Both the position numbers and the translations under genes were made by a program. A DNA stretch of 52,427 nucleotides from Gaiellales bacterium (GTDB lineage: Bacteria; Actinomycetota; Thermoleophilia; BMS3ABIN01): the NCBI GenBank assembly GCA_003599855.1, contig QZKG01000033.1, positions 1 through 52,427 on the forward strand, given 5' to 3'. The notes beneath the pieces are model-generated. The model had not been told where the DNA came from. It did not search any database and saw only the letters and a program-made list of their open reading frames with translations. Of this stretch, positions 1 to 52,427 are shown in pieces (the stretch's first letter is position 1; each line of letters opens with the position of its first letter).

Positions 1-549
1 GCCGCCAGCCTGGGCCTGAGCCGCGGAGAGTTCTCCCAGATGCGCCAGGCCTACGACTACAGCCTCCCGGCCGGGGAGTATTTCGAGCGTTGCCGTCTGA
101 AGACCTCGGGCCTGTTCACCGCCGCCTGCCGTCTGGGGGCCATCCTTTCGGGGGCAGGCGAAACCGCTGTGGCGGCGGTGGGGGAGTACGGCGACTGCCT
201 GGGGCTGGCGTTTCAGATAGCAGATGATATCCTTGATTACTCAGGCGACTCCAGCCGGTCCGGCAAGCTGACCGGCACGGACTTGAGGGACGGCACCGTC
301 ACCCTGCCGTTGATCATCGCCATGGAGCGCGACCCTTCCCTGGCAAAGCTCCTGGAGGAAAGCGAGGTGACCGGGGAGCTGGTGGAGGAAGTCCGCGAGC
401 GCGTAACCGCCACCGGCGCCCTTGAAGAGTCGTCCCTGACGGCGTACGGTTACGTGGAGCGGGCCCGGTCCGCGCTCAGGGCGGCGGACGAGATCGACAC
501 GGAGCCGCTGAAGCTGATCGCGGCGGCAGCGGTCGATCGCAAGGCCTGA
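1..549 (+). CDS. Polyprenyl diphosphate synthase, 3' part (5' end outside window)
   Basis: Open from the first base to a TGA stop, so this is the C-terminal 182 residues of a trans-isoprenyl diphosphate synthase. Such enzymes chain isopentenyl diphosphate onto an allylic primer for quinone or carrier-lipid synthesis. The second aspartate-rich motif is visible as DDILD (visible residues 75-79), preceded by FQIA and followed by GKLTGTDLRDGTVTLPLI, the usual arrangement before the final helices. The first aspartate motif would lie upstream of the window. Chain length cannot be told from this fragment. It ends 24 bases before dapB, on the same strand. Confidence 0.85.
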   Translation, partial: AASLGLSRGEFSQMRQAYDYSLPAGEYFERCRLKTSGLFTAACRLGAILSGAGETAVAAVGEYGDCLGLAFQIADDILDYSGDSSRSGKLTGTDLRDGTVTLPLIIAMERDPSLAKLLEESEVTGELVEEVRERVTATGALEESSLTAYGYVERARSALRAADEIDTEPLKLIAAAAVDRKA

Positions 550-573
550 CCTTACAGCTATGGGAGGATCGCG

Positions 574-1350
574 ATGATCAAAGTCATTGTTGTCGGCGCC
601 CTGGGGAGGATGGGGCGGACCACCTGCGAAGCCGTGATGGACGCGGACGGGCTGGAGTTGGCCGCGGCCGTGGACATAGCCTACGCCAACGGCGACGCCG
701 CCGCCACGGATAACCTGGCCGCCACCCCCCGCTTCGCGAGCCTGAAGGAATGCCTTGGCAGCGGCGAATTCGACGTGGCCGTGGATTTCACCGTCCCGGA
801 CCAGGTGCTCGACAACGTGAAGGCCTGCCTGGGCAAGGGCGTCCGCTGCGTGGTGGGCACGACCGGGCTTGACGGCGCTCGCCTGCAGGAGATCGAGGCG
901 GCGGCCAGGGAGAGCGGCGTCGGCTGCCTGGTGGCCCCCAACTTCGCCATCGGCGCGGTGCTGTTGATGGAGCTGGCCAAGATCGCCGCCCGCTACCTGC
1001 CCCATTGCGAGATCATCGAGCTGCACCACGACGGCAAGCTGGACGCCCCCTCGGGCACGGCGCTCAGGACCGCAGACCTGATCGCCGCCGACCGCAGGGA
1101 AGCGCCGCCCGTTCCGGGTCCGGAGGGCAACTCCGCCCGCGGCGTCATCTACCAGGGCATCCCCATCCACAGCGTCCGGCTGCCCGGCATGGTGGCGCAC
1201 CAGGAAGTGGTGTTCGGCGGCCAGGGGCAGACGCTCTCCATCCGGCACGACTCGATCTCGCGCGATTCCTTCATGCCCGGCGTGGTGCTGGCAGTCCGGC
1301 GCGTCATGGATATCGACGGCCTCGTTGTCGGGCTGGAGAAGATAATGTAA
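574..1350 (+). CDS. dapB: 4-hydroxy-tetrahydrodipicolinate reductase
   Basis: Cytosolic NAD(P)H-dependent reductase of the lysine/diaminopimelate pathway, reducing the product of DapA. The 258 residues carry the N-terminal dinucleotide loop GALGRMGR (8-15), VGTTGLD, APNF, and the family signature EIIELHHDGKLDAPSGTA with the catalytic His-His and Lys. Length is typical. The ATG is preceded by a GGGAGGA-like ribosome site. It lies 63 bases before the preferred dapA start (15 bases before the longer one), and dapL and dapF occur further along the window, so the window encodes much of the route to meso-diaminopimelate. Confidence 0.97.
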   Translation: MIKVIVVGALGRMGRTTCEAVMDADGLELAAAVDIAYANGDAAATDNLAATPRFASLKECLGSGEFDVAVDFTVPDQVLDNVKACLGKGVRCVVGTTGLDGARLQEIEAAARESGVGCLVAPNFAIGAVLLMELAKIAARYLPHCEIIELHHDGKLDAPSGTALRTADLIAADRREAPPVPGPEGNSARGVIYQGIPIHSVRLPGMVAHQEVVFGGQGQTLSIRHDSISRDSFMPGVVLAVRRVMDIDGLVVGLEKIM

Positions 1351-1413
1351 ATCTGGGATAATCTAATGCCGGCCTGTTCAGGAGGGCCGCAGGGGTATAA
1401 GCTTTGTGAGGAC

Positions 1414-2304
1414 ATGGAACATTCTCTGGGAGACATAATCACCGCCATGGTAACCGCCCTGAACGGCGACGGCAGCGTCAACTATGATGCCACCGCCGAA
1501 CTGGCCGCGCACCTGGTGGACAACGGTTCGGACGGGCTCGTGGTGAGCGGCACCACGGGCGAGTCGCCGACGCTGACCGATGACGAGAAGGTCGAGCTCT
1601 TCCGCGTCGTGAAGGAAGCGGTGGGCGGGCGCGCCACGGTCATCGCCGGCACCGGCTCCAACGACACCGCCCACAGCGTCGAGCTGACCAGGCGGGCCGA
1701 CGCCGCCGGCGTCGACGGTATCCTGGCGGTCACCCCTTATTACAACAAACCCCCGGTGGCCGGTCTCATCAGGCATTTCGGCGCCATCGCCGCCGCCACC
1801 GACAAGCCGGTGATCCTTTACAACATACCGGGACGCTGCGCCCTCAACATCGAGCCGGAGACGCTGGCTGAGCTTTACCGGATAGACAACATCGTGGCGG
1901 TCAAGCAGGCCAACATGGACCTGGAGCAGTCCCGACGCCTGGTGGAGCTCTGCGACATGGGCCTCTACGCCGGCAACGACGACATGGTCTACCCGCTGCT
2001 GGAGTACGGCGGGCTGGGCGGCATCTGCGTGGCCTCGCATCTGGCCGGGCCGCAGATGAAGGAGATGGTGCGGCTCTATCGCGCCGGCAACGCGGACGAG
2101 GCGCGCGCCATCGATGAATCCCTGAAGCCGCTCTACGAGGCGATATTCATCAACACCAACCCCATCCCCATCAAGGCGGCCATGAACATGCTCGGCCACA
2201 ACGTGGGCGGACTGCGCCTGCCTCTGGTCGAAGCTTCCGAAGAGGAGCAGGCTGAGCTCAGGCGCGTGATGGAGGAGATGGGGCTCTTGCAGCGCACGGC
2301 CTGA
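1414..2304 (+). CDS. dapA: 4-hydroxy-tetrahydrodipicolinate synthase
   Basis: Class I aldolase condensing pyruvate with aspartate semialdehyde. The 296 residues show ITAMVT near the start, GTTGES (substrate loop), YYNKPP, LYNIPGR with the proton-relay Tyr, VAVKQAN with the Schiff-base Lys (the family usually has IKEAS or similar), and AGNDD. I chose the ATG at 1414 because DapA proteins normally begin a few residues before the ITAMVT strand. An in-frame ATG at 1366 would add 16 unconserved residues and has its own weak GGGA site, so the start is not certain. After the stop, about 180 bases contain a GC-rich hairpin near 2310-2330 and no gene. Confidence 0.95.
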   Translation: MEHSLGDIITAMVTALNGDGSVNYDATAELAAHLVDNGSDGLVVSGTTGESPTLTDDEKVELFRVVKEAVGGRATVIAGTGSNDTAHSVELTRRADAAGVDGILAVTPYYNKPPVAGLIRHFGAIAAATDKPVILYNIPGRCALNIEPETLAELYRIDNIVAVKQANMDLEQSRRLVELCDMGLYAGNDDMVYPLLEYGGLGGICVASHLAGPQMKEMVRLYRAGNADEARAIDESLKPLYEAIFINTNPIPIKAAMNMLGHNVGGLRLPLVEASEEEQAELRRVMEEMGLLQRTA

Positions 2305-2487
2305 TCGGGCCCGGGGGCGGCGCCCCTGGCATGCGCTTTATCCGTGGGGCCTGAAGCGGCAGGATTTGACCCCTTCCCAGCGAAGAATCCCTTTAGAGAG
2401 AGTATTGAGACTGAAGGCGGCTGTTCGCGGGGTTTTGCCAGCGAGGTAAAGCTCTGATCAGTCGTGTTCCATGATTGAAAGAGGCAG

Positions 2488-4149
2488 ATGAAGAAACCAG
2501 CGATGAGAATAATACCCCTCGGGGGCCTGGGCGAGATCGGCAAGAACATGATGGTCCTCGAGTACGGCGGCCGGCTGCTGGTGATAGACGCCGGGCTGAT
2601 GTTCCCCCGGGACGAGCTATTGGGCATCGACCTGATCATCCCCGACTTCACCTACCTGCGGGAACGCGCCGACCAGCTGGAGGCGGTGCTGCTCACCCAC
2701 GGCCATGAGGACCACGTGGGGGCCCTGCCGTTCCTGCTCAGGGAGATCAACGTACCGGTCTACGGCACGCGGCTGACCCTGGGGCTGGTGCGCAACAAGC
2801 TGGAGGAGCACGGGCTGGCGGCTGACTCGGAGCTCATCGAGGTCGAGGCGGGCAAGCCGCGCCAGATCGGCCCCTTCTTTTGCGATTTCATCCCGGTGGC
2901 CCACAGCATCCCCGACGGCATCGCCGTGGCGGTCAAGACTCCCGCGGGCACCGTGGTCCATTCCGGCGACTTCAAGCTCGACCCGAACCCCATCGACCGC
3001 CGCCGCACCGACCTGAGCAAGTTTGGTGAACTGGGTGGTGAAGGCGTGTTGCTCCTCCTCTCCGACAGCACCAACGCCGAGACCCAGGGCGTCACCGGCC
3101 CGGAGAAGTCGGTGGGCAAGACCCTCAATGACATCTTCAGCCAGGCTCCGGGGCGGATCATCGCCGCGTCGTTCGCCTCCCACATCCATCGCATCCAGCA
3201 GATAGTCGATACCGCCCGCCGTCACCGGCGCAAGATCGCCATCGTGGGGCGGTCCATGGTGAAGAACATCCAGATCGCCCGGGAGCTGGGCTACCTCAAG
3301 ATCCCCGACGAGATGATCATCACCCTGGGCGAGGTCAATGACTACCGCCCCACCAAGGTCGTCATTATCTGCACCGGCAGCCAGGGCGAGCCGCTCTCGG
3401 CGCTTTCGCGGATGGCCGCCGGCGACCACAAGAAGGTCGACCTCGCCGAGGGCGACACCGTCATCCTCTCGGCCAAGCCGGTGCCGGGCAACGAGGTGAG
3501 CGTGCACCACGTCATCAACCGCCTGTTCAAGCGGGGCGTGAACGTGGTCTACGAGTCGGTGGCGCCGGTGCATGTTTCCGGCCACGCCGCCCGCGAGGAG
3601 CTCAAGACGCTCATCAACATGACCCAGCCCAAGTACCTGATGCCCATCCACGGCGAATACCGCCACATCCATTTCCACGCGCTGCTGGCGGAGGAGATGG
3701 GGATGGACCGGCGGCGCATCATCAAGGCATCGAACGGCGACGTCGTGCGGCTGGCGGGCGGCAAGGTGGAGATCGTCGACAGCATCGAGGCCGGCATGAC
3801 CTTCGTCGACGGCCTCGATGTGGGCGACATCCAGGACGTCGCCCTGCGCGACCGCAAGAGGATCTCCCGCGACGGCACCCTGATTGTGGTGGCGCCGGTG
3901 CGCGAGCAGGACGGCTCCATCGTCGCCCGGCCGGAGATCACCACCAAGGGCTTCGTCTACATGGGCAACAAGCGCGAGTTGATGAAAGAGGTCTCCGCCC
4001 TGGTGGAGGAGATACTGAGCGAGGGATCACGCAAGGGGGACAGCGACCCGGTGCTGATGCAGGAACACATCCACCGGCGGCTGGCCAAGTTCATCTACAA
4101 GAAGACCCGCAAGCGCCCGCTGATCATCGCGCTGGTGGTGGAGGTCTAG
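2488..4149 (+). CDS. rnj: Ribonuclease J
   Basis: Metallo-beta-lactamase/beta-CASP ribonuclease with endonuclease and 5'-3' exonuclease activity in RNA turnover. The 553 residues contain the zinc motif HGHEDH (71-76), HSIPDG, HSGDFKLD, the beta-CASP segment with ASFASHIHRIQQ, and HVSGHA plus PIHGEYRH near the C-terminal linker. Length is typical. An AGAGG site lies just before the ATG; a second in-frame ATG is at 2503. The dapA-rnj-ftsK order is a common actinobacterial arrangement. RNase Y is also encoded in this window, so both Gram-positive-type RNases coexist. Confidence 0.96.
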   Translation: MKKPAMRIIPLGGLGEIGKNMMVLEYGGRLLVIDAGLMFPRDELLGIDLIIPDFTYLRERADQLEAVLLTHGHEDHVGALPFLLREINVPVYGTRLTLGLVRNKLEEHGLAADSELIEVEAGKPRQIGPFFCDFIPVAHSIPDGIAVAVKTPAGTVVHSGDFKLDPNPIDRRRTDLSKFGELGGEGVLLLLSDSTNAETQGVTGPEKSVGKTLNDIFSQAPGRIIAASFASHIHRIQQIVDTARRHRRKIAIVGRSMVKNIQIARELGYLKIPDEMIITLGEVNDYRPTKVVIICTGSQGEPLSALSRMAAGDHKKVDLAEGDTVILSAKPVPGNEVSVHHVINRLFKRGVNVVYESVAPVHVSGHAAREELKTLINMTQPKYLMPIHGEYRHIHFHALLAEEMGMDRRRIIKASNGDVVRLAGGKVEIVDSIEAGMTFVDGLDVGDIQDVALRDRKRISRDGTLIVVAPVREQDGSIVARPEITTKGFVYMGNKRELMKEVSALVEEILSEGSRKGDSDPVLMQEHIHRRLAKFIYKKTRKRPLIIALVVEV

Positions 4150-4161
4150 GGAAGGGGACAG

Positions 4162-6597
4162 ATGGCTGCCAGGACAAGGAAGCAAGCGGCTGCCAGAGGC
4201 GGCCGCGCCGGCAAGCGCCAGCGGCGTTCGGCGCGCAAGCGCGGCAACGACCTCAGGCACCTGCGCGAGCTGGGCGGGCTGGCCCTCATCGCCCTGGGAG
4301 TCTTCCTGGCCTTCGTCGTCTACCTCGGCTGGTCGGGCGGCCTGGTGGGCTCAGCGCTCGAGACGGGTCTGCGCTTCATGTTCGGCATCCTGTCGTTCCT
4401 GGCGCCGCCGGCTTTCGTCGCGCTGGGGGCCTGGCTGATCTTCCCGGAGATGCCCCGGGGGCCCGTGGGGCTGCAGGTGGGCGTGGGGCTCCTGGCGGCG
4501 GCCCTGTTCCTCATCGCCGGCGCCAACACCTTCTCCATCCTCGGCAGCGGCGCCGGCCACGGCGGGTTCTTCTCCATCGACAATTTTCCCGGGCGCGGCG
4601 GCCTCGTGGGTGAGACGCTCTACTGGCTCACCGCATCCCTGGTGGGCGACATCGGCAGCACCGTGGCCGCGGTGTTTTTGCTACTGGCGGCGGCGTTCCT
4701 CATCACCGGGGCGTCGGTCAGGACGGTGCTCCTGCATTCCGGTCTCGGAGCCCGGCGCGCGGCGGCGCGGGCGCGCCGGACCACCAGGCAGCTGGGCGAG
4801 TCCCTCGCCGAGAAAAGGTCGAGGGCGCGGGGGGAAGCCGGCAGCGCGGCAGCGCCTTTCGGCGCCGGCCCGGAAGGTGCCGGTGAAACCCCCGGGCAGG
4901 CCCTGAACGCCCCGCTGGAGGCGCCCTTCAACGGCGCCAGCGATTTTCCTGACATCTACGGCGGCCGGGAACCGGCGCTCAGCCTGGTGGTGGACGAAGT
5001 TGATGATGAAGCTCAGGATCAGGCGCCCACGGAAGTGATCGTCGCTGGCGGGCAGGTGGAGCCGGTCCAGGAAGAGCTCTTCCCCCGGGACGACGAGGGC
5101 GAGGCGACGGAATACGTCTTGCCCAGCCCCGACCTCCTCTACCGCAGCGCCGAGGCGGCTGCCGATGACGGCAGCGTCAACGAGCGCGTCGGCCGGGTGC
5201 TGGAGGAGACACTGGCCAGCTTCGGTATCGAGGCGCGCGTGACCGGCGCCGTCACCGGGCCGCGGGTCACCCGCTACGAGATCGAGCTGGCGCCGGGCAT
5301 CAAGGTCTCCCGGGTCACCAGCCTCAAGAACGACCTGGCCATGGCCCTGGCGGCCACCGACATCAGGATCCTCGCGCCGATCCCGGGAAAGCGGGCCGTG
5401 GGCGTCGAGGTGCCTAACCCGCGCTCGAACCTGGTGACCCTGGGCGACATCTACCGCAAGGCGCCCGGCGGCCTCGAGCCGCTCACCGCCTGGGTGGGCA
5501 AGGACATCTCCGGCAACCCCGTCTTCGCCAACCTTGCCAAGATGCCGCACCTGCTGGTGGCCGGCACCACCGGCTCCGGCAAGAGCAGCTGCATCAACTG
5601 CATGGTCTCCTCGATCCTCCTGAGCAGCACCCCGGACGAGGTGAAGATGATCCTCATCGACCCCAAGACGGTGGAGCTCAACCACTTCGAGGGCATCCCG
5701 CACCTGCTGACGCCGGTGGTCACCAACATGAAGAACGCAGCCAACGTGCTGGCGAACCTGGTGGAGGAGATGGAGTCGCGCTACAGCAGGATGCAGCTGG
5801 TGAAGGCCAAGCACATCGACGACCTCAACCACGTGCGCAAGATGCGCGGCGAGAAGCCGCTGCCCTATATCCTCCTCATCGTGGAGGAGTTCGCCGACCT
5901 GATGATGGTCTCGCCCACGGACGTGGAGGACGCCATCATCCGCCTGGCGCAGAAGTCCCGGGCGGTGGGCATCCACTTGGTGCTGGCTGTGCAGCGGCCC
6001 TCGGTGGACGTGGTCACCGGCCGCATCAAGGCCAACGTGCCCTCCAGGATCGCCTTCCGGGTCTCGTCCCAGGTCGACTCGCGGGTCATCATCGACGCCG
6101 CCGGCGCCGAGAGCCTGCTGGGTTCGGGCGACATGCTCTTCCGCCCGGTGGGCTCCAACCACATCCAGCGCGTCCAGGGCGCCTACGTCTCGCCCGAGGA
6201 GATCAAGCTGCTCACGGACCACGCCCGGAGCATGAAGACCCCGGATTTCCGCTACGAGCTGCTGGAGGGCAGGGAGATCGACGAGGACGAGAAGCTGTCC
6301 TCCAACGATGACGAGCTGCTGCCGGAGGCGATGCAGCTGGTCATCACCCATGGAACCGCGTCGGTGTCATTCCTGCAGCGGCGGCTCAGGGTCGGCTACT
6401 CCCGCGCCGGCCGCCTGATAGACATGCTGGAGCAGAAGGGCGTCATCAGCGGCTACGAGGGCAGCAAGCCCCGCCGGGTGCTGGCCGGCGAGGAGGACCT
6501 GGAACGGCTGCTGGATGATTTCCGCGGCGACGACGAGGGAGAGCCAGAGCCGGAGCCGGAGCCCGAGGAGGTCGCCGCCTTCACCGAGGGCGACTGA
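4162..6597 (+). CDS. ftsK: DNA translocase FtsK/SpoIIIE
   Basis: Septum-anchored ATP-driven DNA pump for chromosome segregation. The 811 residues comprise a basic N-terminus, four or so membrane helices (about 35-200), a charged linker, the alpha/beta translocase domain with Walker A GTTGSGKSS (about 468-476) and Walker B LLIVEEFADLMM (about 570-580), the AQRPSVDVVTG motif, and a C-terminal winged-helix gamma domain that reads KOPS-type sequences. The last residues are an acidic Glu-Pro repeat followed by a short tail. It starts 12 bases after rnj with a GGGAAGGGG site and converges on the KimA gene. Confidence 0.96.
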   Translation: MAARTRKQAAARGGRAGKRQRRSARKRGNDLRHLRELGGLALIALGVFLAFVVYLGWSGGLVGSALETGLRFMFGILSFLAPPAFVALGAWLIFPEMPRGPVGLQVGVGLLAAALFLIAGANTFSILGSGAGHGGFFSIDNFPGRGGLVGETLYWLTASLVGDIGSTVAAVFLLLAAAFLITGASVRTVLLHSGLGARRAAARARRTTRQLGESLAEKRSRARGEAGSAAAPFGAGPEGAGETPGQALNAPLEAPFNGASDFPDIYGGREPALSLVVDEVDDEAQDQAPTEVIVAGGQVEPVQEELFPRDDEGEATEYVLPSPDLLYRSAEAAADDGSVNERVGRVLEETLASFGIEARVTGAVTGPRVTRYEIELAPGIKVSRVTSLKNDLAMALAATDIRILAPIPGKRAVGVEVPNPRSNLVTLGDIYRKAPGGLEPLTAWVGKDISGNPVFANLAKMPHLLVAGTTGSGKSSCINCMVSSILLSSTPDEVKMILIDPKTVELNHFEGIPHLLTPVVTNMKNAANVLANLVEEMESRYSRMQLVKAKHIDDLNHVRKMRGEKPLPYILLIVEEFADLMMVSPTDVEDAIIRLAQKSRAVGIHLVLAVQRPSVDVVTGRIKANVPSRIAFRVSSQVDSRVIIDAAGAESLLGSGDMLFRPVGSNHIQRVQGAYVSPEEIKLLTDHARSMKTPDFRYELLEGREIDEDEKLSSNDDELLPEAMQLVITHGTASVSFLQRRLRVGYSRAGRLIDMLEQKGVISGYEGSKPRRVLAGEEDLERLLDDFRGDDEGEPEPEPEPEEVAAFTEGD

Positions 6598-6630
6598 CCC
6601 GGCGGCGATCGCCTTACCTGCCTACTCACC

Positions 6631-8442
6631 CTACTCCGTCAGCCGCATGGGCACGCTGGTGGAGACGACATCCTTCCTGAAGAGCAGCATCCCCTTGATG
6701 ATGAGCGCTGTCTGGTTGTGCAGCAGGTGGTGCCACCATTTCGTCGGCACGAACTCCGGCAGCACCACGGTGACCACCCCGTCCTTGTTCTTGCCTCGCA
6801 CGTAGTCGATGTAGCGCATCAGGGGGCTGATGACAGAGCGGTAGGGCGACGCCAGCACCACCAGCGGCACCTCCATGCCGTAATCCTCCCACTTGGCTTC
6901 GATCTTCTCCGTTTCCGCCGGGTCGAAGCAGACGTAGACAGCGGTGACGTCGTCGGAGATGGCCTTGGCGTACTTCACCGCTGCCAGCACCGCCCGGTGC
7001 ACGCCCGATACCGGGATGATGACGGCGTGGTGGCTGAACTCGCCTGGCGCCGCCACCCCTTCGAGGGAAAGCTGCTCGGCGATGGAGCGGTAGTGGCTGT
7101 TGACGCGGCGGGTCAGATAGACGAGGACCGGGATGGTGATGACCACCAGCCAGGCGCCGTGGGTGAACTTGACCGCGGCGATGACGGAGAGCACCAGGAG
7201 CGTGGTGGCTGCGCCGAAACCGTTGATGGCAGCGCCGCGGCGCCAGCCCCGGCCCCGCTCCCGGAACCAGTGGCGCACCATGCCGGCCTGGGCCAGCGTG
7301 AAGGAGAGGAAGACGCCCACGGCATAGAGCGGGATGAGAGCGTGGGTGGCGCCGCCGAAGATGACGATGAGCAGCGCAGCGAAGAAGCCCAGGATGATGA
7401 TGCCGTTGGAAAAGACGAGCTTGTCGCCGCGGCTGGCCAGCTGCCGGGGCAGGAAGCGGTCGGCAGCCATCACCGAGGCCAGCCGGGGGAAGCCGGCGAA
7501 GGAGGTGTTGGCTGCCAGGAAGAGGATGAGCGTGGTGGCGAACTGCACCAGGTAATAGAACGGCCCCGTGGAGAAGACTGCACGCGCCAGCTGCGAGAGG
7601 ACGGTCTCGCTCTCGCTGGGGATGATGCCGTAGTGGTCCGCCAGGAAGGTGATGCCGATGAAGAGCGAGCCAAGCAGCACCGCCAGCCACACCAGGGTCA
7701 CGGAAGCGTTGCGCGCCTCGGGCTTCCTGAATGCCTGGACGCCGTTGGACATGGCCTCGATGCCGGTCAGCGCCGCGCAGCCGGAGGCGAAGGCCCTGAG
7801 GATGATGAAGAGCGGCAGGTAGTCGCTGGGCGGCTGGACGTATTCTGGCATGGGCGGGTGGTCCTGGAAGAAATAGCGGTAGATGCCGTAGCCGATCAGC
7901 ATGAACAGGCTGGCCAGAAAGACATAGGTGGGCACCGAGAAGATATAACCCGCCTCGCGCACGCCCCGCAGGTTGATGAACATCAGGATGACGATGCCGG
8001 CGATGCCGATGAGCACACGGTGCTCGTGGATGGCAGGGAAGGCTGATGTCAGCGCCGCGACGCCGGCGGTGATGCTCACGGCCACGGTCAGCACGTAATC
8101 GATCATCAGCGAGGCGCCCGCCACCAGCCCGGCATTGACGCCGAGGTTCTCCCTGGTGACGACGTAGGCGCCGCCGCCGGACGGGTAGGCGTGGATGATC
8201 TGGTAATACGAGGTCGCCACGATGGCGATGAGGGCGGCGATGCTGATGGAGATCGGCATCGAGTAGCCCAGCATCACGGTGCCTGCCAGCACCAGCGCCA
8301 GCAGGATCTCCTCCGTCGCGTAGGCGACCGATGAGAGCGCGTCGGACGAGAAGATGGCCAGGCCCATGGCCTTGGGCATCCGTTCGTGCTGCTCGCGGAC
8401 GCTCTCGATGGGCTGCCCCAGCAGCATCCTTTTCAGGGTCAT
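6631..8442 (-). CDS. kimA: KimA-type potassium importer (APC superfamily)
   Basis: A 603-residue APC-superfamily permease with about 12 membrane helices and a cytosolic C-terminal domain starting around HAVIIPVSGVHRA. The N-terminus, LKRMLLGQP followed by FSSDALSSVAYATEEILL, matches what I recall of Bacillus KimA (YdaO), a proton-coupled K+ importer of about 607 residues. The ATG at 8442 is preceded by AGGAGGCGGG; a longer frame to 8532 would begin inside the riboswitch expression platform and is rejected. The upstream c-di-AMP riboswitch independently supports a potassium role, since c-di-AMP generally shuts down K+ uptake. A general amino-acid permease is the alternative reading. Confidence 0.88.
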   Translation of the reverse strand: MTLKRMLLGQPIESVREQHERMPKAMGLAIFSSDALSSVAYATEEILLALVLAGTVMLGYSMPISISIAALIAIVATSYYQIIHAYPSGGGAYVVTRENLGVNAGLVAGASLMIDYVLTVAVSITAGVAALTSAFPAIHEHRVLIGIAGIVILMFINLRGVREAGYIFSVPTYVFLASLFMLIGYGIYRYFFQDHPPMPEYVQPPSDYLPLFIILRAFASGCAALTGIEAMSNGVQAFRKPEARNASVTLVWLAVLLGSLFIGITFLADHYGIIPSESETVLSQLARAVFSTGPFYYLVQFATTLILFLAANTSFAGFPRLASVMAADRFLPRQLASRGDKLVFSNGIIILGFFAALLIVIFGGATHALIPLYAVGVFLSFTLAQAGMVRHWFRERGRGWRRGAAINGFGAATTLLVLSVIAAVKFTHGAWLVVITIPVLVYLTRRVNSHYRSIAEQLSLEGVAAPGEFSHHAVIIPVSGVHRAVLAAVKYAKAISDDVTAVYVCFDPAETEKIEAKWEDYGMEVPLVVLASPYRSVISPLMRYIDYVRGKNKDGVVTVVLPEFVPTKWWHHLLHNQTALIIKGMLLFRKDVVSTSVPMRLTE

Positions 8443-8475
8443 CCCGCCTCCTGTTACTTTTCTGAATCCAGGCAC

Positions 8476-8504
8476 AAAAAAACCGCCGCAACACAGCGGT
8501 CGGT
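8476..8504 (-). terminator. Intrinsic terminator of the c-di-AMP riboswitch
   Basis: Read on the minus strand, a GC stem (ACCG-CCGC against GCGG-CGGT) is followed by seven T residues. It sits between the riboswitch aptamer and the KimA start, as expected for an off-switch in which ligand binding favours premature termination. Confidence 0.82.
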
Positions 8505-8534
8505 AGCTGGCCGTTGTTGGTTGCCCTTCCATTC

Positions 8535-8652
8535 TGCCTGCGAGGTTAGCTGACGGATTGGGCCCTGGAAGTGGCCCTTCCCTGCTCCAGGGAATTAGCC
8601 CCGATTGATTGGGTCCCCCGCACCCGCGACCAGCGCGGGTCTAGGCGGCATG
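8535..8652 (-). promoter_or_regulatory. c-di-AMP riboswitch (ydaO-yuaA class) ahead of kimA
   Basis: On the minus strand the leader contains the hallmark blocks of the ydaO aptamer in the correct order: GCGGGGGACCCAAT, then GGGGCTAATTCC, then AATCCGTCAGCTAACCTCG, then GCAGGC closing the first helix with GCCT at the 5' side. I identify it from remembered consensus, not a covariance search. It is preceded by a promoter and followed by a terminator, 90-odd bases before the KimA start. Known members repress potassium and osmolyte transporters when c-di-AMP is high. Confidence 0.93.
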
Positions 8653-8670
8653 TGTTATTTCCAAAACGGG

Positions 8671-8699
8671 ATATTACTCCTGTTTCACGCCCGGCGCAA
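8671..8699 (-). promoter_or_regulatory. Sigma-70-type promoter for the riboswitch-kimA transcript
   Basis: On the minus strand TTGCGC and TAATAT are separated by 17 bases. The predicted start, near 8664, is about a dozen bases before the riboswitch aptamer. It lies downstream of the hypE stop, so kimA need not depend on hydrogenase-operon transcription. Confidence 0.6.
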
Positions 8700-8768
8700 G
8701 AATGTCTTTTGACCATTAACCGCCGGGAAAATGAAGAATTTGAATCAGGTGAGGGGGCGGTGGGCCGC

Positions 8769-9785
8769 TCAGCAGATGCGTGGCAGCTGCTCGCCGGTGG
8801 GCATGGAGATGACGCGGCGGCTGCCGATGAGCGTGCGGGCGTGGACGCGGGGCGCCGCCGCAGCCTCCACCCGCCCGATCAGGGCGGCATCCCGGCCATG
8901 GGGGTTGGAGCGCATGGCAGCCAGAACGGCCTCGGTGTCTTCCTGGGCCATCACCGCCACGAGCTTGCCCTCGTTGGCCAGTATCAGCGGATCGAGCCCC
9001 AGCAGCTCGCAGGCGGAGCGCACTTCGGTGCGGTAGGGGATCGCCGCTTCATCGATCTCGATGGCGACGCCGGATGCCTGGGCGATCTCATTGAGCGTGG
9101 CGGCCAGGCCCCCGCGGGTGGGGTCGCGCATGACCCTTATCCCCGGCGCGGCCGCGAGCATGTCACGCACCAGCGGCCACAGGGGCGCGCAGTCGCTGAC
9201 CAGGCCGGTGGCGACCCCGATGCCCTCGCGCTGGCTCAGCACGGTGATGCCGTGGTCGCCGATGGTACCGCTGACGATGACGGCGTCGCCGGGCCTGGCG
9301 CCGGCGGCCGAGATGTCCACGCCGTCCGGCACCCGGCCGATGCCGCAGGTGGTGACGAACACGCCGTCAGCAGCGCCCTTCTCCACCACCTTGGTATCGC
9401 CGGCGATGATGTCGGTCCCCGCTTCGGCCCCGGCCTCGCTCATCGATTCCACTATGCGTTCGAGGTCGTGAAAGGCAAAACCCTCTTCGATGATGAAGCC
9501 CGCGGTCAGGTGCATGGGCTCGGCCCCGGCCACTGCCAGGTCGTTGACTGTGCCCGTGACCGCCAGGCGGCCGATATCGCCCCCGGGGAAGAAGAGTGGG
9601 GAGACCACGTGGCTGTCGATGGTGCAGGCCAGGCGCCCCTGGAAATCGAGGGTCGCTGCGTCCTCCATGCGCACGAGGATGGGGTTGGACAGGCCGCGGG
9701 CGAACACAGAATCCACCAGCTGCTGCGTCAGGCGGCCGCCGCTGCCGTGGGCCAGCAGTATCTGTCCCGACCTGTCAGCTCTCAT
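8769..9785 (-). CDS. hypE: Hydrogenase maturation factor HypE
   Basis: PurM/selenophosphate-synthetase-fold ATPase that dehydrates the carbamoylated C-terminal Cys thiocarboxamide to thiocyanate, giving the cyanide ligand of the active-site iron. The 338 residues include AHGSGGR, GTVNDLAVAGA, DPTRGGLA and the essential C-terminal PRIC ending at the last Cys. The start at 9785 overlaps the hypD stop by 11 bases, indicating translational coupling; the longer frame to 9926 would run deep into hypD. It is the last gene of the ten-gene hydrogenase operon. Confidence 0.96.
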   Translation of the reverse strand: MRADRSGQILLAHGSGGRLTQQLVDSVFARGLSNPILVRMEDAATLDFQGRLACTIDSHVVSPLFFPGGDIGRLAVTGTVNDLAVAGAEPMHLTAGFIIEEGFAFHDLERIVESMSEAGAEAGTDIIAGDTKVVEKGAADGVFVTTCGIGRVPDGVDISAAGARPGDAVIVSGTIGDHGITVLSQREGIGVATGLVSDCAPLWPLVRDMLAAAPGIRVMRDPTRGGLAATLNEIAQASGVAIEIDEAAIPYRTEVRSACELLGLDPLILANEGKLVAVMAQEDTEAVLAAMRSNPHGRDAALIGRVEAAAAPRVHARTLIGSRRVISMPTGEQLPRIC

Positions 9786-10887
9786 ACTGGTAATAAGCGG
9801 CGCAGGTGCCCTCGGAAGATACCATGCAGGGGCCCACGGGGTGTTCCGGCACGCAGGCGCCGCCGAAGAGCCCACAGTCGCGGGGCGTCTTCTGTCCCGT
9901 GAGGATGGCGCCGCAGATGCAGCCACGCGGCTCCCGGGAGTAGCTCACGTCCACGGGGAAGCGGCGGAGAGCGTCATGGGCGGCGAACTCCTCGCTGATG
10001 GCAAGGCCGCTGCCAGGGATCGTTCCCAGCCCGCGCCAGGCTGCGTCGCAGGGCTCGAAGACGTGCTCCATCAGCGCCAGGGCCGCCGGGTTGCCGCCGG
10101 CGCGGACGCCGCGCGTGTACTGTACCTCCACCTGGGAGCGGCCCTCGGCCTTCTGGCGGGAGAGCATGATGAGCCCCTGGAGGATGTCAGCCGGTTCGAA
10201 CCCGGTGACGACACAGGGTATGCCGTAGCGTGAGGCTACCGGGGCGTAGGCTTCCGGCCCGATGATGGCGGTGACGTGGCCGGGGCAGAGGTAGGCATCC
10301 ACCGCCAGCTCCGGCGCCGACGACAGCGCCTCCAGGGCCGGCGGCACCACCTTGTGCACCGACTGGACGAAAAAGTTGTCGACCCCGGTCTGGCGCGCCT
10401 CCAGGAGCGCGGCCGCCACCGTCGGCGCGGTGGTCTCGAAGCCGACGCCGAAGAAAACGACGCTCCTGTCAGGGTTCTCGCGGGCGATCTTCAGCGCGTC
10501 CAGCGTGGAGTAGACCACCTGCACCCGGGCTCCCTGCCCGCGGGCTTCGGCCAGGCCCATCCTCGTGCCGGGGACGCGCAGCATGTCGCCGAAGGTGGTG
10601 GCGATGACGTCTGGCAGAAGAGCCAGCTCGATGAAAGCGTCGATGTCGGCGTTGGCTGTGACGCAGACGGGGCAACCGGGCCCGGAGATCAGCGTCAGCT
10701 CCTCGGGCACGGCCTGGCGGATGCCATGGCGCGATATCGCCATCGTATGGGTGCCGCAGACCTCCATGACCTTGAGCGGCACGCTGTTGCCAGCCACCAG
10801 CTCCTCCAGCAGGCCGCGTGTCTGGGGACCGCTGCGGAACTCATCGAGGAAGGCCAGGCGGCCGGCGTCAGTCATCTTCGGCGACAT
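9775..10887 (-). CDS. hypD: Hydrogenase maturation factor HypD
   Basis: Iron-sulfur scaffold on which the Fe(CN)2CO unit is assembled together with HypC. The 370 residues hold VMEVCGTHT, SGPGCPVC, the FGVGFETTAP segment, and the C-terminal cysteine-rich part with RGCICG, RDCGLFGGAC and GPC that binds the cluster. An alternative start at 10875 would give an ATGACTGA overlap with the hypC stop; 10887 is the longest reading, with GAAGGGA directly before it. Both couple translation to hypC. Confidence 0.96.
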   Translation of the reverse strand: MSPKMTDAGRLAFLDEFRSGPQTRGLLEELVAGNSVPLKVMEVCGTHTMAISRHGIRQAVPEELTLISGPGCPVCVTANADIDAFIELALLPDVIATTFGDMLRVPGTRMGLAEARGQGARVQVVYSTLDALKIARENPDRSVVFFGVGFETTAPTVAAALLEARQTGVDNFFVQSVHKVVPPALEALSSAPELAVDAYLCPGHVTAIIGPEAYAPVASRYGIPCVVTGFEPADILQGLIMLSRQKAEGRSQVEVQYTRGVRAGGNPAALALMEHVFEPCDAAWRGLGTIPGSGLAISEEFAAHDALRRFPVDVSYSREPRGCICGAILTGQKTPRDCGLFGGACVPEHPVGPCMVSSEGTCAAYYQYES

Positions 10888-11104
10888 TCCCTTCGCCCAG
10901 CATGGCCCTGAAGAGCCTCAGCGTCTCAAGGGCTTCGGCCTCGTCGATCCTGGATATGGCGAAACCGGCATGCAGTAGCACGTAATCGCCCATGGACGCG
11001 TCTGGCAGCAGCACCAGCGAAGCTTCCCGCCGCGACCCGCCGATCTCCACCGTCGCCATCTGCTTATCGATCTCCACTATCCTGGCCGGGACCGCGAGGC
11101 ACAT
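10868..11104 (-). CDS. hypC: Hydrogenase maturation chaperone HypC
   Basis: A 78-residue chaperone that carries the iron centre with HypD and then docks to the large-subunit precursor. It begins MCLAVPARI, matching the family signature in which Cys2 is essential. It has the small OB-like fold pattern and a helical tail. It lies 43 bases after hypF and overlaps hypD. Confidence 0.95.
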   Translation of the reverse strand: MCLAVPARIVEIDKQMATVEIGGSRREASLVLLPDASMGDYVLLHAGFAISRIDEAEALETLRLFRAMLGEGNVAEDD

Positions 11105-11147
11105 CGTCAGCGTCCCCCCCGGCGCCGTTCCGTTGCTGTTTCACTGT

Positions 11148-13544
11148 TCACGACAAGTCTCCTAGTGCCGGTTGTACGCATCCGTCATCATCCCGATCAT
11201 CAGGTCGCGGGCGCCCGCGCTGGTAATAGGCAGCCAGCGCAGCCTGACCCAGGGAGACGCCGCCGTCGTTGGGCGGCACGGCGCTGTGCGTCAGCACCCT
11301 GAGGCCCGCGTGCTCGAGGCCCTGCCTCACCAGCCTCAGCAGCAGCCGGTTCTGGAAGGCCCCGCCACTGAGCGCCGCCGTTCCCAGATCCCGGCGCTCG
11401 GCCAGCCTCGCGCCTGTCCGTACTATAGCTTCTGCCAGCCCCAGGTGAAAGAGGGCGGCGATGGATCCCGGGGGCGAGCCCGATTTGATGTCGCCGATGA
11501 TGCGGGTCAGGGCCCGCTCCGGCGAAAGGGTCCAGGGCGTGGCGCCGGTGTTGAGTGAGAAACGGTACGCCATGTCGTCCAGCTCCAGGGCCGATCCGCT
11601 GTCCCGGCCGGCCCGCCCCGACCTGAGCGCCGCGGCTTCGAGCTCCATGGCACCCTGGGCTTCGTAAGATACCTTCAGGCGTCCGAGCGCCAGGGCCGCT
11701 ACCGCGTCGAACAGGCGGCCGCCGCTGGAAGTCTCAGGGCAGTTGAGGCCGGCTTCCAGTTGCCTGAGCAGCAGGTCCAGCTTCCTGGAGCTCACGCCCA
11801 GATGCGCCGCGCAGAAATCCAGCCTCTCGGGTACGAAGCGCCAGACCGCGGCCAGGGCCGCGCGCCACGGCTCACGCACCGCCGCGTCGCCACCCAGGAG
11901 CGGGAAGCAGTCCAGATGCGCGGCGCGCTCGAAGCCCGCCTGGAGGCCGCCGGTGAAGAACTCACCGCCCCAGACGTGGCCATCGTCGCCGAAGCCGGTG
12001 CCGTCGAAGGCGATGCCCACCGCTTCGCCGGTGAAACCGTTTTCCGCCAGGCACGCGGCGATGTGGGCGTGGTGGTGCTGCACGGCCAGGGGGTAGCGGT
12101 CACGCTCGTGGCAGTAGGTGGTGGAGAGGTAACCCGGGTGTCGGTCGCAGACGAAGACGGACGGCCGCACCGAGAAGAGGCTCTCGTAAAGCATCTCCGT
12201 GCGCTCGTAGTGCAGCAGCGTCTCCACGTTCTCCAGGTCGCCGATGTGCTGGGAAAGGAAAGCTTCGTCGCCCTTGGTCAGGCAGAAGGTGTTCTTCAGC
12301 TCGGCGCCGGTAGCCAGGATCGGGCCGGTGTGCAGAGGCAAACTCACCGGCAGCGGCGCGTAGCCCCGGGCCCGCCTGAGCATCACCGTCCGCCCGTCCT
12401 CGACCATCAGTACGCTGTCGTCATAGGTTGAGCGGATCTGCCGGTTGTGCATGAGGAAGAGGTCGGCCACGTCGGCAAGCCTGCTGAGCGCCTCGGTGTT
12501 GGTGCGGCAGATAGGCTCCTCGCTCAGGTTGCCGCTGGTCATCACCAGCGGTTCACCCATCTCCGCCATAAGAAGGAAGTGGAGGGGGGTGTAAGGCAGC
12601 ATCACGCCGAAACGGTCCATGCCCGGCGCCACCGCGGCGGCGACCCCGCTGCCTTCCAGGCCGTCAAGCAAGACGATGGGGCGCTCCACCGACTCCAGCA
12701 GGCGGCGTTCAACCTCGCCCGCAGCACAGATAAGGGCAGCGTCATCGCTGGAGGCGGCCATAAGGGCGAAGGGCTTGTGCGGGCGGCGCTTGCGCTCCCT
12801 GAGGCGCAGGACGGCCTCCTGGTCGCTGGCGGCGCAGGCAAGCTGGAAGCCCCCCAGGCTCTTGAGGGCTACGATCCGGCCTGAACGCAGAGCGGCGGCG
12901 GCAGCCAGGACCGGGTCCTCACGGGAGAGCATGGCGCCGGTGCGGTCAGCCAGCCACAACCCCGGCCCGCAGACCGGGCAGGCGTTGGGTTCCGCGTGAA
13001 AGCGGCGGTCAGCCGGGTCGTCGTATTCGGCCCGGCACTCCGGGCACATGACGAAGCGTTTCATGGTGGTGGACCGGCGGTCGTAGGGCAACTCCTCGAT
13101 GATGGTGAAGCGCGGACCGCAGTTGGTGCAGTTGATGAAGGGGTAGCGGTAGCGGCGGTCATCAGGATCGAACAGCTCCGCCAGGCACTGGTCGCAGGTA
13201 CAGCTGTCCGGGCTCACCAGCAGGCGCGTGGATTCCCCCGCGAGCGACGAGCCGATCACGAAGCCTTCCTGTCCCAAAGGCTGCGCGGGTTCGACGCTCA
13301 AGCTGGTGATGGCCGCCCGCGGCGGGCTTTCCTCACGCAGGGCAATGATGAATGACTCGATCCGGCCGGGCTCGCCCTCGACGTCGACGCGCACTCCCGT
13401 GCTGTCATTGATGACTTCGCCGCTCAGCCCGAACCGGCGCGCCAGGCGGTAGATGAACGGCCTGAAGCCGACGCCCTGCACCACGCCGGTGACGGTTATG
13501 AGGGATCTGCCTGTCTGGGATGTGCGACTCCCGGTGTCAGCCAT
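11148..13544 (-). CDS. hypF: Carbamoyltransferase HypF
   Basis: Transfers a carbamoyl group from carbamoyl phosphate to HypE. Domains in order: acylphosphatase (GVVQGVGFRPF), two zinc-finger pairs (CTCDQC, CTNCG, then CPEC, CPVCG), a YrdC-like nucleotide-binding domain, and a Kae1-like domain with QHHHAH, FDGTGFGDDG, SGGAFQN and NDGG. I start at the ATG at 13544 (798 residues) because HypF proteins usually begin just ahead of the acylphosphatase loop. A longer frame to 13646 would overlap hypB by 43 bases. Confidence 0.94.
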   Translation of the reverse strand: MADTGSRTSQTGRSLITVTGVVQGVGFRPFIYRLARRFGLSGEVINDSTGVRVDVEGEPGRIESFIIALREESPPRAAITSLSVEPAQPLGQEGFVIGSSLAGESTRLLVSPDSCTCDQCLAELFDPDDRRYRYPFINCTNCGPRFTIIEELPYDRRSTTMKRFVMCPECRAEYDDPADRRFHAEPNACPVCGPGLWLADRTGAMLSREDPVLAAAAALRSGRIVALKSLGGFQLACAASDQEAVLRLRERKRRPHKPFALMAASSDDAALICAAGEVERRLLESVERPIVLLDGLEGSGVAAAVAPGMDRFGVMLPYTPLHFLLMAEMGEPLVMTSGNLSEEPICRTNTEALSRLADVADLFLMHNRQIRSTYDDSVLMVEDGRTVMLRRARGYAPLPVSLPLHTGPILATGAELKNTFCLTKGDEAFLSQHIGDLENVETLLHYERTEMLYESLFSVRPSVFVCDRHPGYLSTTYCHERDRYPLAVQHHHAHIAACLAENGFTGEAVGIAFDGTGFGDDGHVWGGEFFTGGLQAGFERAAHLDCFPLLGGDAAVREPWRAALAAVWRFVPERLDFCAAHLGVSSRKLDLLLRQLEAGLNCPETSSGGRLFDAVAALALGRLKVSYEAQGAMELEAAALRSGRAGRDSGSALELDDMAYRFSLNTGATPWTLSPERALTRIIGDIKSGSPPGSIAALFHLGLAEAIVRTGARLAERRDLGTAALSGGAFQNRLLLRLVRQGLEHAGLRVLTHSAVPPNDGGVSLGQAALAAYYQRGRPRPDDRDDDGCVQPALGDLS

Positions 13545-13603
13545 GCCTAGCCTGTCGAAGAGGTTGTCCCATATACCCTTGTCCGGAAGCGCCGTCGTGC
13601 CGG

Positions 13604-14257
13604 TTAACCAACGCGGCCGACCGCCGACGCCAGCCACGCGGTCCATGCAGCCAGTCCCCGCTCCTCGGTGCAGGAAACCTCGAACAGGCTGGCGCCTGGA
13701 TTAAGGCCCAGAACCAGCTCCCGGAACCGGGCCATGTCGAAATCGCAGTAGGGGAGGAGGTCCACCTTGTTGATGAGCACCGCGTCGGCGACCCTGAAAA
13801 TCTGCGGATACTTATAGGGCTTGTCGTGCCCCTCGGTGACGCTGGTTATCAGGATGCGGCTTTCTTCACCCAGGTCGAACTCGGCGGGGCAGACCAGGTT
13901 GCCGACGTTCTCGATGATGATCATGTCCAGCGCCTCCAGGTCGAGGTGCTCCAGCGCCGTGCCGATCATGCCTGCGTTCAGGTGACAGCCGCCGCCGGTG
14001 TTGATCTGGATCGCGGGGATGTCCATCGCCTCTATCGCCAGGGAATCCACCTCCGAGGCGATGTCGCCCTCGATGACGGCGATGCCGACCCGGCTGCGCA
14101 ACTCCTCGATGGTGCCCATGATGACGCTGGTCTTGCCGGCGCCAGGAGCGGCCATCAGGTTGACGAGCGTCACGTCGTGGCTGGCCAGCAGGGCGCGGTT
14201 GGCCGCCGCCGCCTCGTCGTTGCGGGCAAGGATGTTCTGCCTGACCTCGATCCTCAC
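13604..14257 (-). CDS. hypB: Hydrogenase nickel-incorporation GTPase HypB
   Basis: SIMIBI-class GTPase that drives nickel insertion with HypA. The 217 residues contain the P-loop APGAGKT, GGGCHLNAGM carrying the metal-binding Cys-His at the dimer interface, IENVGNLVCP and NKVDL. There is no His-rich nickel-storage stretch and no N-terminal CxxCGC, so it is a minimal form. Start codon is GTG (GTG AGG ATC). Confidence 0.95.
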   Translation of the reverse strand: MRIEVRQNILARNDEAAAANRALLASHDVTLVNLMAAPGAGKTSVIMGTIEELRSRVGIAVIEGDIASEVDSLAIEAMDIPAIQINTGGGCHLNAGMIGTALEHLDLEALDMIIIENVGNLVCPAEFDLGEESRILITSVTEGHDKPYKYPQIFRVADAVLINKVDLLPYCDFDMARFRELVLGLNPGASLFEVSCTEERGLAAWTAWLASAVGRVG

Positions 14258-14296
14258 GTGATCACCGTTCCTGTCGCAGGTTGTGTGAAGAGTATC

Positions 14297-14638
14297 TCAT
14301 CCCACCTCGATGCTGTCGACATAGAGCTCCTGGCCCCGGGAGAGGACCGGCACGGGGCTGTGACACTCGGGGCAGGTCACAAACGCGCTATCGGGGTGGA
14401 ACTCGATGTCGCACAGGTCGCACCAGGCACTCGCCTCAACGGTGGTGAAGACCAGTTCGGCGCCTTCGGCCAGCGTGCCCCGGGACAGCTCGGTGAAATA
14501 GAACTCGATCGAGCGGTCGACGAAGGTCGACAGCTCGCCGATGGTCACATGGACCTCGGAGACCTTCCTGGCGCCGGCCTTCCGCGCCTCTGCCTGGACG
14601 ATCTCCAGCAATCCCTCGGTGACGGCGAACTCATGCAT
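14297..14638 (-). CDS. hypA: Hydrogenase nickel-incorporation protein HypA
   Basis: A 113-residue zinc/nickel protein. It begins MHE, the nickel site, and has a zinc ribbon with CDLC and CPEC pairs near residues 73-92. It overlaps the upstream maturation protease by 8 bases, so the two are translationally coupled, and lies 39 bases before hypB. Confidence 0.94.
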   Translation of the reverse strand: MHEFAVTEGLLEIVQAEARKAGARKVSEVHVTIGELSTFVDRSIEFYFTELSRGTLAEGAELVFTTVEASAWCDLCDIEFHPDSAFVTCPECHSPVPVLSRGQELYVDSIEVG

Positions 14639-15215
14639 TTTTCTTTTCGGAAGGGTTGGCCAGCGGGCGGGCCGCTTTCGGCTCCGGCGCCAGGCCCCGG
14701 GATTCCAGCAGGTCGATGATGATCTCGATCACCCGGCCCATCTTCCGGGCAACCGGGCGCGACAGGTCCGCCCCGAACTCATCCATCTTCTTGGGCTGCA
14801 CGCCGATGATCGTCGCGCTCAGCCCCTCGTTCATGAGCGCCGCCGTCCGGATGACCTCGACGATGCCGGTGTCATGCACCGAGAGCCTGGGCGCATCGTC
14901 CATCTCCAGCTCCTCGGAGTTGAACATGAAGATGCTGCCCGCCTTCGCTGAGGCGTCCACGGCGTCGACGATGACCACCTCCCCGGCCGCCCGGATGAGC
15001 GGCATCAGGGACATTCCGCCCACACCGCCGTCCACGACCTCGACTTCCGCGGGGAACACATAGCCCTCGATCAGCTCCCGCGCGACCCTCACGCCGATTC
15101 CCTCGTCTCCCATCATGTCGTTCCCGACCCCGAGCACGAGCACCTGGATGTCATCCCCGCGCTTCTCGCCGTATCCAGGCTCGTGCCCGGGCCGGTCAGT
15201 ATCGCTTGCGTTCAA
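14631..15215 (-). CDS. Hydrogenase maturation protease (HyaD/HybD family, M52)
   Basis: Endopeptidase that trims the large-subunit C-terminus once nickel is in place. The 194 residues contain VLGVGNDMMGDEGIG (28-41) with the metal-binding acidic residue, VVDGGVGG (Asp62), VDAVDA and HDTG (His114), the three ligand positions of the family. The start is a TTG with a weak ribosome site, so the first 20 or so residues are uncertain. Its natural substrate should be the 15-residue tail after the C-terminal DP-Sec-xxCxxH motif of the neighbouring large subunit; that tail exists only if the UGA is read through. Confidence 0.9.
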   Translation of the reverse strand: MNASDTDRPGHEPGYGEKRGDDIQVLVLGVGNDMMGDEGIGVRVARELIEGYVFPAEVEVVDGGVGGMSLMPLIRAAGEVVIVDAVDASAKAGSIFMFNSEELEMDDAPRLSVHDTGIVEVIRTAALMNEGLSATIIGVQPKKMDEFGADLSRPVARKMGRVIEIIIDLLESRGLAPEPKAARPLANPSEKKNA

Positions 15216-15222
15216 TAACAGC

Positions 15223-15945
15223 TCACTTTCCCCGTTTTTTCCTGCCTGACGCTCCCCTGATGGGCGCGTGTTTTCTCGGCACCAGGCGCCAGCCGTTCAG
15301 GATGCTGCGGAAGGTGCGATCGCGCTCGCTGAGGGTCCTCAGGAGGGCGAAGTAGACGTGGATCAGGGCCAGGCAGGCGAACACCCAGATCAGGTAGTAA
15401 TGCCAGGTGCGCACGCCCTGCTGGCCGCCGAACACGTCGTAGACCCAGCTGAACAGGCTGTTGGTGTTGGTCAGCTCCCAGAAGAAGGTGCCCTCGAACA
15501 GCGCGAACCCCGTCAGGATGGCGATGGCATAGAACAGCAGCATCAGCGGGAAGACGAAGACCGCCATCACCGGGTTGGCCTTGCGCCAGTACCGGTGGTC
15601 CTTCCTCAGGAAGAGGAAGTAGGACAGCGCCTCAGGCAGCGCCTTGAGGCTCTTCCTGCTGGGCCCGATGTCGCGCCAGTCGGCGTCGAAATGGGAGAAG
15701 AACGCCATCTCCAGGCGTATCAGCACCGACTCGATGAGGATCGCCGCGCAGATGAAGTGCGTCCAGCGGATCCACGACATCACCATCACGGGGTCAGTTT
15801 CCGAGCCCAGGGTGAAGAAGGGCTTGTGGATGTAGAATCCCGTCACGGCCAGCACGATTATCATGCCGCCGATCAGCCAGTGGAGCATGATGTAGACCCA
15901 GTGCCTCTGTTTTACCGCTATCCGGTCAGACATATCAGTCACCAC
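15223..15945 (-). CDS. Ni/Fe-hydrogenase b-type cytochrome subunit (HyaC-like)
   Basis: A 240-residue integral membrane di-haem cytochrome b with four main helices. Candidate haem ligands are His22 (LHWLIG), His63 (WTHFICA), His182 (TWHYYLIW) and His196 (LIHVYFAL). It would anchor the hydrogenase and hand electrons to the quinone pool. The frame starts with GTG at 15945, directly after the TAG of the extended large subunit with no gap; an ATG four codons later is the alternative. Confidence 0.94.
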   Translation of the reverse strand: MVTDMSDRIAVKQRHWVYIMLHWLIGGMIIVLAVTGFYIHKPFFTLGSETDPVMVMSWIRWTHFICAAILIESVLIRLEMAFFSHFDADWRDIGPSRKSLKALPEALSYFLFLRKDHRYWRKANPVMAVFVFPLMLLFYAIAILTGFALFEGTFFWELTNTNSLFSWVYDVFGGQQGVRTWHYYLIWVFACLALIHVYFALLRTLSERDRTFRSILNGWRLVPRKHAPIRGASGRKKRGK

Positions 15946-17550
15946 CTAGCGGACCTGGAACTTGAGGACTTTATTGGTTTTCGGTTCAATCACGTGAACC
16001 GCGCACGCGATTCATGGATCGAAGGTGTGTATCACCCGTAATATCTCCAGCGGCTTCTCCGGGTCGGCTACGGGCGTGCCCACCAGGGCCTCCTCCACCG
16101 GCCCGCGCGCCCCCTGTTCGTCCCTGGGGGAGAAGTTCCAGTTGGAGGCCGGCACGGCCTGGTAGCTGGAGATCTTCTTGTCCTCGATGCGGTTCCAGTG
16201 GGCCAGGGCGCCGCGGGGGGCGTCCCAGGCGCCCACGCCGGAACCGCTCTTGGGCACCTCGTTCGGGGTGAACCATTCGCCCTTGCCGCTGGCGATGTTC
16301 TCCTTGAGCTGGGCCAGGTCCATCTCCATCTTGTCGGCGATCAGCGAGGACTCCAGCGCCTTGGTCGCCAGGCGGCCCAGCGCCGAGACCAGCACCGTGG
16401 GGTTGCCGGCCTGGCCGATAGCCGCCAGGGTGCTGTCGACGATGCTCTTGGCGCCCGGGGCGTCCGACAGGTAGGCGATCAGCATCCGCGCCAGGGTGCC
16501 GACCTCCATCTGCCTGCCCTTGATGTTGGTGGTCTTGGACCAGGTGTACTTGTCCTCAAGGTCGAGGCTGGTGTACTCCGGCTCGGTTTCAGCATCGGCG
16601 CTGCCGGGGTTCTTGCCCTCGCCGGAAGCGGCAGTGTACCAGCTGCTGCCGGTGAACTCCTGCACGTCGGTGTGGGGGTCGACATCCTCCACCGCCAGGT
16701 TGCCGTCGAAGATCGCTCCCCGTGGCAGGGCCCGCTGCCTGGGATCGCGGCTGAGGTCCTCCAGCACGCCCCAGGTGAGGAAGTTGCCCACGCCCTGGCC
16801 GAAGGTCGCCAGGTCGAGGTAGAAGGGGGCCGCTGCCAGCGTGTCGGGCACGAAGACGTTACGCACGAAGTCGTTGACCTCTTTCATGATGTACTCGTAA
16901 TTCACCACGTCCTGCAGGGTCGGTACGCAGGTCACGCCTCCCGGCGGCGTCGACATGTGGTAGGGGAACTTGCCGCCGAAGACAGCCAGCGCCTGCGCTG
17001 CCTTGGCTTGTATCTCCAGCGCCTGCAGGTAGTGCGCCGACAGCTCCAGGTTCACTTCCGGCGGCAGCTTCATCGCCGGGTGGCCCCAGTAACCGTTCTC
17101 CAGGAAGCCCAGCTGGCCGCTGTCGACGAAGGCCTTCAGCCGGTCCTGGACCGCCTGGAGCGCCGGCGTCGTGGCCTTGGCCGAGAGGGCGCTGACCACG
17201 TCGACGTAGTCGAAGGCGTTCAGGGTGTAGAACCACAGCACATGGGAATGCAGGAACTGGGCCGCCTCCATGAGGTTGCGCACCAGCACCGCGTTGTCGG
17301 GCGGCTCCACGCCGAAGGATTCCTCCAGCCCCATGGTGGCCGCGTGGCCGTGCGAGGTGGGGCAGACGCCGCAGATGCGGTGGGCGATGTGCCAGGCGTC
17401 CCGCGGGTCGCGGTCCTTGATGAATATCTCGAAGCCGCGGAAGAGGGTGCAGCTGATCCAGGCGTCCTTGACCACGCCGTTGTCGACCTCGACTTCACAC
17501 CGTATGTGGCCTTCGAGCCTTGTTACGGGATCGATAACAACCCGGGCCAT
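15946..17550 (-). CDS. [NiFeSe] hydrogenase large subunit with selenocysteine at codon 513
   Basis: Catalytic subunit of a group 1 uptake hydrogenase. N-terminal RLEGH and RICGVCPTSHGHA (Cys60, Cys63) supply one pair of nickel ligands. The conventional frame ends ...THTFDP at a UGA (16012-16014). Continuing in frame gives Sec-IACAVHVIEPKTNKVLKFQ-VR and a TAG at 15946-15948, exactly the DPCxxCxxH motif with Cys replaced by Sec513, then Cys516 and His519. Total 534 residues. The 15 residues after His519 form the removable tail expected of a maturable subunit. The ATG overlaps the small-subunit TGA (TGATG). Annotating a stop at 16012 would delete two nickel ligands, so it would be an annotation error. 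Confidence 0.95.
15982..16001 (-). promoter_or_regulatory. Bacterial SECIS-like hairpin
   Basis: In the mRNA, ten bases after the UGA, CGGUUCA pairs perfectly with UGAACCG around the six-base loop CGUGAU. The seven-base stem and the loop fall at +11 to +30 from the UGA, nearly the same register as the E. coli fdhF element as I remember it. The loop has a G in its first two positions, as the published bacterial consensus requires. An overlapping alternative stem from the A of UGA (AAUCGCGUG with CACGUGAUU) is also possible and may compete. Confidence 0.78.
16012..16014 (-). other. In-frame UGA predicted to be decoded as selenocysteine
   Basis: TGA on the minus strand between GAT CCA and ATC GCG TGC, at the position of the first Cys in the C-terminal DPCxxC nickel motif. 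Perfect motif continuation downstream, in-frame coding to a TAG adjoining the next gene, and a SECIS-like hairpin all support Sec over termination. Confidence 0.92.
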
Positions 17551-18614
17551 CAGTCCTCACTCCCTTCTTCCGATTCGGGTTTTCCTTTCATCCTGCCGGA
17601 AGCGGCGCTGGCGATGGCGTGGATGCCTACGCCCGCCACAGTGGCCGTCACCAGCGTCGAGCCGATATAGTCGGCCGACGTCTTGACGCCGACGAAGCCG
17701 GGGACCGGCACGTCAGGCAGCCGCTCGTAGAAGCCGGCGAACTTGTCCCAGAACTCCGGCTCCATGCAGCCGATGCAGGGATTGCCCGACCCGACGCACC
17801 AGTTCTGCTTCGAGTTCCACAGCGTGAGCGGGCAGGGCGAGTGGGTCTCCGGGCCCTTGCAGCCCATCTTGTAGAGGCAGTAGCCCTTGGCCTCTTCCTC
17901 GCTGCCGAACTCCTCTACGTACTGGCCGCTGTCGAAGTGGGCCCGTCGCTCGCAGTTGTCGTGCACCTTCTGGCTGAAGGCGAAAGTGGGGCGGCCCTTG
18001 CCGTCGAGCTCCGGCAGTTTCCCGAACAGCAGGTAGTGGACGATGGTGGAGACGATCGTGTCCGGGTTGGGCGGGCAGCCGGGGATGTTGACCGTCTCGA
18101 TGCCCAGCGCGTCGCTGACGCCCTTGGCGCCGGTGGGGTTCGGCTTCATCGCCTGGACGCCGCCATAAGTGGCGCAGGTGCCGATGGCCACCACCGCCGC
18201 TGCGTTGCTGGTTGCTTCCCGGGTGTAATCGATGGAAGTCTTGCCGGCGATCATCAGCGCTTCGGGGATGCCCGTCGCCACCGCGCCCTCGGCGATGACT
18301 ATGTACCCGCCTTCCTCGATGGTAGCCTGGAGGTTGGCCTCGGCGTCCTTGCCTGCCGCGGCCATGATCGTCTCCTGGTAATTGAGGCTGATGATCCCGA
18401 GGAGTATCTCGGCGGTAGAGGGGTTGACCGACTTGGCGAAGGATTCGAGGCAGCCGGAGCATGCCATCAGGCTGAGCCATACCACCGGCGGGCGCTTGGC
18501 CGCCTGCTCCAGGGCCAGGGCGATCCTGGGCACCCAGGCCTGGGAGAGTCCCAGGTAAGCCGCAGTCCCGCCGCAAAGCTTGAGAAAAGCGCGCCTGCTT
18601 ATGTGTGGATGCAT
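17550..18614 (-). CDS. [NiFeSe] hydrogenase small subunit, Tat-exported
   Basis: Electron-transfer subunit of 354 residues. A twin-arginine signal (SRRAFLK, 6-12) directs the folded heterodimer outward. Proximal cluster ligands are Cys52, Cys55, Cys147 and Cys180; distal ligands His218, Cys221, Cys246, Cys252; medial ligands Cys261, Cys273, Cys280, Cys283. Cys273 (NWCV) stands where oxygen-sensitive NiFe enzymes such as that of D. gigas have Pro (NWPV), so the medial cluster should be [4Fe-4S], a known trait of NiFeSe enzymes. A C-terminal membrane helix (about 316-337) anchors it next to the cytochrome. The ATG has an AGGAG site. Confidence 0.95.
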   Translation of the reverse strand: MHPHISRRAFLKLCGGTAAYLGLSQAWVPRIALALEQAAKRPPVVWLSLMACSGCLESFAKSVNPSTAEILLGIISLNYQETIMAAAGKDAEANLQATIEEGGYIVIAEGAVATGIPEALMIAGKTSIDYTREATSNAAAVVAIGTCATYGGVQAMKPNPTGAKGVSDALGIETVNIPGCPPNPDTIVSTIVHYLLFGKLPELDGKGRPTFAFSQKVHDNCERRAHFDSGQYVEEFGSEEEAKGYCLYKMGCKGPETHSPCPLTLWNSKQNWCVGSGNPCIGCMEPEFWDKFAGFYERLPDVPVPGFVGVKTSADYIGSTLVTATVAGVGIHAIASAASGRMKGKPESEEGSED

Positions 18615-18670
18615 AACCTACTCCTAGTCTCAGTGGAACTGCTACCGACCTGCGAACGCGACACAACCAT
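18599..18670 (-). CDS. Possible 23-residue leader ORF overlapping the small-subunit start
   Basis: An ATG at 18670 has the best ribosome site of the region, AAGGAGG six bases upstream, and opens a 23-codon frame ending 16 bases inside the small-subunit gene in another frame. It resembles a translational-coupling leader. The peptide is Ser/Arg-rich and matches nothing I know, so the call rests on the ribosome site and position alone. Confidence 0.35.
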   Translation of the reverse strand: MVVSRSQVGSSSTETRSRLCIHT

Positions 18671-18841
18671 AGGCATCCTCCTTGACGGTTACGGCAATTA
18701 GACCGGTCTTCTCTTAAAGCAAGCCTGCTCGCCTCCTCATGTGATGCTGTTATCTATAGATTTTGGACAAAGGGACGGCATTTCCTTGAAGACTTATATC
18801 CCCTGAAACGCCCGGCGTAACATCGATTCGCCCAAAAATGG

Positions 18842-18867
18842 AAAAACCGGCGCGTGGGATGCGCCGG
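18842..18867 (-). terminator. Intrinsic terminator upstream of the hydrogenase operon
   Basis: On the minus strand CCGGCGC and GCGCCGG form a seven-base-pair perfect stem around a seven-base loop, followed by five T residues. It ends the short transcript starting near 18961, about 230 bases before the small-subunit gene. Confidence 0.75.
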
Positions 18868-18962
18868 CGGGCCGTGTCAGCAGCTTCTCCTGCTCTTGTG
18901 TTCTGGACTGCCATCTGACTGATGTAGCTCGGTTCGGACAGTTAACGCTCCAGTTCCGTTTG
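18842..18962 (-). ncRNA. Candidate small structured RNA or hydrogenase-operon attenuator
   Basis: A promoter-like sequence, about 120 bases without a convincing ORF, and an intrinsic terminator make a transcription unit. Internal pairing is visible: ACTGGA with TCCAG, and AGCAG with CTGCT. It matches no riboswitch class I can recall and is not tRNA-Sec, SRP RNA or tmRNA. It could be a free sRNA or a leader whose terminator gates the hydrogenase operon downstream. The rest of 18671-18840 holds nothing I can name. Confidence 0.5.
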
Positions 18963-18967
18963 CGGCA

Positions 18968-18995
18968 AATATATCATCTGGGCCGGCAAAGTCAA
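18968..18995 (-). promoter_or_regulatory. Promoter-like element for the 18.9 kb RNA
   Basis: On the minus strand TTGACT and TATATT are separated by 16 bases; the predicted start is near 18961. Confidence 0.55.
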
Positions 18996-19014
18996 CATGG
19001 GGCCGGCGCTGTTG

Positions 19015-19069
19015 AAGAGGCCGGGTCCTGGTGATAGATTTGTCCCTGAGCAATCGCGGCCTCTTTTTT
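19015..19069 (+). terminator. Plus-strand terminator-like hairpin ahead of the rodZ-like gene
   Basis: AAGAGGCCG pairs with CGGCCTCTT over nine perfect base pairs, with a 33-base loop and a run of six T residues at the 3' side. It lies about 80 bases before the rodZ-like start, so it is either an attenuator of that gene or insulation between divergent units. Confidence 0.5.
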
Positions 19070-19150
19070 GGTAAACTGTGGATGCTCTCATTTCGAATCA
19101 TCCGATTCAGTCATCCAGGTCTGAATAGCTTGAAGCTACAGGGGAAACGC

Positions 19151-19951
19151 ATGTTTGAGATTGGCAATACTCTGAGGGAAGCCCGGGTGCGGAGGGACAT
19201 CTCCCTCCAGCAGGCGGAAGAGGATACCAAGATCCGGGTCAAATACATCCAGGCCATGGAGAACGAGGACTTCGACGTGCTGCCTGCCGGCACCTACGTC
19301 AAGGGGTTCATGAGGACCTACGCCGAGTACCTCGGCCTCGACTACCAGACCATGCTCGACGAATACAACGAGCGTTACGGCAGCGGCGAGCACCGGGAGC
19401 ACATCATCCACCAGCAGCGCTCCTCCAAGACCGTCAAGGCGGATTCGCCGCGCCACCGGAGCCAGGCCAACTACCTGCTGGTGGCCATCATCGCCGTGGT
19501 CATCGTGGCTGTGCTGGCGTACCTCGGCTGGGGCAATCCCGACACGGAGGAGCCGGTGGTGGCGACCACCAACGCCAATACCTCAACGGCCAGCACCAGC
19601 ACGGCGCCGTCGGTACTGACTTCGCCCACGGGGACGAACCAGGCCTCGCAGCGGCCGGAACCGGTGGTCCTGGAATCCCTGGTTATCACGGCCGCCGGGG
19701 AACCGGTGGACATCTCCATCAGGCGTGACGAGAAGAAGGGGCCGGAACTGGTGAAGGCTCTGCTGCAGCCGGGCGAGAGCCTCAGCCTCGACCGGGACCA
19801 GCTGCAGGAACAGGACAGGGTATGGGTCGACGCCCGCAGCAGTGCTCTCAAGATCACCATCAACGGCAAGCCACAGGCGGTGCCGGAGTTCGACCCGGCC
19901 AACGACTACCTGGTGCTCACCCTGACGGGGATAACCACGGAACCGGCTTAG
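19151..19951 (+). CDS. RodZ-like helix-turn-helix membrane protein
   Basis: A 266-residue protein: N-terminal Xre/HTH_25 domain (about 5-75, LREARVRRDISLQQAEEDTKI), a basic linker, one membrane helix (about 105-127), a Thr/Ser-rich spacer, and a C-terminal DUF4115-like beta domain. This is RodZ architecture, a cell-shape protein linking cytoskeleton to wall synthesis. I start at the ATG at 19151 with an AGGGG site; the longer frame to 19031 runs through the upstream hairpin. It lies just before pgsA, the usual actinobacterial location between ftsK and pgsA. Confidence 0.82.
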   Translation: MFEIGNTLREARVRRDISLQQAEEDTKIRVKYIQAMENEDFDVLPAGTYVKGFMRTYAEYLGLDYQTMLDEYNERYGSGEHREHIIHQQRSSKTVKADSPRHRSQANYLLVAIIAVVIVAVLAYLGWGNPDTEEPVVATTNANTSTASTSTAPSVLTSPTGTNQASQRPEPVVLESLVITAAGEPVDISIRRDEKKGPELVKALLQPGESLSLDRDQLQEQDRVWVDARSSALKITINGKPQAVPEFDPANDYLVLTLTGITTEPA

Positions 19952-19971
19952 ACGGAAAGGGCAGGGGCGAG

Positions 19972-20583
19972 ATGGAGACGCGGCCGGCAGCTTCCACCAG
20001 CACCAGCACCGACCATCCGGGCTGGCGCCTACCGGTCACGCTGGCCAACGGCATCACCCTCCTCAGGATCCTGCTGATCCCGGTGTTCATGGTCTTCATG
20101 CTGGGCCTGGAGGTCATCCCCTATCGTGACACCATCGCGGTGGTGATCTTCGTGCTGGCGGCCGCTACCGACAAGCTCGACGGTTACCTGGCGCGCTCGC
20201 GCAACGCCGTCACGGTGCTGGGGACCTTCCTGGACCCCCTGGCGGACAAGCTGCTCATCTCGGCGGCGTTGCTGTCGCTGGTGGAGCTGGGGCGCATCTC
20301 CGCCTGGATCGCCATGGTGATCATCTCCCGCGAGTTCGCCGTCTCCGGGCTGAGGCTGGTGGCGGCGGTGGAGCGGGTGGTCATCCCCGCGAGCGGCTTC
20401 GGCAAGTTCAAGACCTTCAGCCAGATCGTGGCAGTGACGGCGCTCATCCTGCCGGGCTTCGGCTTCGTCTACGGCCGTCCCCTGTCCTGGTACCTGATAA
20501 ACATCGCCGCCCTGATCACCGTCGCTTCGGGCATCGATTATTTCCTCAAGGCCCGCGACAGGCTACGCCTGCCGGGGAGTTGA
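19972..20583 (+). CDS. pgsA: CDP-diacylglycerol-glycerol-3-phosphate 3-phosphatidyltransferase
   Basis: Membrane enzyme making phosphatidylglycerol phosphate. The 203 residues contain the CDP-alcohol phosphotransferase signature DKLDGYLAR followed by [10 protein letters not shown] (the D-x2-DG-x2-AR-x8-G-x3-D-x3-D pattern) and several membrane helices. The ATG at 19972 has an AGGGG site; a longer frame would overlap the rodZ-like gene. It sits between rodZ-like and cinA, as in other actinobacteria. Confidence 0.94.
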
Positions 20584-20590
20584 CGGGGCC

Positions 20591-21100
20591 ATGGTCGGGG
20601 ATGCAGGAGTGACGAGCCGTGGGGAAGCCATGGACCTGGCCGCGGCGGTAGTACGGTCCCTGGCGTCGCGGCGCGAGACCCTGGCGGTGGCGGAATCGTG
20701 CACCGGCGGCCTGCTGGCCGGCGCCATCACGGATGTCAGCGGCGCCTCGGAGGTCTTCCGCGGCGGCGTAGTGGCTTATCACAACGACGTCAAGGTTGAG
20801 CTGCTGGGGGTGCGCAGGGAGGTGCTCGATGCCGCCGGCGCGGTCTCTGAGCCCGTGGCGCAGTGGATGGCCCGGGGGGTGCGCTCACGCCTGGGGGCGG
20901 ACTACGGCATCGGCATAACCGGCATCGCCGGACCCAGCGGCGGCTCTCCGGAGAAACCCGTGGGGCTCGTGTATATATGCGTGTCCTCACCCGCCGGGGA
21001 CTTTGTCAGGGGTTTCAACTTCACCGGTGACCGCGCCGAGGTGCGCCGCGCCGCCGTGGACGCGGGCCTGCTCATGGCGTTTGAAGCCGCCTCCGGCTGA
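20591..21100 (+). CDS. pncC: CinA C-terminal-domain protein / nicotinamide-nucleotide amidase
   Basis: A 169-residue stand-alone CinA C-terminal (PncC) domain that deamidates NMN in pyridine-nucleotide recycling. Visible motifs are [31 protein letters not shown] and KPVGLVYI. The N-terminal MoaB-like domain of full CinA is absent. An in-frame ATG at 20630 could be the true start. It lies seven bases after pgsA, the normal pgsA-cinA-recA order, here interrupted before recA by two kinase genes and thpR. Confidence 0.9.
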
Positions 21101-21338
21101 AACTGTACCAGCTTCACTCCTCCCGGCGTGCCGCTTTGACATGATGTCGGTATGCTGGACAAGTGTAACAATCACGCCTTGAGGGTAAGTACAGACTTCA
21201 GTGTTTGCCGGCCGGGTATGCACGTGAGCAGAAGGGTCATGAATACCCGGGGCACTGACGGAGAGCTTGCCGGCAGCAAGTCAGCGAGCGATGCCGGCTG
21301 TCATGCAAGGGGCTTCCGGCGACCGGGAGCTGAGTCAG

Positions 21339-23771
21339 ATGGTGACTTTAACGGCGCGAAGCGGTTCGATGTTGAACGCCGTCAAGGGGGTCTGCATACC
21401 GGGCGTCGCCGTCATGGCGGCGCTGGCGGGCCTGGGCTGGGTCTTCGACCTGCGCGTCCTGGCCGCGTTCCATCATGATTACCTGCCCATGGCCCCCGCG
21501 TCGGCCGTGCTCTTCATCGCCATGACAGTGTCGCTCCTGATGCTGGAACTGGCGCGACCGAAGGGGGAATCGACGCGCTACCGGCTGCTGGTGCTACCCT
21601 TTGCCTGCGTGATCCTCGCAGTCGCCGTCCTGCGCCTGGCGGGCGTCGGCTGGGCCGGGGAGTTCGCGGCCATCAGCAGGATCCCTGTTTCCTTCCAGGC
21701 CGACTGGAACATGACGTACCTGACGGCCGCGATGTTCACCGTCATCGCCGTGGCGCTCTTCCTGCTGGCTGCCGGAGAGGAGTTCGGACGCCGCCGGCTG
21801 CTCCAGGCCGGCTCGCTCATGTCGGTGCCCGTCATCGCGGTAGCGCTTTCCGCCCTCACCGGGTACGTCCATGGCGGCACGCTGCTCTACGAGGGGGAGT
21901 CCATGCCCCAGGCGCTGACCACTGCCGTCACCTTCCTGCTGGCCGGGGTCGCCATCACCGCGGTCGCCGGGCCGGATGTCTGGCCCGCGAGTGTCATGAC
22001 AGGGAGTGGGATCAGGGTTCGCCTGACCCAGGTCTTCCTGCCCCTAACGATAGCGATCGTGCTGTTCAGCGACATGCTGGCGGTGGCGACAGTCGACTGG
22101 TCCGGCGCCCAGCCCACGATAGCATCATCGGTGGCGATGGCAGCCTTCATCATCATCGTCGTCGCGGTGGTACAGCTTGTTTCCAGGGAGGTCGCGGTCT
22201 CGATCCGGCAGCATGAGGCCAGCAAGCAGAAGGCGGAAGCCAAGTACCGCGACCTCTTCGAGGACTCGCTCGATGCTGTTTTCATCATGGATCCTGACTG
22301 GCGCCTGGTGGAGCTCAATCGCGCCGGGGTCGACTTCTTCGGTTTCTCATCGAAGGCCGCCCTGGCGAAGGCACAGCCTTCGATACTGGACATCTTCAGC
22401 GACGAGAACGCCGCGGGAGTTTTTTGCGGTCAACTCGCGGGCACAGGCCTCATCAGGGATTACGAGGCGAGGATGCGCTGCAGGGACGGCGGTGAGGTGG
22501 AAGTAGCCCTTACCGCCGTCGCTGAGAGCGACGGCAACAACGGGGTTGCGTCGTACCGGGGTGTCATACGCGACATCACGGAGAAGCGCCTGCTGGAGCG
22601 CCAGCTGGTGCAAGCCCAGAAGATGGAGAGCATCGGCAGGCTGGCGGGCGGCGTCGCCCATGACTTCAACAACCTGCTCACCGCCATCCAGGGGTACACG
22701 GAGCTGGCGCTCATGGAGATGCCCCTGGATAGCGGCGTCCGGGCGGACCTGGTCCAGGTCCGCGAATCAGCCGACCGCGCCGCGGCCCTGACCCGGCAGC
22801 TGCTGCTCTTCAGCCGCAGGCAGCAGATGGACCTTAAGACGGTCAACCTGAACAGGACGGTGGCCGAGATGGAGCGTATGCTGGCGCGGGTGGTGGGAGA
22901 GCAGTATGTGATTTCCACCAGGCTCGACGTGGATCTGTGGTTGGCCGAGGCAGACAGCGTGCTCATGGGCCAGGTGCTCATGAACCTGGTGGTGAACGCC
23001 CGCGACGCCATGGCCGGCGGGGGGCGGATCACCATCAGCACCGGCAACGCCATCCCGGGACAGGACGGCGCGCTGGCAGCCCCGCTCGAAGCTCCCGGAG
23101 ATCATTATGTGCGTCTGTCGGTGGAGGACACCGGCGTCGGCATGGATGAAGAGACTGTCGGGCGCATCTTCGAACCTTTCTTCAGCACCAAGGAGCAGGG
23201 CCAGGGCACGGGCCTGGGCTTGAGCGTCGTCTATGGCATCGTCTCCGAGCATGGCGGTTGGGTCGAGGTGGAAAGCGTGCCCGGCCGCGGCACCACCTTC
23301 GACATTTACATTCCCGCTTCGCAGGAAAGCCAGGGGGGCGCGCGGGAGGCCACGGCCGGGGATGCCAGTGAATACTTCAGTGGCAATGACGAGCTGGTGC
23401 TGCTGGTGGAGGATGAGGAGCGGGTAAGGCGGCTGGCCGCTGAAACGCTTGCCAGGCACGGTTACCGGGTGGTCGACGTGCCCGACGCCGAAGCTGCCCA
23501 TGACCTGTTCCTGCTGCGAGGGGACGAGATAGACCTGCTGTTCACCGACATCGTCCTCCCCGGCGAGAGCGGCGTCGCCCTGGCGACCAGGCTCGTCGGC
23601 CTCAAGCCGGGGCTCAGGGTATTGCTGGCCAGCGGCTACAGCGGCGAGCAGCTCAAGGAAGAGTTCATCAGCAGCCACGATGGAGCTGCCTTCCTCCAGA
23701 AGCCATACAGGCTGGGCGCGCTCCTGGAGCAGGTCCGGACGCTGCTGGACCGGGGGCCTGATAATGGCTAA
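21339..23771 (+). CDS. Hybrid sensor histidine kinase (membrane, PAS, HisKA, ATPase, receiver)
   Basis: About 810 residues: seven or eight membrane helices (about 15-285), a PAS domain from about 297, a HisKA box with His441 in GGVAHDFNNLL, an intact ATP-binding domain (N-box NLVVNARDAM with Asn553, G1 DTGVGM, G2 GTGLGLSVV), and a C-terminal receiver with Asp737 in FTDIVLPG. All catalytic elements are present. The signal sensed is unknown; no output regulator is fused. I start at the ATG at 21339 because GGGAG precedes it; an upstream ATG at 21267 has no ribosome site. The stretch 21101-21338 shows no other gene. Confidence 0.9.
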   Translation: MVTLTARSGSMLNAVKGVCIPGVAVMAALAGLGWVFDLRVLAAFHHDYLPMAPASAVLFIAMTVSLLMLELARPKGESTRYRLLVLPFACVILAVAVLRLAGVGWAGEFAAISRIPVSFQADWNMTYLTAAMFTVIAVALFLLAAGEEFGRRRLLQAGSLMSVPVIAVALSALTGYVHGGTLLYEGESMPQALTTAVTFLLAGVAITAVAGPDVWPASVMTGSGIRVRLTQVFLPLTIAIVLFSDMLAVATVDWSGAQPTIASSVAMAAFIIIVVAVVQLVSREVAVSIRQHEASKQKAEAKYRDLFEDSLDAVFIMDPDWRLVELNRAGVDFFGFSSKAALAKAQPSILDIFSDENAAGVFCGQLAGTGLIRDYEARMRCRDGGEVEVALTAVAESDGNNGVASYRGVIRDITEKRLLERQLVQAQKMESIGRLAGGVAHDFNNLLTAIQGYTELALMEMPLDSGVRADLVQVRESADRAAALTRQLLLFSRRQQMDLKTVNLNRTVAEMERMLARVVGEQYVISTRLDVDLWLAEADSVLMGQVLMNLVVNARDAMAGGGRITISTGNAIPGQDGALAAPLEAPGDHYVRLSVEDTGVGMDEETVGRIFEPFFSTKEQGQGTGLGLSVVYGIVSEHGGWVEVESVPGRGTTFDIYIPASQESQGGAREATAGDASEYFSGNDELVLLVEDEERVRRLAAETLARHGYRVVDVPDAEAAHDLFLLRGDEIDLLFTDIVLPGESGVALATRLVGLKPGLRVLLASGYSGEQLKEEFISSHDGAAFLQKPYRLGALLEQVRTLLDRGPDNG

Positions 23772-23848
23772 AAGGCGCCACCGCTCCATTTGAGGAATGC
23801 TCCCAGGCAGCCGATAGAATAGCCGATGCAAGGCAAGCGGGAGGCGAG

Positions 23849-25642
23849 ATGAGCAAATCACTTCTGGACAGGCTCGTGGAGAGGCCGCACGGGCGAGCTG
23901 ATACGGTCACCTGGTTCGTACTCTACCTGCTGGTGATCGTCCTCATGGCAAACCTCGGGGCGCTCGTGGACAAGGTCTTCCACCCGGAGATCCCCTACCT
24001 GGATGAGGAGCACCTGTTCGTCGGTGCGGCAACTGCCGTCACCACGTCGATCCTGTTCGGGGCAATGATATTCTACAGCGTCAGGCTGAACAAGGAACGC
24101 TCCCGCCTCCAGGCGGCGGAGTGCTCCCGGAGCGCCAGCGAGGAGCGCTATCGCAGCCTCTTCCGGGATTCGCATGACCCGGTGTTCATCATGGACAGCG
24201 AAGGCGACTTCATTGACATCAACCCCGCCGGCGCCCGCGTTCTCGGCATCAACGCCCCGGAAGGCGTGGTCCGGCTCAATATCGAGCGGGATCTCGACGC
24301 CGACCGCGAAAGCCTGAGCGGTTTCTACGCCGAGAGCGAAAAAGCCGGCTTCGTCGAGGATTTCCGACTGCCCCTCAGGAATCAACGTGGTGAGCCGCTG
24401 GTCATGTCGGTCACCGCGAGCGTCGTCCGTGACGGGAACGGCGCCGTCGTGGCGTACCGCGGCATCATGCGGGACGTGACCGATAAGGACTACCTGGACA
24501 GGCAGGTGATGAACGCACAGCGGATGGAGAGCGTCGGCCAGCTGGCGCGGGGCATCGCCCACCAGTTCAACAACGTCATCACCACTATCCAGGGATATGC
24601 GGCGCTGGCGGCGGGAGACGTTCCCGAGGGCGGCAGGGCCGCCGAAGCCCTCGGGCAGATCCAGGTCTCCGCCACGCGCGCTGAACGCCTCACCCGGGAG
24701 CTCATGGTGTTCAGCCGCAAGGACCAGGTCAATCCAAGGCCTCTCGGGGTGAACCGCCTGATAGAGTCCTCGCGGGACCTGTTCAGCCATGTCGCCGGTG
24801 AGGACATCATCCTGACCACCATCCTCTACGCGGATGCGGCAGTGGCCAGCATCGACGCCGCGAGCATGGAGAACGCGCTGTTCAACCTGGTCCTTTTTTC
24901 CCGCGAGCGCATGCGCGGACATGGCGAGATCAAGGTGATAAGCGGCAGGACGGAGATTGGGGGCAGCGACGTCCACGATCATCCCGAGGCTGGGCAGGGG
25001 AGTTACGTGACGCTGACCGTGGAGGACAACGGTCCGCTGATAACGCCCGAGGAGTCGAAGCGGATCTTCGAGCCCTTTGCCGGCGCCAGCGGCGGCCAGG
25101 AGGCAGGGATGGAGATGTCGGTGGTGCATGGCATCGTCATGAACCATGACGGCTGGGTGGAGATCGACAGCACAGCCGCGCGGACACGCTTCACGATCTA
25201 CCTGCCGGCTCTTGAGGCAAACGCTGATGCCGGCGAGGAAGAGGCCGCGGAGGTGCAAGACCTGCAGGGCAGGGGCCAGAAGGTGCTGCTGGTTGAGGAC
25301 GAGGATGCCGTGCGCTCCATGGCCGAGACGACCCTGGCGAACAACGGCTACGTGGTGTTGCCGGCCCGCGACGCCAGCGAGGCGTTCCTCATCTTCGCCC
25401 GCGAGAAGGGCGAGATCGACGTCATCTTCTCGGATGTAGTCATGCCGGGGGAGAGCGGGGTCAGCCTGGCGGACCACCTGATCGAGTACAACGCGAGGAT
25501 GCCCGTCATCCTGACCAGTGGCCTGGAGGCGACGGTGGACGACTGGCGTTCCATCGAGGAGCACGGCTACCGCTTCCTGCCCAAGCCATACCGGCTGGAG
25601 GACCTGCTCAGGGAGATGAGAGGCGTCTTCGGCGGTAACTGA
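23849..25642 (+). CDS. Hybrid histidine kinase paralogue with degenerate ATP-binding domain
   Basis: 597 residues with two membrane helices (about 20-75), PAS (about 95-215), a HisKA box keeping His238 (GIAHQFNN), an ATPase-like domain, and an intact receiver (Asp529 in FSDVVMPG). It aligns with the preceding kinase throughout, but ATP-binding motifs are broken: the N-box reads NLVLFSRERM with Phe350 where Asn belongs, G1 reads DNGPLI, and the G2 loop GTGLGL is replaced by EAGMEM. It probably cannot bind ATP normally and may be phosphorylated in trans by its neighbour or act as a receiver/phosphotransfer scaffold; that is inference. Confidence 0.88.
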   Translation: MSKSLLDRLVERPHGRADTVTWFVLYLLVIVLMANLGALVDKVFHPEIPYLDEEHLFVGAATAVTTSILFGAMIFYSVRLNKERSRLQAAECSRSASEERYRSLFRDSHDPVFIMDSEGDFIDINPAGARVLGINAPEGVVRLNIERDLDADRESLSGFYAESEKAGFVEDFRLPLRNQRGEPLVMSVTASVVRDGNGAVVAYRGIMRDVTDKDYLDRQVMNAQRMESVGQLARGIAHQFNNVITTIQGYAALAAGDVPEGGRAAEALGQIQVSATRAERLTRELMVFSRKDQVNPRPLGVNRLIESSRDLFSHVAGEDIILTTILYADAAVASIDAASMENALFNLVLFSRERMRGHGEIKVISGRTEIGGSDVHDHPEAGQGSYVTLTVEDNGPLITPEESKRIFEPFAGASGGQEAGMEMSVVHGIVMNHDGWVEIDSTAARTRFTIYLPALEANADAGEEEAAEVQDLQGRGQKVLLVEDEDAVRSMAETTLANNGYVVLPARDASEAFLIFAREKGEIDVIFSDVVMPGESGVSLADHLIEYNARMPVILTSGLEATVDDWRSIEEHGYRFLPKPYRLEDLLREMRGVFGGN

Positions 25643-25756
25643 CGACGTGCCGGCGGCACTCCCGGCAGATTGGCATTAGCGCCGGGTTCTTTCTTTCACC
25701 GGGCCAGGTTCCCTTGGTATCCCGGCCTTCCTGTAATAAAGTAACCCCCACGAGTG

Positions 25757-26362
25757 ATGACTACCGGCGATAAAAACAGGAAGCAGGCCCGGCGCCCCCA
25801 GGGTTACGAGGAAAACCACTCCTACCGCCTGTTCGTGGCCGTAGACATCCCCCCGGAAGCCGTGGAAGGCCTCGTCTCCTGGCAGCAGGAGCATCTTTCT
25901 GCAGAGGCCGCTCTCAGGATGACCCCCGCTGCCCAGCTGCACGTCACCCTGGCCTTCATCGGTCAGGCGGGGGAGAGGGAGAGGGGCCTGGCGGTCGGCC
26001 TGATGGAACAGCTTGCACCGCGCCGCTCCTTCGAGGTGACGCTGGCGGCGCTCGTGGGCCTGCCGAAGGGCCGCAGCCCCCGGGTCGTGGCCGCCCGGGT
26101 CGACGAGACCTCCGGGGCGCTGGCGTCCCTGCACGACGAAGTCACGTCGGGGCTGGCGGCAAGGGGCATCTACAGGAAGGAAAAACGGCCCTGGTTCCCC
26201 CATGTCACCATCGCCCGGGCGCGGGGCCGGGCGGGGCTGGACCTGGCTGCCATCGAGCCGGAGCCGGTCCAATTTACAGCTGTCCGAACGACCTTGTATA
26301 ATAGCATTCTCAAGGCAGGCGGGGCCCTTCACAAGGCCCTGAAAACGGTCCAACTTACATAA
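25757..26362 (+). CDS. thpR: RNA 2',3'-cyclic 3'-phosphodiesterase (2H family)
   Basis: About 201 residues of the LigT/ThpR 2H phosphoesterase family, hydrolysing 2',3'-cyclic phosphates on RNA. Both catalytic repeats are present: HVTLAFIG and HVTIARAR. RLFVAVDIPPE is a typical start of the fold. A GTG directly before the ATG (25754) is an alternative start; neither has a clear ribosome site. It ends 12 bases before recA and may be co-transcribed with it. Confidence 0.9.
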   Translation: MTTGDKNRKQARRPQGYEENHSYRLFVAVDIPPEAVEGLVSWQQEHLSAEAALRMTPAAQLHVTLAFIGQAGERERGLAVGLMEQLAPRRSFEVTLAALVGLPKGRSPRVVAARVDETSGALASLHDEVTSGLAARGIYRKEKRPWFPHVTIARARGRAGLDLAAIEPEPVQFTAVRTTLYNSILKAGGALHKALKTVQLT

Positions 26363-26374
26363 CTGGAGGCAGAA

Positions 26375-27418
26375 GTGGAAAAAGAGAAAGCGTTGGATGT
26401 TGCATTGGACCAGATCGAAAGGCAGTTCGGCAAGGGATCGATCATGCGGATGGGCGACGGGACGGCTGTGCAGGTCAGCGCCATCCCCACCGGTTCGCTG
26501 GCCCTGGACATCGCCCTGGGCATCGGCGGCGTCCCCCGGGGGCGCATCGTCGAGATCTACGGTCCCGAGGCATCCGGGAAGACGACACTGGTATATCACC
26601 TGATAGCGGAAGTTCAGAAGCGGGGCGGGATAGCGGCCTTCATCGACGCCGAGCACGCCATGGATCCGGTCTATGCAAGGAAGATCGGCGTGAACGTGGA
26701 CGACCTGCTGGTATCACAGCCGGATTACGGCGAGCAGGCGCTGGAGATCGCCGAGATGCTCATCAGGAGCGGCGCCCTGGATATCGTCGCCATCGATTCG
26801 GTGGCTGCCCTGACACCTAAGGCTGAGATCGAGGGTGAGATGGGCGACTCTCACGTGGGCCTGCAGGCGCGCCTGATGTCCCAGGCCCTGAGGAAGCTGG
26901 CCGGGACACTCAACAAGACCGGCACTGTTGCCGTGTTCACCAACCAGCTCAGGGAGAAGATCGGGGTGATGTTCGGCAACCCCGAGACTACCCCCGGCGG
27001 CAAGGCGCTCAAGTTCTACTCGTCGGTGCGGCTGGACCTGCGCCGCATCGAGACGCTCAAGGAGGGAACGAACGCCATCGGCAACCGCGTGCGCGCCAAG
27101 GTGGTCAAGAACAAGATGGCCCCGCCGTTCCGGCAGGCGGAGTTCGACGTCATGTACGGCGAGGGGATCTCCCGGGAGGGCAACATCCTCGACATGGGCG
27201 TGGCCCACGGCATCATCTCCAAGAGCGGCGCCTACTTCTCTTACGGCGACGAACGGCTGGGGCAGGGCCGCAACAACGCCAAGGACTTCCTCAGGGAGAA
27301 CAATGACGTGGCGGAGAGCATCCTCAGCGAGGTGCTGCACGCCGCCGGCATCGAGCTGCCGCCGGTGAACGCGGCCGAAGAGGCGGCCGTCAGCGAGGAG
27401 GCGGCGGCAAACCTCTAG
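26375..27418 (+). CDS. recA: Recombinase RecA
   Basis: 347-residue RecA with GTG start and a GGAGG site. Walker A is GPEASGKT (63-70), the L2 region shows [20 protein letters not shown], and the filament-core segments are intact with no intein. It forms filaments on single-stranded DNA for recombination and LexA cleavage. recX, which commonly follows recA, is absent here. I see no obvious LexA box upstream because the gene directly follows thpR. Confidence 0.98.
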
Positions 27419-27443
27419 AGGGCGGGTGTTTCAGCGGGATCCA

Positions 27444-27470
27444 GGGGCGCGGCTTCGTATGGCCGCGCCC
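27444..27470 (+). terminator. GC-rich hairpin after recA
   Basis: GGGCGCGGC pairs with GCCGCGCCC over nine perfect base pairs around an eight-base loop, 26 bases after the recA stop. There is no T run, so it may be a Rho-type or RNA-stabilising hairpin and not a classical intrinsic terminator. Confidence 0.5.
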
Positions 27471-27584
27471 TGCATATACGCGCTGCTTATGGGTAACTGA
27501 GACGGCGATGGCCGAAACTTATGGCAGCCGCCGTGGCCAGAAGCCATGCGGTAAGCCCTAATAAGGCTGATAGCAGTGTTTTTA

Positions 27585-27614
27585 TTGACATAACTGCATC
27601 CGCGGGTCTAGAAT
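27585..27614 (+). promoter_or_regulatory. Sigma-70-type promoter in the recA-rny gap
   Basis: Consensus TTGACA and TAGAAT separated by 18 bases; predicted transcription start near 27621. Confidence 0.65.
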
Positions 27615-27620
27615 GGTCAT

Positions 27621-27845
27621 CGTTAGTTAACTATCTGCTCAAACACACGAAACAGGTTTCGTTTTTCCTTTGTATAAAGGCATAGATGCTAACAGAACAG
27701 CAGCCACCGGTATCAGTGAAGAAGGGCAAGCAGGTCATTCACTAGATAATTGAGACCCGGCATCGGGAAGATGGCCTGTGGGCCGCCGATGGGAAAATAC
27801 AAGGAATGCCAGTGTGTCAGCCGAGCAGATGCTCGGCTTTTTTCT
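27621..27845 (+). ncRNA. Structured leader RNA (candidate attenuator) upstream of rny
   Basis: A 220-base stretch runs from a good promoter to a strong intrinsic terminator. Early in the transcript ATCTGCTC (27633-27640) is perfectly complementary to GAGCAGAT (27823-27830), which forms the 5' arm and loop of the terminator, so an antiterminator pairing is possible. Between them lies a hairpin CATCGG...CCGATG enclosing GGCC/GGCC. It matches no riboswitch family I know. It could equally be an independent small RNA with a closing stem. There is no convincing ORF. Confidence 0.55.
27819..27843 (+). terminator. Intrinsic terminator 80 bases before rny
   Basis: AGCCGAGC and GCTCGGCT form a perfect eight-base-pair stem with an AGAT loop and a T run. 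rny expression must pass or bypass it, or use a promoter inside 27844-27924 that I cannot define. Confidence 0.85.
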
Positions 27846-27924
27846 TGGCTGGAATCAGCCGTTCGAGCCGGGACGGGGTGACCAGGCACGCGCCGCGCCC
27901 CTTTATTTTAGAGATTGGAGTGGC

Positions 27925-29457
27925 ATGGAAATCGTATTGATAGCGGTCGCTGTCGCGGCCCTCTCCCTGCCCGCCGGATACTTCATCGGCAAGGCGCTCT
28001 TCAGGGCCAAGGCCGAGTCGATCCAGCATGACGCCGAGAGGGCAAGGGTCGAGGCGGACAAGGAGATAGAGACGGCCCGGCGCGCGGCCCAGGTGGAAGC
28101 GCGCGAGGAGCTTCAGAAGCTCAAGGACGAGGCGGACAAGGAGCTAAAGCAGAGAAGGTCCGAAGTGCAGAAGCTCGAGGACCGGCTTGAGGAGAAGGAA
28201 GTGGACCTGCGTGACCGGGAAAAGGAGATCAGGCGCCGGGAGCAGTCCCTTTCGGACAAGGAAGCCCACAACAGGAAGATGGGCGATGACCTGGCGCAGG
28301 CGCTCGATGAGCAGAAGCGCCAGCTCGAACAGGTGTCCGGCTTATCGAGCAGCCAGGCCAAGGAGCTGCTGCTCAAGCAGATAGAGGAAGAGGCCAGGCA
28401 CGACATGGCCAAGATAGTCCGCAGCGTCGAGGAGGAGGCGAAGCGCGAGTCCGACCGCAGGGCGCGCAACATCCTGTCGCTGAGCATCCAGCGTACCGCC
28501 GCCAACCACGCCGCCGAGACGACCGTCTCGGTGGTGCCGCTGCCCTCGGATGAGATGAAGGGGCGGATCATCGGCCGCGAGGGGCGCAACATCCGGGCCC
28601 TGGAGAACATCAGCGGCATCGACGTCATCATCGATGACACGCCGGAGGCGGTGGTGCTCAGTGGTTTCGACGGCGTCAAGCGGGAGATAGCCAGGCTGAC
28701 CCTGACCAAGCTCCTCTCCGACGGGCGCATCCATCCCGCGCGCATCGAGGATACCTACAAGCAGGCCAAGGCCGAGGTGGAGAAGGCCATCGTCGAAGCC
28801 GGCGAGCAGGCCACCATCGAGGCGAACATCCACGGCCTGCCCGACAACCTCGTCAAACTGCTGGGACGGCTCAAGTACCGCACCAGCTACGGGCAGAACG
28901 TGCTGGCGCACTCCCTGGAGGTCAGCCATGTGGCCGGCATCATGGCTGCCGAGCTCGGGGCCAACACGAAGATCGTGCGCCGCGCCGGCCTGCTGCACGA
29001 CATCGGCAAGGCGGTGGACCACCAGATCGAGGGGACCCACGCCGAGATAGGCTCCAACCTGGCCAAGAAGAACCGCGAGAGCCAGGCGATACTGCACGCC
29101 ATCGAGGCGCATCACGGCGACGTCGAACCCCAGACCGTGGAAGCCGTCCTGGTGCAGGCAGCGGACGCGGTGAGCGCCGCCCGCCCAGGGGCGCGGCGGG
29201 ACAGCCTCGAAAGTTATATCAAGCGGCTGGAATCGCTGGAGAACATCGCCATGGGCAAGAAGGGCGTGGAGAAATGCTACGTCATGCAGGCCGGGCGCGA
29301 GATCCGCGTCATGGTCAAGCCCAACGAGATCGATGACGACGCAGCGGCGCTCCTGTCACGGGAGATCGCCAAGGAGATCGAGAAGCAGCTCGATTACCCC
29401 GGGCAGATCAAGATAACCGTCATCCGCGAGAGCAGGGCTACCGAGTACGCCAAGTAG
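27925..29457 (+). CDS. rny: Ribonuclease Y
   Basis: Membrane-anchored endoribonuclease initiating mRNA decay. The 510 residues show an N-terminal membrane helix (3-22), a long charged coiled coil (about 30-190), a KH domain (GRIIGREGRNIRALE) and an HD phosphohydrolase domain with HSLEVSHVAG and LLHDIGK. The start at 27925 has a GGAG site and puts the membrane helix at the very N-terminus; the longer frame to 27778 would span the upstream terminator and is rejected. Confidence 0.96.
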   Translation: MEIVLIAVAVAALSLPAGYFIGKALFRAKAESIQHDAERARVEADKEIETARRAAQVEAREELQKLKDEADKELKQRRSEVQKLEDRLEEKEVDLRDREKEIRRREQSLSDKEAHNRKMGDDLAQALDEQKRQLEQVSGLSSSQAKELLLKQIEEEARHDMAKIVRSVEEEAKRESDRRARNILSLSIQRTAANHAAETTVSVVPLPSDEMKGRIIGREGRNIRALENISGIDVIIDDTPEAVVLSGFDGVKREIARLTLTKLLSDGRIHPARIEDTYKQAKAEVEKAIVEAGEQATIEANIHGLPDNLVKLLGRLKYRTSYGQNVLAHSLEVSHVAGIMAAELGANTKIVRRAGLLHDIGKAVDHQIEGTHAEIGSNLAKKNRESQAILHAIEAHHGDVEPQTVEAVLVQAADAVSAARPGARRDSLESYIKRLESLENIAMGKKGVEKCYVMQAGREIRVMVKPNEIDDDAAALLSREIAKEIEKQLDYPGQIKITVIRESRATEYAK

Positions 29458-29537
29458 GCGGGCGGTAACTCTTGATTCCATGCACGGCGGCGTCGTGCAT
29501 GCCAGAAGCGCCACCCTGTCATCCTGGGCAGACCTCT

Positions 29538-29572
29538 GTCATCCCGAGGAGCGAAGCGACGAAGGATCCTGG
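29538..29572 (+). repeat. Dispersed repeat copy 1 (CATCCCGAGG..CGAAGCGACGAAGG)
   Basis: The sequence TCATCCCGAGGAGCGAAGC followed by GACGAAGGATCCTGG recurs, nearly identical and in the same orientation, at 34804-34835. Both copies are intergenic, between rny and miaB here and between norC and miaA there. Similar short GAGCGAAGCGA-type repeats occur in many unrelated bacterial genomes; no function is known to me. Confidence 0.6.
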
Positions 29573-29671
29573 TTTTCGCCTTGCATGGCCGCGCCCGGGG
29601 GCATCCCGCCCGCGCTTAACCTCCCTGGAGGCTATAATTGAAACTGATGCAACTCGGCGAATGATAAACCC

Positions 29672-31027
29672 ATGGACAATCGCACATATCACCTGACCAC
29701 TTTCGGCTGCCAGATGAACGAGCACGACTCCGAGCGCATCCGCGGCGTACTGGAGGCCGGCGGCTGGCTGGAGGCTCCCGACGAGGAAAGCGCCCGCCTG
29801 CTGGTGTTCAACACCTGCTCCGTGCGGGAGAGCGCCGAGAGCCGCCTGATCGGACGGCTGGGAGAGGCCAGGCGGCTCAAGGGTGAGGACCCTGGCCGAA
29901 TCGTCGCCCTGGGCGGCTGTTTCGCCCAGAGCCGCCAGGAGGCGATACTGGACGAACTAAGGTTTCTTGACGTCGCCTTCGGGCCCCGCAACATCGGTGA
30001 GCTGCCGGAACTGGTGGAGGCCGCCGCAAAGAGCGGCCGCCAGGCTTCATCTTTTGTCGACGAGCCCGGCTCCGTCGCATCGCTCCCCTCAGCCAGGCGC
30101 GGGTCCCATCACGCCTGGGTCCAGGTGATGACCGGCTGCACGAATTACTGCAGTTACTGCATCGTACCCTATGTGCGGGGCGAGGAACGCAGCCGCGAAG
30201 CACAGGAGATCCTTGCGGAGGTGGAGCGGCTGGTAGACGAAGGCGTCGTCGAAGTCACCCTGCTCGGCCAGAACGTGAACGCCTACGGCCTCGACCGTTC
30301 CGGCCCGGGCAGCGCGGACTTCGCCGGACTCCTGGAGATGCTCGACGCCGTCAAGGGCCTCAGGCGCATCCGCTTCACCACTTCGCACCCCAGGGACCTG
30401 GGCCAGGACCTGGTGGAGGCCATGCGCGACCTGGAAAGCGTCTGCGAGCACCTGCACCTGCCGGCACAGTCCGGCTCGACGCGCATCCTCGAAAGGATGA
30501 ACCGCGGCTACACGGCGGCGCATTACCTCGGCCTGGTGAGCCGCTTCTACGACAAGGTGCCGGGCGCTTCACTCACAACAGACCTCATCGTCGGATTCCC
30601 CGCCGAGAAGGAAGACGATTTCTTCGCGACCCTCTCGCTGGTGGAGCAGTGCCGGTTCGATTCCGCCTTCACCTTCATCTATTCCCCCAGGGAAGGGACC
30701 GCGGCCGCGGAGATGCCCGGGCAGGTCCCGGATGTCACCAGGAAACGCCGCATGGGGGAACTGGTGGCGCTGGTGCAGCGCATCGCCCTGGAAAAGAACG
30801 AATCCATGGCAGGCAGCGAGGTGGAGGTTCTGGTGGAGGGCCGCAGCCGGCAGGGGGGCGGCCAGTTCAGGGGCCGGACCAGGAGCAACAAGATAGTCAA
30901 TTTCGCCCCCGCCGGCCCGGGCGAGCCCACCGCCGGGGACTTCGTGCAGGTGCGGGTGGCATCGGTCACCTCGACCACGATGAAGGGGGTCCAGGCGCCG
31001 GCGCATCCGGGGCCGGCCCGGGATTGA
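29672..31027 (+). CDS. miaB: tRNA-2-methylthio-N6-dimethylallyladenosine synthase
   Basis: Radical-SAM methylthiotransferase acting on isopentenylated A37 of tRNAs, downstream of MiaA, which is also in this window. The 451 residues contain the three N-terminal cluster cysteines Cys13 (FGCQMNEHDS), Cys49 (NTCSVRE) and Cys83 (GGCFAQ), the radical-SAM triad Cys156-Cys160-Cys163 (GCTNYCSYC), and a C-terminal TRAM domain. The ATG has only a weak ribosome site. Confidence 0.96.
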   Translation: MDNRTYHLTTFGCQMNEHDSERIRGVLEAGGWLEAPDEESARLLVFNTCSVRESAESRLIGRLGEARRLKGEDPGRIVALGGCFAQSRQEAILDELRFLDVAFGPRNIGELPELVEAAAKSGRQASSFVDEPGSVASLPSARRGSHHAWVQVMTGCTNYCSYCIVPYVRGEERSREAQEILAEVERLVDEGVVEVTLLGQNVNAYGLDRSGPGSADFAGLLEMLDAVKGLRRIRFTTSHPRDLGQDLVEAMRDLESVCEHLHLPAQSGSTRILERMNRGYTAAHYLGLVSRFYDKVPGASLTTDLIVGFPAEKEDDFFATLSLVEQCRFDSAFTFIYSPREGTAAAEMPGQVPDVTRKRRMGELVALVQRIALEKNESMAGSEVEVLVEGRSRQGGGQFRGRTRSNKIVNFAPAGPGEPTAGDFVQVRVASVTSTTMKGVQAPAHPGPARD

Positions 31028-31069
31028 TATCCGCTCCCCGCGGGTAAAAATACCCCAGGTGAATTGGTG

Positions 31070-31891
31070 ATGGGTCCCCAAAAGGCAAAAGTCAGGGAGC
31101 CGGCGGTAGCAGGCCAGTTCTATCCCGGCACGCGCGAGGCTCTCGAAGCCTCCATCAGGGAAATGACCGACGTCACTCAGGCACGGCGGGCGGCTATCGG
31201 GGTGATGGTGCCCCATGCGGGCTACATGTACTCGGGCACGGTGGCCGGCTCGGTCTTCGGCTCGGTGGAGTTGCCCTGCTGTTTTATCGTCATCGGCCCT
31301 AACCACACGGGGGTCGGCCCGGCGGCATCCATCATGACTTCAGGCGCGTGGCGGACGCCGTGCGGCGAGATTCCGGTGGACGATGCCCTGGCCGGCGCCA
31401 TCCTGGAGAACAGCGAGTTCCTCCAGGAGGACGACTCGGCTCACGCTTTCGAGCATTCCATCGAGGTGCAGCTTCCTTTCCTGCAATGCCTGCGCGAGGA
31501 CGTCAGGTTCGTACCCATCAGCCTGATGACCGCCAGTCCGTCCATCTGCCATGATGTGGGGCACGCGGTGGCCGTCGCTGTGCGCTACTCGGCGAACCCG
31601 GTGCTCCTCATCGCCAGTTCCGACATGACCCATTACGAGAGCCAGGAGCAGGCGAAGCGCAAGGACGAGCTGGCGCTCGGACGCCTGCTCGAGCTCGATG
31701 GCGACGGCCTGTTGCAGACGGTGGCCGAGAATCACATCTCCATGTGTGGGGTGTCGCCGGCCGCCACGATGATCTATGCCTGTCACGAACTGGGCGCCAC
31801 CGAGGCCGAGCTGGTCAGGTATCGCACCTCGGGGGACATGACCGGTGATTACCGGCAGGTGGTAGGTTACGCCGGGGTCATCATCAGGTAA
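31070..31891 (+). CDS. AmmeMemoRadiSam system protein B (Memo-like)
   Basis: A 273-residue Memo/LigB-fold protein: REPAVAGQFYPG at the start, MVPHAGYMYSG, IGPNHTG, EHSIEVQLPFLQ, ASSDMTHY and CGVSPAATMI, which carry the conserved His positions resembling extradiol-dioxygenase metal ligands. Biochemical function in bacteria is unproven. TTG and GTG codons precede the ATG at 31070; AGGTGA at a seven-base spacing favours the ATG. It is followed by the AMMECR1 partner; the radical-SAM third member is not in this window. Confidence 0.88.
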   Translation: MGPQKAKVREPAVAGQFYPGTREALEASIREMTDVTQARRAAIGVMVPHAGYMYSGTVAGSVFGSVELPCCFIVIGPNHTGVGPAASIMTSGAWRTPCGEIPVDDALAGAILENSEFLQEDDSAHAFEHSIEVQLPFLQCLREDVRFVPISLMTASPSICHDVGHAVAVAVRYSANPVLLIASSDMTHYESQEQAKRKDELALGRLLELDGDGLLQTVAENHISMCGVSPAATMIYACHELGATEAELVRYRTSGDMTGDYRQVVGYAGVIIR

Positions 31892-31988
31892 AGGCCGACG
31901 CCTGTCGAAGAAGTATCTGCGCACTGAAACTGTCCTGCAGTATGCCGACCGCCCGCGTTCAGCGGGATGTGGCCGACCGGAGGGAGTG

Positions 31989-32531
31989 ATGGGAGAGCCA
32001 GCTAACAACCCCGCTGTATACGCAAGATCCGTGGTGGCAGCCGCCCTGGGATACGAGCGGTTGCCCGAGCCGCCGGATGAGGAATTCTACCGGCAGCGAG
32101 CCGCCTGTTTCGTCAGCATCAAGAAGGAGGGGCAGCTGCGCGGCTGCATTGGCACCCTGGAACCCGGCGAGCCGGACCTGGGGCATGAGATCGTCCACAA
32201 CGCCCAGTCAGCCGCTTTCGGAGACCCGCGTTTCCCAGCCATCACCCTGGATGAGATCGACAAGCTCTCCTTCAGCGTTGACGTTTTAAGCCCGGCGGAG
32301 CCGGTTGGGGGCGCCGAGCACCTCGATTGCCGCCAGTACGGCGTGATCGTCAGTTGCGGCTTCCGCCGCGGCGTGCTGCTGCCGGACCTCGAGGGCGTCG
32401 ACACCGCCGTAGAACAGGTCACCATCGCCTGCCAGAAGGCTGGCATCGAGCTCCACGAGGAGTTCGACATCCATCGTTTCACCGTGACCCGTTACGACGA
32501 GAAGGGCCTGGTGCAGAACACCGGCTGCTGA
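31989..32531 (+). CDS. AmmeMemoRadiSam system protein A (AMMECR1 domain)
   Basis: 180 residues of the AMMECR1 family with the signature LRGCIGTLEP and DPRFP further on. Its function is unknown; it is a conserved partner of Memo-like and radical-SAM proteins. An upstream GGAGG supports the ATG at 31989, with a GTG three bases earlier as alternative. It is separated by about 100 bases from the Memo-like gene and converges on norB. Confidence 0.88.
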   Translation: MGEPANNPAVYARSVVAAALGYERLPEPPDEEFYRQRAACFVSIKKEGQLRGCIGTLEPGEPDLGHEIVHNAQSAAFGDPRFPAITLDEIDKLSFSVDVLSPAEPVGGAEHLDCRQYGVIVSCGFRRGVLLPDLEGVDTAVEQVTIACQKAGIELHEEFDIHRFTVTRYDEKGLVQNTGC

Positions 32532-32556
32532 TGCCGCCGGCCCCCCGGCGGCCCTT

Positions 32557-33948
32557 TCAGGCCGCCGTTTCCTCTGACTGCCGCTGGGTGAGCAGCTTCC
32601 ACATGGTCAGGCCTGCTCCTATCACCAGGATCACCCCGAAGAAGAGCGTCACCTTGAACCAGAACTGCATCTGGGCCTGGGCGTTCATGAAACCCTGACC
32701 CATGATGCGCTCGATGTAGGTCTGCAGCACCCCGGCGACGCCCATGGCGATGCCGATCCCCAGGATGGACATGTTCATGATCCAGAAGCCCCACAAAGCG
32801 CCGCTGGTCTTGAATCTGGACACACCCCTGAGCCGCGGCAGTGCGTACCAGAACATGGTCAGGTTCAAAAGCGCATAAGCGCCGAAGAACGCCAGGTGCC
32901 CGTGGCTCGCCGTCACCTGGCTGCCGTGGGTGTAGTAGTTGATCTGCGGCAGCGTGTGGGCGAAGCCCCAGACGCCGGCGCCTACCAGGTGGCCGACAGC
33001 GGTGCCGACAGCGAAGGTCCAGACGACCTTGTTCTTGATGGCGATGCCATGCCGCCGCTGGGTCAGGAAGGTGTCGATGACCATGGCGATGATGGGCACC
33101 ACTTCCAGGGCGCTGAAGATGCCGCCGATCCAGAGCCAGGCCCGCGGCGCGCCGATCCAGTAGTAATGGTGGCCGGTGCCGGCGATACCGGTGAAGAGGA
33201 ACAGGGCGGTCTCGATATAGAGGTACTTCTCCACGACCCTGCGGTCGACGCCGGTGACCTTGATCAGCACGAAGGCGAGGATCGCGGCGGTGACCAGCTC
33301 CCAGGCGCCTTCCACCCAGAGGTGGACGACCCACCACCAGTAGAACCAGTCGATGGTGAGGTTTCGGTAGAACGGCATGCCGAAGAGGTAAAGGAGCGCC
33401 AGGAAGGTGAGGCCACCCAGCAGCATGCCCAGGATGGCGGTCTTTTTGCCCTTGATCACGGTCATGGCCACATTGAAGAGGAACATCAGCGCGCCCACTA
33501 CCACGATGAAGTCGAGCGGCGTGGGTATCTCCAGGAGCGGTTTGCCCTGGGTCCAGCCGAAGGTGAAGCCCACCAGGGCGGCGACGCCCGTGGCGACGAA
33601 CGCGATCAGCTGGAGGTAGGCGAGCTTGACGCTGTAGATCTCGCGCTGGGCTTCCTCGGGCACCAGGTAGTAGGTGCCGCCCATGAAGCCCAGCAGCATC
33701 CATAGCACCAGCAGGTTGGTATGCATGGCGCGGGTCATGCCGAAGGGCAGGGCGTCGACGATCTCCTGCGGTATCGTGAAGGCGTAGCTGATGGCCAGCC
33801 ACAGCCCCACCAGGAGCTGCAGCATGAAGAGGGCCAGCGCCACCGCGAAGTACCAGTAAGCCACCCTCTGGGATTCATAGGGGACCAGTTCGGGGTCACG
33901 CGGCCCCATGCCAAGGCCTCGCCTGACGGTCATCTGATTCGTTGCCAT
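32557..33948 (-). CDS. norB: Nitric oxide reductase large subunit (cNOR type)
   Basis: 463 residues, 12 membrane helices, haem-copper superfamily without the quinol-oxidising N-terminal extension of qNOR. Likely ligands are His76 (AMHTNLL) for low-spin haem, His209 and Glu213 (HLWVEGAWE) with His260-His261 (GTGHHYYW) around the non-haem iron, and His349/His351 (SHGHLAFFGAY). The HLWVEG glutamate separates NOR from oxygen reductases. It reduces 2 NO to N2O. The ATG overlaps the norC TGA (TGATG), and GAGAGGTGAG precedes it. Confidence 0.95.
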   Translation of the reverse strand: MATNQMTVRRGLGMGPRDPELVPYESQRVAYWYFAVALALFMLQLLVGLWLAISYAFTIPQEIVDALPFGMTRAMHTNLLVLWMLLGFMGGTYYLVPEEAQREIYSVKLAYLQLIAFVATGVAALVGFTFGWTQGKPLLEIPTPLDFIVVVGALMFLFNVAMTVIKGKKTAILGMLLGGLTFLALLYLFGMPFYRNLTIDWFYWWWVVHLWVEGAWELVTAAILAFVLIKVTGVDRRVVEKYLYIETALFLFTGIAGTGHHYYWIGAPRAWLWIGGIFSALEVVPIIAMVIDTFLTQRRHGIAIKNKVVWTFAVGTAVGHLVGAGVWGFAHTLPQINYYTHGSQVTASHGHLAFFGAYALLNLTMFWYALPRLRGVSRFKTSGALWGFWIMNMSILGIGIAMGVAGVLQTYIERIMGQGFMNAQAQMQFWFKVTLFFGVILVIGAGLTMWKLLTQRQSEETAA

Positions 33949-34649
33949 CAATTCTCACCTCTCTGCTTGGACAGGAAATCCGAGATCGCCTGCAGGTCGT
34001 CGTCACTTATGCTCCCCTGGGCCGGCATCCGCGAGGCCGGGTCGACGGCCTTGGGGTCCCGCACGTACCGCGCGATGGCGGCGGCGTCGTACTTGCTGCC
34101 GATGTCATCGAGCGCGGGGCCGTTGCTGCCGCCGGCGCCGCCGATGGAATGGCAGGCCATGCACTGTTCCTTGAAGGCGGCGGCTCCCGGGGAGACGCCG
34201 CTTGCCGACAGCCGCCGCTGGGCAGCCGTCTCCATGCTCCGGTCCTGGGGCGGCCAGTCGTTGTTGTCGATATTGGAGACCCACTCGAAGAACGTCACCA
34301 GGTCATCAGCCTCCTGCTCGGTCACCCCGAGGTTGGGCATCTTGCGGATCGAGTCGGCGTAGACGACCTCGGGCTCCATGACGGCCGTCTTGATGGCGTC
34401 GGGGCCGATGCGGTCATAGACCTTGGTGAGGTCGGGAGCGTAATAAACGCCGAAACCGAGGATCGTGTGACAGTTGTTGCAGTTCTTCTTCTCCCAGACG
34501 TGCTTGCCGGCGACGACCTGCTCGCTGAGCTTGTCGGCGTTGGTGAGCGCGCCTACCTGGCGGTGGGTATCCCAGGTGAGGAACAGGAATATCGCGAGGG
34601 ACGCCAGGGTGCCGCTTAAGAAAATGTAAAAAGCACCTTTGTTAGACAA
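33948..34649 (-). CDS. norC: Nitric oxide reductase cytochrome c subunit with an extra c-haem domain
   Basis: A 233-residue protein with an N-terminal membrane anchor (about 6-25). The first c-haem, CNNCH (57-61) followed by TILGFGVYYAPDLT and Met104, is the standard NorC domain. A second domain, CMACH (163-167) with likely Met208, is appended; usual NorC proteins are about 150 residues with one haem. The extra domain could be a built-in electron entry point. It forms an operon with norB through a one-base overlap. Confidence 0.94.
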   Translation of the reverse strand: MSNKGAFYIFLSGTLASLAIFLFLTWDTHRQVGALTNADKLSEQVVAGKHVWEKKNCNNCHTILGFGVYYAPDLTKVYDRIGPDAIKTAVMEPEVVYADSIRKMPNLGVTEQEADDLVTFFEWVSNIDNNDWPPQDRSMETAAQRRLSASGVSPGAAAFKEQCMACHSIGGAGGSNGPALDDIGSKYDAAAIARYVRDPKAVDPASRMPAQGSISDDDLQAISDFLSKQRGEN

Positions 34650-34715
34650 TTTTCACTCCCTTGGTCATGGTCATGTCCTTTCCGGGCAAAGCAAACCATT
34701 ACTGCCCTGATAGTC

Positions 34716-34723
34716 TTGATCAA
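34716..34723. promoter_or_regulatory. Second FNR/DNR-like half-site pair in the norC leader
   Basis: The palindrome TTGATCAA resembles two abutting FNR half-sites without the four-base spacer. It lies just downstream of the predicted norC transcription start, where binding would hinder transcription. It is weak evidence on its own. Confidence 0.25.
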
Positions 34724-34733
34724 AATATGCTCC

Positions 34734-34775
34734 ACAATAATGGAACTCCCGCTTGCTGTCAGTGATATATGTCAA
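34734..34775 (-). promoter_or_regulatory. FNR/DNR-type operator and promoter for norCB
   Basis: On the minus strand TTGAC-ATAT-ATCAC (34762-34775) matches the FNR/DNR box TTGAT-N4-ATCAA at eight of ten positions. A TATTGT -10 element lies at 34734-34739. With a start near 34727 the box is centred at -41.5, the classic class II activator position. This suggests activation by a CRP/FNR-family regulator under low oxygen or NO. Confidence 0.58.
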
Positions 34776-34803
34776 AATAGGAAAAAAATAAACCAGGGCA
34801 TTT

Positions 34804-34835
34804 TCATCCCGAGGGACGAAGCGACGAAGGGCTGG
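34804..34835 (+). repeat. Dispersed repeat copy 2
   Basis: TCATCCCGAGGGACGAAGC plus GACGAAGGGCTGG, in the same orientation as the copy at 29538-29572. It precedes miaA by about 45 bases. Confidence 0.6.
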
Positions 34836-34879
34836 AGAAAGGAGTAAGGAGGAAGGTGGCGCCTGCGCCGGAGCGACCG

Positions 34880-35806
34880 ATGAGGATCATAGCCATATAT
34901 GGCCCCACAGCAGTCGGCAAGAGCCGGGTGGCGGTGGCAGTGGCCCGGGCGCTGGATGGAGAGATCGTTTCCGCCGACTCCATGCAGGTCTACCGGGGCA
35001 TCCCTGTCATCACCGACCAGCCTCCTGCGGAACTGCTGGCTGCGGCGCCCCATCACCTGGTGGGGTTTCTCCCCCTGGACGAGGAATACAGCGCGGCGCG
35101 TTTCGTCGAGGACGCGCGGGTCGTGATGGAGCAGATCAGCGGGCGCGGCCGCCTGCCAGTGCTGGTGGGCGGCACCGGCCTTTACATCCGCGCGCTCCTG
35201 GGCGACTTCAGCTTCGCCGGGACCGACGAGGATGCCCGCCGTTACTGGGAGGGCTACATCGAGGAGAACGGCTGCCGTGCGGCCCTGGCCAGGCTGCGTG
35301 AGCTGGACCCGGCGGCGGCGGCGGCCACAGACCACGCGAACCCCCGCCGCCTCGTGCGCGCCCTGGAAGCCGCGGCCGCGGGCGTGCCGGTCACCGCCGA
35401 GCGGGAACGCCTTTGGTCCGCCGGGCTGTCACGTGACACAAAATCCTTCGCCCTCGAACTGCCGCGCGATGAACTCTACGCTCGCATCGACGAGCGTGTT
35501 TATGCCATGCTGTCCGGCGGCGCCGTGGAGGAGGTCGCCGCGGCCCTGGGAGGCCCCCTGTCGCGGACGGCTTCCCAGGCCATCGGCATCGCGGAGATCA
35601 AGGCGTTCCTCGCCGGCAGGCAGTCCCTGGAGGAGACCGCCGTGGCCATCAGGCAGAAGAGCCGCAACTACGCCAAGCGGCAGCTGACCTGGATGCGAAA
35701 GATGCCGGATATTGCTAGAATCGACGTGTCCGGCCTCACTCCCGAAGAAGCGGCCGCCCAGATAGTCAACCACGTCCGGTCAGGCAATGGCGCATCATCG
35801 ACTTGA
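34880..35806 (+). CDS. miaA: tRNA dimethylallyltransferase
   Basis: Transfers a dimethylallyl group to A37 of tRNAs. The 308 residues contain the P-loop GPTAVGKS, DSMQVY, GGTGLYIRALL and the C-terminal SQAIGIAEI and RQLTWMR segments. I start at the ATG at 34880 with CGGAG in front; a GTG at 34856 would add eight residues. Together with miaB it completes the ms2i6A pathway. It overlaps dapF by 20 bases. Confidence 0.95.
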   Translation: MRIIAIYGPTAVGKSRVAVAVARALDGEIVSADSMQVYRGIPVITDQPPAELLAAAPHHLVGFLPLDEEYSAARFVEDARVVMEQISGRGRLPVLVGGTGLYIRALLGDFSFAGTDEDARRYWEGYIEENGCRAALARLRELDPAAAAATDHANPRRLVRALEAAAAGVPVTAERERLWSAGLSRDTKSFALELPRDELYARIDERVYAMLSGGAVEEVAAALGGPLSRTASQAIGIAEIKAFLAGRQSLEETAVAIRQKSRNYAKRQLTWMRKMPDIARIDVSGLTPEEAAAQIVNHVRSGNGASST

Positions 35807-36656
35807 ATTCTCCAAGTGGCACGGCATCGGCAACGATTACATCATCATCGCCGCCGCCGAGCTCGATTTCGAGCTGACCCCAGAGCGGGTCCGGCTCATC
35901 TGTGACCGCCACTTCGGCATCGGCGCCGACGGCATCCTGCTCTGGGACACTTCCGAGCGGGCGCAGTTCAGCCTGGAGATCTTCAACCCGGACGGCAGCA
36001 CCGCCGAGATGTGCGGCAACGGCATCCGCATGCTGGCCAGCCACCTTTACCTGAGCGGTGAGGCCCCCGAGCCGGAGTTCACCGTCCATACCGAGGCCGG
36101 CATCATCACGCCCCGCGTGCTGGAGGACCATCGGGTCCGCGTGCACATGGGCAAGGCGAAGCTGGGCGGGGCCAACATCAGCGGCTACGAGGGCGTCCCG
36201 GGGGAGAGCGAGGCGGTGGGGGAGCGGCTGAACGCTGGCGGTGACTTCTACGAGTTCACCTTCGTCGACATGGGCAACCCGCACTGCATCATCGCCACCG
36301 CCGATCCCGGCGCCGTCGACCTGGCTGCCATCGGCCCGGCCATCGAGCGCCATGAGATCTTCCCCAACCGCACCAATGTCGAGTTCATCCGGGTCGACGG
36401 CCCGTCCGAGGTCACCATGCGCGTATGGGAGCGGGGCGTGGGGGAGACCAACGCCTGCGGCACCGGGGCCTGCGCTGTCGCCGTGGCCGCCGCGCGCACC
36501 CAGGGCGCATCGAGCCCCATGACCGTCCACCTGTCCGGCGGCGACCTCGAGATCGAGGTCGGCGAGGACCTCGACGTATACATGACCGGGCCCGCCGAGG
36601 AGATCTACGTGGGCGAGATGTCAAGAGCGTTCATCAACCGACTGGAGGAGTTGTAA
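35787..36656 (+). CDS. dapF: Diaminopimelate epimerase
   Basis: PLP-independent racemase interconverting LL- and meso-diaminopimelate. The 289 residues hold the two catalytic cysteines, Cys76 in MCGNGIR and Cys224 in ACGTGAC, with KWHGIGND at the N-terminus. The coupled miaA-dapF-dapL arrangement places DAP synthesis beside tRNA modification, as in other actinobacteria for the first two genes. Confidence 0.96.
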   Translation: MAHHRLEFSKWHGIGNDYIIIAAAELDFELTPERVRLICDRHFGIGADGILLWDTSERAQFSLEIFNPDGSTAEMCGNGIRMLASHLYLSGEAPEPEFTVHTEAGIITPRVLEDHRVRVHMGKAKLGGANISGYEGVPGESEAVGERLNAGGDFYEFTFVDMGNPHCIIATADPGAVDLAAIGPAIERHEIFPNRTNVEFIRVDGPSEVTMRVWERGVGETNACGTGACAVAVAAARTQGASSPMTVHLSGGDLEIEVGEDLDVYMTGPAEEIYVGEMSRAFINRLEEL

Positions 36657-36659
36657 GAG

Positions 36660-37823
36660 ATGAGATATTCCCGGCGCATGGACAGCCTGCCACCCTACCT
36701 CTTCGCAGAGATCGAACGCAAGGTAGCCGAGAAGAAGAAGCAGGGCGTGGACGTCATCAGCCTGGGGATCGGCGACCCGGACATGCCCACGCCGGAACAC
36801 ATAGTCGCGGAGATGCAGCGCCAGGTGGCCGACCCGGCCAACCACCAGTATCCCAACAACCGCGGCACTGAGGAGTTCCGCAGCGCGGTGGCGGCTTTTT
36901 ACCTCAAGCGCTTCGGCGTCCAGCTCGACCCCGAGACCGAGATCATCCCGCTGCTGGGCGCCAAGGAGGGCATCGCCCACATCTGTTTCAACTTCCTCGA
37001 CGAGGGTGACGTCTGCCTCGGGGCCGACCCGGGCTATCCCGTCTATGCCAGCGGCCCTATCCTGGCTGGCGGCACCCCGGTGCCCCTGCCGCTCAAGCCC
37101 GAGCTGAACTTCCAGCCGGACCTGGACGCCATCGATGCCGAGACCCGCAAGCGGGCCAAGATGCTGTTCGTCAACTATCCCAACAACCCTACCGGGGCCG
37201 TCATCGACGACGAGGATGACTTCTTCGCCCGCCTCACCGAGTTCGGGCTGGAGAACGACATCGCCATCCTCCACGACAACGCCTATTCCGAGATCACCTT
37301 CGACGGCTACGTGGCGCCCAGCTACCTGGAGACCGCCGGCGCCAAGGAGGCGGGCATCGAGTTCTATTCCCTCTCCAAGACCTACAACATGACCGGCTGG
37401 CGCATCGGCGCCATCGTCGGCAACGCGGATATCATCGAGAAGTACTGGACGCTCAAGAGCAACATGGACTCGGGCATGTTCCAGGCGCTGCAGCGGGTGG
37501 CGGCCCATGCCCTGAGCGGTTCCCAGAAATGCGTCGAGGACATGTGCGACATCTACCAGCGCCGCCGCGACCTGGTGGTGTCCACCCTCAACGACATCGG
37601 CATCGAGGTGACCCCGCCCCGGGGGACCATCTATATCTGGGTGCCGGTCCCCGACGGCTACACCTCGGAATCCTTCGCCACGATGGTGCTGGACAAGTGC
37701 GGCGTCGTGGTGCCCCCCGGCTCCGGTTACGGGCCCAGCGGCGAGGGCTTCGTGCGCATCTCCCTCACCGCGCCGGACGGGCGCATCACCGAGGCCCTGG
37801 AGCGCATCCGCGACAACCTGTAA
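36660..37823 (+). CDS. dapL: LL-diaminopimelate aminotransferase
   Basis: Fold type I PLP aminotransferase converting tetrahydrodipicolinate directly to LL-DAP, bypassing the acylated intermediates. The 387 residues show SLGIGDPDMPTP, YPNNRG, NYPNNPTGA and the PLP Lys240 in SLSKTYNMTGWRIG. Sequence alone does not fully separate it from related aspartate-type aminotransferases, but position three bases after dapF, with dapA and dapB also nearby, supports DapL. Confidence 0.87.
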   Translation: MRYSRRMDSLPPYLFAEIERKVAEKKKQGVDVISLGIGDPDMPTPEHIVAEMQRQVADPANHQYPNNRGTEEFRSAVAAFYLKRFGVQLDPETEIIPLLGAKEGIAHICFNFLDEGDVCLGADPGYPVYASGPILAGGTPVPLPLKPELNFQPDLDAIDAETRKRAKMLFVNYPNNPTGAVIDDEDDFFARLTEFGLENDIAILHDNAYSEITFDGYVAPSYLETAGAKEAGIEFYSLSKTYNMTGWRIGAIVGNADIIEKYWTLKSNMDSGMFQALQRVAAHALSGSQKCVEDMCDIYQRRRDLVVSTLNDIGIEVTPPRGTIYIWVPVPDGYTSESFATMVLDKCGVVVPPGSGYGPSGEGFVRISLTAPDGRITEALERIRDNL

Positions 37824-37829
37824 GGGGCA

Positions 37830-37848
37830 GGGCCCCCCGCCGGGGCCT
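37830..37848 (+). terminator. GC hairpin after dapL
   Basis: GGCCCC and GGGGCC pair around CCGCC, seven bases after the dapL stop, without a T run. It probably ends the miaA-dapF-dapL unit or stabilises its 3' end. Confidence 0.4.
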
Positions 37849-38034
37849 CGACGTTCCGCGGCTGGCTTTCCGCAAGTCAGGCGAAACAGCAAACCACGCC
37901 CCATCTATCTATTCGTGAGCGTGCCAAACCCTGGTTACTGGCTCCCAAGCGAACCAGCGCAGACTGACAGTAATATGCGACCTGTGCAACCATATAAGCT
38001 TGATAAAAATTTTATCCAAATATTATATTTCTGG

Positions 38035-38063
38035 TTGACAACTAATAATTGCGGTACTACAAT
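38035..38063 (+). promoter_or_regulatory. Consensus sigma-70-type promoter
   Basis: TTGACA and TACAAT separated by exactly 17 bases in an AT-rich stretch; predicted start near 38070. Its first downstream coding region is the camelysin cluster at 38.6 kb. Confidence 0.72.
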
Positions 38064-38380
38064 TAAGACCCTTTATGGCTGGTTTACAGCCAGAAGCAGT
38101 AAGGTGCGGGTCTCCAGGCCATAACGGGCAGTCGTTGACGGTACGGTCACGTGTAGAGTTGACGCGAAGGGCGGAGGTCGGTCCAATGTCGCACGGGGCG
38201 TCGGGCAGGGTCATAACGATATTCCCGCATCATGGTGAATCACGGTAGGAGTGATTAAGCTTCTGCCTTTTTTTGTGGCAGGAAAGCGGCAAAGGACCTT
38301 CCAGGGGCTAGGGATGGCCGGCCGGGGCGGCCGGCAGAACAGGCGGATGATGTCTGTGTGAAAACCACATACAGGTGAGT

Positions 38381-38410
38381 GGGCCGGAGAAGCGGCAACT
38401 TCTCCGGCCC
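38381..38410 (+). other. Perfect 12-bp stem-loop in the camelysin leader
   Basis: GGGCCGGAGAAG pairs fully with CTTCTCCGGCCC around CGGCAA. No T run follows on either strand. It may be a leader RNA structure controlling the cluster. Confidence 0.5.
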
Positions 38411-38548
38411 GAGGCTTTGAAAAAAATGGTACCCGGTGAAAGGCACGCTTTTTCGCAGCCGTTTTTATTGTACGCACAAGGGTTGACCAAAAACAAGATT
38501 TCCACTTCTGGTGGGTGGAAACGGGGGCATATTACGTGATCGGAGGTG

Positions 38549-38650
38549 ATGTCCGGCAAGAGTGAGTCACCAGTTGCAACAAAGTCAGACCGGCGCCGTC
38601 GCAAAAAAGAAGCGCAGCGTCAAAAACAAACCAAGGAGGAAGAAGGATGA
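38549..38650 (+). CDS. Possible 33-residue basic small protein coupled to camelysin 1
   Basis: An ATG at 38549 opens a 33-codon frame whose TGA overlaps the ATG of the next gene (ATGA). The peptide is strongly charged (RRRRKKE, then KQTKEEEG) without a membrane segment. A GGAGGTGA site overlaps the ATG itself, which is too close for normal initiation, so it may instead be leader sequence. Confidence 0.35.
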   Translation: MSGKSESPVATKSDRRRRKKEAQRQKQTKEEEG

Positions 38651-39099
38651 AGCGTTTCATGACAACCAAGATGGCCATGAGCGTCCTGGTCATCGCCGTT
38701 GCCCTGGCCATGGTGGGCATGGGCACGTTCGCGTACTTCAATGACAGTGCTGACAGCACGAACAGCAGTTTCACGGCGGGTACCCTCGACATCAGCCTGG
38801 GCGGCCTAACGACTGCTGTCCCAGTCGGCAACATGGCCCCCGGCGACTCGGCGGATTATTCGGTCACGCTGACCAACGGTGGCTCGCTGGCAGTCGACTG
38901 GACCGCCGGTGCGACCCTGACTTCCAGCCCTGCTGGTTGCTTCGAAGTGACCGGCCCGACGCCGGCCAGCGGCACGCTTGCTTCCAGCGGCACGCAGGAC
39001 ATAACCGGCACCGTCTCCATGCCGACTACCGCCGGCAACGAGTGCCAGGGCGCTACCGCCTCTCTGACCATCGCAGTCGACGCGGGTCAGGACCTCTAG
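38647..39099 (+). CDS. SipW-dependent-type exported protein 1 (TasA/camelysin-like)
   Basis: A 150-residue protein with a membrane signal (about 9-28) followed by the hallmark TFAYFNDSADSTNSSF-TAGTLDISL of SipW-processed TasA/camelysin precursors. The mature part is Thr/Ser/Gly-rich beta sequence (PGDSADYSVTLTNGGS, then AGNECQGATASLTI) with two Cys. It probably forms a surface or fibre subunit. The ATG has AAGGAGG about eight bases upstream. Confidence 0.85.
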   Translation: MKRFMTTKMAMSVLVIAVALAMVGMGTFAYFNDSADSTNSSFTAGTLDISLGGLTTAVPVGNMAPGDSADYSVTLTNGGSLAVDWTAGATLTSSPAGCFEVTGPTPASGTLASSGTQDITGTVSMPTTAGNECQGATASLTIAVDAGQDL

Positions 39100-39145
39100 G
39101 GTTGCAGGCCTGGCGCGACCCTCGTAAGGAAGGGGGCATGGAACG

Positions 39146-39760
39146 ATGATGGTCAAGAGGGCTGTTCTCCTGCTGATGGTCCTGCTGGCCGCGGGACTGG
39201 CCATGTCAGGCACAATGGCCTGGTTCCAGGACTCGGCCAGCAGCAGCATGAGCACGTTCAAGGCAGGCAGCCTGGGTATGCTGGCGTCTGATGATGACGA
39301 TTGGCATGTCCCGGTGGTTGACGCGACCTGGGTGATGGAGAACATGCAGCCCTGCGTCACTATTGGCGGTGACGCCGGCGGCTGTGACAGCAACTCGTAC
39401 ACTATCAACTCGATAACGTACGAGAATCACGGGTCCGTGTACGGCAACCACGTCGAGTTGAGCTTCGCATACAGCGGTGATACGGAACTGGCAAGGTACA
39501 TCCATATCATCGCCATGACGTACGACGGCGTGAACATCAGGACCAAGCTCGCTGATACCAACGGAAACGGGTTCAAGGACCTTGCTGATCTGGTGTCGCC
39601 GGGTAACGCAGCCATTCTGGACAACCTGCTGCCGCCGAAAGCCGGGGTGCAGTCGCTGACGATGGAACTCGGCTTCAGCGCTACCGCAGGGAACGACATG
39701 ATGGGCAAGTCGATGATAATGACAGCGACGGCTACGCTCAACCAGGATGCCAGCCAGTAG
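39146..39760 (+). CDS. SipW-dependent-type exported protein 2
   Basis: 204 residues: signal helix (about 5-22), processing region TMAWFQDSASSSMSTFKAGSL, then a beta-rich mature domain with two Cys and a calcium-loop-like DTNGNGFKDLADL near 136-148. It is related in plan to the preceding protein but longer. It is likely part of the same surface structure. The start has two adjacent ATG codons. Confidence 0.82.
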   Translation: MMVKRAVLLLMVLLAAGLAMSGTMAWFQDSASSSMSTFKAGSLGMLASDDDDWHVPVVDATWVMENMQPCVTIGGDAGGCDSNSYTINSITYENHGSVYGNHVELSFAYSGDTELARYIHIIAMTYDGVNIRTKLADTNGNGFKDLADLVSPGNAAILDNLLPPKAGVQSLTMELGFSATAGNDMMGKSMIMTATATLNQDASQ

Positions 39761-39829
39761 CAGCGCTGCAAGGCTGCTGCCGCAAGGCAGTCCGTCTGGC
39801 AGGAGGCAAACAAGCTGATAAGTGAACGA

Positions 39830-39864
39830 CCCCCGCGGCGGGCCACACCGGCCCGCCGCGGGGG
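39830..39864 (+). terminator. Perfect 15-bp GC hairpin after camelysin 2
   Basis: CCCCCGCGGCGGGCC and its exact complement flank the loop ACACC, 70 bases after the stop. There is no T run. It probably protects the upstream mRNA or stops most transcription, allowing the structural proteins to be made in excess over the peptidase downstream. Confidence 0.65.
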
Positions 39865-40010
39865 TAACAAACAGGCAGCCGGGGGTCGCCGTTTTTTAGG
39901 CGGGCGATTCAGGCGGAATTATCTCGATGCCTAAGCAGCTGACTTGAGGGAGTGCGCAAAAAAACAGAGCCTACAGGATTTTTATGACTGAATGAAACGT
40001 CTGGTGGTTC

Positions 40011-40835
40011 ATGGAAGCGATCAAGGTAAACCTGCAGGTACGCGAGAGGCGCATGGCGCCGCCGGTGACGGCCACCGCAGGGGCGGGGGGAGCGCGGCCC
40101 TCCCTTGGCAATGGGGGCGCTGTCGACGGTATGTTGCCAGGCCTCGCTGTTCGTAACGCGTTGGCTGGGGCGCGAAGATGGCAGCGCCGGGCGGCCCTGT
40201 CCCTGGCGGCGTTCGGGCTGATGGCGGCCGGCTTCCTTCTCCTGGACCGGGACACCATGGCACACACGTTCACCGAGGGCAAAGTGGACCTGAAGCTGTC
40301 CAACGACGGCGGCGTCTTCACAGACGGCGTCACCGGCACCTGGGTCTCCCCGGACAACTGGGCGCCGGGGGACGAGCTCACCGCCAGCCTCTACATCCGC
40401 AACGACGGCAAGGAGCGGATCACGCTGGCGACAGTGGACTGGGTGAACCCGGGCCACGGTGACCCCAACCTGTTGGACAAGGTCCAGGTGGCGCGCTGGC
40501 GCGAATCCAGCGGCGGCAGCGCGGTCGACCGGCTGGCCCAGTACGCTCCCGCCTGCGACGCCAACGGCGACGGCGTCCTGTCGGCGATGGAGCTCATCGA
40601 GTACGGCCCCATCCCGCTGGAGGCGCCTGCCGCCGCCAGCGGCCGCAGGGGCAGCAGCTCTTCCGGCAACGTCCTGGCGCCCGGCGGCGACCCGTACGTC
40701 ATCGAGATGGCGTTCCGCTTCATGGAAGACGCGGGCAACGAGTACCAGGGCGCCTCCGGCTCCTTCGACCTGCGGGTTTCCGCCATGGGCGGGGACCACG
40801 GCAGCGACCATGACAGCGATGACGGAAGCGACTGA
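40011..40835 (+). CDS. SipW-cluster exported protein 3 with EF-hand-like loop
   Basis: 274 residues: a long basic N-terminal segment, one membrane helix (about 61-78), then MAHTFTEGKVDLKLSNDG, resembling the post-signal region of TasA/camelysin. The mature part contains PGDELTASLYIRNDG, an EF-hand/dockerin-like loop DANGDGVLSAME (183-194), and AGNEYQGASGSFDLRV, which echoes AGNECQGATASLTI of protein 1. The C-terminus is Asp/Ser/His-rich. A later ATG at 40053 could be the start; ribosome sites are weak at both. Confidence 0.75.
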   Translation: MEAIKVNLQVRERRMAPPVTATAGAGGARPSLGNGGAVDGMLPGLAVRNALAGARRWQRRAALSLAAFGLMAAGFLLLDRDTMAHTFTEGKVDLKLSNDGGVFTDGVTGTWVSPDNWAPGDELTASLYIRNDGKERITLATVDWVNPGHGDPNLLDKVQVARWRESSGGSAVDRLAQYAPACDANGDGVLSAMELIEYGPIPLEAPAAASGRRGSSSSGNVLAPGGDPYVIEMAFRFMEDAGNEYQGASGSFDLRVSAMGGDHGSDHDSDDGSD

Positions 40836-40851
40836 GAGGACTGGCGTGCGC

Positions 40852-41415
40852 ATGATTAAAAAAACGGCGGTCTACCTGGCCACGGGCCTCGCCCTCATCC
40901 TGCTCGCGGGTTTCCTCGGACTTTTCCTGCTGAGCGTGCCCATGGCTGACAGCATACCGGTGGTGGGCGACTACGAGCCCATGATCGTCCAGAGTGGCAG
41001 CATGGAGCCGTCCATCCCGGTGGGCGGCGTGGTGCTCGTCCGCAAGGGCATCGATCCCGGCGACATCACCGAGGGCGACGTCATCACTTTCAGGACCCCG
41101 GAGCAGACGGGCGAGCCCAGCTATACGACCCACCGGGTCACGGAGCTCAGCTATGAGACCGGCGACCTCACGTTCAGCACCAAGGGCGACGCCAACGAGG
41201 AGCCGGACAGCTGGACGGTCCCCGCCGCCAGCGTCATCGGCCGCGAGGTGCTGTCGGTGCCGTACCTGGGCTATTTCGTCCGCCACGTCCAGTCACCATA
41301 CGGTTTCATGCTGGTGGTAGTGGTGCCGGCGCTGCTGGTCATCACCCTGGAATTGAGGAAGATCTACCTGGACATCAGGGAAAGGGACCTGGAGGAGGCC
41401 GATGCCTGCGAATGA
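40852..41415 (+). CDS. sipW: Signal peptidase I, SipW/ER type
   Basis: A 187-residue membrane peptidase of family S26B. The N-terminal helix (5-28) is followed by QSGSMEPSIPVG with nucleophile Ser50, then THRV with His94 in place of the Lys found in ordinary bacterial enzymes, and KGDANEEPD with Asp113. A second helix is near the C-terminus. This Ser-His form processes TasA/camelysin precursors, four of which surround it. An upstream GTG at 40846 has better spacing from GAGAGGA and may be the true start. Confidence 0.9.
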   Translation: MIKKTAVYLATGLALILLAGFLGLFLLSVPMADSIPVVGDYEPMIVQSGSMEPSIPVGGVVLVRKGIDPGDITEGDVITFRTPEQTGEPSYTTHRVTELSYETGDLTFSTKGDANEEPDSWTVPAASVIGREVLSVPYLGYFVRHVQSPYGFMLVVVVPALLVITLELRKIYLDIRERDLEEADACE

Positions 41416-42232
41416 ATACAGGCAGAAGAGCGCCTTCCTGCTGGCGGTGATGCTGCTCATGGCCATGATCGGCTGGATGAGCCTGGGCATGCGCGTCACC
41501 GGGACGTGGGCCTATTTCAGCGATTCCGCTACCAGCACGGGCAACTCCTTCAGGGCCGGCAACTTCGACCCGCTGGTGCTGTCGCCGGGCACGTCGAAAG
41601 AGACCTACGTGAACAGGACCGGTCCCTTCCGCACCATCGCCCGCGTGGAGGAGGGCCGCTTCTTCCTGGACTTCGGCGAGGTCGCCCAGGGCAACGCCAA
41701 CAACTCGCCCGACGTCTTTCGCATCAGGAACAGCGATAGCGTGCCGCTGAACGTCACCTTCGAGCTCTCACCGGAACTGGCTCCCTATTTCGAGTTCGTG
41801 CGGCTCAAGGACGGCGGCTCAGCCGTCGCACCCGGACAGACCCGCGGCGTGGAGATGAAGCTGGTGACCGGGAAGGAGATGCCGGCGGGCGCTCACGCCG
41901 GTGAGCTGCGGATCAAATCGGGGCCCGGCAAGATAGACAAGGTCGTGCCCGTTTACTTCGTCGTCTGCAAGCAGCCGACCTCCGGCGCTGCGGCCGCCGG
42001 CGCAGCCCCGGCGGATGTCGGAGTTGCCGCCCCTGCAGTCGTGGTGGAAGGCCCGCAAGCTGAGCAAAGTCTGGGAGAGGTGCGACAGGCTGCCGCCCAA
42101 GGAACCGGCCAGCCTCTCCCTGCGTCCCCGAACCCGGGAGCCCCGGTCCCCGACACGCAGACCGGGGCTCCCGACCCGATAGCGCCGCCGCCAGGGCCCG
42201 CCCCGTGGCCTGAGGATCAGGCCGACACATAG
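41402..42232 (+). CDS. SipW-dependent-type exported protein 4 with Pro/Ala-rich tail
   Basis: 276 residues: signal helix (about 10-30), processing motif TGTWAYFSDSATSTGNSFRAGNFD, a beta domain (about 75-190, LDFGEVAQGNANNSPDVFRIRNSD, then a single Cys), and a Pro/Ala/Gly-rich low-complexity tail likely to span the wall. It overlaps sipW by 14 bases, so the two are coupled. Confidence 0.82.
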   Translation: MPANEYRQKSAFLLAVMLLMAMIGWMSLGMRVTGTWAYFSDSATSTGNSFRAGNFDPLVLSPGTSKETYVNRTGPFRTIARVEEGRFFLDFGEVAQGNANNSPDVFRIRNSDSVPLNVTFELSPELAPYFEFVRLKDGGSAVAPGQTRGVEMKLVTGKEMPAGAHAGELRIKSGPGKIDKVVPVYFVVCKQPTSGAAAAGAAPADVGVAAPAVVVEGPQAEQSLGEVRQAAAQGTGQPLPASPNPGAPVPDTQTGAPDPIAPPPGPAPWPEDQADT

Positions 42233-42344
42233 TAGCCATCTGCGCGCGAAAAAAGCCGCATGACTGCTTATGATTCAAGGTGCGGTCATAAGTAATCCAA
42301 ATAGTACATTTTAGAACTGTATATTGATATGATAGTGTCTGATT

Positions 42345-43670
42345 ATGTTTCAGGATGTAGATATATCAGACATTATCAACGGCATCCCCTCGGCGGTAGT
42401 CATTGTCGACACGAGTTCGCGTGTCGCCTTGATGAACGACAAGGCCGAAGCCCTCACCGGCAGGAGCAACAGCGAGGCCGCCGGGCTCGACGCCGCCCAG
42501 GTGCTGCGCAGCAGCCTGCAGCCGCTCCAGAAGCACCTTGCGCCGGTCCTCAAGGAAGGGCATTCCGTCGTCGAGGACGGCGACATCCTCGACCGCAACC
42601 GCCAGCTGGTGCCTTCCCGGTTCTCCCTGGCGCCCATCGAGGACAGCAAGGGCCGGCTGATCGGGGTGATGGTGGCCATCGAGGACATCACGCACCAGGT
42701 CAAGCTGGAGCAGGAGCGGGCCAGCGCGACGATCTTCGAGGGCATCACGGGCCTGAGCCCCAGCATGCAGGAGGTGTACGACCAGCTCTCGGTCTACGCT
42801 TCCTCTGACGCGCCGGTGCTCATCGACGGGGAAACCGGCACCGGCAAGGATTTCTTCGCTGAGGCGATCCACAAGGCCTCGCGCCGCTCCGGTTATCCCT
42901 TCATCAACATCAACTGCCGCACCCTGCCCGAGCCGCTTTTGGAGGCGGAGCTGTTCGGCAGCGAGGACCATGACAAGACCGGCGTCATCCGCCTGGCCGA
43001 CCACGGCACCATCTTCCTCTCGGCCATCGAGGAGATGCCCCTGGCCCTGCAGGCGAAGCTGCTGACGGTGCTCGACCAGGGGGAGTATTTCGTGCCCAAC
43101 AGCACCAAGAAGGTGGCGGTGGACGTGCGCATCATCGCCGCCACCAGCAGGGACCTCGAGGAGCTGACCAGGTCCGGTGGCTTCAGCGAGGACCTCTTCT
43201 ACCGACTGAACGTCCTCAGGATGCACCTGCCGCCGCTGCGGGAGCGGGCGGATGACATCCCCCTGTTTATCGAGCGCTTCGTGGCCGCCTTCAGCGGCGG
43301 CGACGATGGGCCTTCCTTCGATGCCGAGGCTGCGCGCATCCTCAAGAGTTACGCCTATCCGGGCAACATCCGCGAGCTGAGGAACATCATCGAGCATGCC
43401 GTGACGCTGTCCGGAGGCGGGCAGGTCAGGGTGGAGGCGCTCCCGGACTACGTCAGCCGCGCGGTCCGCCAGGCGGATGCTGCCGGGGGCGTATCGGGCG
43501 GCGAACTGACCCCGTCCGCGGCGGGCCGTCCCATGAAGTGGGACGAGGTCGAGAAGGAGATGATCATCGAGGCCCTGCGCAAGAGCGGCGGCCGCCGCAG
43601 CGAGGCCGCCAAGATGCTGGGCTGGGCCCGGAGTACGCTCTACCGCAAGCTCAAGCACCATGATATATAA
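42345..43670 (+). CDS. NtrC-family AAA+ regulator lacking GAFTGA
   Basis: 441 residues: PAS domain (about 8-118), AAA+ domain with Walker A GETGTGKD (162-169), sensor segments, RLNVLRMHLPPLRER (287-301), and a C-terminal Fis-type helix-turn-helix (about 416-440). The loop that contacts sigma-54 is deleted: ELFGSEDHDKTGVI replaces ELFG...GAFTGA. Walker B reads TIFLSAIEE and not TLFLDEI. It should therefore not activate sigma-54 and may act as a DNA-binding regulator with the vegetative polymerase. The 112 bases upstream contain CTTATGA/TCATAAG inverted halves. Confidence 0.88.
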   Translation: MFQDVDISDIINGIPSAVVIVDTSSRVALMNDKAEALTGRSNSEAAGLDAAQVLRSSLQPLQKHLAPVLKEGHSVVEDGDILDRNRQLVPSRFSLAPIEDSKGRLIGVMVAIEDITHQVKLEQERASATIFEGITGLSPSMQEVYDQLSVYASSDAPVLIDGETGTGKDFFAEAIHKASRRSGYPFININCRTLPEPLLEAELFGSEDHDKTGVIRLADHGTIFLSAIEEMPLALQAKLLTVLDQGEYFVPNSTKKVAVDVRIIAATSRDLEELTRSGGFSEDLFYRLNVLRMHLPPLRERADDIPLFIERFVAAFSGGDDGPSFDAEAARILKSYAYPGNIRELRNIIEHAVTLSGGGQVRVEALPDYVSRAVRQADAAGGVSGGELTPSAAGRPMKWDEVEKEMIIEALRKSGGRRSEAAKMLGWARSTLYRKLKHHDI

Positions 43671-43724
43671 AGCCGGACGGGTCCCGTTGCCGGCGCCGAC
43701 AGGAAAGGCAAGGAGCTGCCAGTC

Positions 43725-44066
43725 ATGAAAGTCATGATCGCCGTGCTGAAGAAGGACGTCGCTCCCCGCTTCGACCTGACCCTCGAAGCGGTCTTCGCCG
43801 ACATCAAGCGCGGAAAAGTGCAGGGAGAGCCGCGCATGATCCTCATCTCACGCCCGTCGGGGGAGGAGCTCAGCGGCCTCGCGGTCAAGGAGGGCGTCGA
43901 CCGCGTCGTCTGCGGCGGCATCGACCAGGTGCATCATGATTTCCTCACCTGGAAGGATATCGAGGTGGTGGACGGCGTCATCGGTCCCTGGGAGGAAGCC
44001 CTGGCGGCCCTGGCCGCCAGCGACCTGCGTCCCAACGCCATCCTCGCCGGCGCCTCGGCCGGATAG
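43725..44066 (+). CDS. NifX/NifB-like iron-molybdenum-cofactor-binding-fold small protein
   Basis: 113 residues with the dinitrogenase-cofactor-binding-like fold pattern: KVMIAVLKKDVAPRFDL, ILISRPSGEEL, VCGGIDQVHHDFLTWKDIEV, DGVIGPWEEAL. Related small proteins are found in sulfate reducers next to histidine kinases; no nitrogenase genes occur here, so a FeMo-cofactor role is unlikely. Possibly a metal, cluster or small-ligand sensor feeding the kinase that follows 10 bases downstream. Confidence 0.72.
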   Translation: MKVMIAVLKKDVAPRFDLTLEAVFADIKRGKVQGEPRMILISRPSGEELSGLAVKEGVDRVVCGGIDQVHHDFLTWKDIEVVDGVIGPWEEALAALAASDLRPNAILAGASAG

Positions 44067-44076
44067 GGGAGAGCCC

Positions 44077-45801
44077 ATGAGGATCCTGGACCGGATACTG
44101 GGAACGCCCGCGGACGAGGAGCCCGGCGTCGCCCCGGACCGGCGGAGCCGCTATTCGCAGCTCCAGCGCCTCTTCATATCCGTGACCCTCGTGGCGATCA
44201 TCCTGCCGCTGACGATCACGGCCTCGCTGGGCCTCTACCAGTACCGCAGCCTGATGGAGACCGAGGCGCGGGAGAAACTGGAGCTGGACGCCCTGGCGGC
44301 CAAGCAGGCCATCGAGTTCCACATCAACGAGTCGCTCTCGACCATGGCCATCACCGCAGGGGCCTACGAGCACGGCGAGCTCTTCGACCAGGCGACCCTG
44401 GAAGCCCTCTTCTCGCGCATGCGGGACGAGTACTGGTGGGTCACCGACCTCAGCGTCCTCGACGCCAGGGGCGTCCAGAAGTCCTACGCGGGGCCCTACC
44501 CTTTCCTCGGCCGCGACTACTCCCAGCAGGAATGGTTCCAGGTCGCATACACCCGTGAATCCTACGTCAGCGACATCTTCACCGGCTACCGCGGCGTGCC
44601 CCACTTCGTCATCACCGTCTCCCAGGGTGTGCCGGGGACCGACAGCTTCTGGATGCTGCGGGCCAGCATCAACGCGGAGCACCTGGGAAGTTATATCGAC
44701 ACGATCAACACCGACGCGTCCACCGACATGTTCCTGACCACGAAGGACTTCACCTTGAGGACCAACTCGGCCAATAACGGCAGCGTGGGCCAGAAATACC
44801 CGGCAGAATCAGTCCCGGCCGGCACGGGCATCACGCTCGGGGAGAGGAAGGTGGACGGCGAGCAGGTGCTGGTGGCCTCGGCAGCGCTCACGGACATGCC
44901 CTGGTTCCTGGTGCTGGAGAAGCAGGGCTTCGCCGGCGGCCGCAACTGGGACAGGTTCCGCACCCAGTTCATCATCATCGGCATGGCAACCTCGCTGGCG
45001 GCGTTCCTCATCATCTTCCGCATCTCCCGGGCCATGATCAACCAGATCCGGAGAGCCGACAGCCGGCGGGACAAGATCCTCGATGAAGCCCAGCATACCG
45101 CCAAGCTGGCCTCGGTGGGCCGCCTGGCTGCGGGCGTGGCGCACGAGATCAACAACCCCCTGGCTATCATCAACGAGAAGATAGGCCTTATCAACGACCT
45201 GGCCAACAGCTCGGACGCCTTCCCCAACCGCGATCGTTTCATCACTATCTCCGACGATGCGTCCGACGCCGTCAGGCGCTGCAAGGAGATCACCCACCGG
45301 CTGCTGGGCTTCGCCCGCAGGATGGAGGTCAGGAAGGAGGACCTGCGCATCAACGACGTCATCCGCGAGGTCGTGGGCTTCGTGGAGAAGGAGGCGATGT
45401 TCAGGGACATAAAAATCGAGCTGGAGCTCGGTGAGAGCATCCCCCTGATAGAGAGCGACCGCGGGCAGCTGCAGCAGATCTTCCTCAACATCATCAACAA
45501 CGCGCTGGACGCCGTCGAGAGTGACGGCCTGGTGACCATCGTCACCAGGTCGATGGACGGCATCGTGCGCACCACCATCACTGACACCGGGCCGGGCATA
45601 CCCGAACGGATCCGCAACAACATCTTCGAGCCGTTCTTCACGACCAAGTCGGGTGAGTCGGGCAGCGGCACCGGCCTGGGGCTGTCGATCACCTACGGCC
45701 TGGTGAAGAAGCTCTGCGGCCGCATCGACATCGAGAGCCCGCCCGGCAAGGGCGCGACGTTCATCATAGATTTCCCTGTCAAATGCGACCTGGAGGAATA
45801 G
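44077..45801 (+). CDS. Membrane sensor histidine kinase with Cache domain
   Basis: 574 residues: first helix (about 30-52), extracytoplasmic dCache-like domain (about 60-290, with WVTDLSVLDARG and YVSDIFTGYRGVPHFVI), second helix (about 295-315), HisKA with His356 (GVAHEINNPLA), and a complete ATPase domain (NIINNALDAV, DTGPGIP, GTGLGLSITYG). It should sense a small external ligand. The ATG at 44077 has GGGGAGAG. It is the intact kinase of a tight cluster, six bases before a receiver. Confidence 0.92.
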   Translation: MRILDRILGTPADEEPGVAPDRRSRYSQLQRLFISVTLVAIILPLTITASLGLYQYRSLMETEAREKLELDALAAKQAIEFHINESLSTMAITAGAYEHGELFDQATLEALFSRMRDEYWWVTDLSVLDARGVQKSYAGPYPFLGRDYSQQEWFQVAYTRESYVSDIFTGYRGVPHFVITVSQGVPGTDSFWMLRASINAEHLGSYIDTINTDASTDMFLTTKDFTLRTNSANNGSVGQKYPAESVPAGTGITLGERKVDGEQVLVASAALTDMPWFLVLEKQGFAGGRNWDRFRTQFIIIGMATSLAAFLIIFRISRAMINQIRRADSRRDKILDEAQHTAKLASVGRLAAGVAHEINNPLAIINEKIGLINDLANSSDAFPNRDRFITISDDASDAVRRCKEITHRLLGFARRMEVRKEDLRINDVIREVVGFVEKEAMFRDIKIELELGESIPLIESDRGQLQQIFLNIINNALDAVESDGLVTIVTRSMDGIVRTTITDTGPGIPERIRNNIFEPFFTTKSGESGSGTGLGLSITYGLVKKLCGRIDIESPPGKGATFIIDFPVKCDLEE

Positions 45802-45807
45802 CGTGCC

Positions 45808-46194
45808 ATGAACGATCAGATCAGGATCCTGCTGGTAGACGACGAGCTCGACTTCGCTGAGACGCTGGCCGAGCGCCTGCGTCTGCGCTCCTTCGACGTC
45901 AATGTGGTCAGCCGGGCGGAGGAAGCGCTCAACACCATCGATGCCGGCTGGAAGCCCGACGTAGTGCTGCTCGACCTCAAGATGCCCGGCATGGACGGCA
46001 TGGACGCGCTCATCGAGATCAGGAGCCGCGAGCCGGACGTGGAGACCATCATGCTCACCGGCCACGGCGCCGCCTCGAGCAGCATCGAGGGCATGAAGCG
46101 GGGCGCCTTCGACTACATGATGAAGCCGGTGGACATCGGCGAGCTCATCGAGAAGGTGGAGCAGGCCGTAGCGAAGAAGGGGAACGGGGGGTAG
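45808..46194 (+). CDS. Single-domain response regulator 1
   Basis: 128 residues, receiver only: DDELD acidic pocket (11-15), phospho-acceptor Asp56 in LLDLKMPG, Thr in MLTGHG, and Lys in MMKPVD. It has no output domain, so it acts through protein contacts or as a relay. Confidence 0.92.
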   Translation: MNDQIRILLVDDELDFAETLAERLRLRSFDVNVVSRAEEALNTIDAGWKPDVVLLDLKMPGMDGMDALIEIRSREPDVETIMLTGHGAASSSIEGMKRGAFDYMMKPVDIGELIEKVEQAVAKKGNGG

Positions 46195-46197
46195 GCG

Positions 46198-46899
46198 ATG
46201 GCCACCGGGACCCCCCACGGAAGGAGCGAGGAGGATGCCCTGCGTCAGGCGCAGGTAGCATTCATTGGCAGGATCGTCGCCGCCTCGACCCACAAGTTCC
46301 ATAATCATCTCGCGGTGATCAAGGAGTACAGCGGCCTCATCGGGGACCTGCTGCGGTCGGACCAGCCGGACATCAGGAAGGTGATCGACCGTTGCGGCGA
46401 CATCTCGGGCAGCATCATCGAGCGCGCCGACCAGGCGGCAGCCATGGAGGAGGCCCTCAACCGCTTCGTCCACCGCGGGGACGTCGCCCTCAGCCTTTTC
46501 GGCGCCGGCAAGGCCGCCGAGGAGCTGTTCCTCCTCTACCATATCTGCGCTTCCCGCCGCCGCATCAACTTCGAGACGCAGGTGGCGGAGGGCGTCCCCG
46601 ACATCGTCAACAGCCCGGCCCTGTTCCAGTTCGTGCTTTATACGCTGACTTCGGAATACCTCGAGTCCCTGGACGAGGAGGGAACCATCGCAGTGGCGGT
46701 CACACCCGGCCGTGACGGGATGGTCCGTGTGGCGCTCACCGTCACCGGTGAGGTCGACAGGGAACCGGAGCTGGACGCGGAAAGCCACGGGCCGCTGCTG
46801 CTGGCCCTCGAAAAGCTGGGCGCCCGCCTGTCCGGACCGCGCCCCAGGGGCCAGGCGGTGGAGGCCCTCCTGGACATCCCCTCACTCCAGGAAGAGTAG
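46198..46899 (+). CDS. Degenerate histidine-kinase-like protein (HisKA only intact)
   Basis: 233 residues without membrane segments. The N-terminal part resembles a HisKA dimerisation helix with His32 in STHKFHNHLAVIKEYSGL. The C-terminal part has the length of an ATPase domain but no N-box Asn (YTLTSEYLESL), no DxGxG and no G2 loop. It probably serves as a phosphotransfer or adaptor protein between the neighbouring kinases and receivers. Confidence 0.75.
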   Translation: MATGTPHGRSEEDALRQAQVAFIGRIVAASTHKFHNHLAVIKEYSGLIGDLLRSDQPDIRKVIDRCGDISGSIIERADQAAAMEEALNRFVHRGDVALSLFGAGKAAEELFLLYHICASRRRINFETQVAEGVPDIVNSPALFQFVLYTLTSEYLESLDEEGTIAVAVTPGRDGMVRVALTVTGEVDREPELDAESHGPLLLALEKLGARLSGPRPRGQAVEALLDIPSLQEE

Positions 46900-47317
46900 C
46901 GGTCCCAACGTGGCGCGGCTGCCTTCCGGGCAGGCTCACCCGATTCCCTTTCGATTCAACCCGCGCGTTACTTCATGTCACAATATGTCCTAGTATGAGA
47001 CAGGTAATGTCCGACCGCTTGCAATAATTTGCGAAAAGGGTTGCAATTATTTTTTTTTTCGGATACATTCCAGTCAACAGTTTCAAAATGTATCAAATTG
47101 TATCTTTCGCCGGGGGCATCTTTTTGGAACGACCAGTTCGCATCGACTCAGGCTCAAGCCACCATAACGCGCGGCCAGGCAGCCGTGACGTACCCGTGAA
47201 TCGCGACTTCTGCCCCGGCGTGCCGGCTGGCATGGGGGAGGTGAGGACCGGCTCTGTACCAGGCTGAGCTGCTCAAAGCAGCCCGTTTTCAACCACGCAA
47301 GGGAAAGCGAGGAAGAG
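46900..47317 (+). other. Intergenic region with inverted and direct repeats
   Basis: No gene in 418 bases. TTGCAAT-A/T-ATT occurs twice 22 bases apart (47019 and 47041), and AATAATT/AATTATT with a ten-base T run forms a weak terminator (47023-47059). TTGCAA (47041-47046) and TACATT (47064-47069), 17 bases apart, could be a promoter for the second receiver group. GATACATT and AATGTATC (47062-47069, 47087-47094) form an 8-bp inverted repeat, a possible operator. Base composition is unusually AT-rich around 46970-47110. Confidence 0.5.
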
Positions 47318-47815
47318 ATGTTCTGGAAGAGGAACAAGGGCAAGATCAAGGTGCTGCTGGTCGACGACGAGCAGGAGTTCGCCGAGACCCTCTCGGAACG
47401 CCTGCAAATGCGCGACATCGAGAGCAGCACGGTGTTCGACGGCAAGCAGGCCATCGAACACGTCTCGCAGGAGGAGCCGGACGTGCTGGTGCTTGACCTC
47501 AAGATGCCCGGCATGCACGGGCTCGAAGTGCTCGAATGGCTCAAGCGGAACCATCCCTCGGTGCAGGTGATCATCCTCACCGGACACGGGACCGAGGGCG
47601 ACGAGGAGCGGGCCCGCGAGCTGGGCGCCTTCGACTACATGAAGAAGCCGGCCAGGACCGACAGCCTTGTGGCCCGCATCAAGGACGCCTACACGCTCCA
47701 CGTGGAGAACGCCATGTCCTCCATCGCCTTCGCCGAGAGCGGTGAGTTCGACACGGCCATGGACATGCTCAAGGGAGACCAGGCCGACACAGCCGGAAAA
47801 GGCAAGGCGGAATGA
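47318..47815 (+). CDS. Single-domain response regulator 2 with C-terminal extension
   Basis: 165 residues: short basic lead, receiver with DDEQE (16-20), Asp60 in VLDLKMPG, LTGHG and KKPA, then a roughly 35-residue helical tail (SSIAFAESGEFDTAMDMLKG) not seen in the other receivers. It has no DNA-binding domain. It starts the second sub-cluster of signalling genes. Confidence 0.9.
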   Translation: MFWKRNKGKIKVLLVDDEQEFAETLSERLQMRDIESSTVFDGKQAIEHVSQEEPDVLVLDLKMPGMHGLEVLEWLKRNHPSVQVIILTGHGTEGDEERARELGAFDYMKKPARTDSLVARIKDAYTLHVENAMSSIAFAESGEFDTAMDMLKGDQADTAGKGKAE

Positions 47816-47854
47816 CCGCCGGCCGCGATTGGTGAAGGGAAGGCGTCAGGGGCC

Positions 47855-48223
47855 ATGGAGGGCATCAGGCTGTTGCTTGTCGACGACGAGGAGGAGTTCG
47901 TCAGGGCGCTGGCGGAACGCCTGCGGCTGCGGGACCTCGAGGGCCGAACCGCCCTCGACGGCCGGCAGGCCCTCGAGTTCGTCGCCGGCGAGGCGCCGGA
48001 CGTGATGATCCTCGACCTCAACATGCCCGGCATCGACGGCATGGAGGTCCTGCGCCGCGTCCGCAGGGATTACCCCGCCGTGAGGGTCATCATCCATACC
48101 GGGCACGGAAACGACCTGGATGAGGCCGAGGCCTGGCGCCTCGGCGTTTTCGATTACCTGAAGAAACCGGTGGACATCGATTACCTCGTCGAGCGGATCA
48201 GGGCAGCCAGTGGCAGCGATTGA
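47855..48223 (+). CDS. Single-domain response regulator 3
   Basis: 122 residues, receiver only, with VDDEEEF (9-15), Asp54 in ILDLNMPG, HTGHG in place of LTGHG, and LKKPVD. It is close in sequence to receivers 1 and 2, suggesting local duplication. It lies 39 bases after receiver 2. Confidence 0.92.
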   Translation: MEGIRLLLVDDEEEFVRALAERLRLRDLEGRTALDGRQALEFVAGEAPDVMILDLNMPGIDGMEVLRRVRRDYPAVRVIIHTGHGNDLDEAEAWRLGVFDYLKKPVDIDYLVERIRAASGSD

Positions 48224-48257
48224 CGCCGGGCAGCCGCTGGCGGCACGGGAGACCAGA

Positions 48258-49961
48258 ATGAAAATGTATTCAGGGACAATCAGGAAGGCGCCGGAAGGGT
48301 CGAAGCTCCGTGACCTCTACTACTCGCGGCAGAAACGGCTGTTCCTGCTGGTAGTGGCGCTGGCGCTGGTGGTCCCCCTGGCTGGCATCAGCCTCTTCTC
48401 CTATAACTATTACAAGAGCTCCTGGATCGAAAGCACCTCTGCGGAGCTGTCGAGCCTGGCAGAAAGCCGCAGTCAGATAATCGAGCTGTTCCTCGCCGAC
48501 CAGGAGGACGCCCTCGCGGGGATAGTCGAGCTTTACGGGGTTGATTACCTCAGCGATCAGGCCAGCCTCTCACAGGTATTCACAGCCGTCAACCAAAGCG
48601 GGGTCATCACCGACATGAGCGTGGTGGGCGTCGACGGCAGGCACCTGGCCTACGCCGGTCCCTTCACCGAGGAGCTCAGCGGCAGGAATTACGCCGATGC
48701 CGACTGGTTCCAGAGCGTGATGGCCGACGGCACTCATGTCAGCGACATCTTCACGGGTTTCAGGGGCACGCCCCACATAGTCGTGGCCGTCGCCGACCCG
48801 GAGCGCACCTGGGCCTTGCGGGCCACGGTGAACTCGGACTTCTTCAACTCGCTGCTGACCAGCGCCGACGTCGGCCCCGGCGGCGACGCCTACATCATCT
48901 CGTGGACCGGGGAACTGCAGACCCCCAGCCGCCTGGGCGCCGCCGACGCGCCTTTCACCTTCGACGCGGCAACCCCGGGCGCCGCCGAGGTGCTGCATGA
49001 CGAGCGCTTCATCTATGCGGCCACGCCCCTCAAGGGCGGGGACTGGATGCTGGTGCTCAAGACCGATATCGATGATTCACTGGGCGGCCTGTACCGCGCC
49101 CGCAACCAGGTGATCGGCTTCATCGTCCTGGCGGTGGCGCTGGGCCTGGTCGCCGCGACCATGATCATCTCGCCGATGGTCAACAGGCTGCGCGAGGCCG
49201 ACCGCCGGCGCATGGAGCTCAACGACCGCATGCGCGAGGCCGAGAAGATGGCCCTGGTGGGCCGGCTGGCCGCCAGCGTGGCCCACGAGATCAACAACCC
49301 GCTGCAGATCATCGAGAACCAGGCCGGCTGGATCGGCGACCTGCTCGACGACGAGAGCGAGGGAAAGGTCTCCGACGTCACGGAATACCGCGATGCCAGC
49401 GACAAGATCCGCGCCCACGTCCGCCGCGCCCGGGAGATAACCCACGGCCTCCTCGGTTTCTCCAGCGTCGGCGAGGGGCTGGCCAGCACCGACATCAACA
49501 ACCTCGTCTCGGAATCAGCATCGTTCCTGGAGAACGAGGCAAAAAACAGCAGGATCGCCTTCAAGTGGGACCTGGGGGAGGGGCTGCCGCCCGTGGAGAC
49601 GGACAGGGCGCGCCTGCAACAGGTTTTCCTCAACATCATCAACAACGCCATAGACGCCATCGGCCGTGACGGGGCCATCAGCATCAGCACTCGCCCGGCT
49701 GACGGCAGCGGCGTGTTGGCGGAGTTCGCCGATTCGGGCCCCGGGATGCCGGAGGAGGTGCGCGCCAGCGTCTTCGAGCCGTTCTTCTCCACCAAGGAAG
49801 GCGGCAACGCCGGGCTCGGCCTTTCCATATCTTACGACATCGTCCGCCGGCTCGGCGGCGACATCAGGGTGAGCAGCGCCCCCGGGGGAGGCAGTGTCTT
49901 CACGGTCACCCTGCCGTCTGACGCCGGAAAGTCAAAGAACAACACCAGGGAAGAGAGGTGA
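48258..49961 (+). CDS. Membrane sensor histidine kinase with Cache domain 2
   Basis: 567 residues: two helices (about 30-50 and 285-305) bracketing an extracytoplasmic dCache-like domain (GVITDMSVVGVDGRH, HVSDIFTGFRGTPHIVV), then HisKA with His343 (SVAHEINNPLQ) and a full ATPase domain (NIINNAIDAI, DSGPGMP, GLGLSISYD). It is a clear paralogue of the kinase at 44.1 kb. I start at the ATG at 48258 with GGGAG; a GTG at 48210 overlaps the receiver gene. Confidence 0.92.
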   Translation: MKMYSGTIRKAPEGSKLRDLYYSRQKRLFLLVVALALVVPLAGISLFSYNYYKSSWIESTSAELSSLAESRSQIIELFLADQEDALAGIVELYGVDYLSDQASLSQVFTAVNQSGVITDMSVVGVDGRHLAYAGPFTEELSGRNYADADWFQSVMADGTHVSDIFTGFRGTPHIVVAVADPERTWALRATVNSDFFNSLLTSADVGPGGDAYIISWTGELQTPSRLGAADAPFTFDAATPGAAEVLHDERFIYAATPLKGGDWMLVLKTDIDDSLGGLYRARNQVIGFIVLAVALGLVAATMIISPMVNRLREADRRRMELNDRMREAEKMALVGRLAASVAHEINNPLQIIENQAGWIGDLLDDESEGKVSDVTEYRDASDKIRAHVRRAREITHGLLGFSSVGEGLASTDINNLVSESASFLENEAKNSRIAFKWDLGEGLPPVETDRARLQQVFLNIINNAIDAIGRDGAISISTRPADGSGVLAEFADSGPGMPEEVRASVFEPFFSTKEGGNAGLGLSISYDIVRRLGGDIRVSSAPGGGSVFTVTLPSDAGKSKNNTREER

Positions 49962-49964
49962 GAA

Positions 49965-50321
49965 ATGGATGGTCCGAGGGTTCTGGTAGTCGATGACGAG
50001 GTGGACTTCGTGCAAACGCTGCTCAAGCGGCTGAAAAGGAAAGGAGCTGACTGCGAAGGGGTGTTCAGCGGCGCGGGGGCCCTGGACGCGCTCAGCCGGA
50101 GGAGCTTCGACGTCGTGCTCCTCGATATGAAGCTGAATAAAGAAGACGGCAACGAGGTGCTGGGACAGATAAAGGCGTTGTGGCCGGATGTCAGGGTTGT
50201 GGTCCTGACAGGGCACGCGTCGGCCAGCGCCGGCAGAGTCAGCCTGGGAAGCGGGGCGGCGGACTACCTCATCAAGCCGGTGGATTTCGAGTCGCTTTTC
50301 GCGAAGATCACCGGCGCCTGA
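49965..50321 (+). CDS. Single-domain response regulator 4
   Basis: 118 residues, receiver only: VVDDEVD (8-14), Asp54 in LLDMKLNKEDG (the usual MPG turn is replaced), LTGHAS and IKPVD. It directly follows the second Cache kinase by three bases, so it is its likely partner. GAGAGGTGAG precedes the ATG. Confidence 0.9.
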   Translation: MDGPRVLVVDDEVDFVQTLLKRLKRKGADCEGVFSGAGALDALSRRSFDVVLLDMKLNKEDGNEVLGQIKALWPDVRVVVLTGHASASAGRVSLGSGAADYLIKPVDFESLFAKITGA

Positions 50322-50371
50322 CGGGGGCCGGACCCGCTTTACACCTGCAAACACGAAGCAAAGGAGAGAGG

Positions 50372-51712
50372 ATGAAGTTATTCAGAGAAGTAGGGAGGAT
50401 GCTCATGATGAGCAGCAGGGCCCACGCGCAGTGGGACCTGGAATGCTCGAAGAGGATCCTCGCGAGCCGCAAGCGGCTGTTGATACTGGGCGGCATGCTC
50501 GGTATCGTCCTGATGGGAGGGATAGCTTTCGCCGACGAGGCCGGCAAGGCGTTGCCGAGCATCATCGGCGGCAAGGAGCCGTACAGCCCCGCGTTCTACT
50601 CCACCAAGATATTCCTGATATCCATCGGGGTCGGCGTCGCCGCCGGCATGATCACCGGCTGCATCGGCGCGGGCGGCGGTTTCGTCATCACGCCCGCCCT
50701 CATGAGCGCCGGCATCAAGGGCATCCTCGCGGTGGGCACCGACCTGTTCCACATCTTCGCCAAGGCGATCATGGGCAGCGTTCTGCACCGCAAGCTGGGC
50801 AACATCTCCTTCATCCTGGCGATAGCGTTCCTGGTGGGATCGATAACCGGCGGGACGCTCGGGGGCATGCTCAACCGCGCCCTTTACGATTACAACCCGG
50901 TCATCAGCGACGCCTTCATCACTATCGTCTACGTGCTGATGCTGGGCTTTCTGGGCATCTACGCCATGTCCGACTACATGAAGTCGCGGCGGTCGATGAA
51001 GGAGGCTTCACGTTCCTTCGAGGACTTCCCGGAGCAGGTCGCGGATACCCGGGCGGATGAAGTGCCGAACTTCGCCCAGAAACTGCAGAACGTCAAGATA
51101 CCGCCGATGCTCTCCTTCGACCACGGGATTACCCCGGGCGGCCGCCGCATCTCCGGCGTCTTCCTGGTGGTCAGCGGCCTCATTGTGGGCCTGGCGGCGG
51201 CCATCATGGGGGTCGGCGGCGGCTTCCTGACCTTCCCGATCTTCGTGTACATCCTGGGAGTCTCTTCAGCCACCACCGTGGGCACTGACATCTTCCAGAT
51301 CGTCTTCACGGCCGGCTACGGCAGCCTGGTGCAGTATGCTATCTACGGCTTCGTGTTCTTCTCGCTGGCCCTGGGCATGCTGCTGGGTTCGCTCCTGGGA
51401 GTGCAGGTCGGCTCTATCGTGACCAAGGTCGTGTCGGGCCCCGTGATCCGCGGCTTCTACGCCATCACGATCATCGCCGGTTTCATCAACCGGGTGTTCG
51501 CCCTGCCGGACAAGGCCCGCAAGCTGGAGTACCTCGACATCTCCAAGTCGACCACCACGCTGATCAACAACATCGGCACGGTGATCTTCTTCGGCGTGAT
51601 CATCCTCTTCGTCCTCTGGGTGGTGAAGACGTTCATCACCAACATGGGCGTCCTCAAGGGCGAGGAGCATATGCCCGCCGGCCCTTCGGCGGCGGAAGGT
51701 GGTGAGGCGTGA
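50372..51712 (+). CDS. TauE/SafE-family membrane permease
   Basis: 446 residues: a cytosolic N-terminal segment, a first helix (about 34-55) ending in an AFADEAGK signal-like site, then two half-repeats each with glycine-rich TGCIGAGGGFVITP and AAIMGVGGGFLTFP signatures typical of TauE/SafE (DUF81) transporters, split by a hydrophilic loop (about 205-255). The family exports sulfite, sulfoacetate or similar anions. It is linked to the phosphorelay genes, so the kinases may sense or regulate the transported anion; the substrate is unknown. A GGAGAGAGG site precedes the ATG. Confidence 0.87.
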   Translation: MKLFREVGRMLMMSSRAHAQWDLECSKRILASRKRLLILGGMLGIVLMGGIAFADEAGKALPSIIGGKEPYSPAFYSTKIFLISIGVGVAAGMITGCIGAGGGFVITPALMSAGIKGILAVGTDLFHIFAKAIMGSVLHRKLGNISFILAIAFLVGSITGGTLGGMLNRALYDYNPVISDAFITIVYVLMLGFLGIYAMSDYMKSRRSMKEASRSFEDFPEQVADTRADEVPNFAQKLQNVKIPPMLSFDHGITPGGRRISGVFLVVSGLIVGLAAAIMGVGGGFLTFPIFVYILGVSSATTVGTDIFQIVFTAGYGSLVQYAIYGFVFFSLALGMLLGSLLGVQVGSIVTKVVSGPVIRGFYAITIIAGFINRVFALPDKARKLEYLDISKSTTTLINNIGTVIFFGVIILFVLWVVKTFITNMGVLKGEEHMPAGPSAAEGGEA

Positions 51713-52398
51713 TGGCGAACAAAAAAGAGTTCACTATAGGGTTGTTGATGCTGATCTCTTTCTCAGCCGTCCTTGTATTCATCTTCCTGCCGGTGTTCGA
51801 CGGCAAGAACACCCTGGACGAGGTGGACGATCTGTTCAATCGCGTCTCCAAGAGTTCTTCCGACAAGCTGGAGGACATCGAGGAGGAAGCGCAAGAAAAC
51901 GTCGGGACCGAAGTGTCCTTCACGGCGACGGCCGATGATGCGGCCCAGGCAGAACGCATCGTCGCACTGATGAGTGACGCGGGGGCCCAGGCCAGCGCTC
52001 AGGACAAGAAGGTGGATGTCAGCGGCGATATCGGCGAGATCATGCTGGCCGCGACGGACCTGTCCAGGCAGGCCTTCGACAACGAGTCCATGGAGGTAAC
52101 CGCGGACAAGACCGGCAAGGAGAAGCCAGTCCCCCTGTATGACTGGTTCACTGCCATCGACACCGGTCAGAAGGACCTGCAGAGCGCCGGTGAGTTCGAC
52201 AACCAGAAGCTCTTCCTGGAGCTCAGCGAGAAAGCCATCGAGCCAGCCTATAACTACTATGGCATCGAAGAGTCGTCGCCCAGCAGCGAGGCGATAGCGA
52301 TCACTGTGGCTCTCATCGGTTACGTCATCTATACGCTCTGGTACGGGTTCGCGATCCTCTTCATGTTCGAGGGTTACGGCATCAAGCTGGAGCACTGA
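51712..52398 (+). CDS. Hypothetical membrane protein coupled to the TauE-like permease
   Basis: 228 residues that I do not recognise as a named family. A helix at about 9-29 and another near the C-terminus (about 193-218) bracket an acidic helical and beta region of about 160 residues that should lie on one membrane face. The ATG overlaps the permease TGA (TGATG), so the two are made together and the protein is probably an accessory subunit. Confidence 0.75.
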   Translation: MANKKEFTIGLLMLISFSAVLVFIFLPVFDGKNTLDEVDDLFNRVSKSSSDKLEDIEEEAQENVGTEVSFTATADDAAQAERIVALMSDAGAQASAQDKKVDVSGDIGEIMLAATDLSRQAFDNESMEVTADKTGKEKPVPLYDWFTAIDTGQKDLQSAGEFDNQKLFLELSEKAIEPAYNYYGIEESSPSSEAIAITVALIGYVIYTLWYGFAILFMFEGYGIKLEH

Positions 52399-52427
52399 CG
52401 AAGGCCGCCGGCTGACGGCAGGCGGCG

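What the first reader, a model, noticed from the sequence alone, without database searches (positions are those of the whole stretch)
8476..8699. Complete c-di-AMP riboswitch unit controlling a KimA-type potassium importer
Promoter, ydaO-class aptamer blocks, terminator and a strong ribosome site stand in order before a KimA homologue. This ties c-di-AMP signalling to potassium uptake in this lineage and places it between ftsK and the hydrogenase operon.
Basis: partly seen in the sequence, partly recalled or inferred. Interest (0 to 1): 0.7.

Follow-up and report, generated by a model that had tools for sequence, protein, structure and literature searches.

The report
c-di-AMP riboswitch controlling potassium importer KimA

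Summary
Confirmed. Rfam RF00379 matches the minus strand at 8657-8520 (77.9 bits, gathering 38, E 1.8e-16). A rho-independent terminator follows (8501-8476), then AGGAGG (8452-8447) and kimA (8442-6631, 603 aa). phmmer E to B. subtilis KimA is 7.6e-166, with identical K+-site and H+-coupling residues and most c-di-AMP-contact residues. The weak-looking promoter (TTGCGC-17-TAATAT) recurs in 11 of 12 related leaders, against 0.7% of shuffles. The genome encodes DisA behind clpC-radA. It has no second RF00379 copy, no KdpA or TrkH, and no Kup beyond KimA itself. In the family the slot hypBFDE-[riboswitch]-kimA-><-ftsK is old. In one relative trkA/trkH occupies it; elsewhere the riboswitch precedes kdpA. 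Sister families of the class (Thermoleophilia) mostly place the same aptamer before cell-wall hydrolases. This is therefore a new member of a known kind. It contributes to a modestly interesting family-level pattern: an actinobacterial potassium regulon using terminators, several truncated aptamers, and a window aptamer with rare junction substitutions. Function (ligand binding, termination) is inferred, not shown. Which strand breaks the terminator without ligand is unresolved.

The parts
8671..8699 (-). promoter: TTGCGC (8699-8694), 17 nt, TAATAT (8676-8671), with conserved CAGGA just before the -10
   Evidence: weak by consensus (one search finds none at its threshold); conserved in 11 of 12 family leaders vs 0.7% of shuffles
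8520..8657 (-). c-di-AMP (ydaO/yuaA) riboswitch aptamer; P7 pseudoknot CUUCC (8571-8567) with GGAAG (8530-8526)
   Evidence: RF00379, 77.9 bits, E 1.8e-16; helix covariation in 12 leaders
8476..8501 (-). intrinsic terminator GACCGCUGUGUUGCGGCGGUU + U tract
   Evidence: hairpin kept in all 12 leaders with compensatory A-U/G-C change
8447..8452 (-). Shine-Dalgarno AGGAGG, 4 nt before ATG
   Evidence: sequence
6631..8442 (-). kimA, K+/H+ symporter, 603 aa
   Evidence: phmmer to KimA 6s3k/8b70 E 7.6e-166; D36,Y43,T121,T230,Y377,E233 all identical; R337, L461, P479, F568, H579, N580, Q581 identical
4162..6597 (+). ftsK, convergent neighbour; not part of the unit
   Evidence: Pfam FtsK_alpha/SpoIIIE/gamma; synteny
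8769..9926 (-). hypE (hydrogenase maturation), upstream neighbour on the same strand; not part of the unit
   Evidence: Pfam AIRS/AIRS_C; family synteny hypB-hypF-hypD-hypE

Best explanation
The leader is a transcriptional 'off' riboswitch for c-di-AMP. Transcription starts just upstream of the aptamer. When K+ is plentiful, DisA-made c-di-AMP binds the aptamer and stabilises P1 and the P7 pseudoknot, so the terminator at 8501-8476 forms and kimA is not transcribed. When c-di-AMP falls (K+ limitation), an upstream strand competes for the terminator, RNA polymerase reads through, and KimA imports K+ with H+. c-di-AMP probably also inhibits the KimA protein directly, giving two-level control. 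Shown by sequence: every part and its order, homology, DisA in the genome, conservation across the family. Inferred from the B. subtilis and B. thuringiensis systems: ligand binding, direction of switching, and protein inhibition. Unresolved: the exact antiterminator. One candidate is aptamer CAGC pairing with terminator GCUG; the other is the P1 5' strand GCCGCC pairing with terminator GGCGGU.
For: RF00379 hit twice its gathering score; terminator plus U7; promoter conserved in 11/12; helices covary in 12 leaders. KimA identity and all functional residues (PMC6994465, PMC10284832). DisA at clpC-radA-disA and a DHH/NrnA-like candidate phosphodiesterase. In 12 family leaders the riboswitch stands before K+ importers only: kimA, kdpA, or trkH. 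Transcriptional 'off' behaviour is established for kimA and kdp leaders of Bacillus (PMC6488665, PMC9960051). CGCUG is invariant in all 12 terminator 5' arms.
Against: No binding or transcription data. The leader's MFE is not better than shuffles (z -0.8), which is expected for a GC-rich pseudoknotted RNA that nested folding cannot model. The window aptamer differs from the family at near-invariant junction positions: GGGGCUAAU for GGGGCGAAU, AG...CAA for UA...GAG, UCCG for CCCG. It scores 77.9 against 82-93 bits for most relatives. Most of these changes recur in other above-threshold hits (L014, L140) and can be read as a non-canonical pair replaced by G-C, but reduced affinity is possible. 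The antiterminator pairing is predicted in only 3 of 12 leaders by simple folding.
Confidence: 0.93

Rival explanations
1. The aptamer is drifting: its junction substitutions have weakened or abolished c-di-AMP binding, leaving a terminator that only attenuates kimA constitutively.
For: Three clustered departures from near-invariant positions. Close relatives have demonstrably truncated aptamers that keep the terminator (L086, L084, L155), so decay happens in this family.
Against: The score is still twice the gathering cut-off. P1, P2, P6 and P7 and the CAGCUAACC core are intact and the promoter is kept. Equivalent substitutions occur in other strong hits (L014, L140).
Confidence: 0.05
2. Control is mainly translational (the aptamer or terminator region hides the ribosome site) rather than transcriptional, as for nlpC in Corynebacterium glutamicum.
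For: The same class contains leaders in which the P7 3' strand is itself the likely ribosome site, including a kimA leader in family f5 (L085) and probably many cell-wall genes. Translational control is proposed for C. glutamicum nlpC (PMC9960051).
Against: Here the ribosome site lies 23 nt beyond a good terminator and is not part of P7. A terminator with U tract is kept in all 12 family leaders.
Confidence: 0.05
3. The gene is an amino-acid permease and not a K+ importer (best Pfam hit is AA_permease_2).
For: Pfam AA_permease_2 E 7e-34; K_trans just below its cut-off.
Against: B. subtilis KimA itself is an APC-fold protein; 45% identity over 600 residues and all K+-site residues identical. 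Riboswitch relatives in the family precede undisputed K+ importers (KdpA, TrkH).
Confidence: 0.02

Closest known systems
Bacillus subtilis kimA (ydaO) c-di-AMP riboswitch, RF00379
   Same: Same aptamer family, intrinsic terminator platform, KimA as the controlled gene, DisA present.
   Different: Actinobacterial host (class Thermoleophilia by contig identity); single copy in the genome; different neighbours (hypE, ftsK); junction substitutions in the aptamer.
Bacillus thuringiensis kdpFABC c-di-AMP riboswitch (PMC6488665)
   Same: Transcriptional off-switch for a K+ importer; family relatives of the window place the same unit before kdpA, in two cases with a KdpD-like protein that lacks the kinase part.
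   Different: The window itself controls kimA. That paper found riboswitch-controlled kdp restricted to Bacillales; here it occurs in Actinomycetota (G009, G012, G014, G016, and a partial aptamer in G006).
Actinobacterial cell-wall c-di-AMP riboswitches (rpfA, nlpC; PMC9960051)
   Same: Same aptamer and same phylum.
   Different: Those precede cell-wall genes and, for nlpC, probably act on translation; the window has a terminator and a K+ importer.

Membership tests
c-di-AMP (ydaO/yuaA) riboswitch, RF00379 | covariance-model score above gathering threshold over the whole aptamer | tested here: met
   77.9 bits vs 38, model 1-134
c-di-AMP (ydaO/yuaA) riboswitch, RF00379 | conserved helices and P7 pseudoknot | tested here: met
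   95.3% of cells paired over 12 leaders, 9 pairs changed on both sides; P1, P6 and P7 paired in every row
c-di-AMP (ydaO/yuaA) riboswitch, RF00379 | near-invariant junction nucleotides (GGGGYGAAU, UAGGG, CCGARCCCG, CAGCUAACC) | tested here: inconclusive
   CAGCUAACC kept; GAA->UAA, UA/GAG->AG/CAA, CCCG->UCCG in the window; the first also seen in L140 and the second (as AG/CAG) in L014 out of 88 aptamers, the last in the window alone
c-di-AMP (ydaO/yuaA) riboswitch, RF00379 | binds c-di-AMP | not testable with these tools
   needs in-line probing or ITC
Transcription-terminating riboswitch platform | intrinsic terminator between aptamer and gene | tested here: met
   8501-8476, conserved in 12 leaders
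Transcription-terminating riboswitch platform | identified mutually exclusive antiterminator | tested here: inconclusive
   two candidates, neither conserved enough to decide
KimA (KUP-family K+/H+ symporter) | full-length homology to solved KimA | tested here: met
   residues 2-599 aligned, E 7.6e-166
KimA (KUP-family K+/H+ symporter) | K+ site D36, Y43, T121, T230, Y377 and proton residue E233 | tested here: met
   all identical; roles from PMC6994465
KimA (KUP-family K+/H+ symporter) | c-di-AMP site (R337, V457, L461, P479, H579, N580, Q581, S582) | tested here: met
   six identical, V457I and S582T conservative; residues from PMC10284832
KimA (KUP-family K+/H+ symporter) | K+ transport activity | not testable with these tools
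   needs complementation assay

The most novel reading that the evidence does not exclude
In this thermoleophilian family the c-di-AMP riboswitch class controls K+ importers through transcription termination, whereas sister families mostly place it before cell-wall hydrolases, probably acting on translation. Within the family the switch is inherited by place while the importer behind it is exchanged (kimA in most, trkA/trkH in G002 at the same ftsK-hyp slot, kdpA elsewhere). Repeated loss of the aptamer's 5' half leaves terminator-only leaders.
Probability: 0.55. Interest if true: 0.4.

Novelty: new member of a known kind. Interest (0 to 1): 0.27.

Why it matters
It extends the c-di-AMP/K+ circuit known from Firmicutes to an actinobacterial lineage in which this riboswitch class has been described mostly before cell-wall genes. 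No other K+ importer of the KimA, Kdp, Trk or Kup types was found in this 91%-complete genome, so the switch may gate most K+ uptake. The family as a whole offers natural variants for studying how a riboswitch regulon changes: same aptamer with different importers, terminator or ribosome-site platforms, intact or truncated.

Tried and rejected
Strict sigma-70 scan of 8000-9000 gave no promoter; comparative conservation rescued it. MFE against shuffles for the leader was uninformative (z -0.8). A conserved antiterminator could not be pinned down. The idea that the window aptamer's junction changes are unique was rejected for two of three after comparing 88 aptamers. A functional link to hydrogenase was considered; only synteny supports it. 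Primary crystal-structure papers of the aptamer are not held, so which pocket contacts the changed bases make was not checked. A first downstream-gene script picked wrong strands and was replaced.

Full report
The observation. On the minus strand the order is: hypE stop (8769), promoter (8699-8671), aptamer (8657-8520), terminator with U tract (8501-8476), AGGAGG (8452-8447), kimA ATG (8442) to stop (6631). Infernal gives RF00379 at 8657-8520 with 77.9 bits against a gathering score of 38, E 1.8e-16, over model positions 1-134. It is the only RF00379 match in the 2.35-Mb, 77-contig assembly, which is 90.7% complete.

The promoter is poor by consensus (TTGCGC, TAATAT) and the strict scan does not report it. 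A TTG-(17 or 18 nt spacer)-TAnnAT or near-variant element stands 9-13 nt upstream of the aptamer match in 11 of 12 family leaders, against 0.7% of mononucleotide shuffles. The bases CAGGA directly before the -10 are also conserved; in the 52-kb window the motif CAGGANTANNAT occurs only here.

Structure. Over 12 family leaders the aptamer helices, the P7 pseudoknot and the terminator are 95.3% paired, with 9 pairs changed on both sides. All 500 shuffles and all slid versions fall below this. The structure was hand-annotated from one row (G011), so the paired percentage leans towards it; the both-sided changes (P2, P6, P7 C-G to U-A, terminator A-U to G-C) are the firmer part.

The gene. The 603-aa product matches B. 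subtilis KimA over its full length (E 7.6e-166; 268 of 600 aligned positions identical). The K+ residues D36, Y43, T121, T230 and Y377, the proton-coupling E233, and the tunnel residue D117 are identical; roles are from PMC6994465. Of the c-di-AMP contacts described in PMC10284832, R337, L461, P479, H579, N580 and Q581 are identical, and V457 and S582 are conservatively replaced. Direct inhibition of the protein by c-di-AMP is therefore plausible but inferred.

The circuit. The genome has one DAC protein, a full-length DisA (NCBIfam 469.5 bits, cut-off 201) in the order clpC-radA-disA-carD-like (clpC, radA and carD named from sequence by eye). It also has a DHH protein resembling NrnA, below the equivalog cut-off, which is a candidate phosphodiesterase. 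No KdpA, TrkH or Kup other than KimA was found. In a 91%-complete assembly, absence is provisional.

The family. Contig identity places the class: G197:C1 is 6,359,369 bases long, the published length of the Conexibacter woesei chromosome (PMC3035278), a member of class Thermoleophilia. G057:C12 has the length and content of an Actinomycetes MAG contig. The window's family (f1) has 18 other genomes held. In G005, G011, G013, G018 and G006 the order hypF-hypD-hypE-riboswitch-kimA is kept, with convergent ftsK beyond in G005 and G018. G009 keeps the same order at C11 but with a truncated aptamer. G002 carries trkH-trkA-riboswitch-trkH in the same ftsK-hyp slot, and no kimA. In G009, G012, G016 and G014 a riboswitch precedes kdpA (G014 by reading the partial protein). 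In two of these the operon ends in a KdpD-like protein of 642-649 aa that stops before the kinase part of the 895-position model. PMC6488665 reported riboswitch-controlled kdp as seemingly restricted to Bacillales, so these relatives widen that range.

The contrast. In families f6, f7 and f9 of the class, genomes usually hold 2-8 RF00379 matches. Of 17 downstream proteins scanned there, 15 carried cell-wall domains (PG_binding_1, DPBB/lytic transglycosylase, Peptidase M23, or a weak NlpC/P60 match) and none a K+ importer. There the start codon usually lies about 20-35 nt after CAGCUAAC, which leaves no room for a terminator and suggests translational control, as proposed for C. glutamicum nlpC (PMC9960051). 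G057 (f5) has kimA behind an aptamer whose P7 3' strand GGAAGGA is itself the likely ribosome site. Among leaders examined, the same gene is thus served by two kinds of platform.

Doubts. The window aptamer departs from the family at GGGGCGAAU (UAA), at the UA...GAG junction flanking P6 (AG...CAA) and at CCCG (UCCG). Among 88 aptamers the first recurs in L140 and the second in L014. In the second, a non-canonical A.G is replaced by G-C, as it is by A-U in L109, L128 and L133. The third is unique. The window score is at the low end of the family's direct hits. Binding is probable, but its strength is unknown. The antiterminator is not identified. Before the terminator's 3' arm is made, CAGC of the aptamer pairs with GCUG of the terminator in the window, L072 and L077. 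The full-leader centroid instead pairs the P1 5' strand with the terminator's 3' arm. CGCUG is present in all 12 terminator 5' arms.

Verdict. The unit itself is ordinary and filed as a new member of a known kind. The family-level pattern is the part worth a specialist's glance.

Noticed in passing
L086:6260-6390 (G009:C11): kimA leader with the same promoter and terminator but only the last part of the aptamer (ACCUCGCAGGC...GGAAGGGCA); the rest is missing. The same genome has another kimA with an intact riboswitch (L076).
   Followed up: partly
L084:7360-7560 and L155 (G007): In G007 both kimA and kdpA leaders have lost the riboswitch: only a terminator-like hairpin before kimA, and a degenerate 3' half aptamer plus terminator before kdpA; disA is retained.
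   Followed up: partly
L075:3420-3570 (G006:C113): kdpA leader with an intact 3' half aptamer whose 5' half is replaced by what reads like the end of a yceD (DUF177) gene; rearrangement or assembly error.
   Followed up: no
L079:12539-14488, L077:11718-13646: KdpD-like proteins of 642-649 aa at the end of riboswitch-controlled kdp operons that stop before the kinase domain, recalling the non-kinase KdpD family of NCBIfam.
   Followed up: partly
L053, L054, L055, L056, L058: Second, longer KimA-like proteins (open frames 719-806 aa, about 46% identical over the first 460-470 residues) in several family genomes; C-terminal part not KimA-like and not identified.
   Followed up: no
window 8727-8690 (-): Inverted repeat CCCGGCG-N24-CGCCGGG spanning the -35 region upstream of the riboswitch; possible operator or chance in GC-rich DNA.
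   Followed up: no
L083:3513-5072, L086:8331-9890: A gene of 519 aa (TMEM260-like, O-mannosyltransferase-like membrane protein in L083) sits between ftsK and kimA in relatives but is absent between them in the window.
   Followed up: partly
family leaders, e.g. L078: GGGCA right after P7 and UGCCC right after the U tract are complementary in many leaders, so that read-through RNA could enclose the terminator hairpin; role unknown.
   Followed up: no
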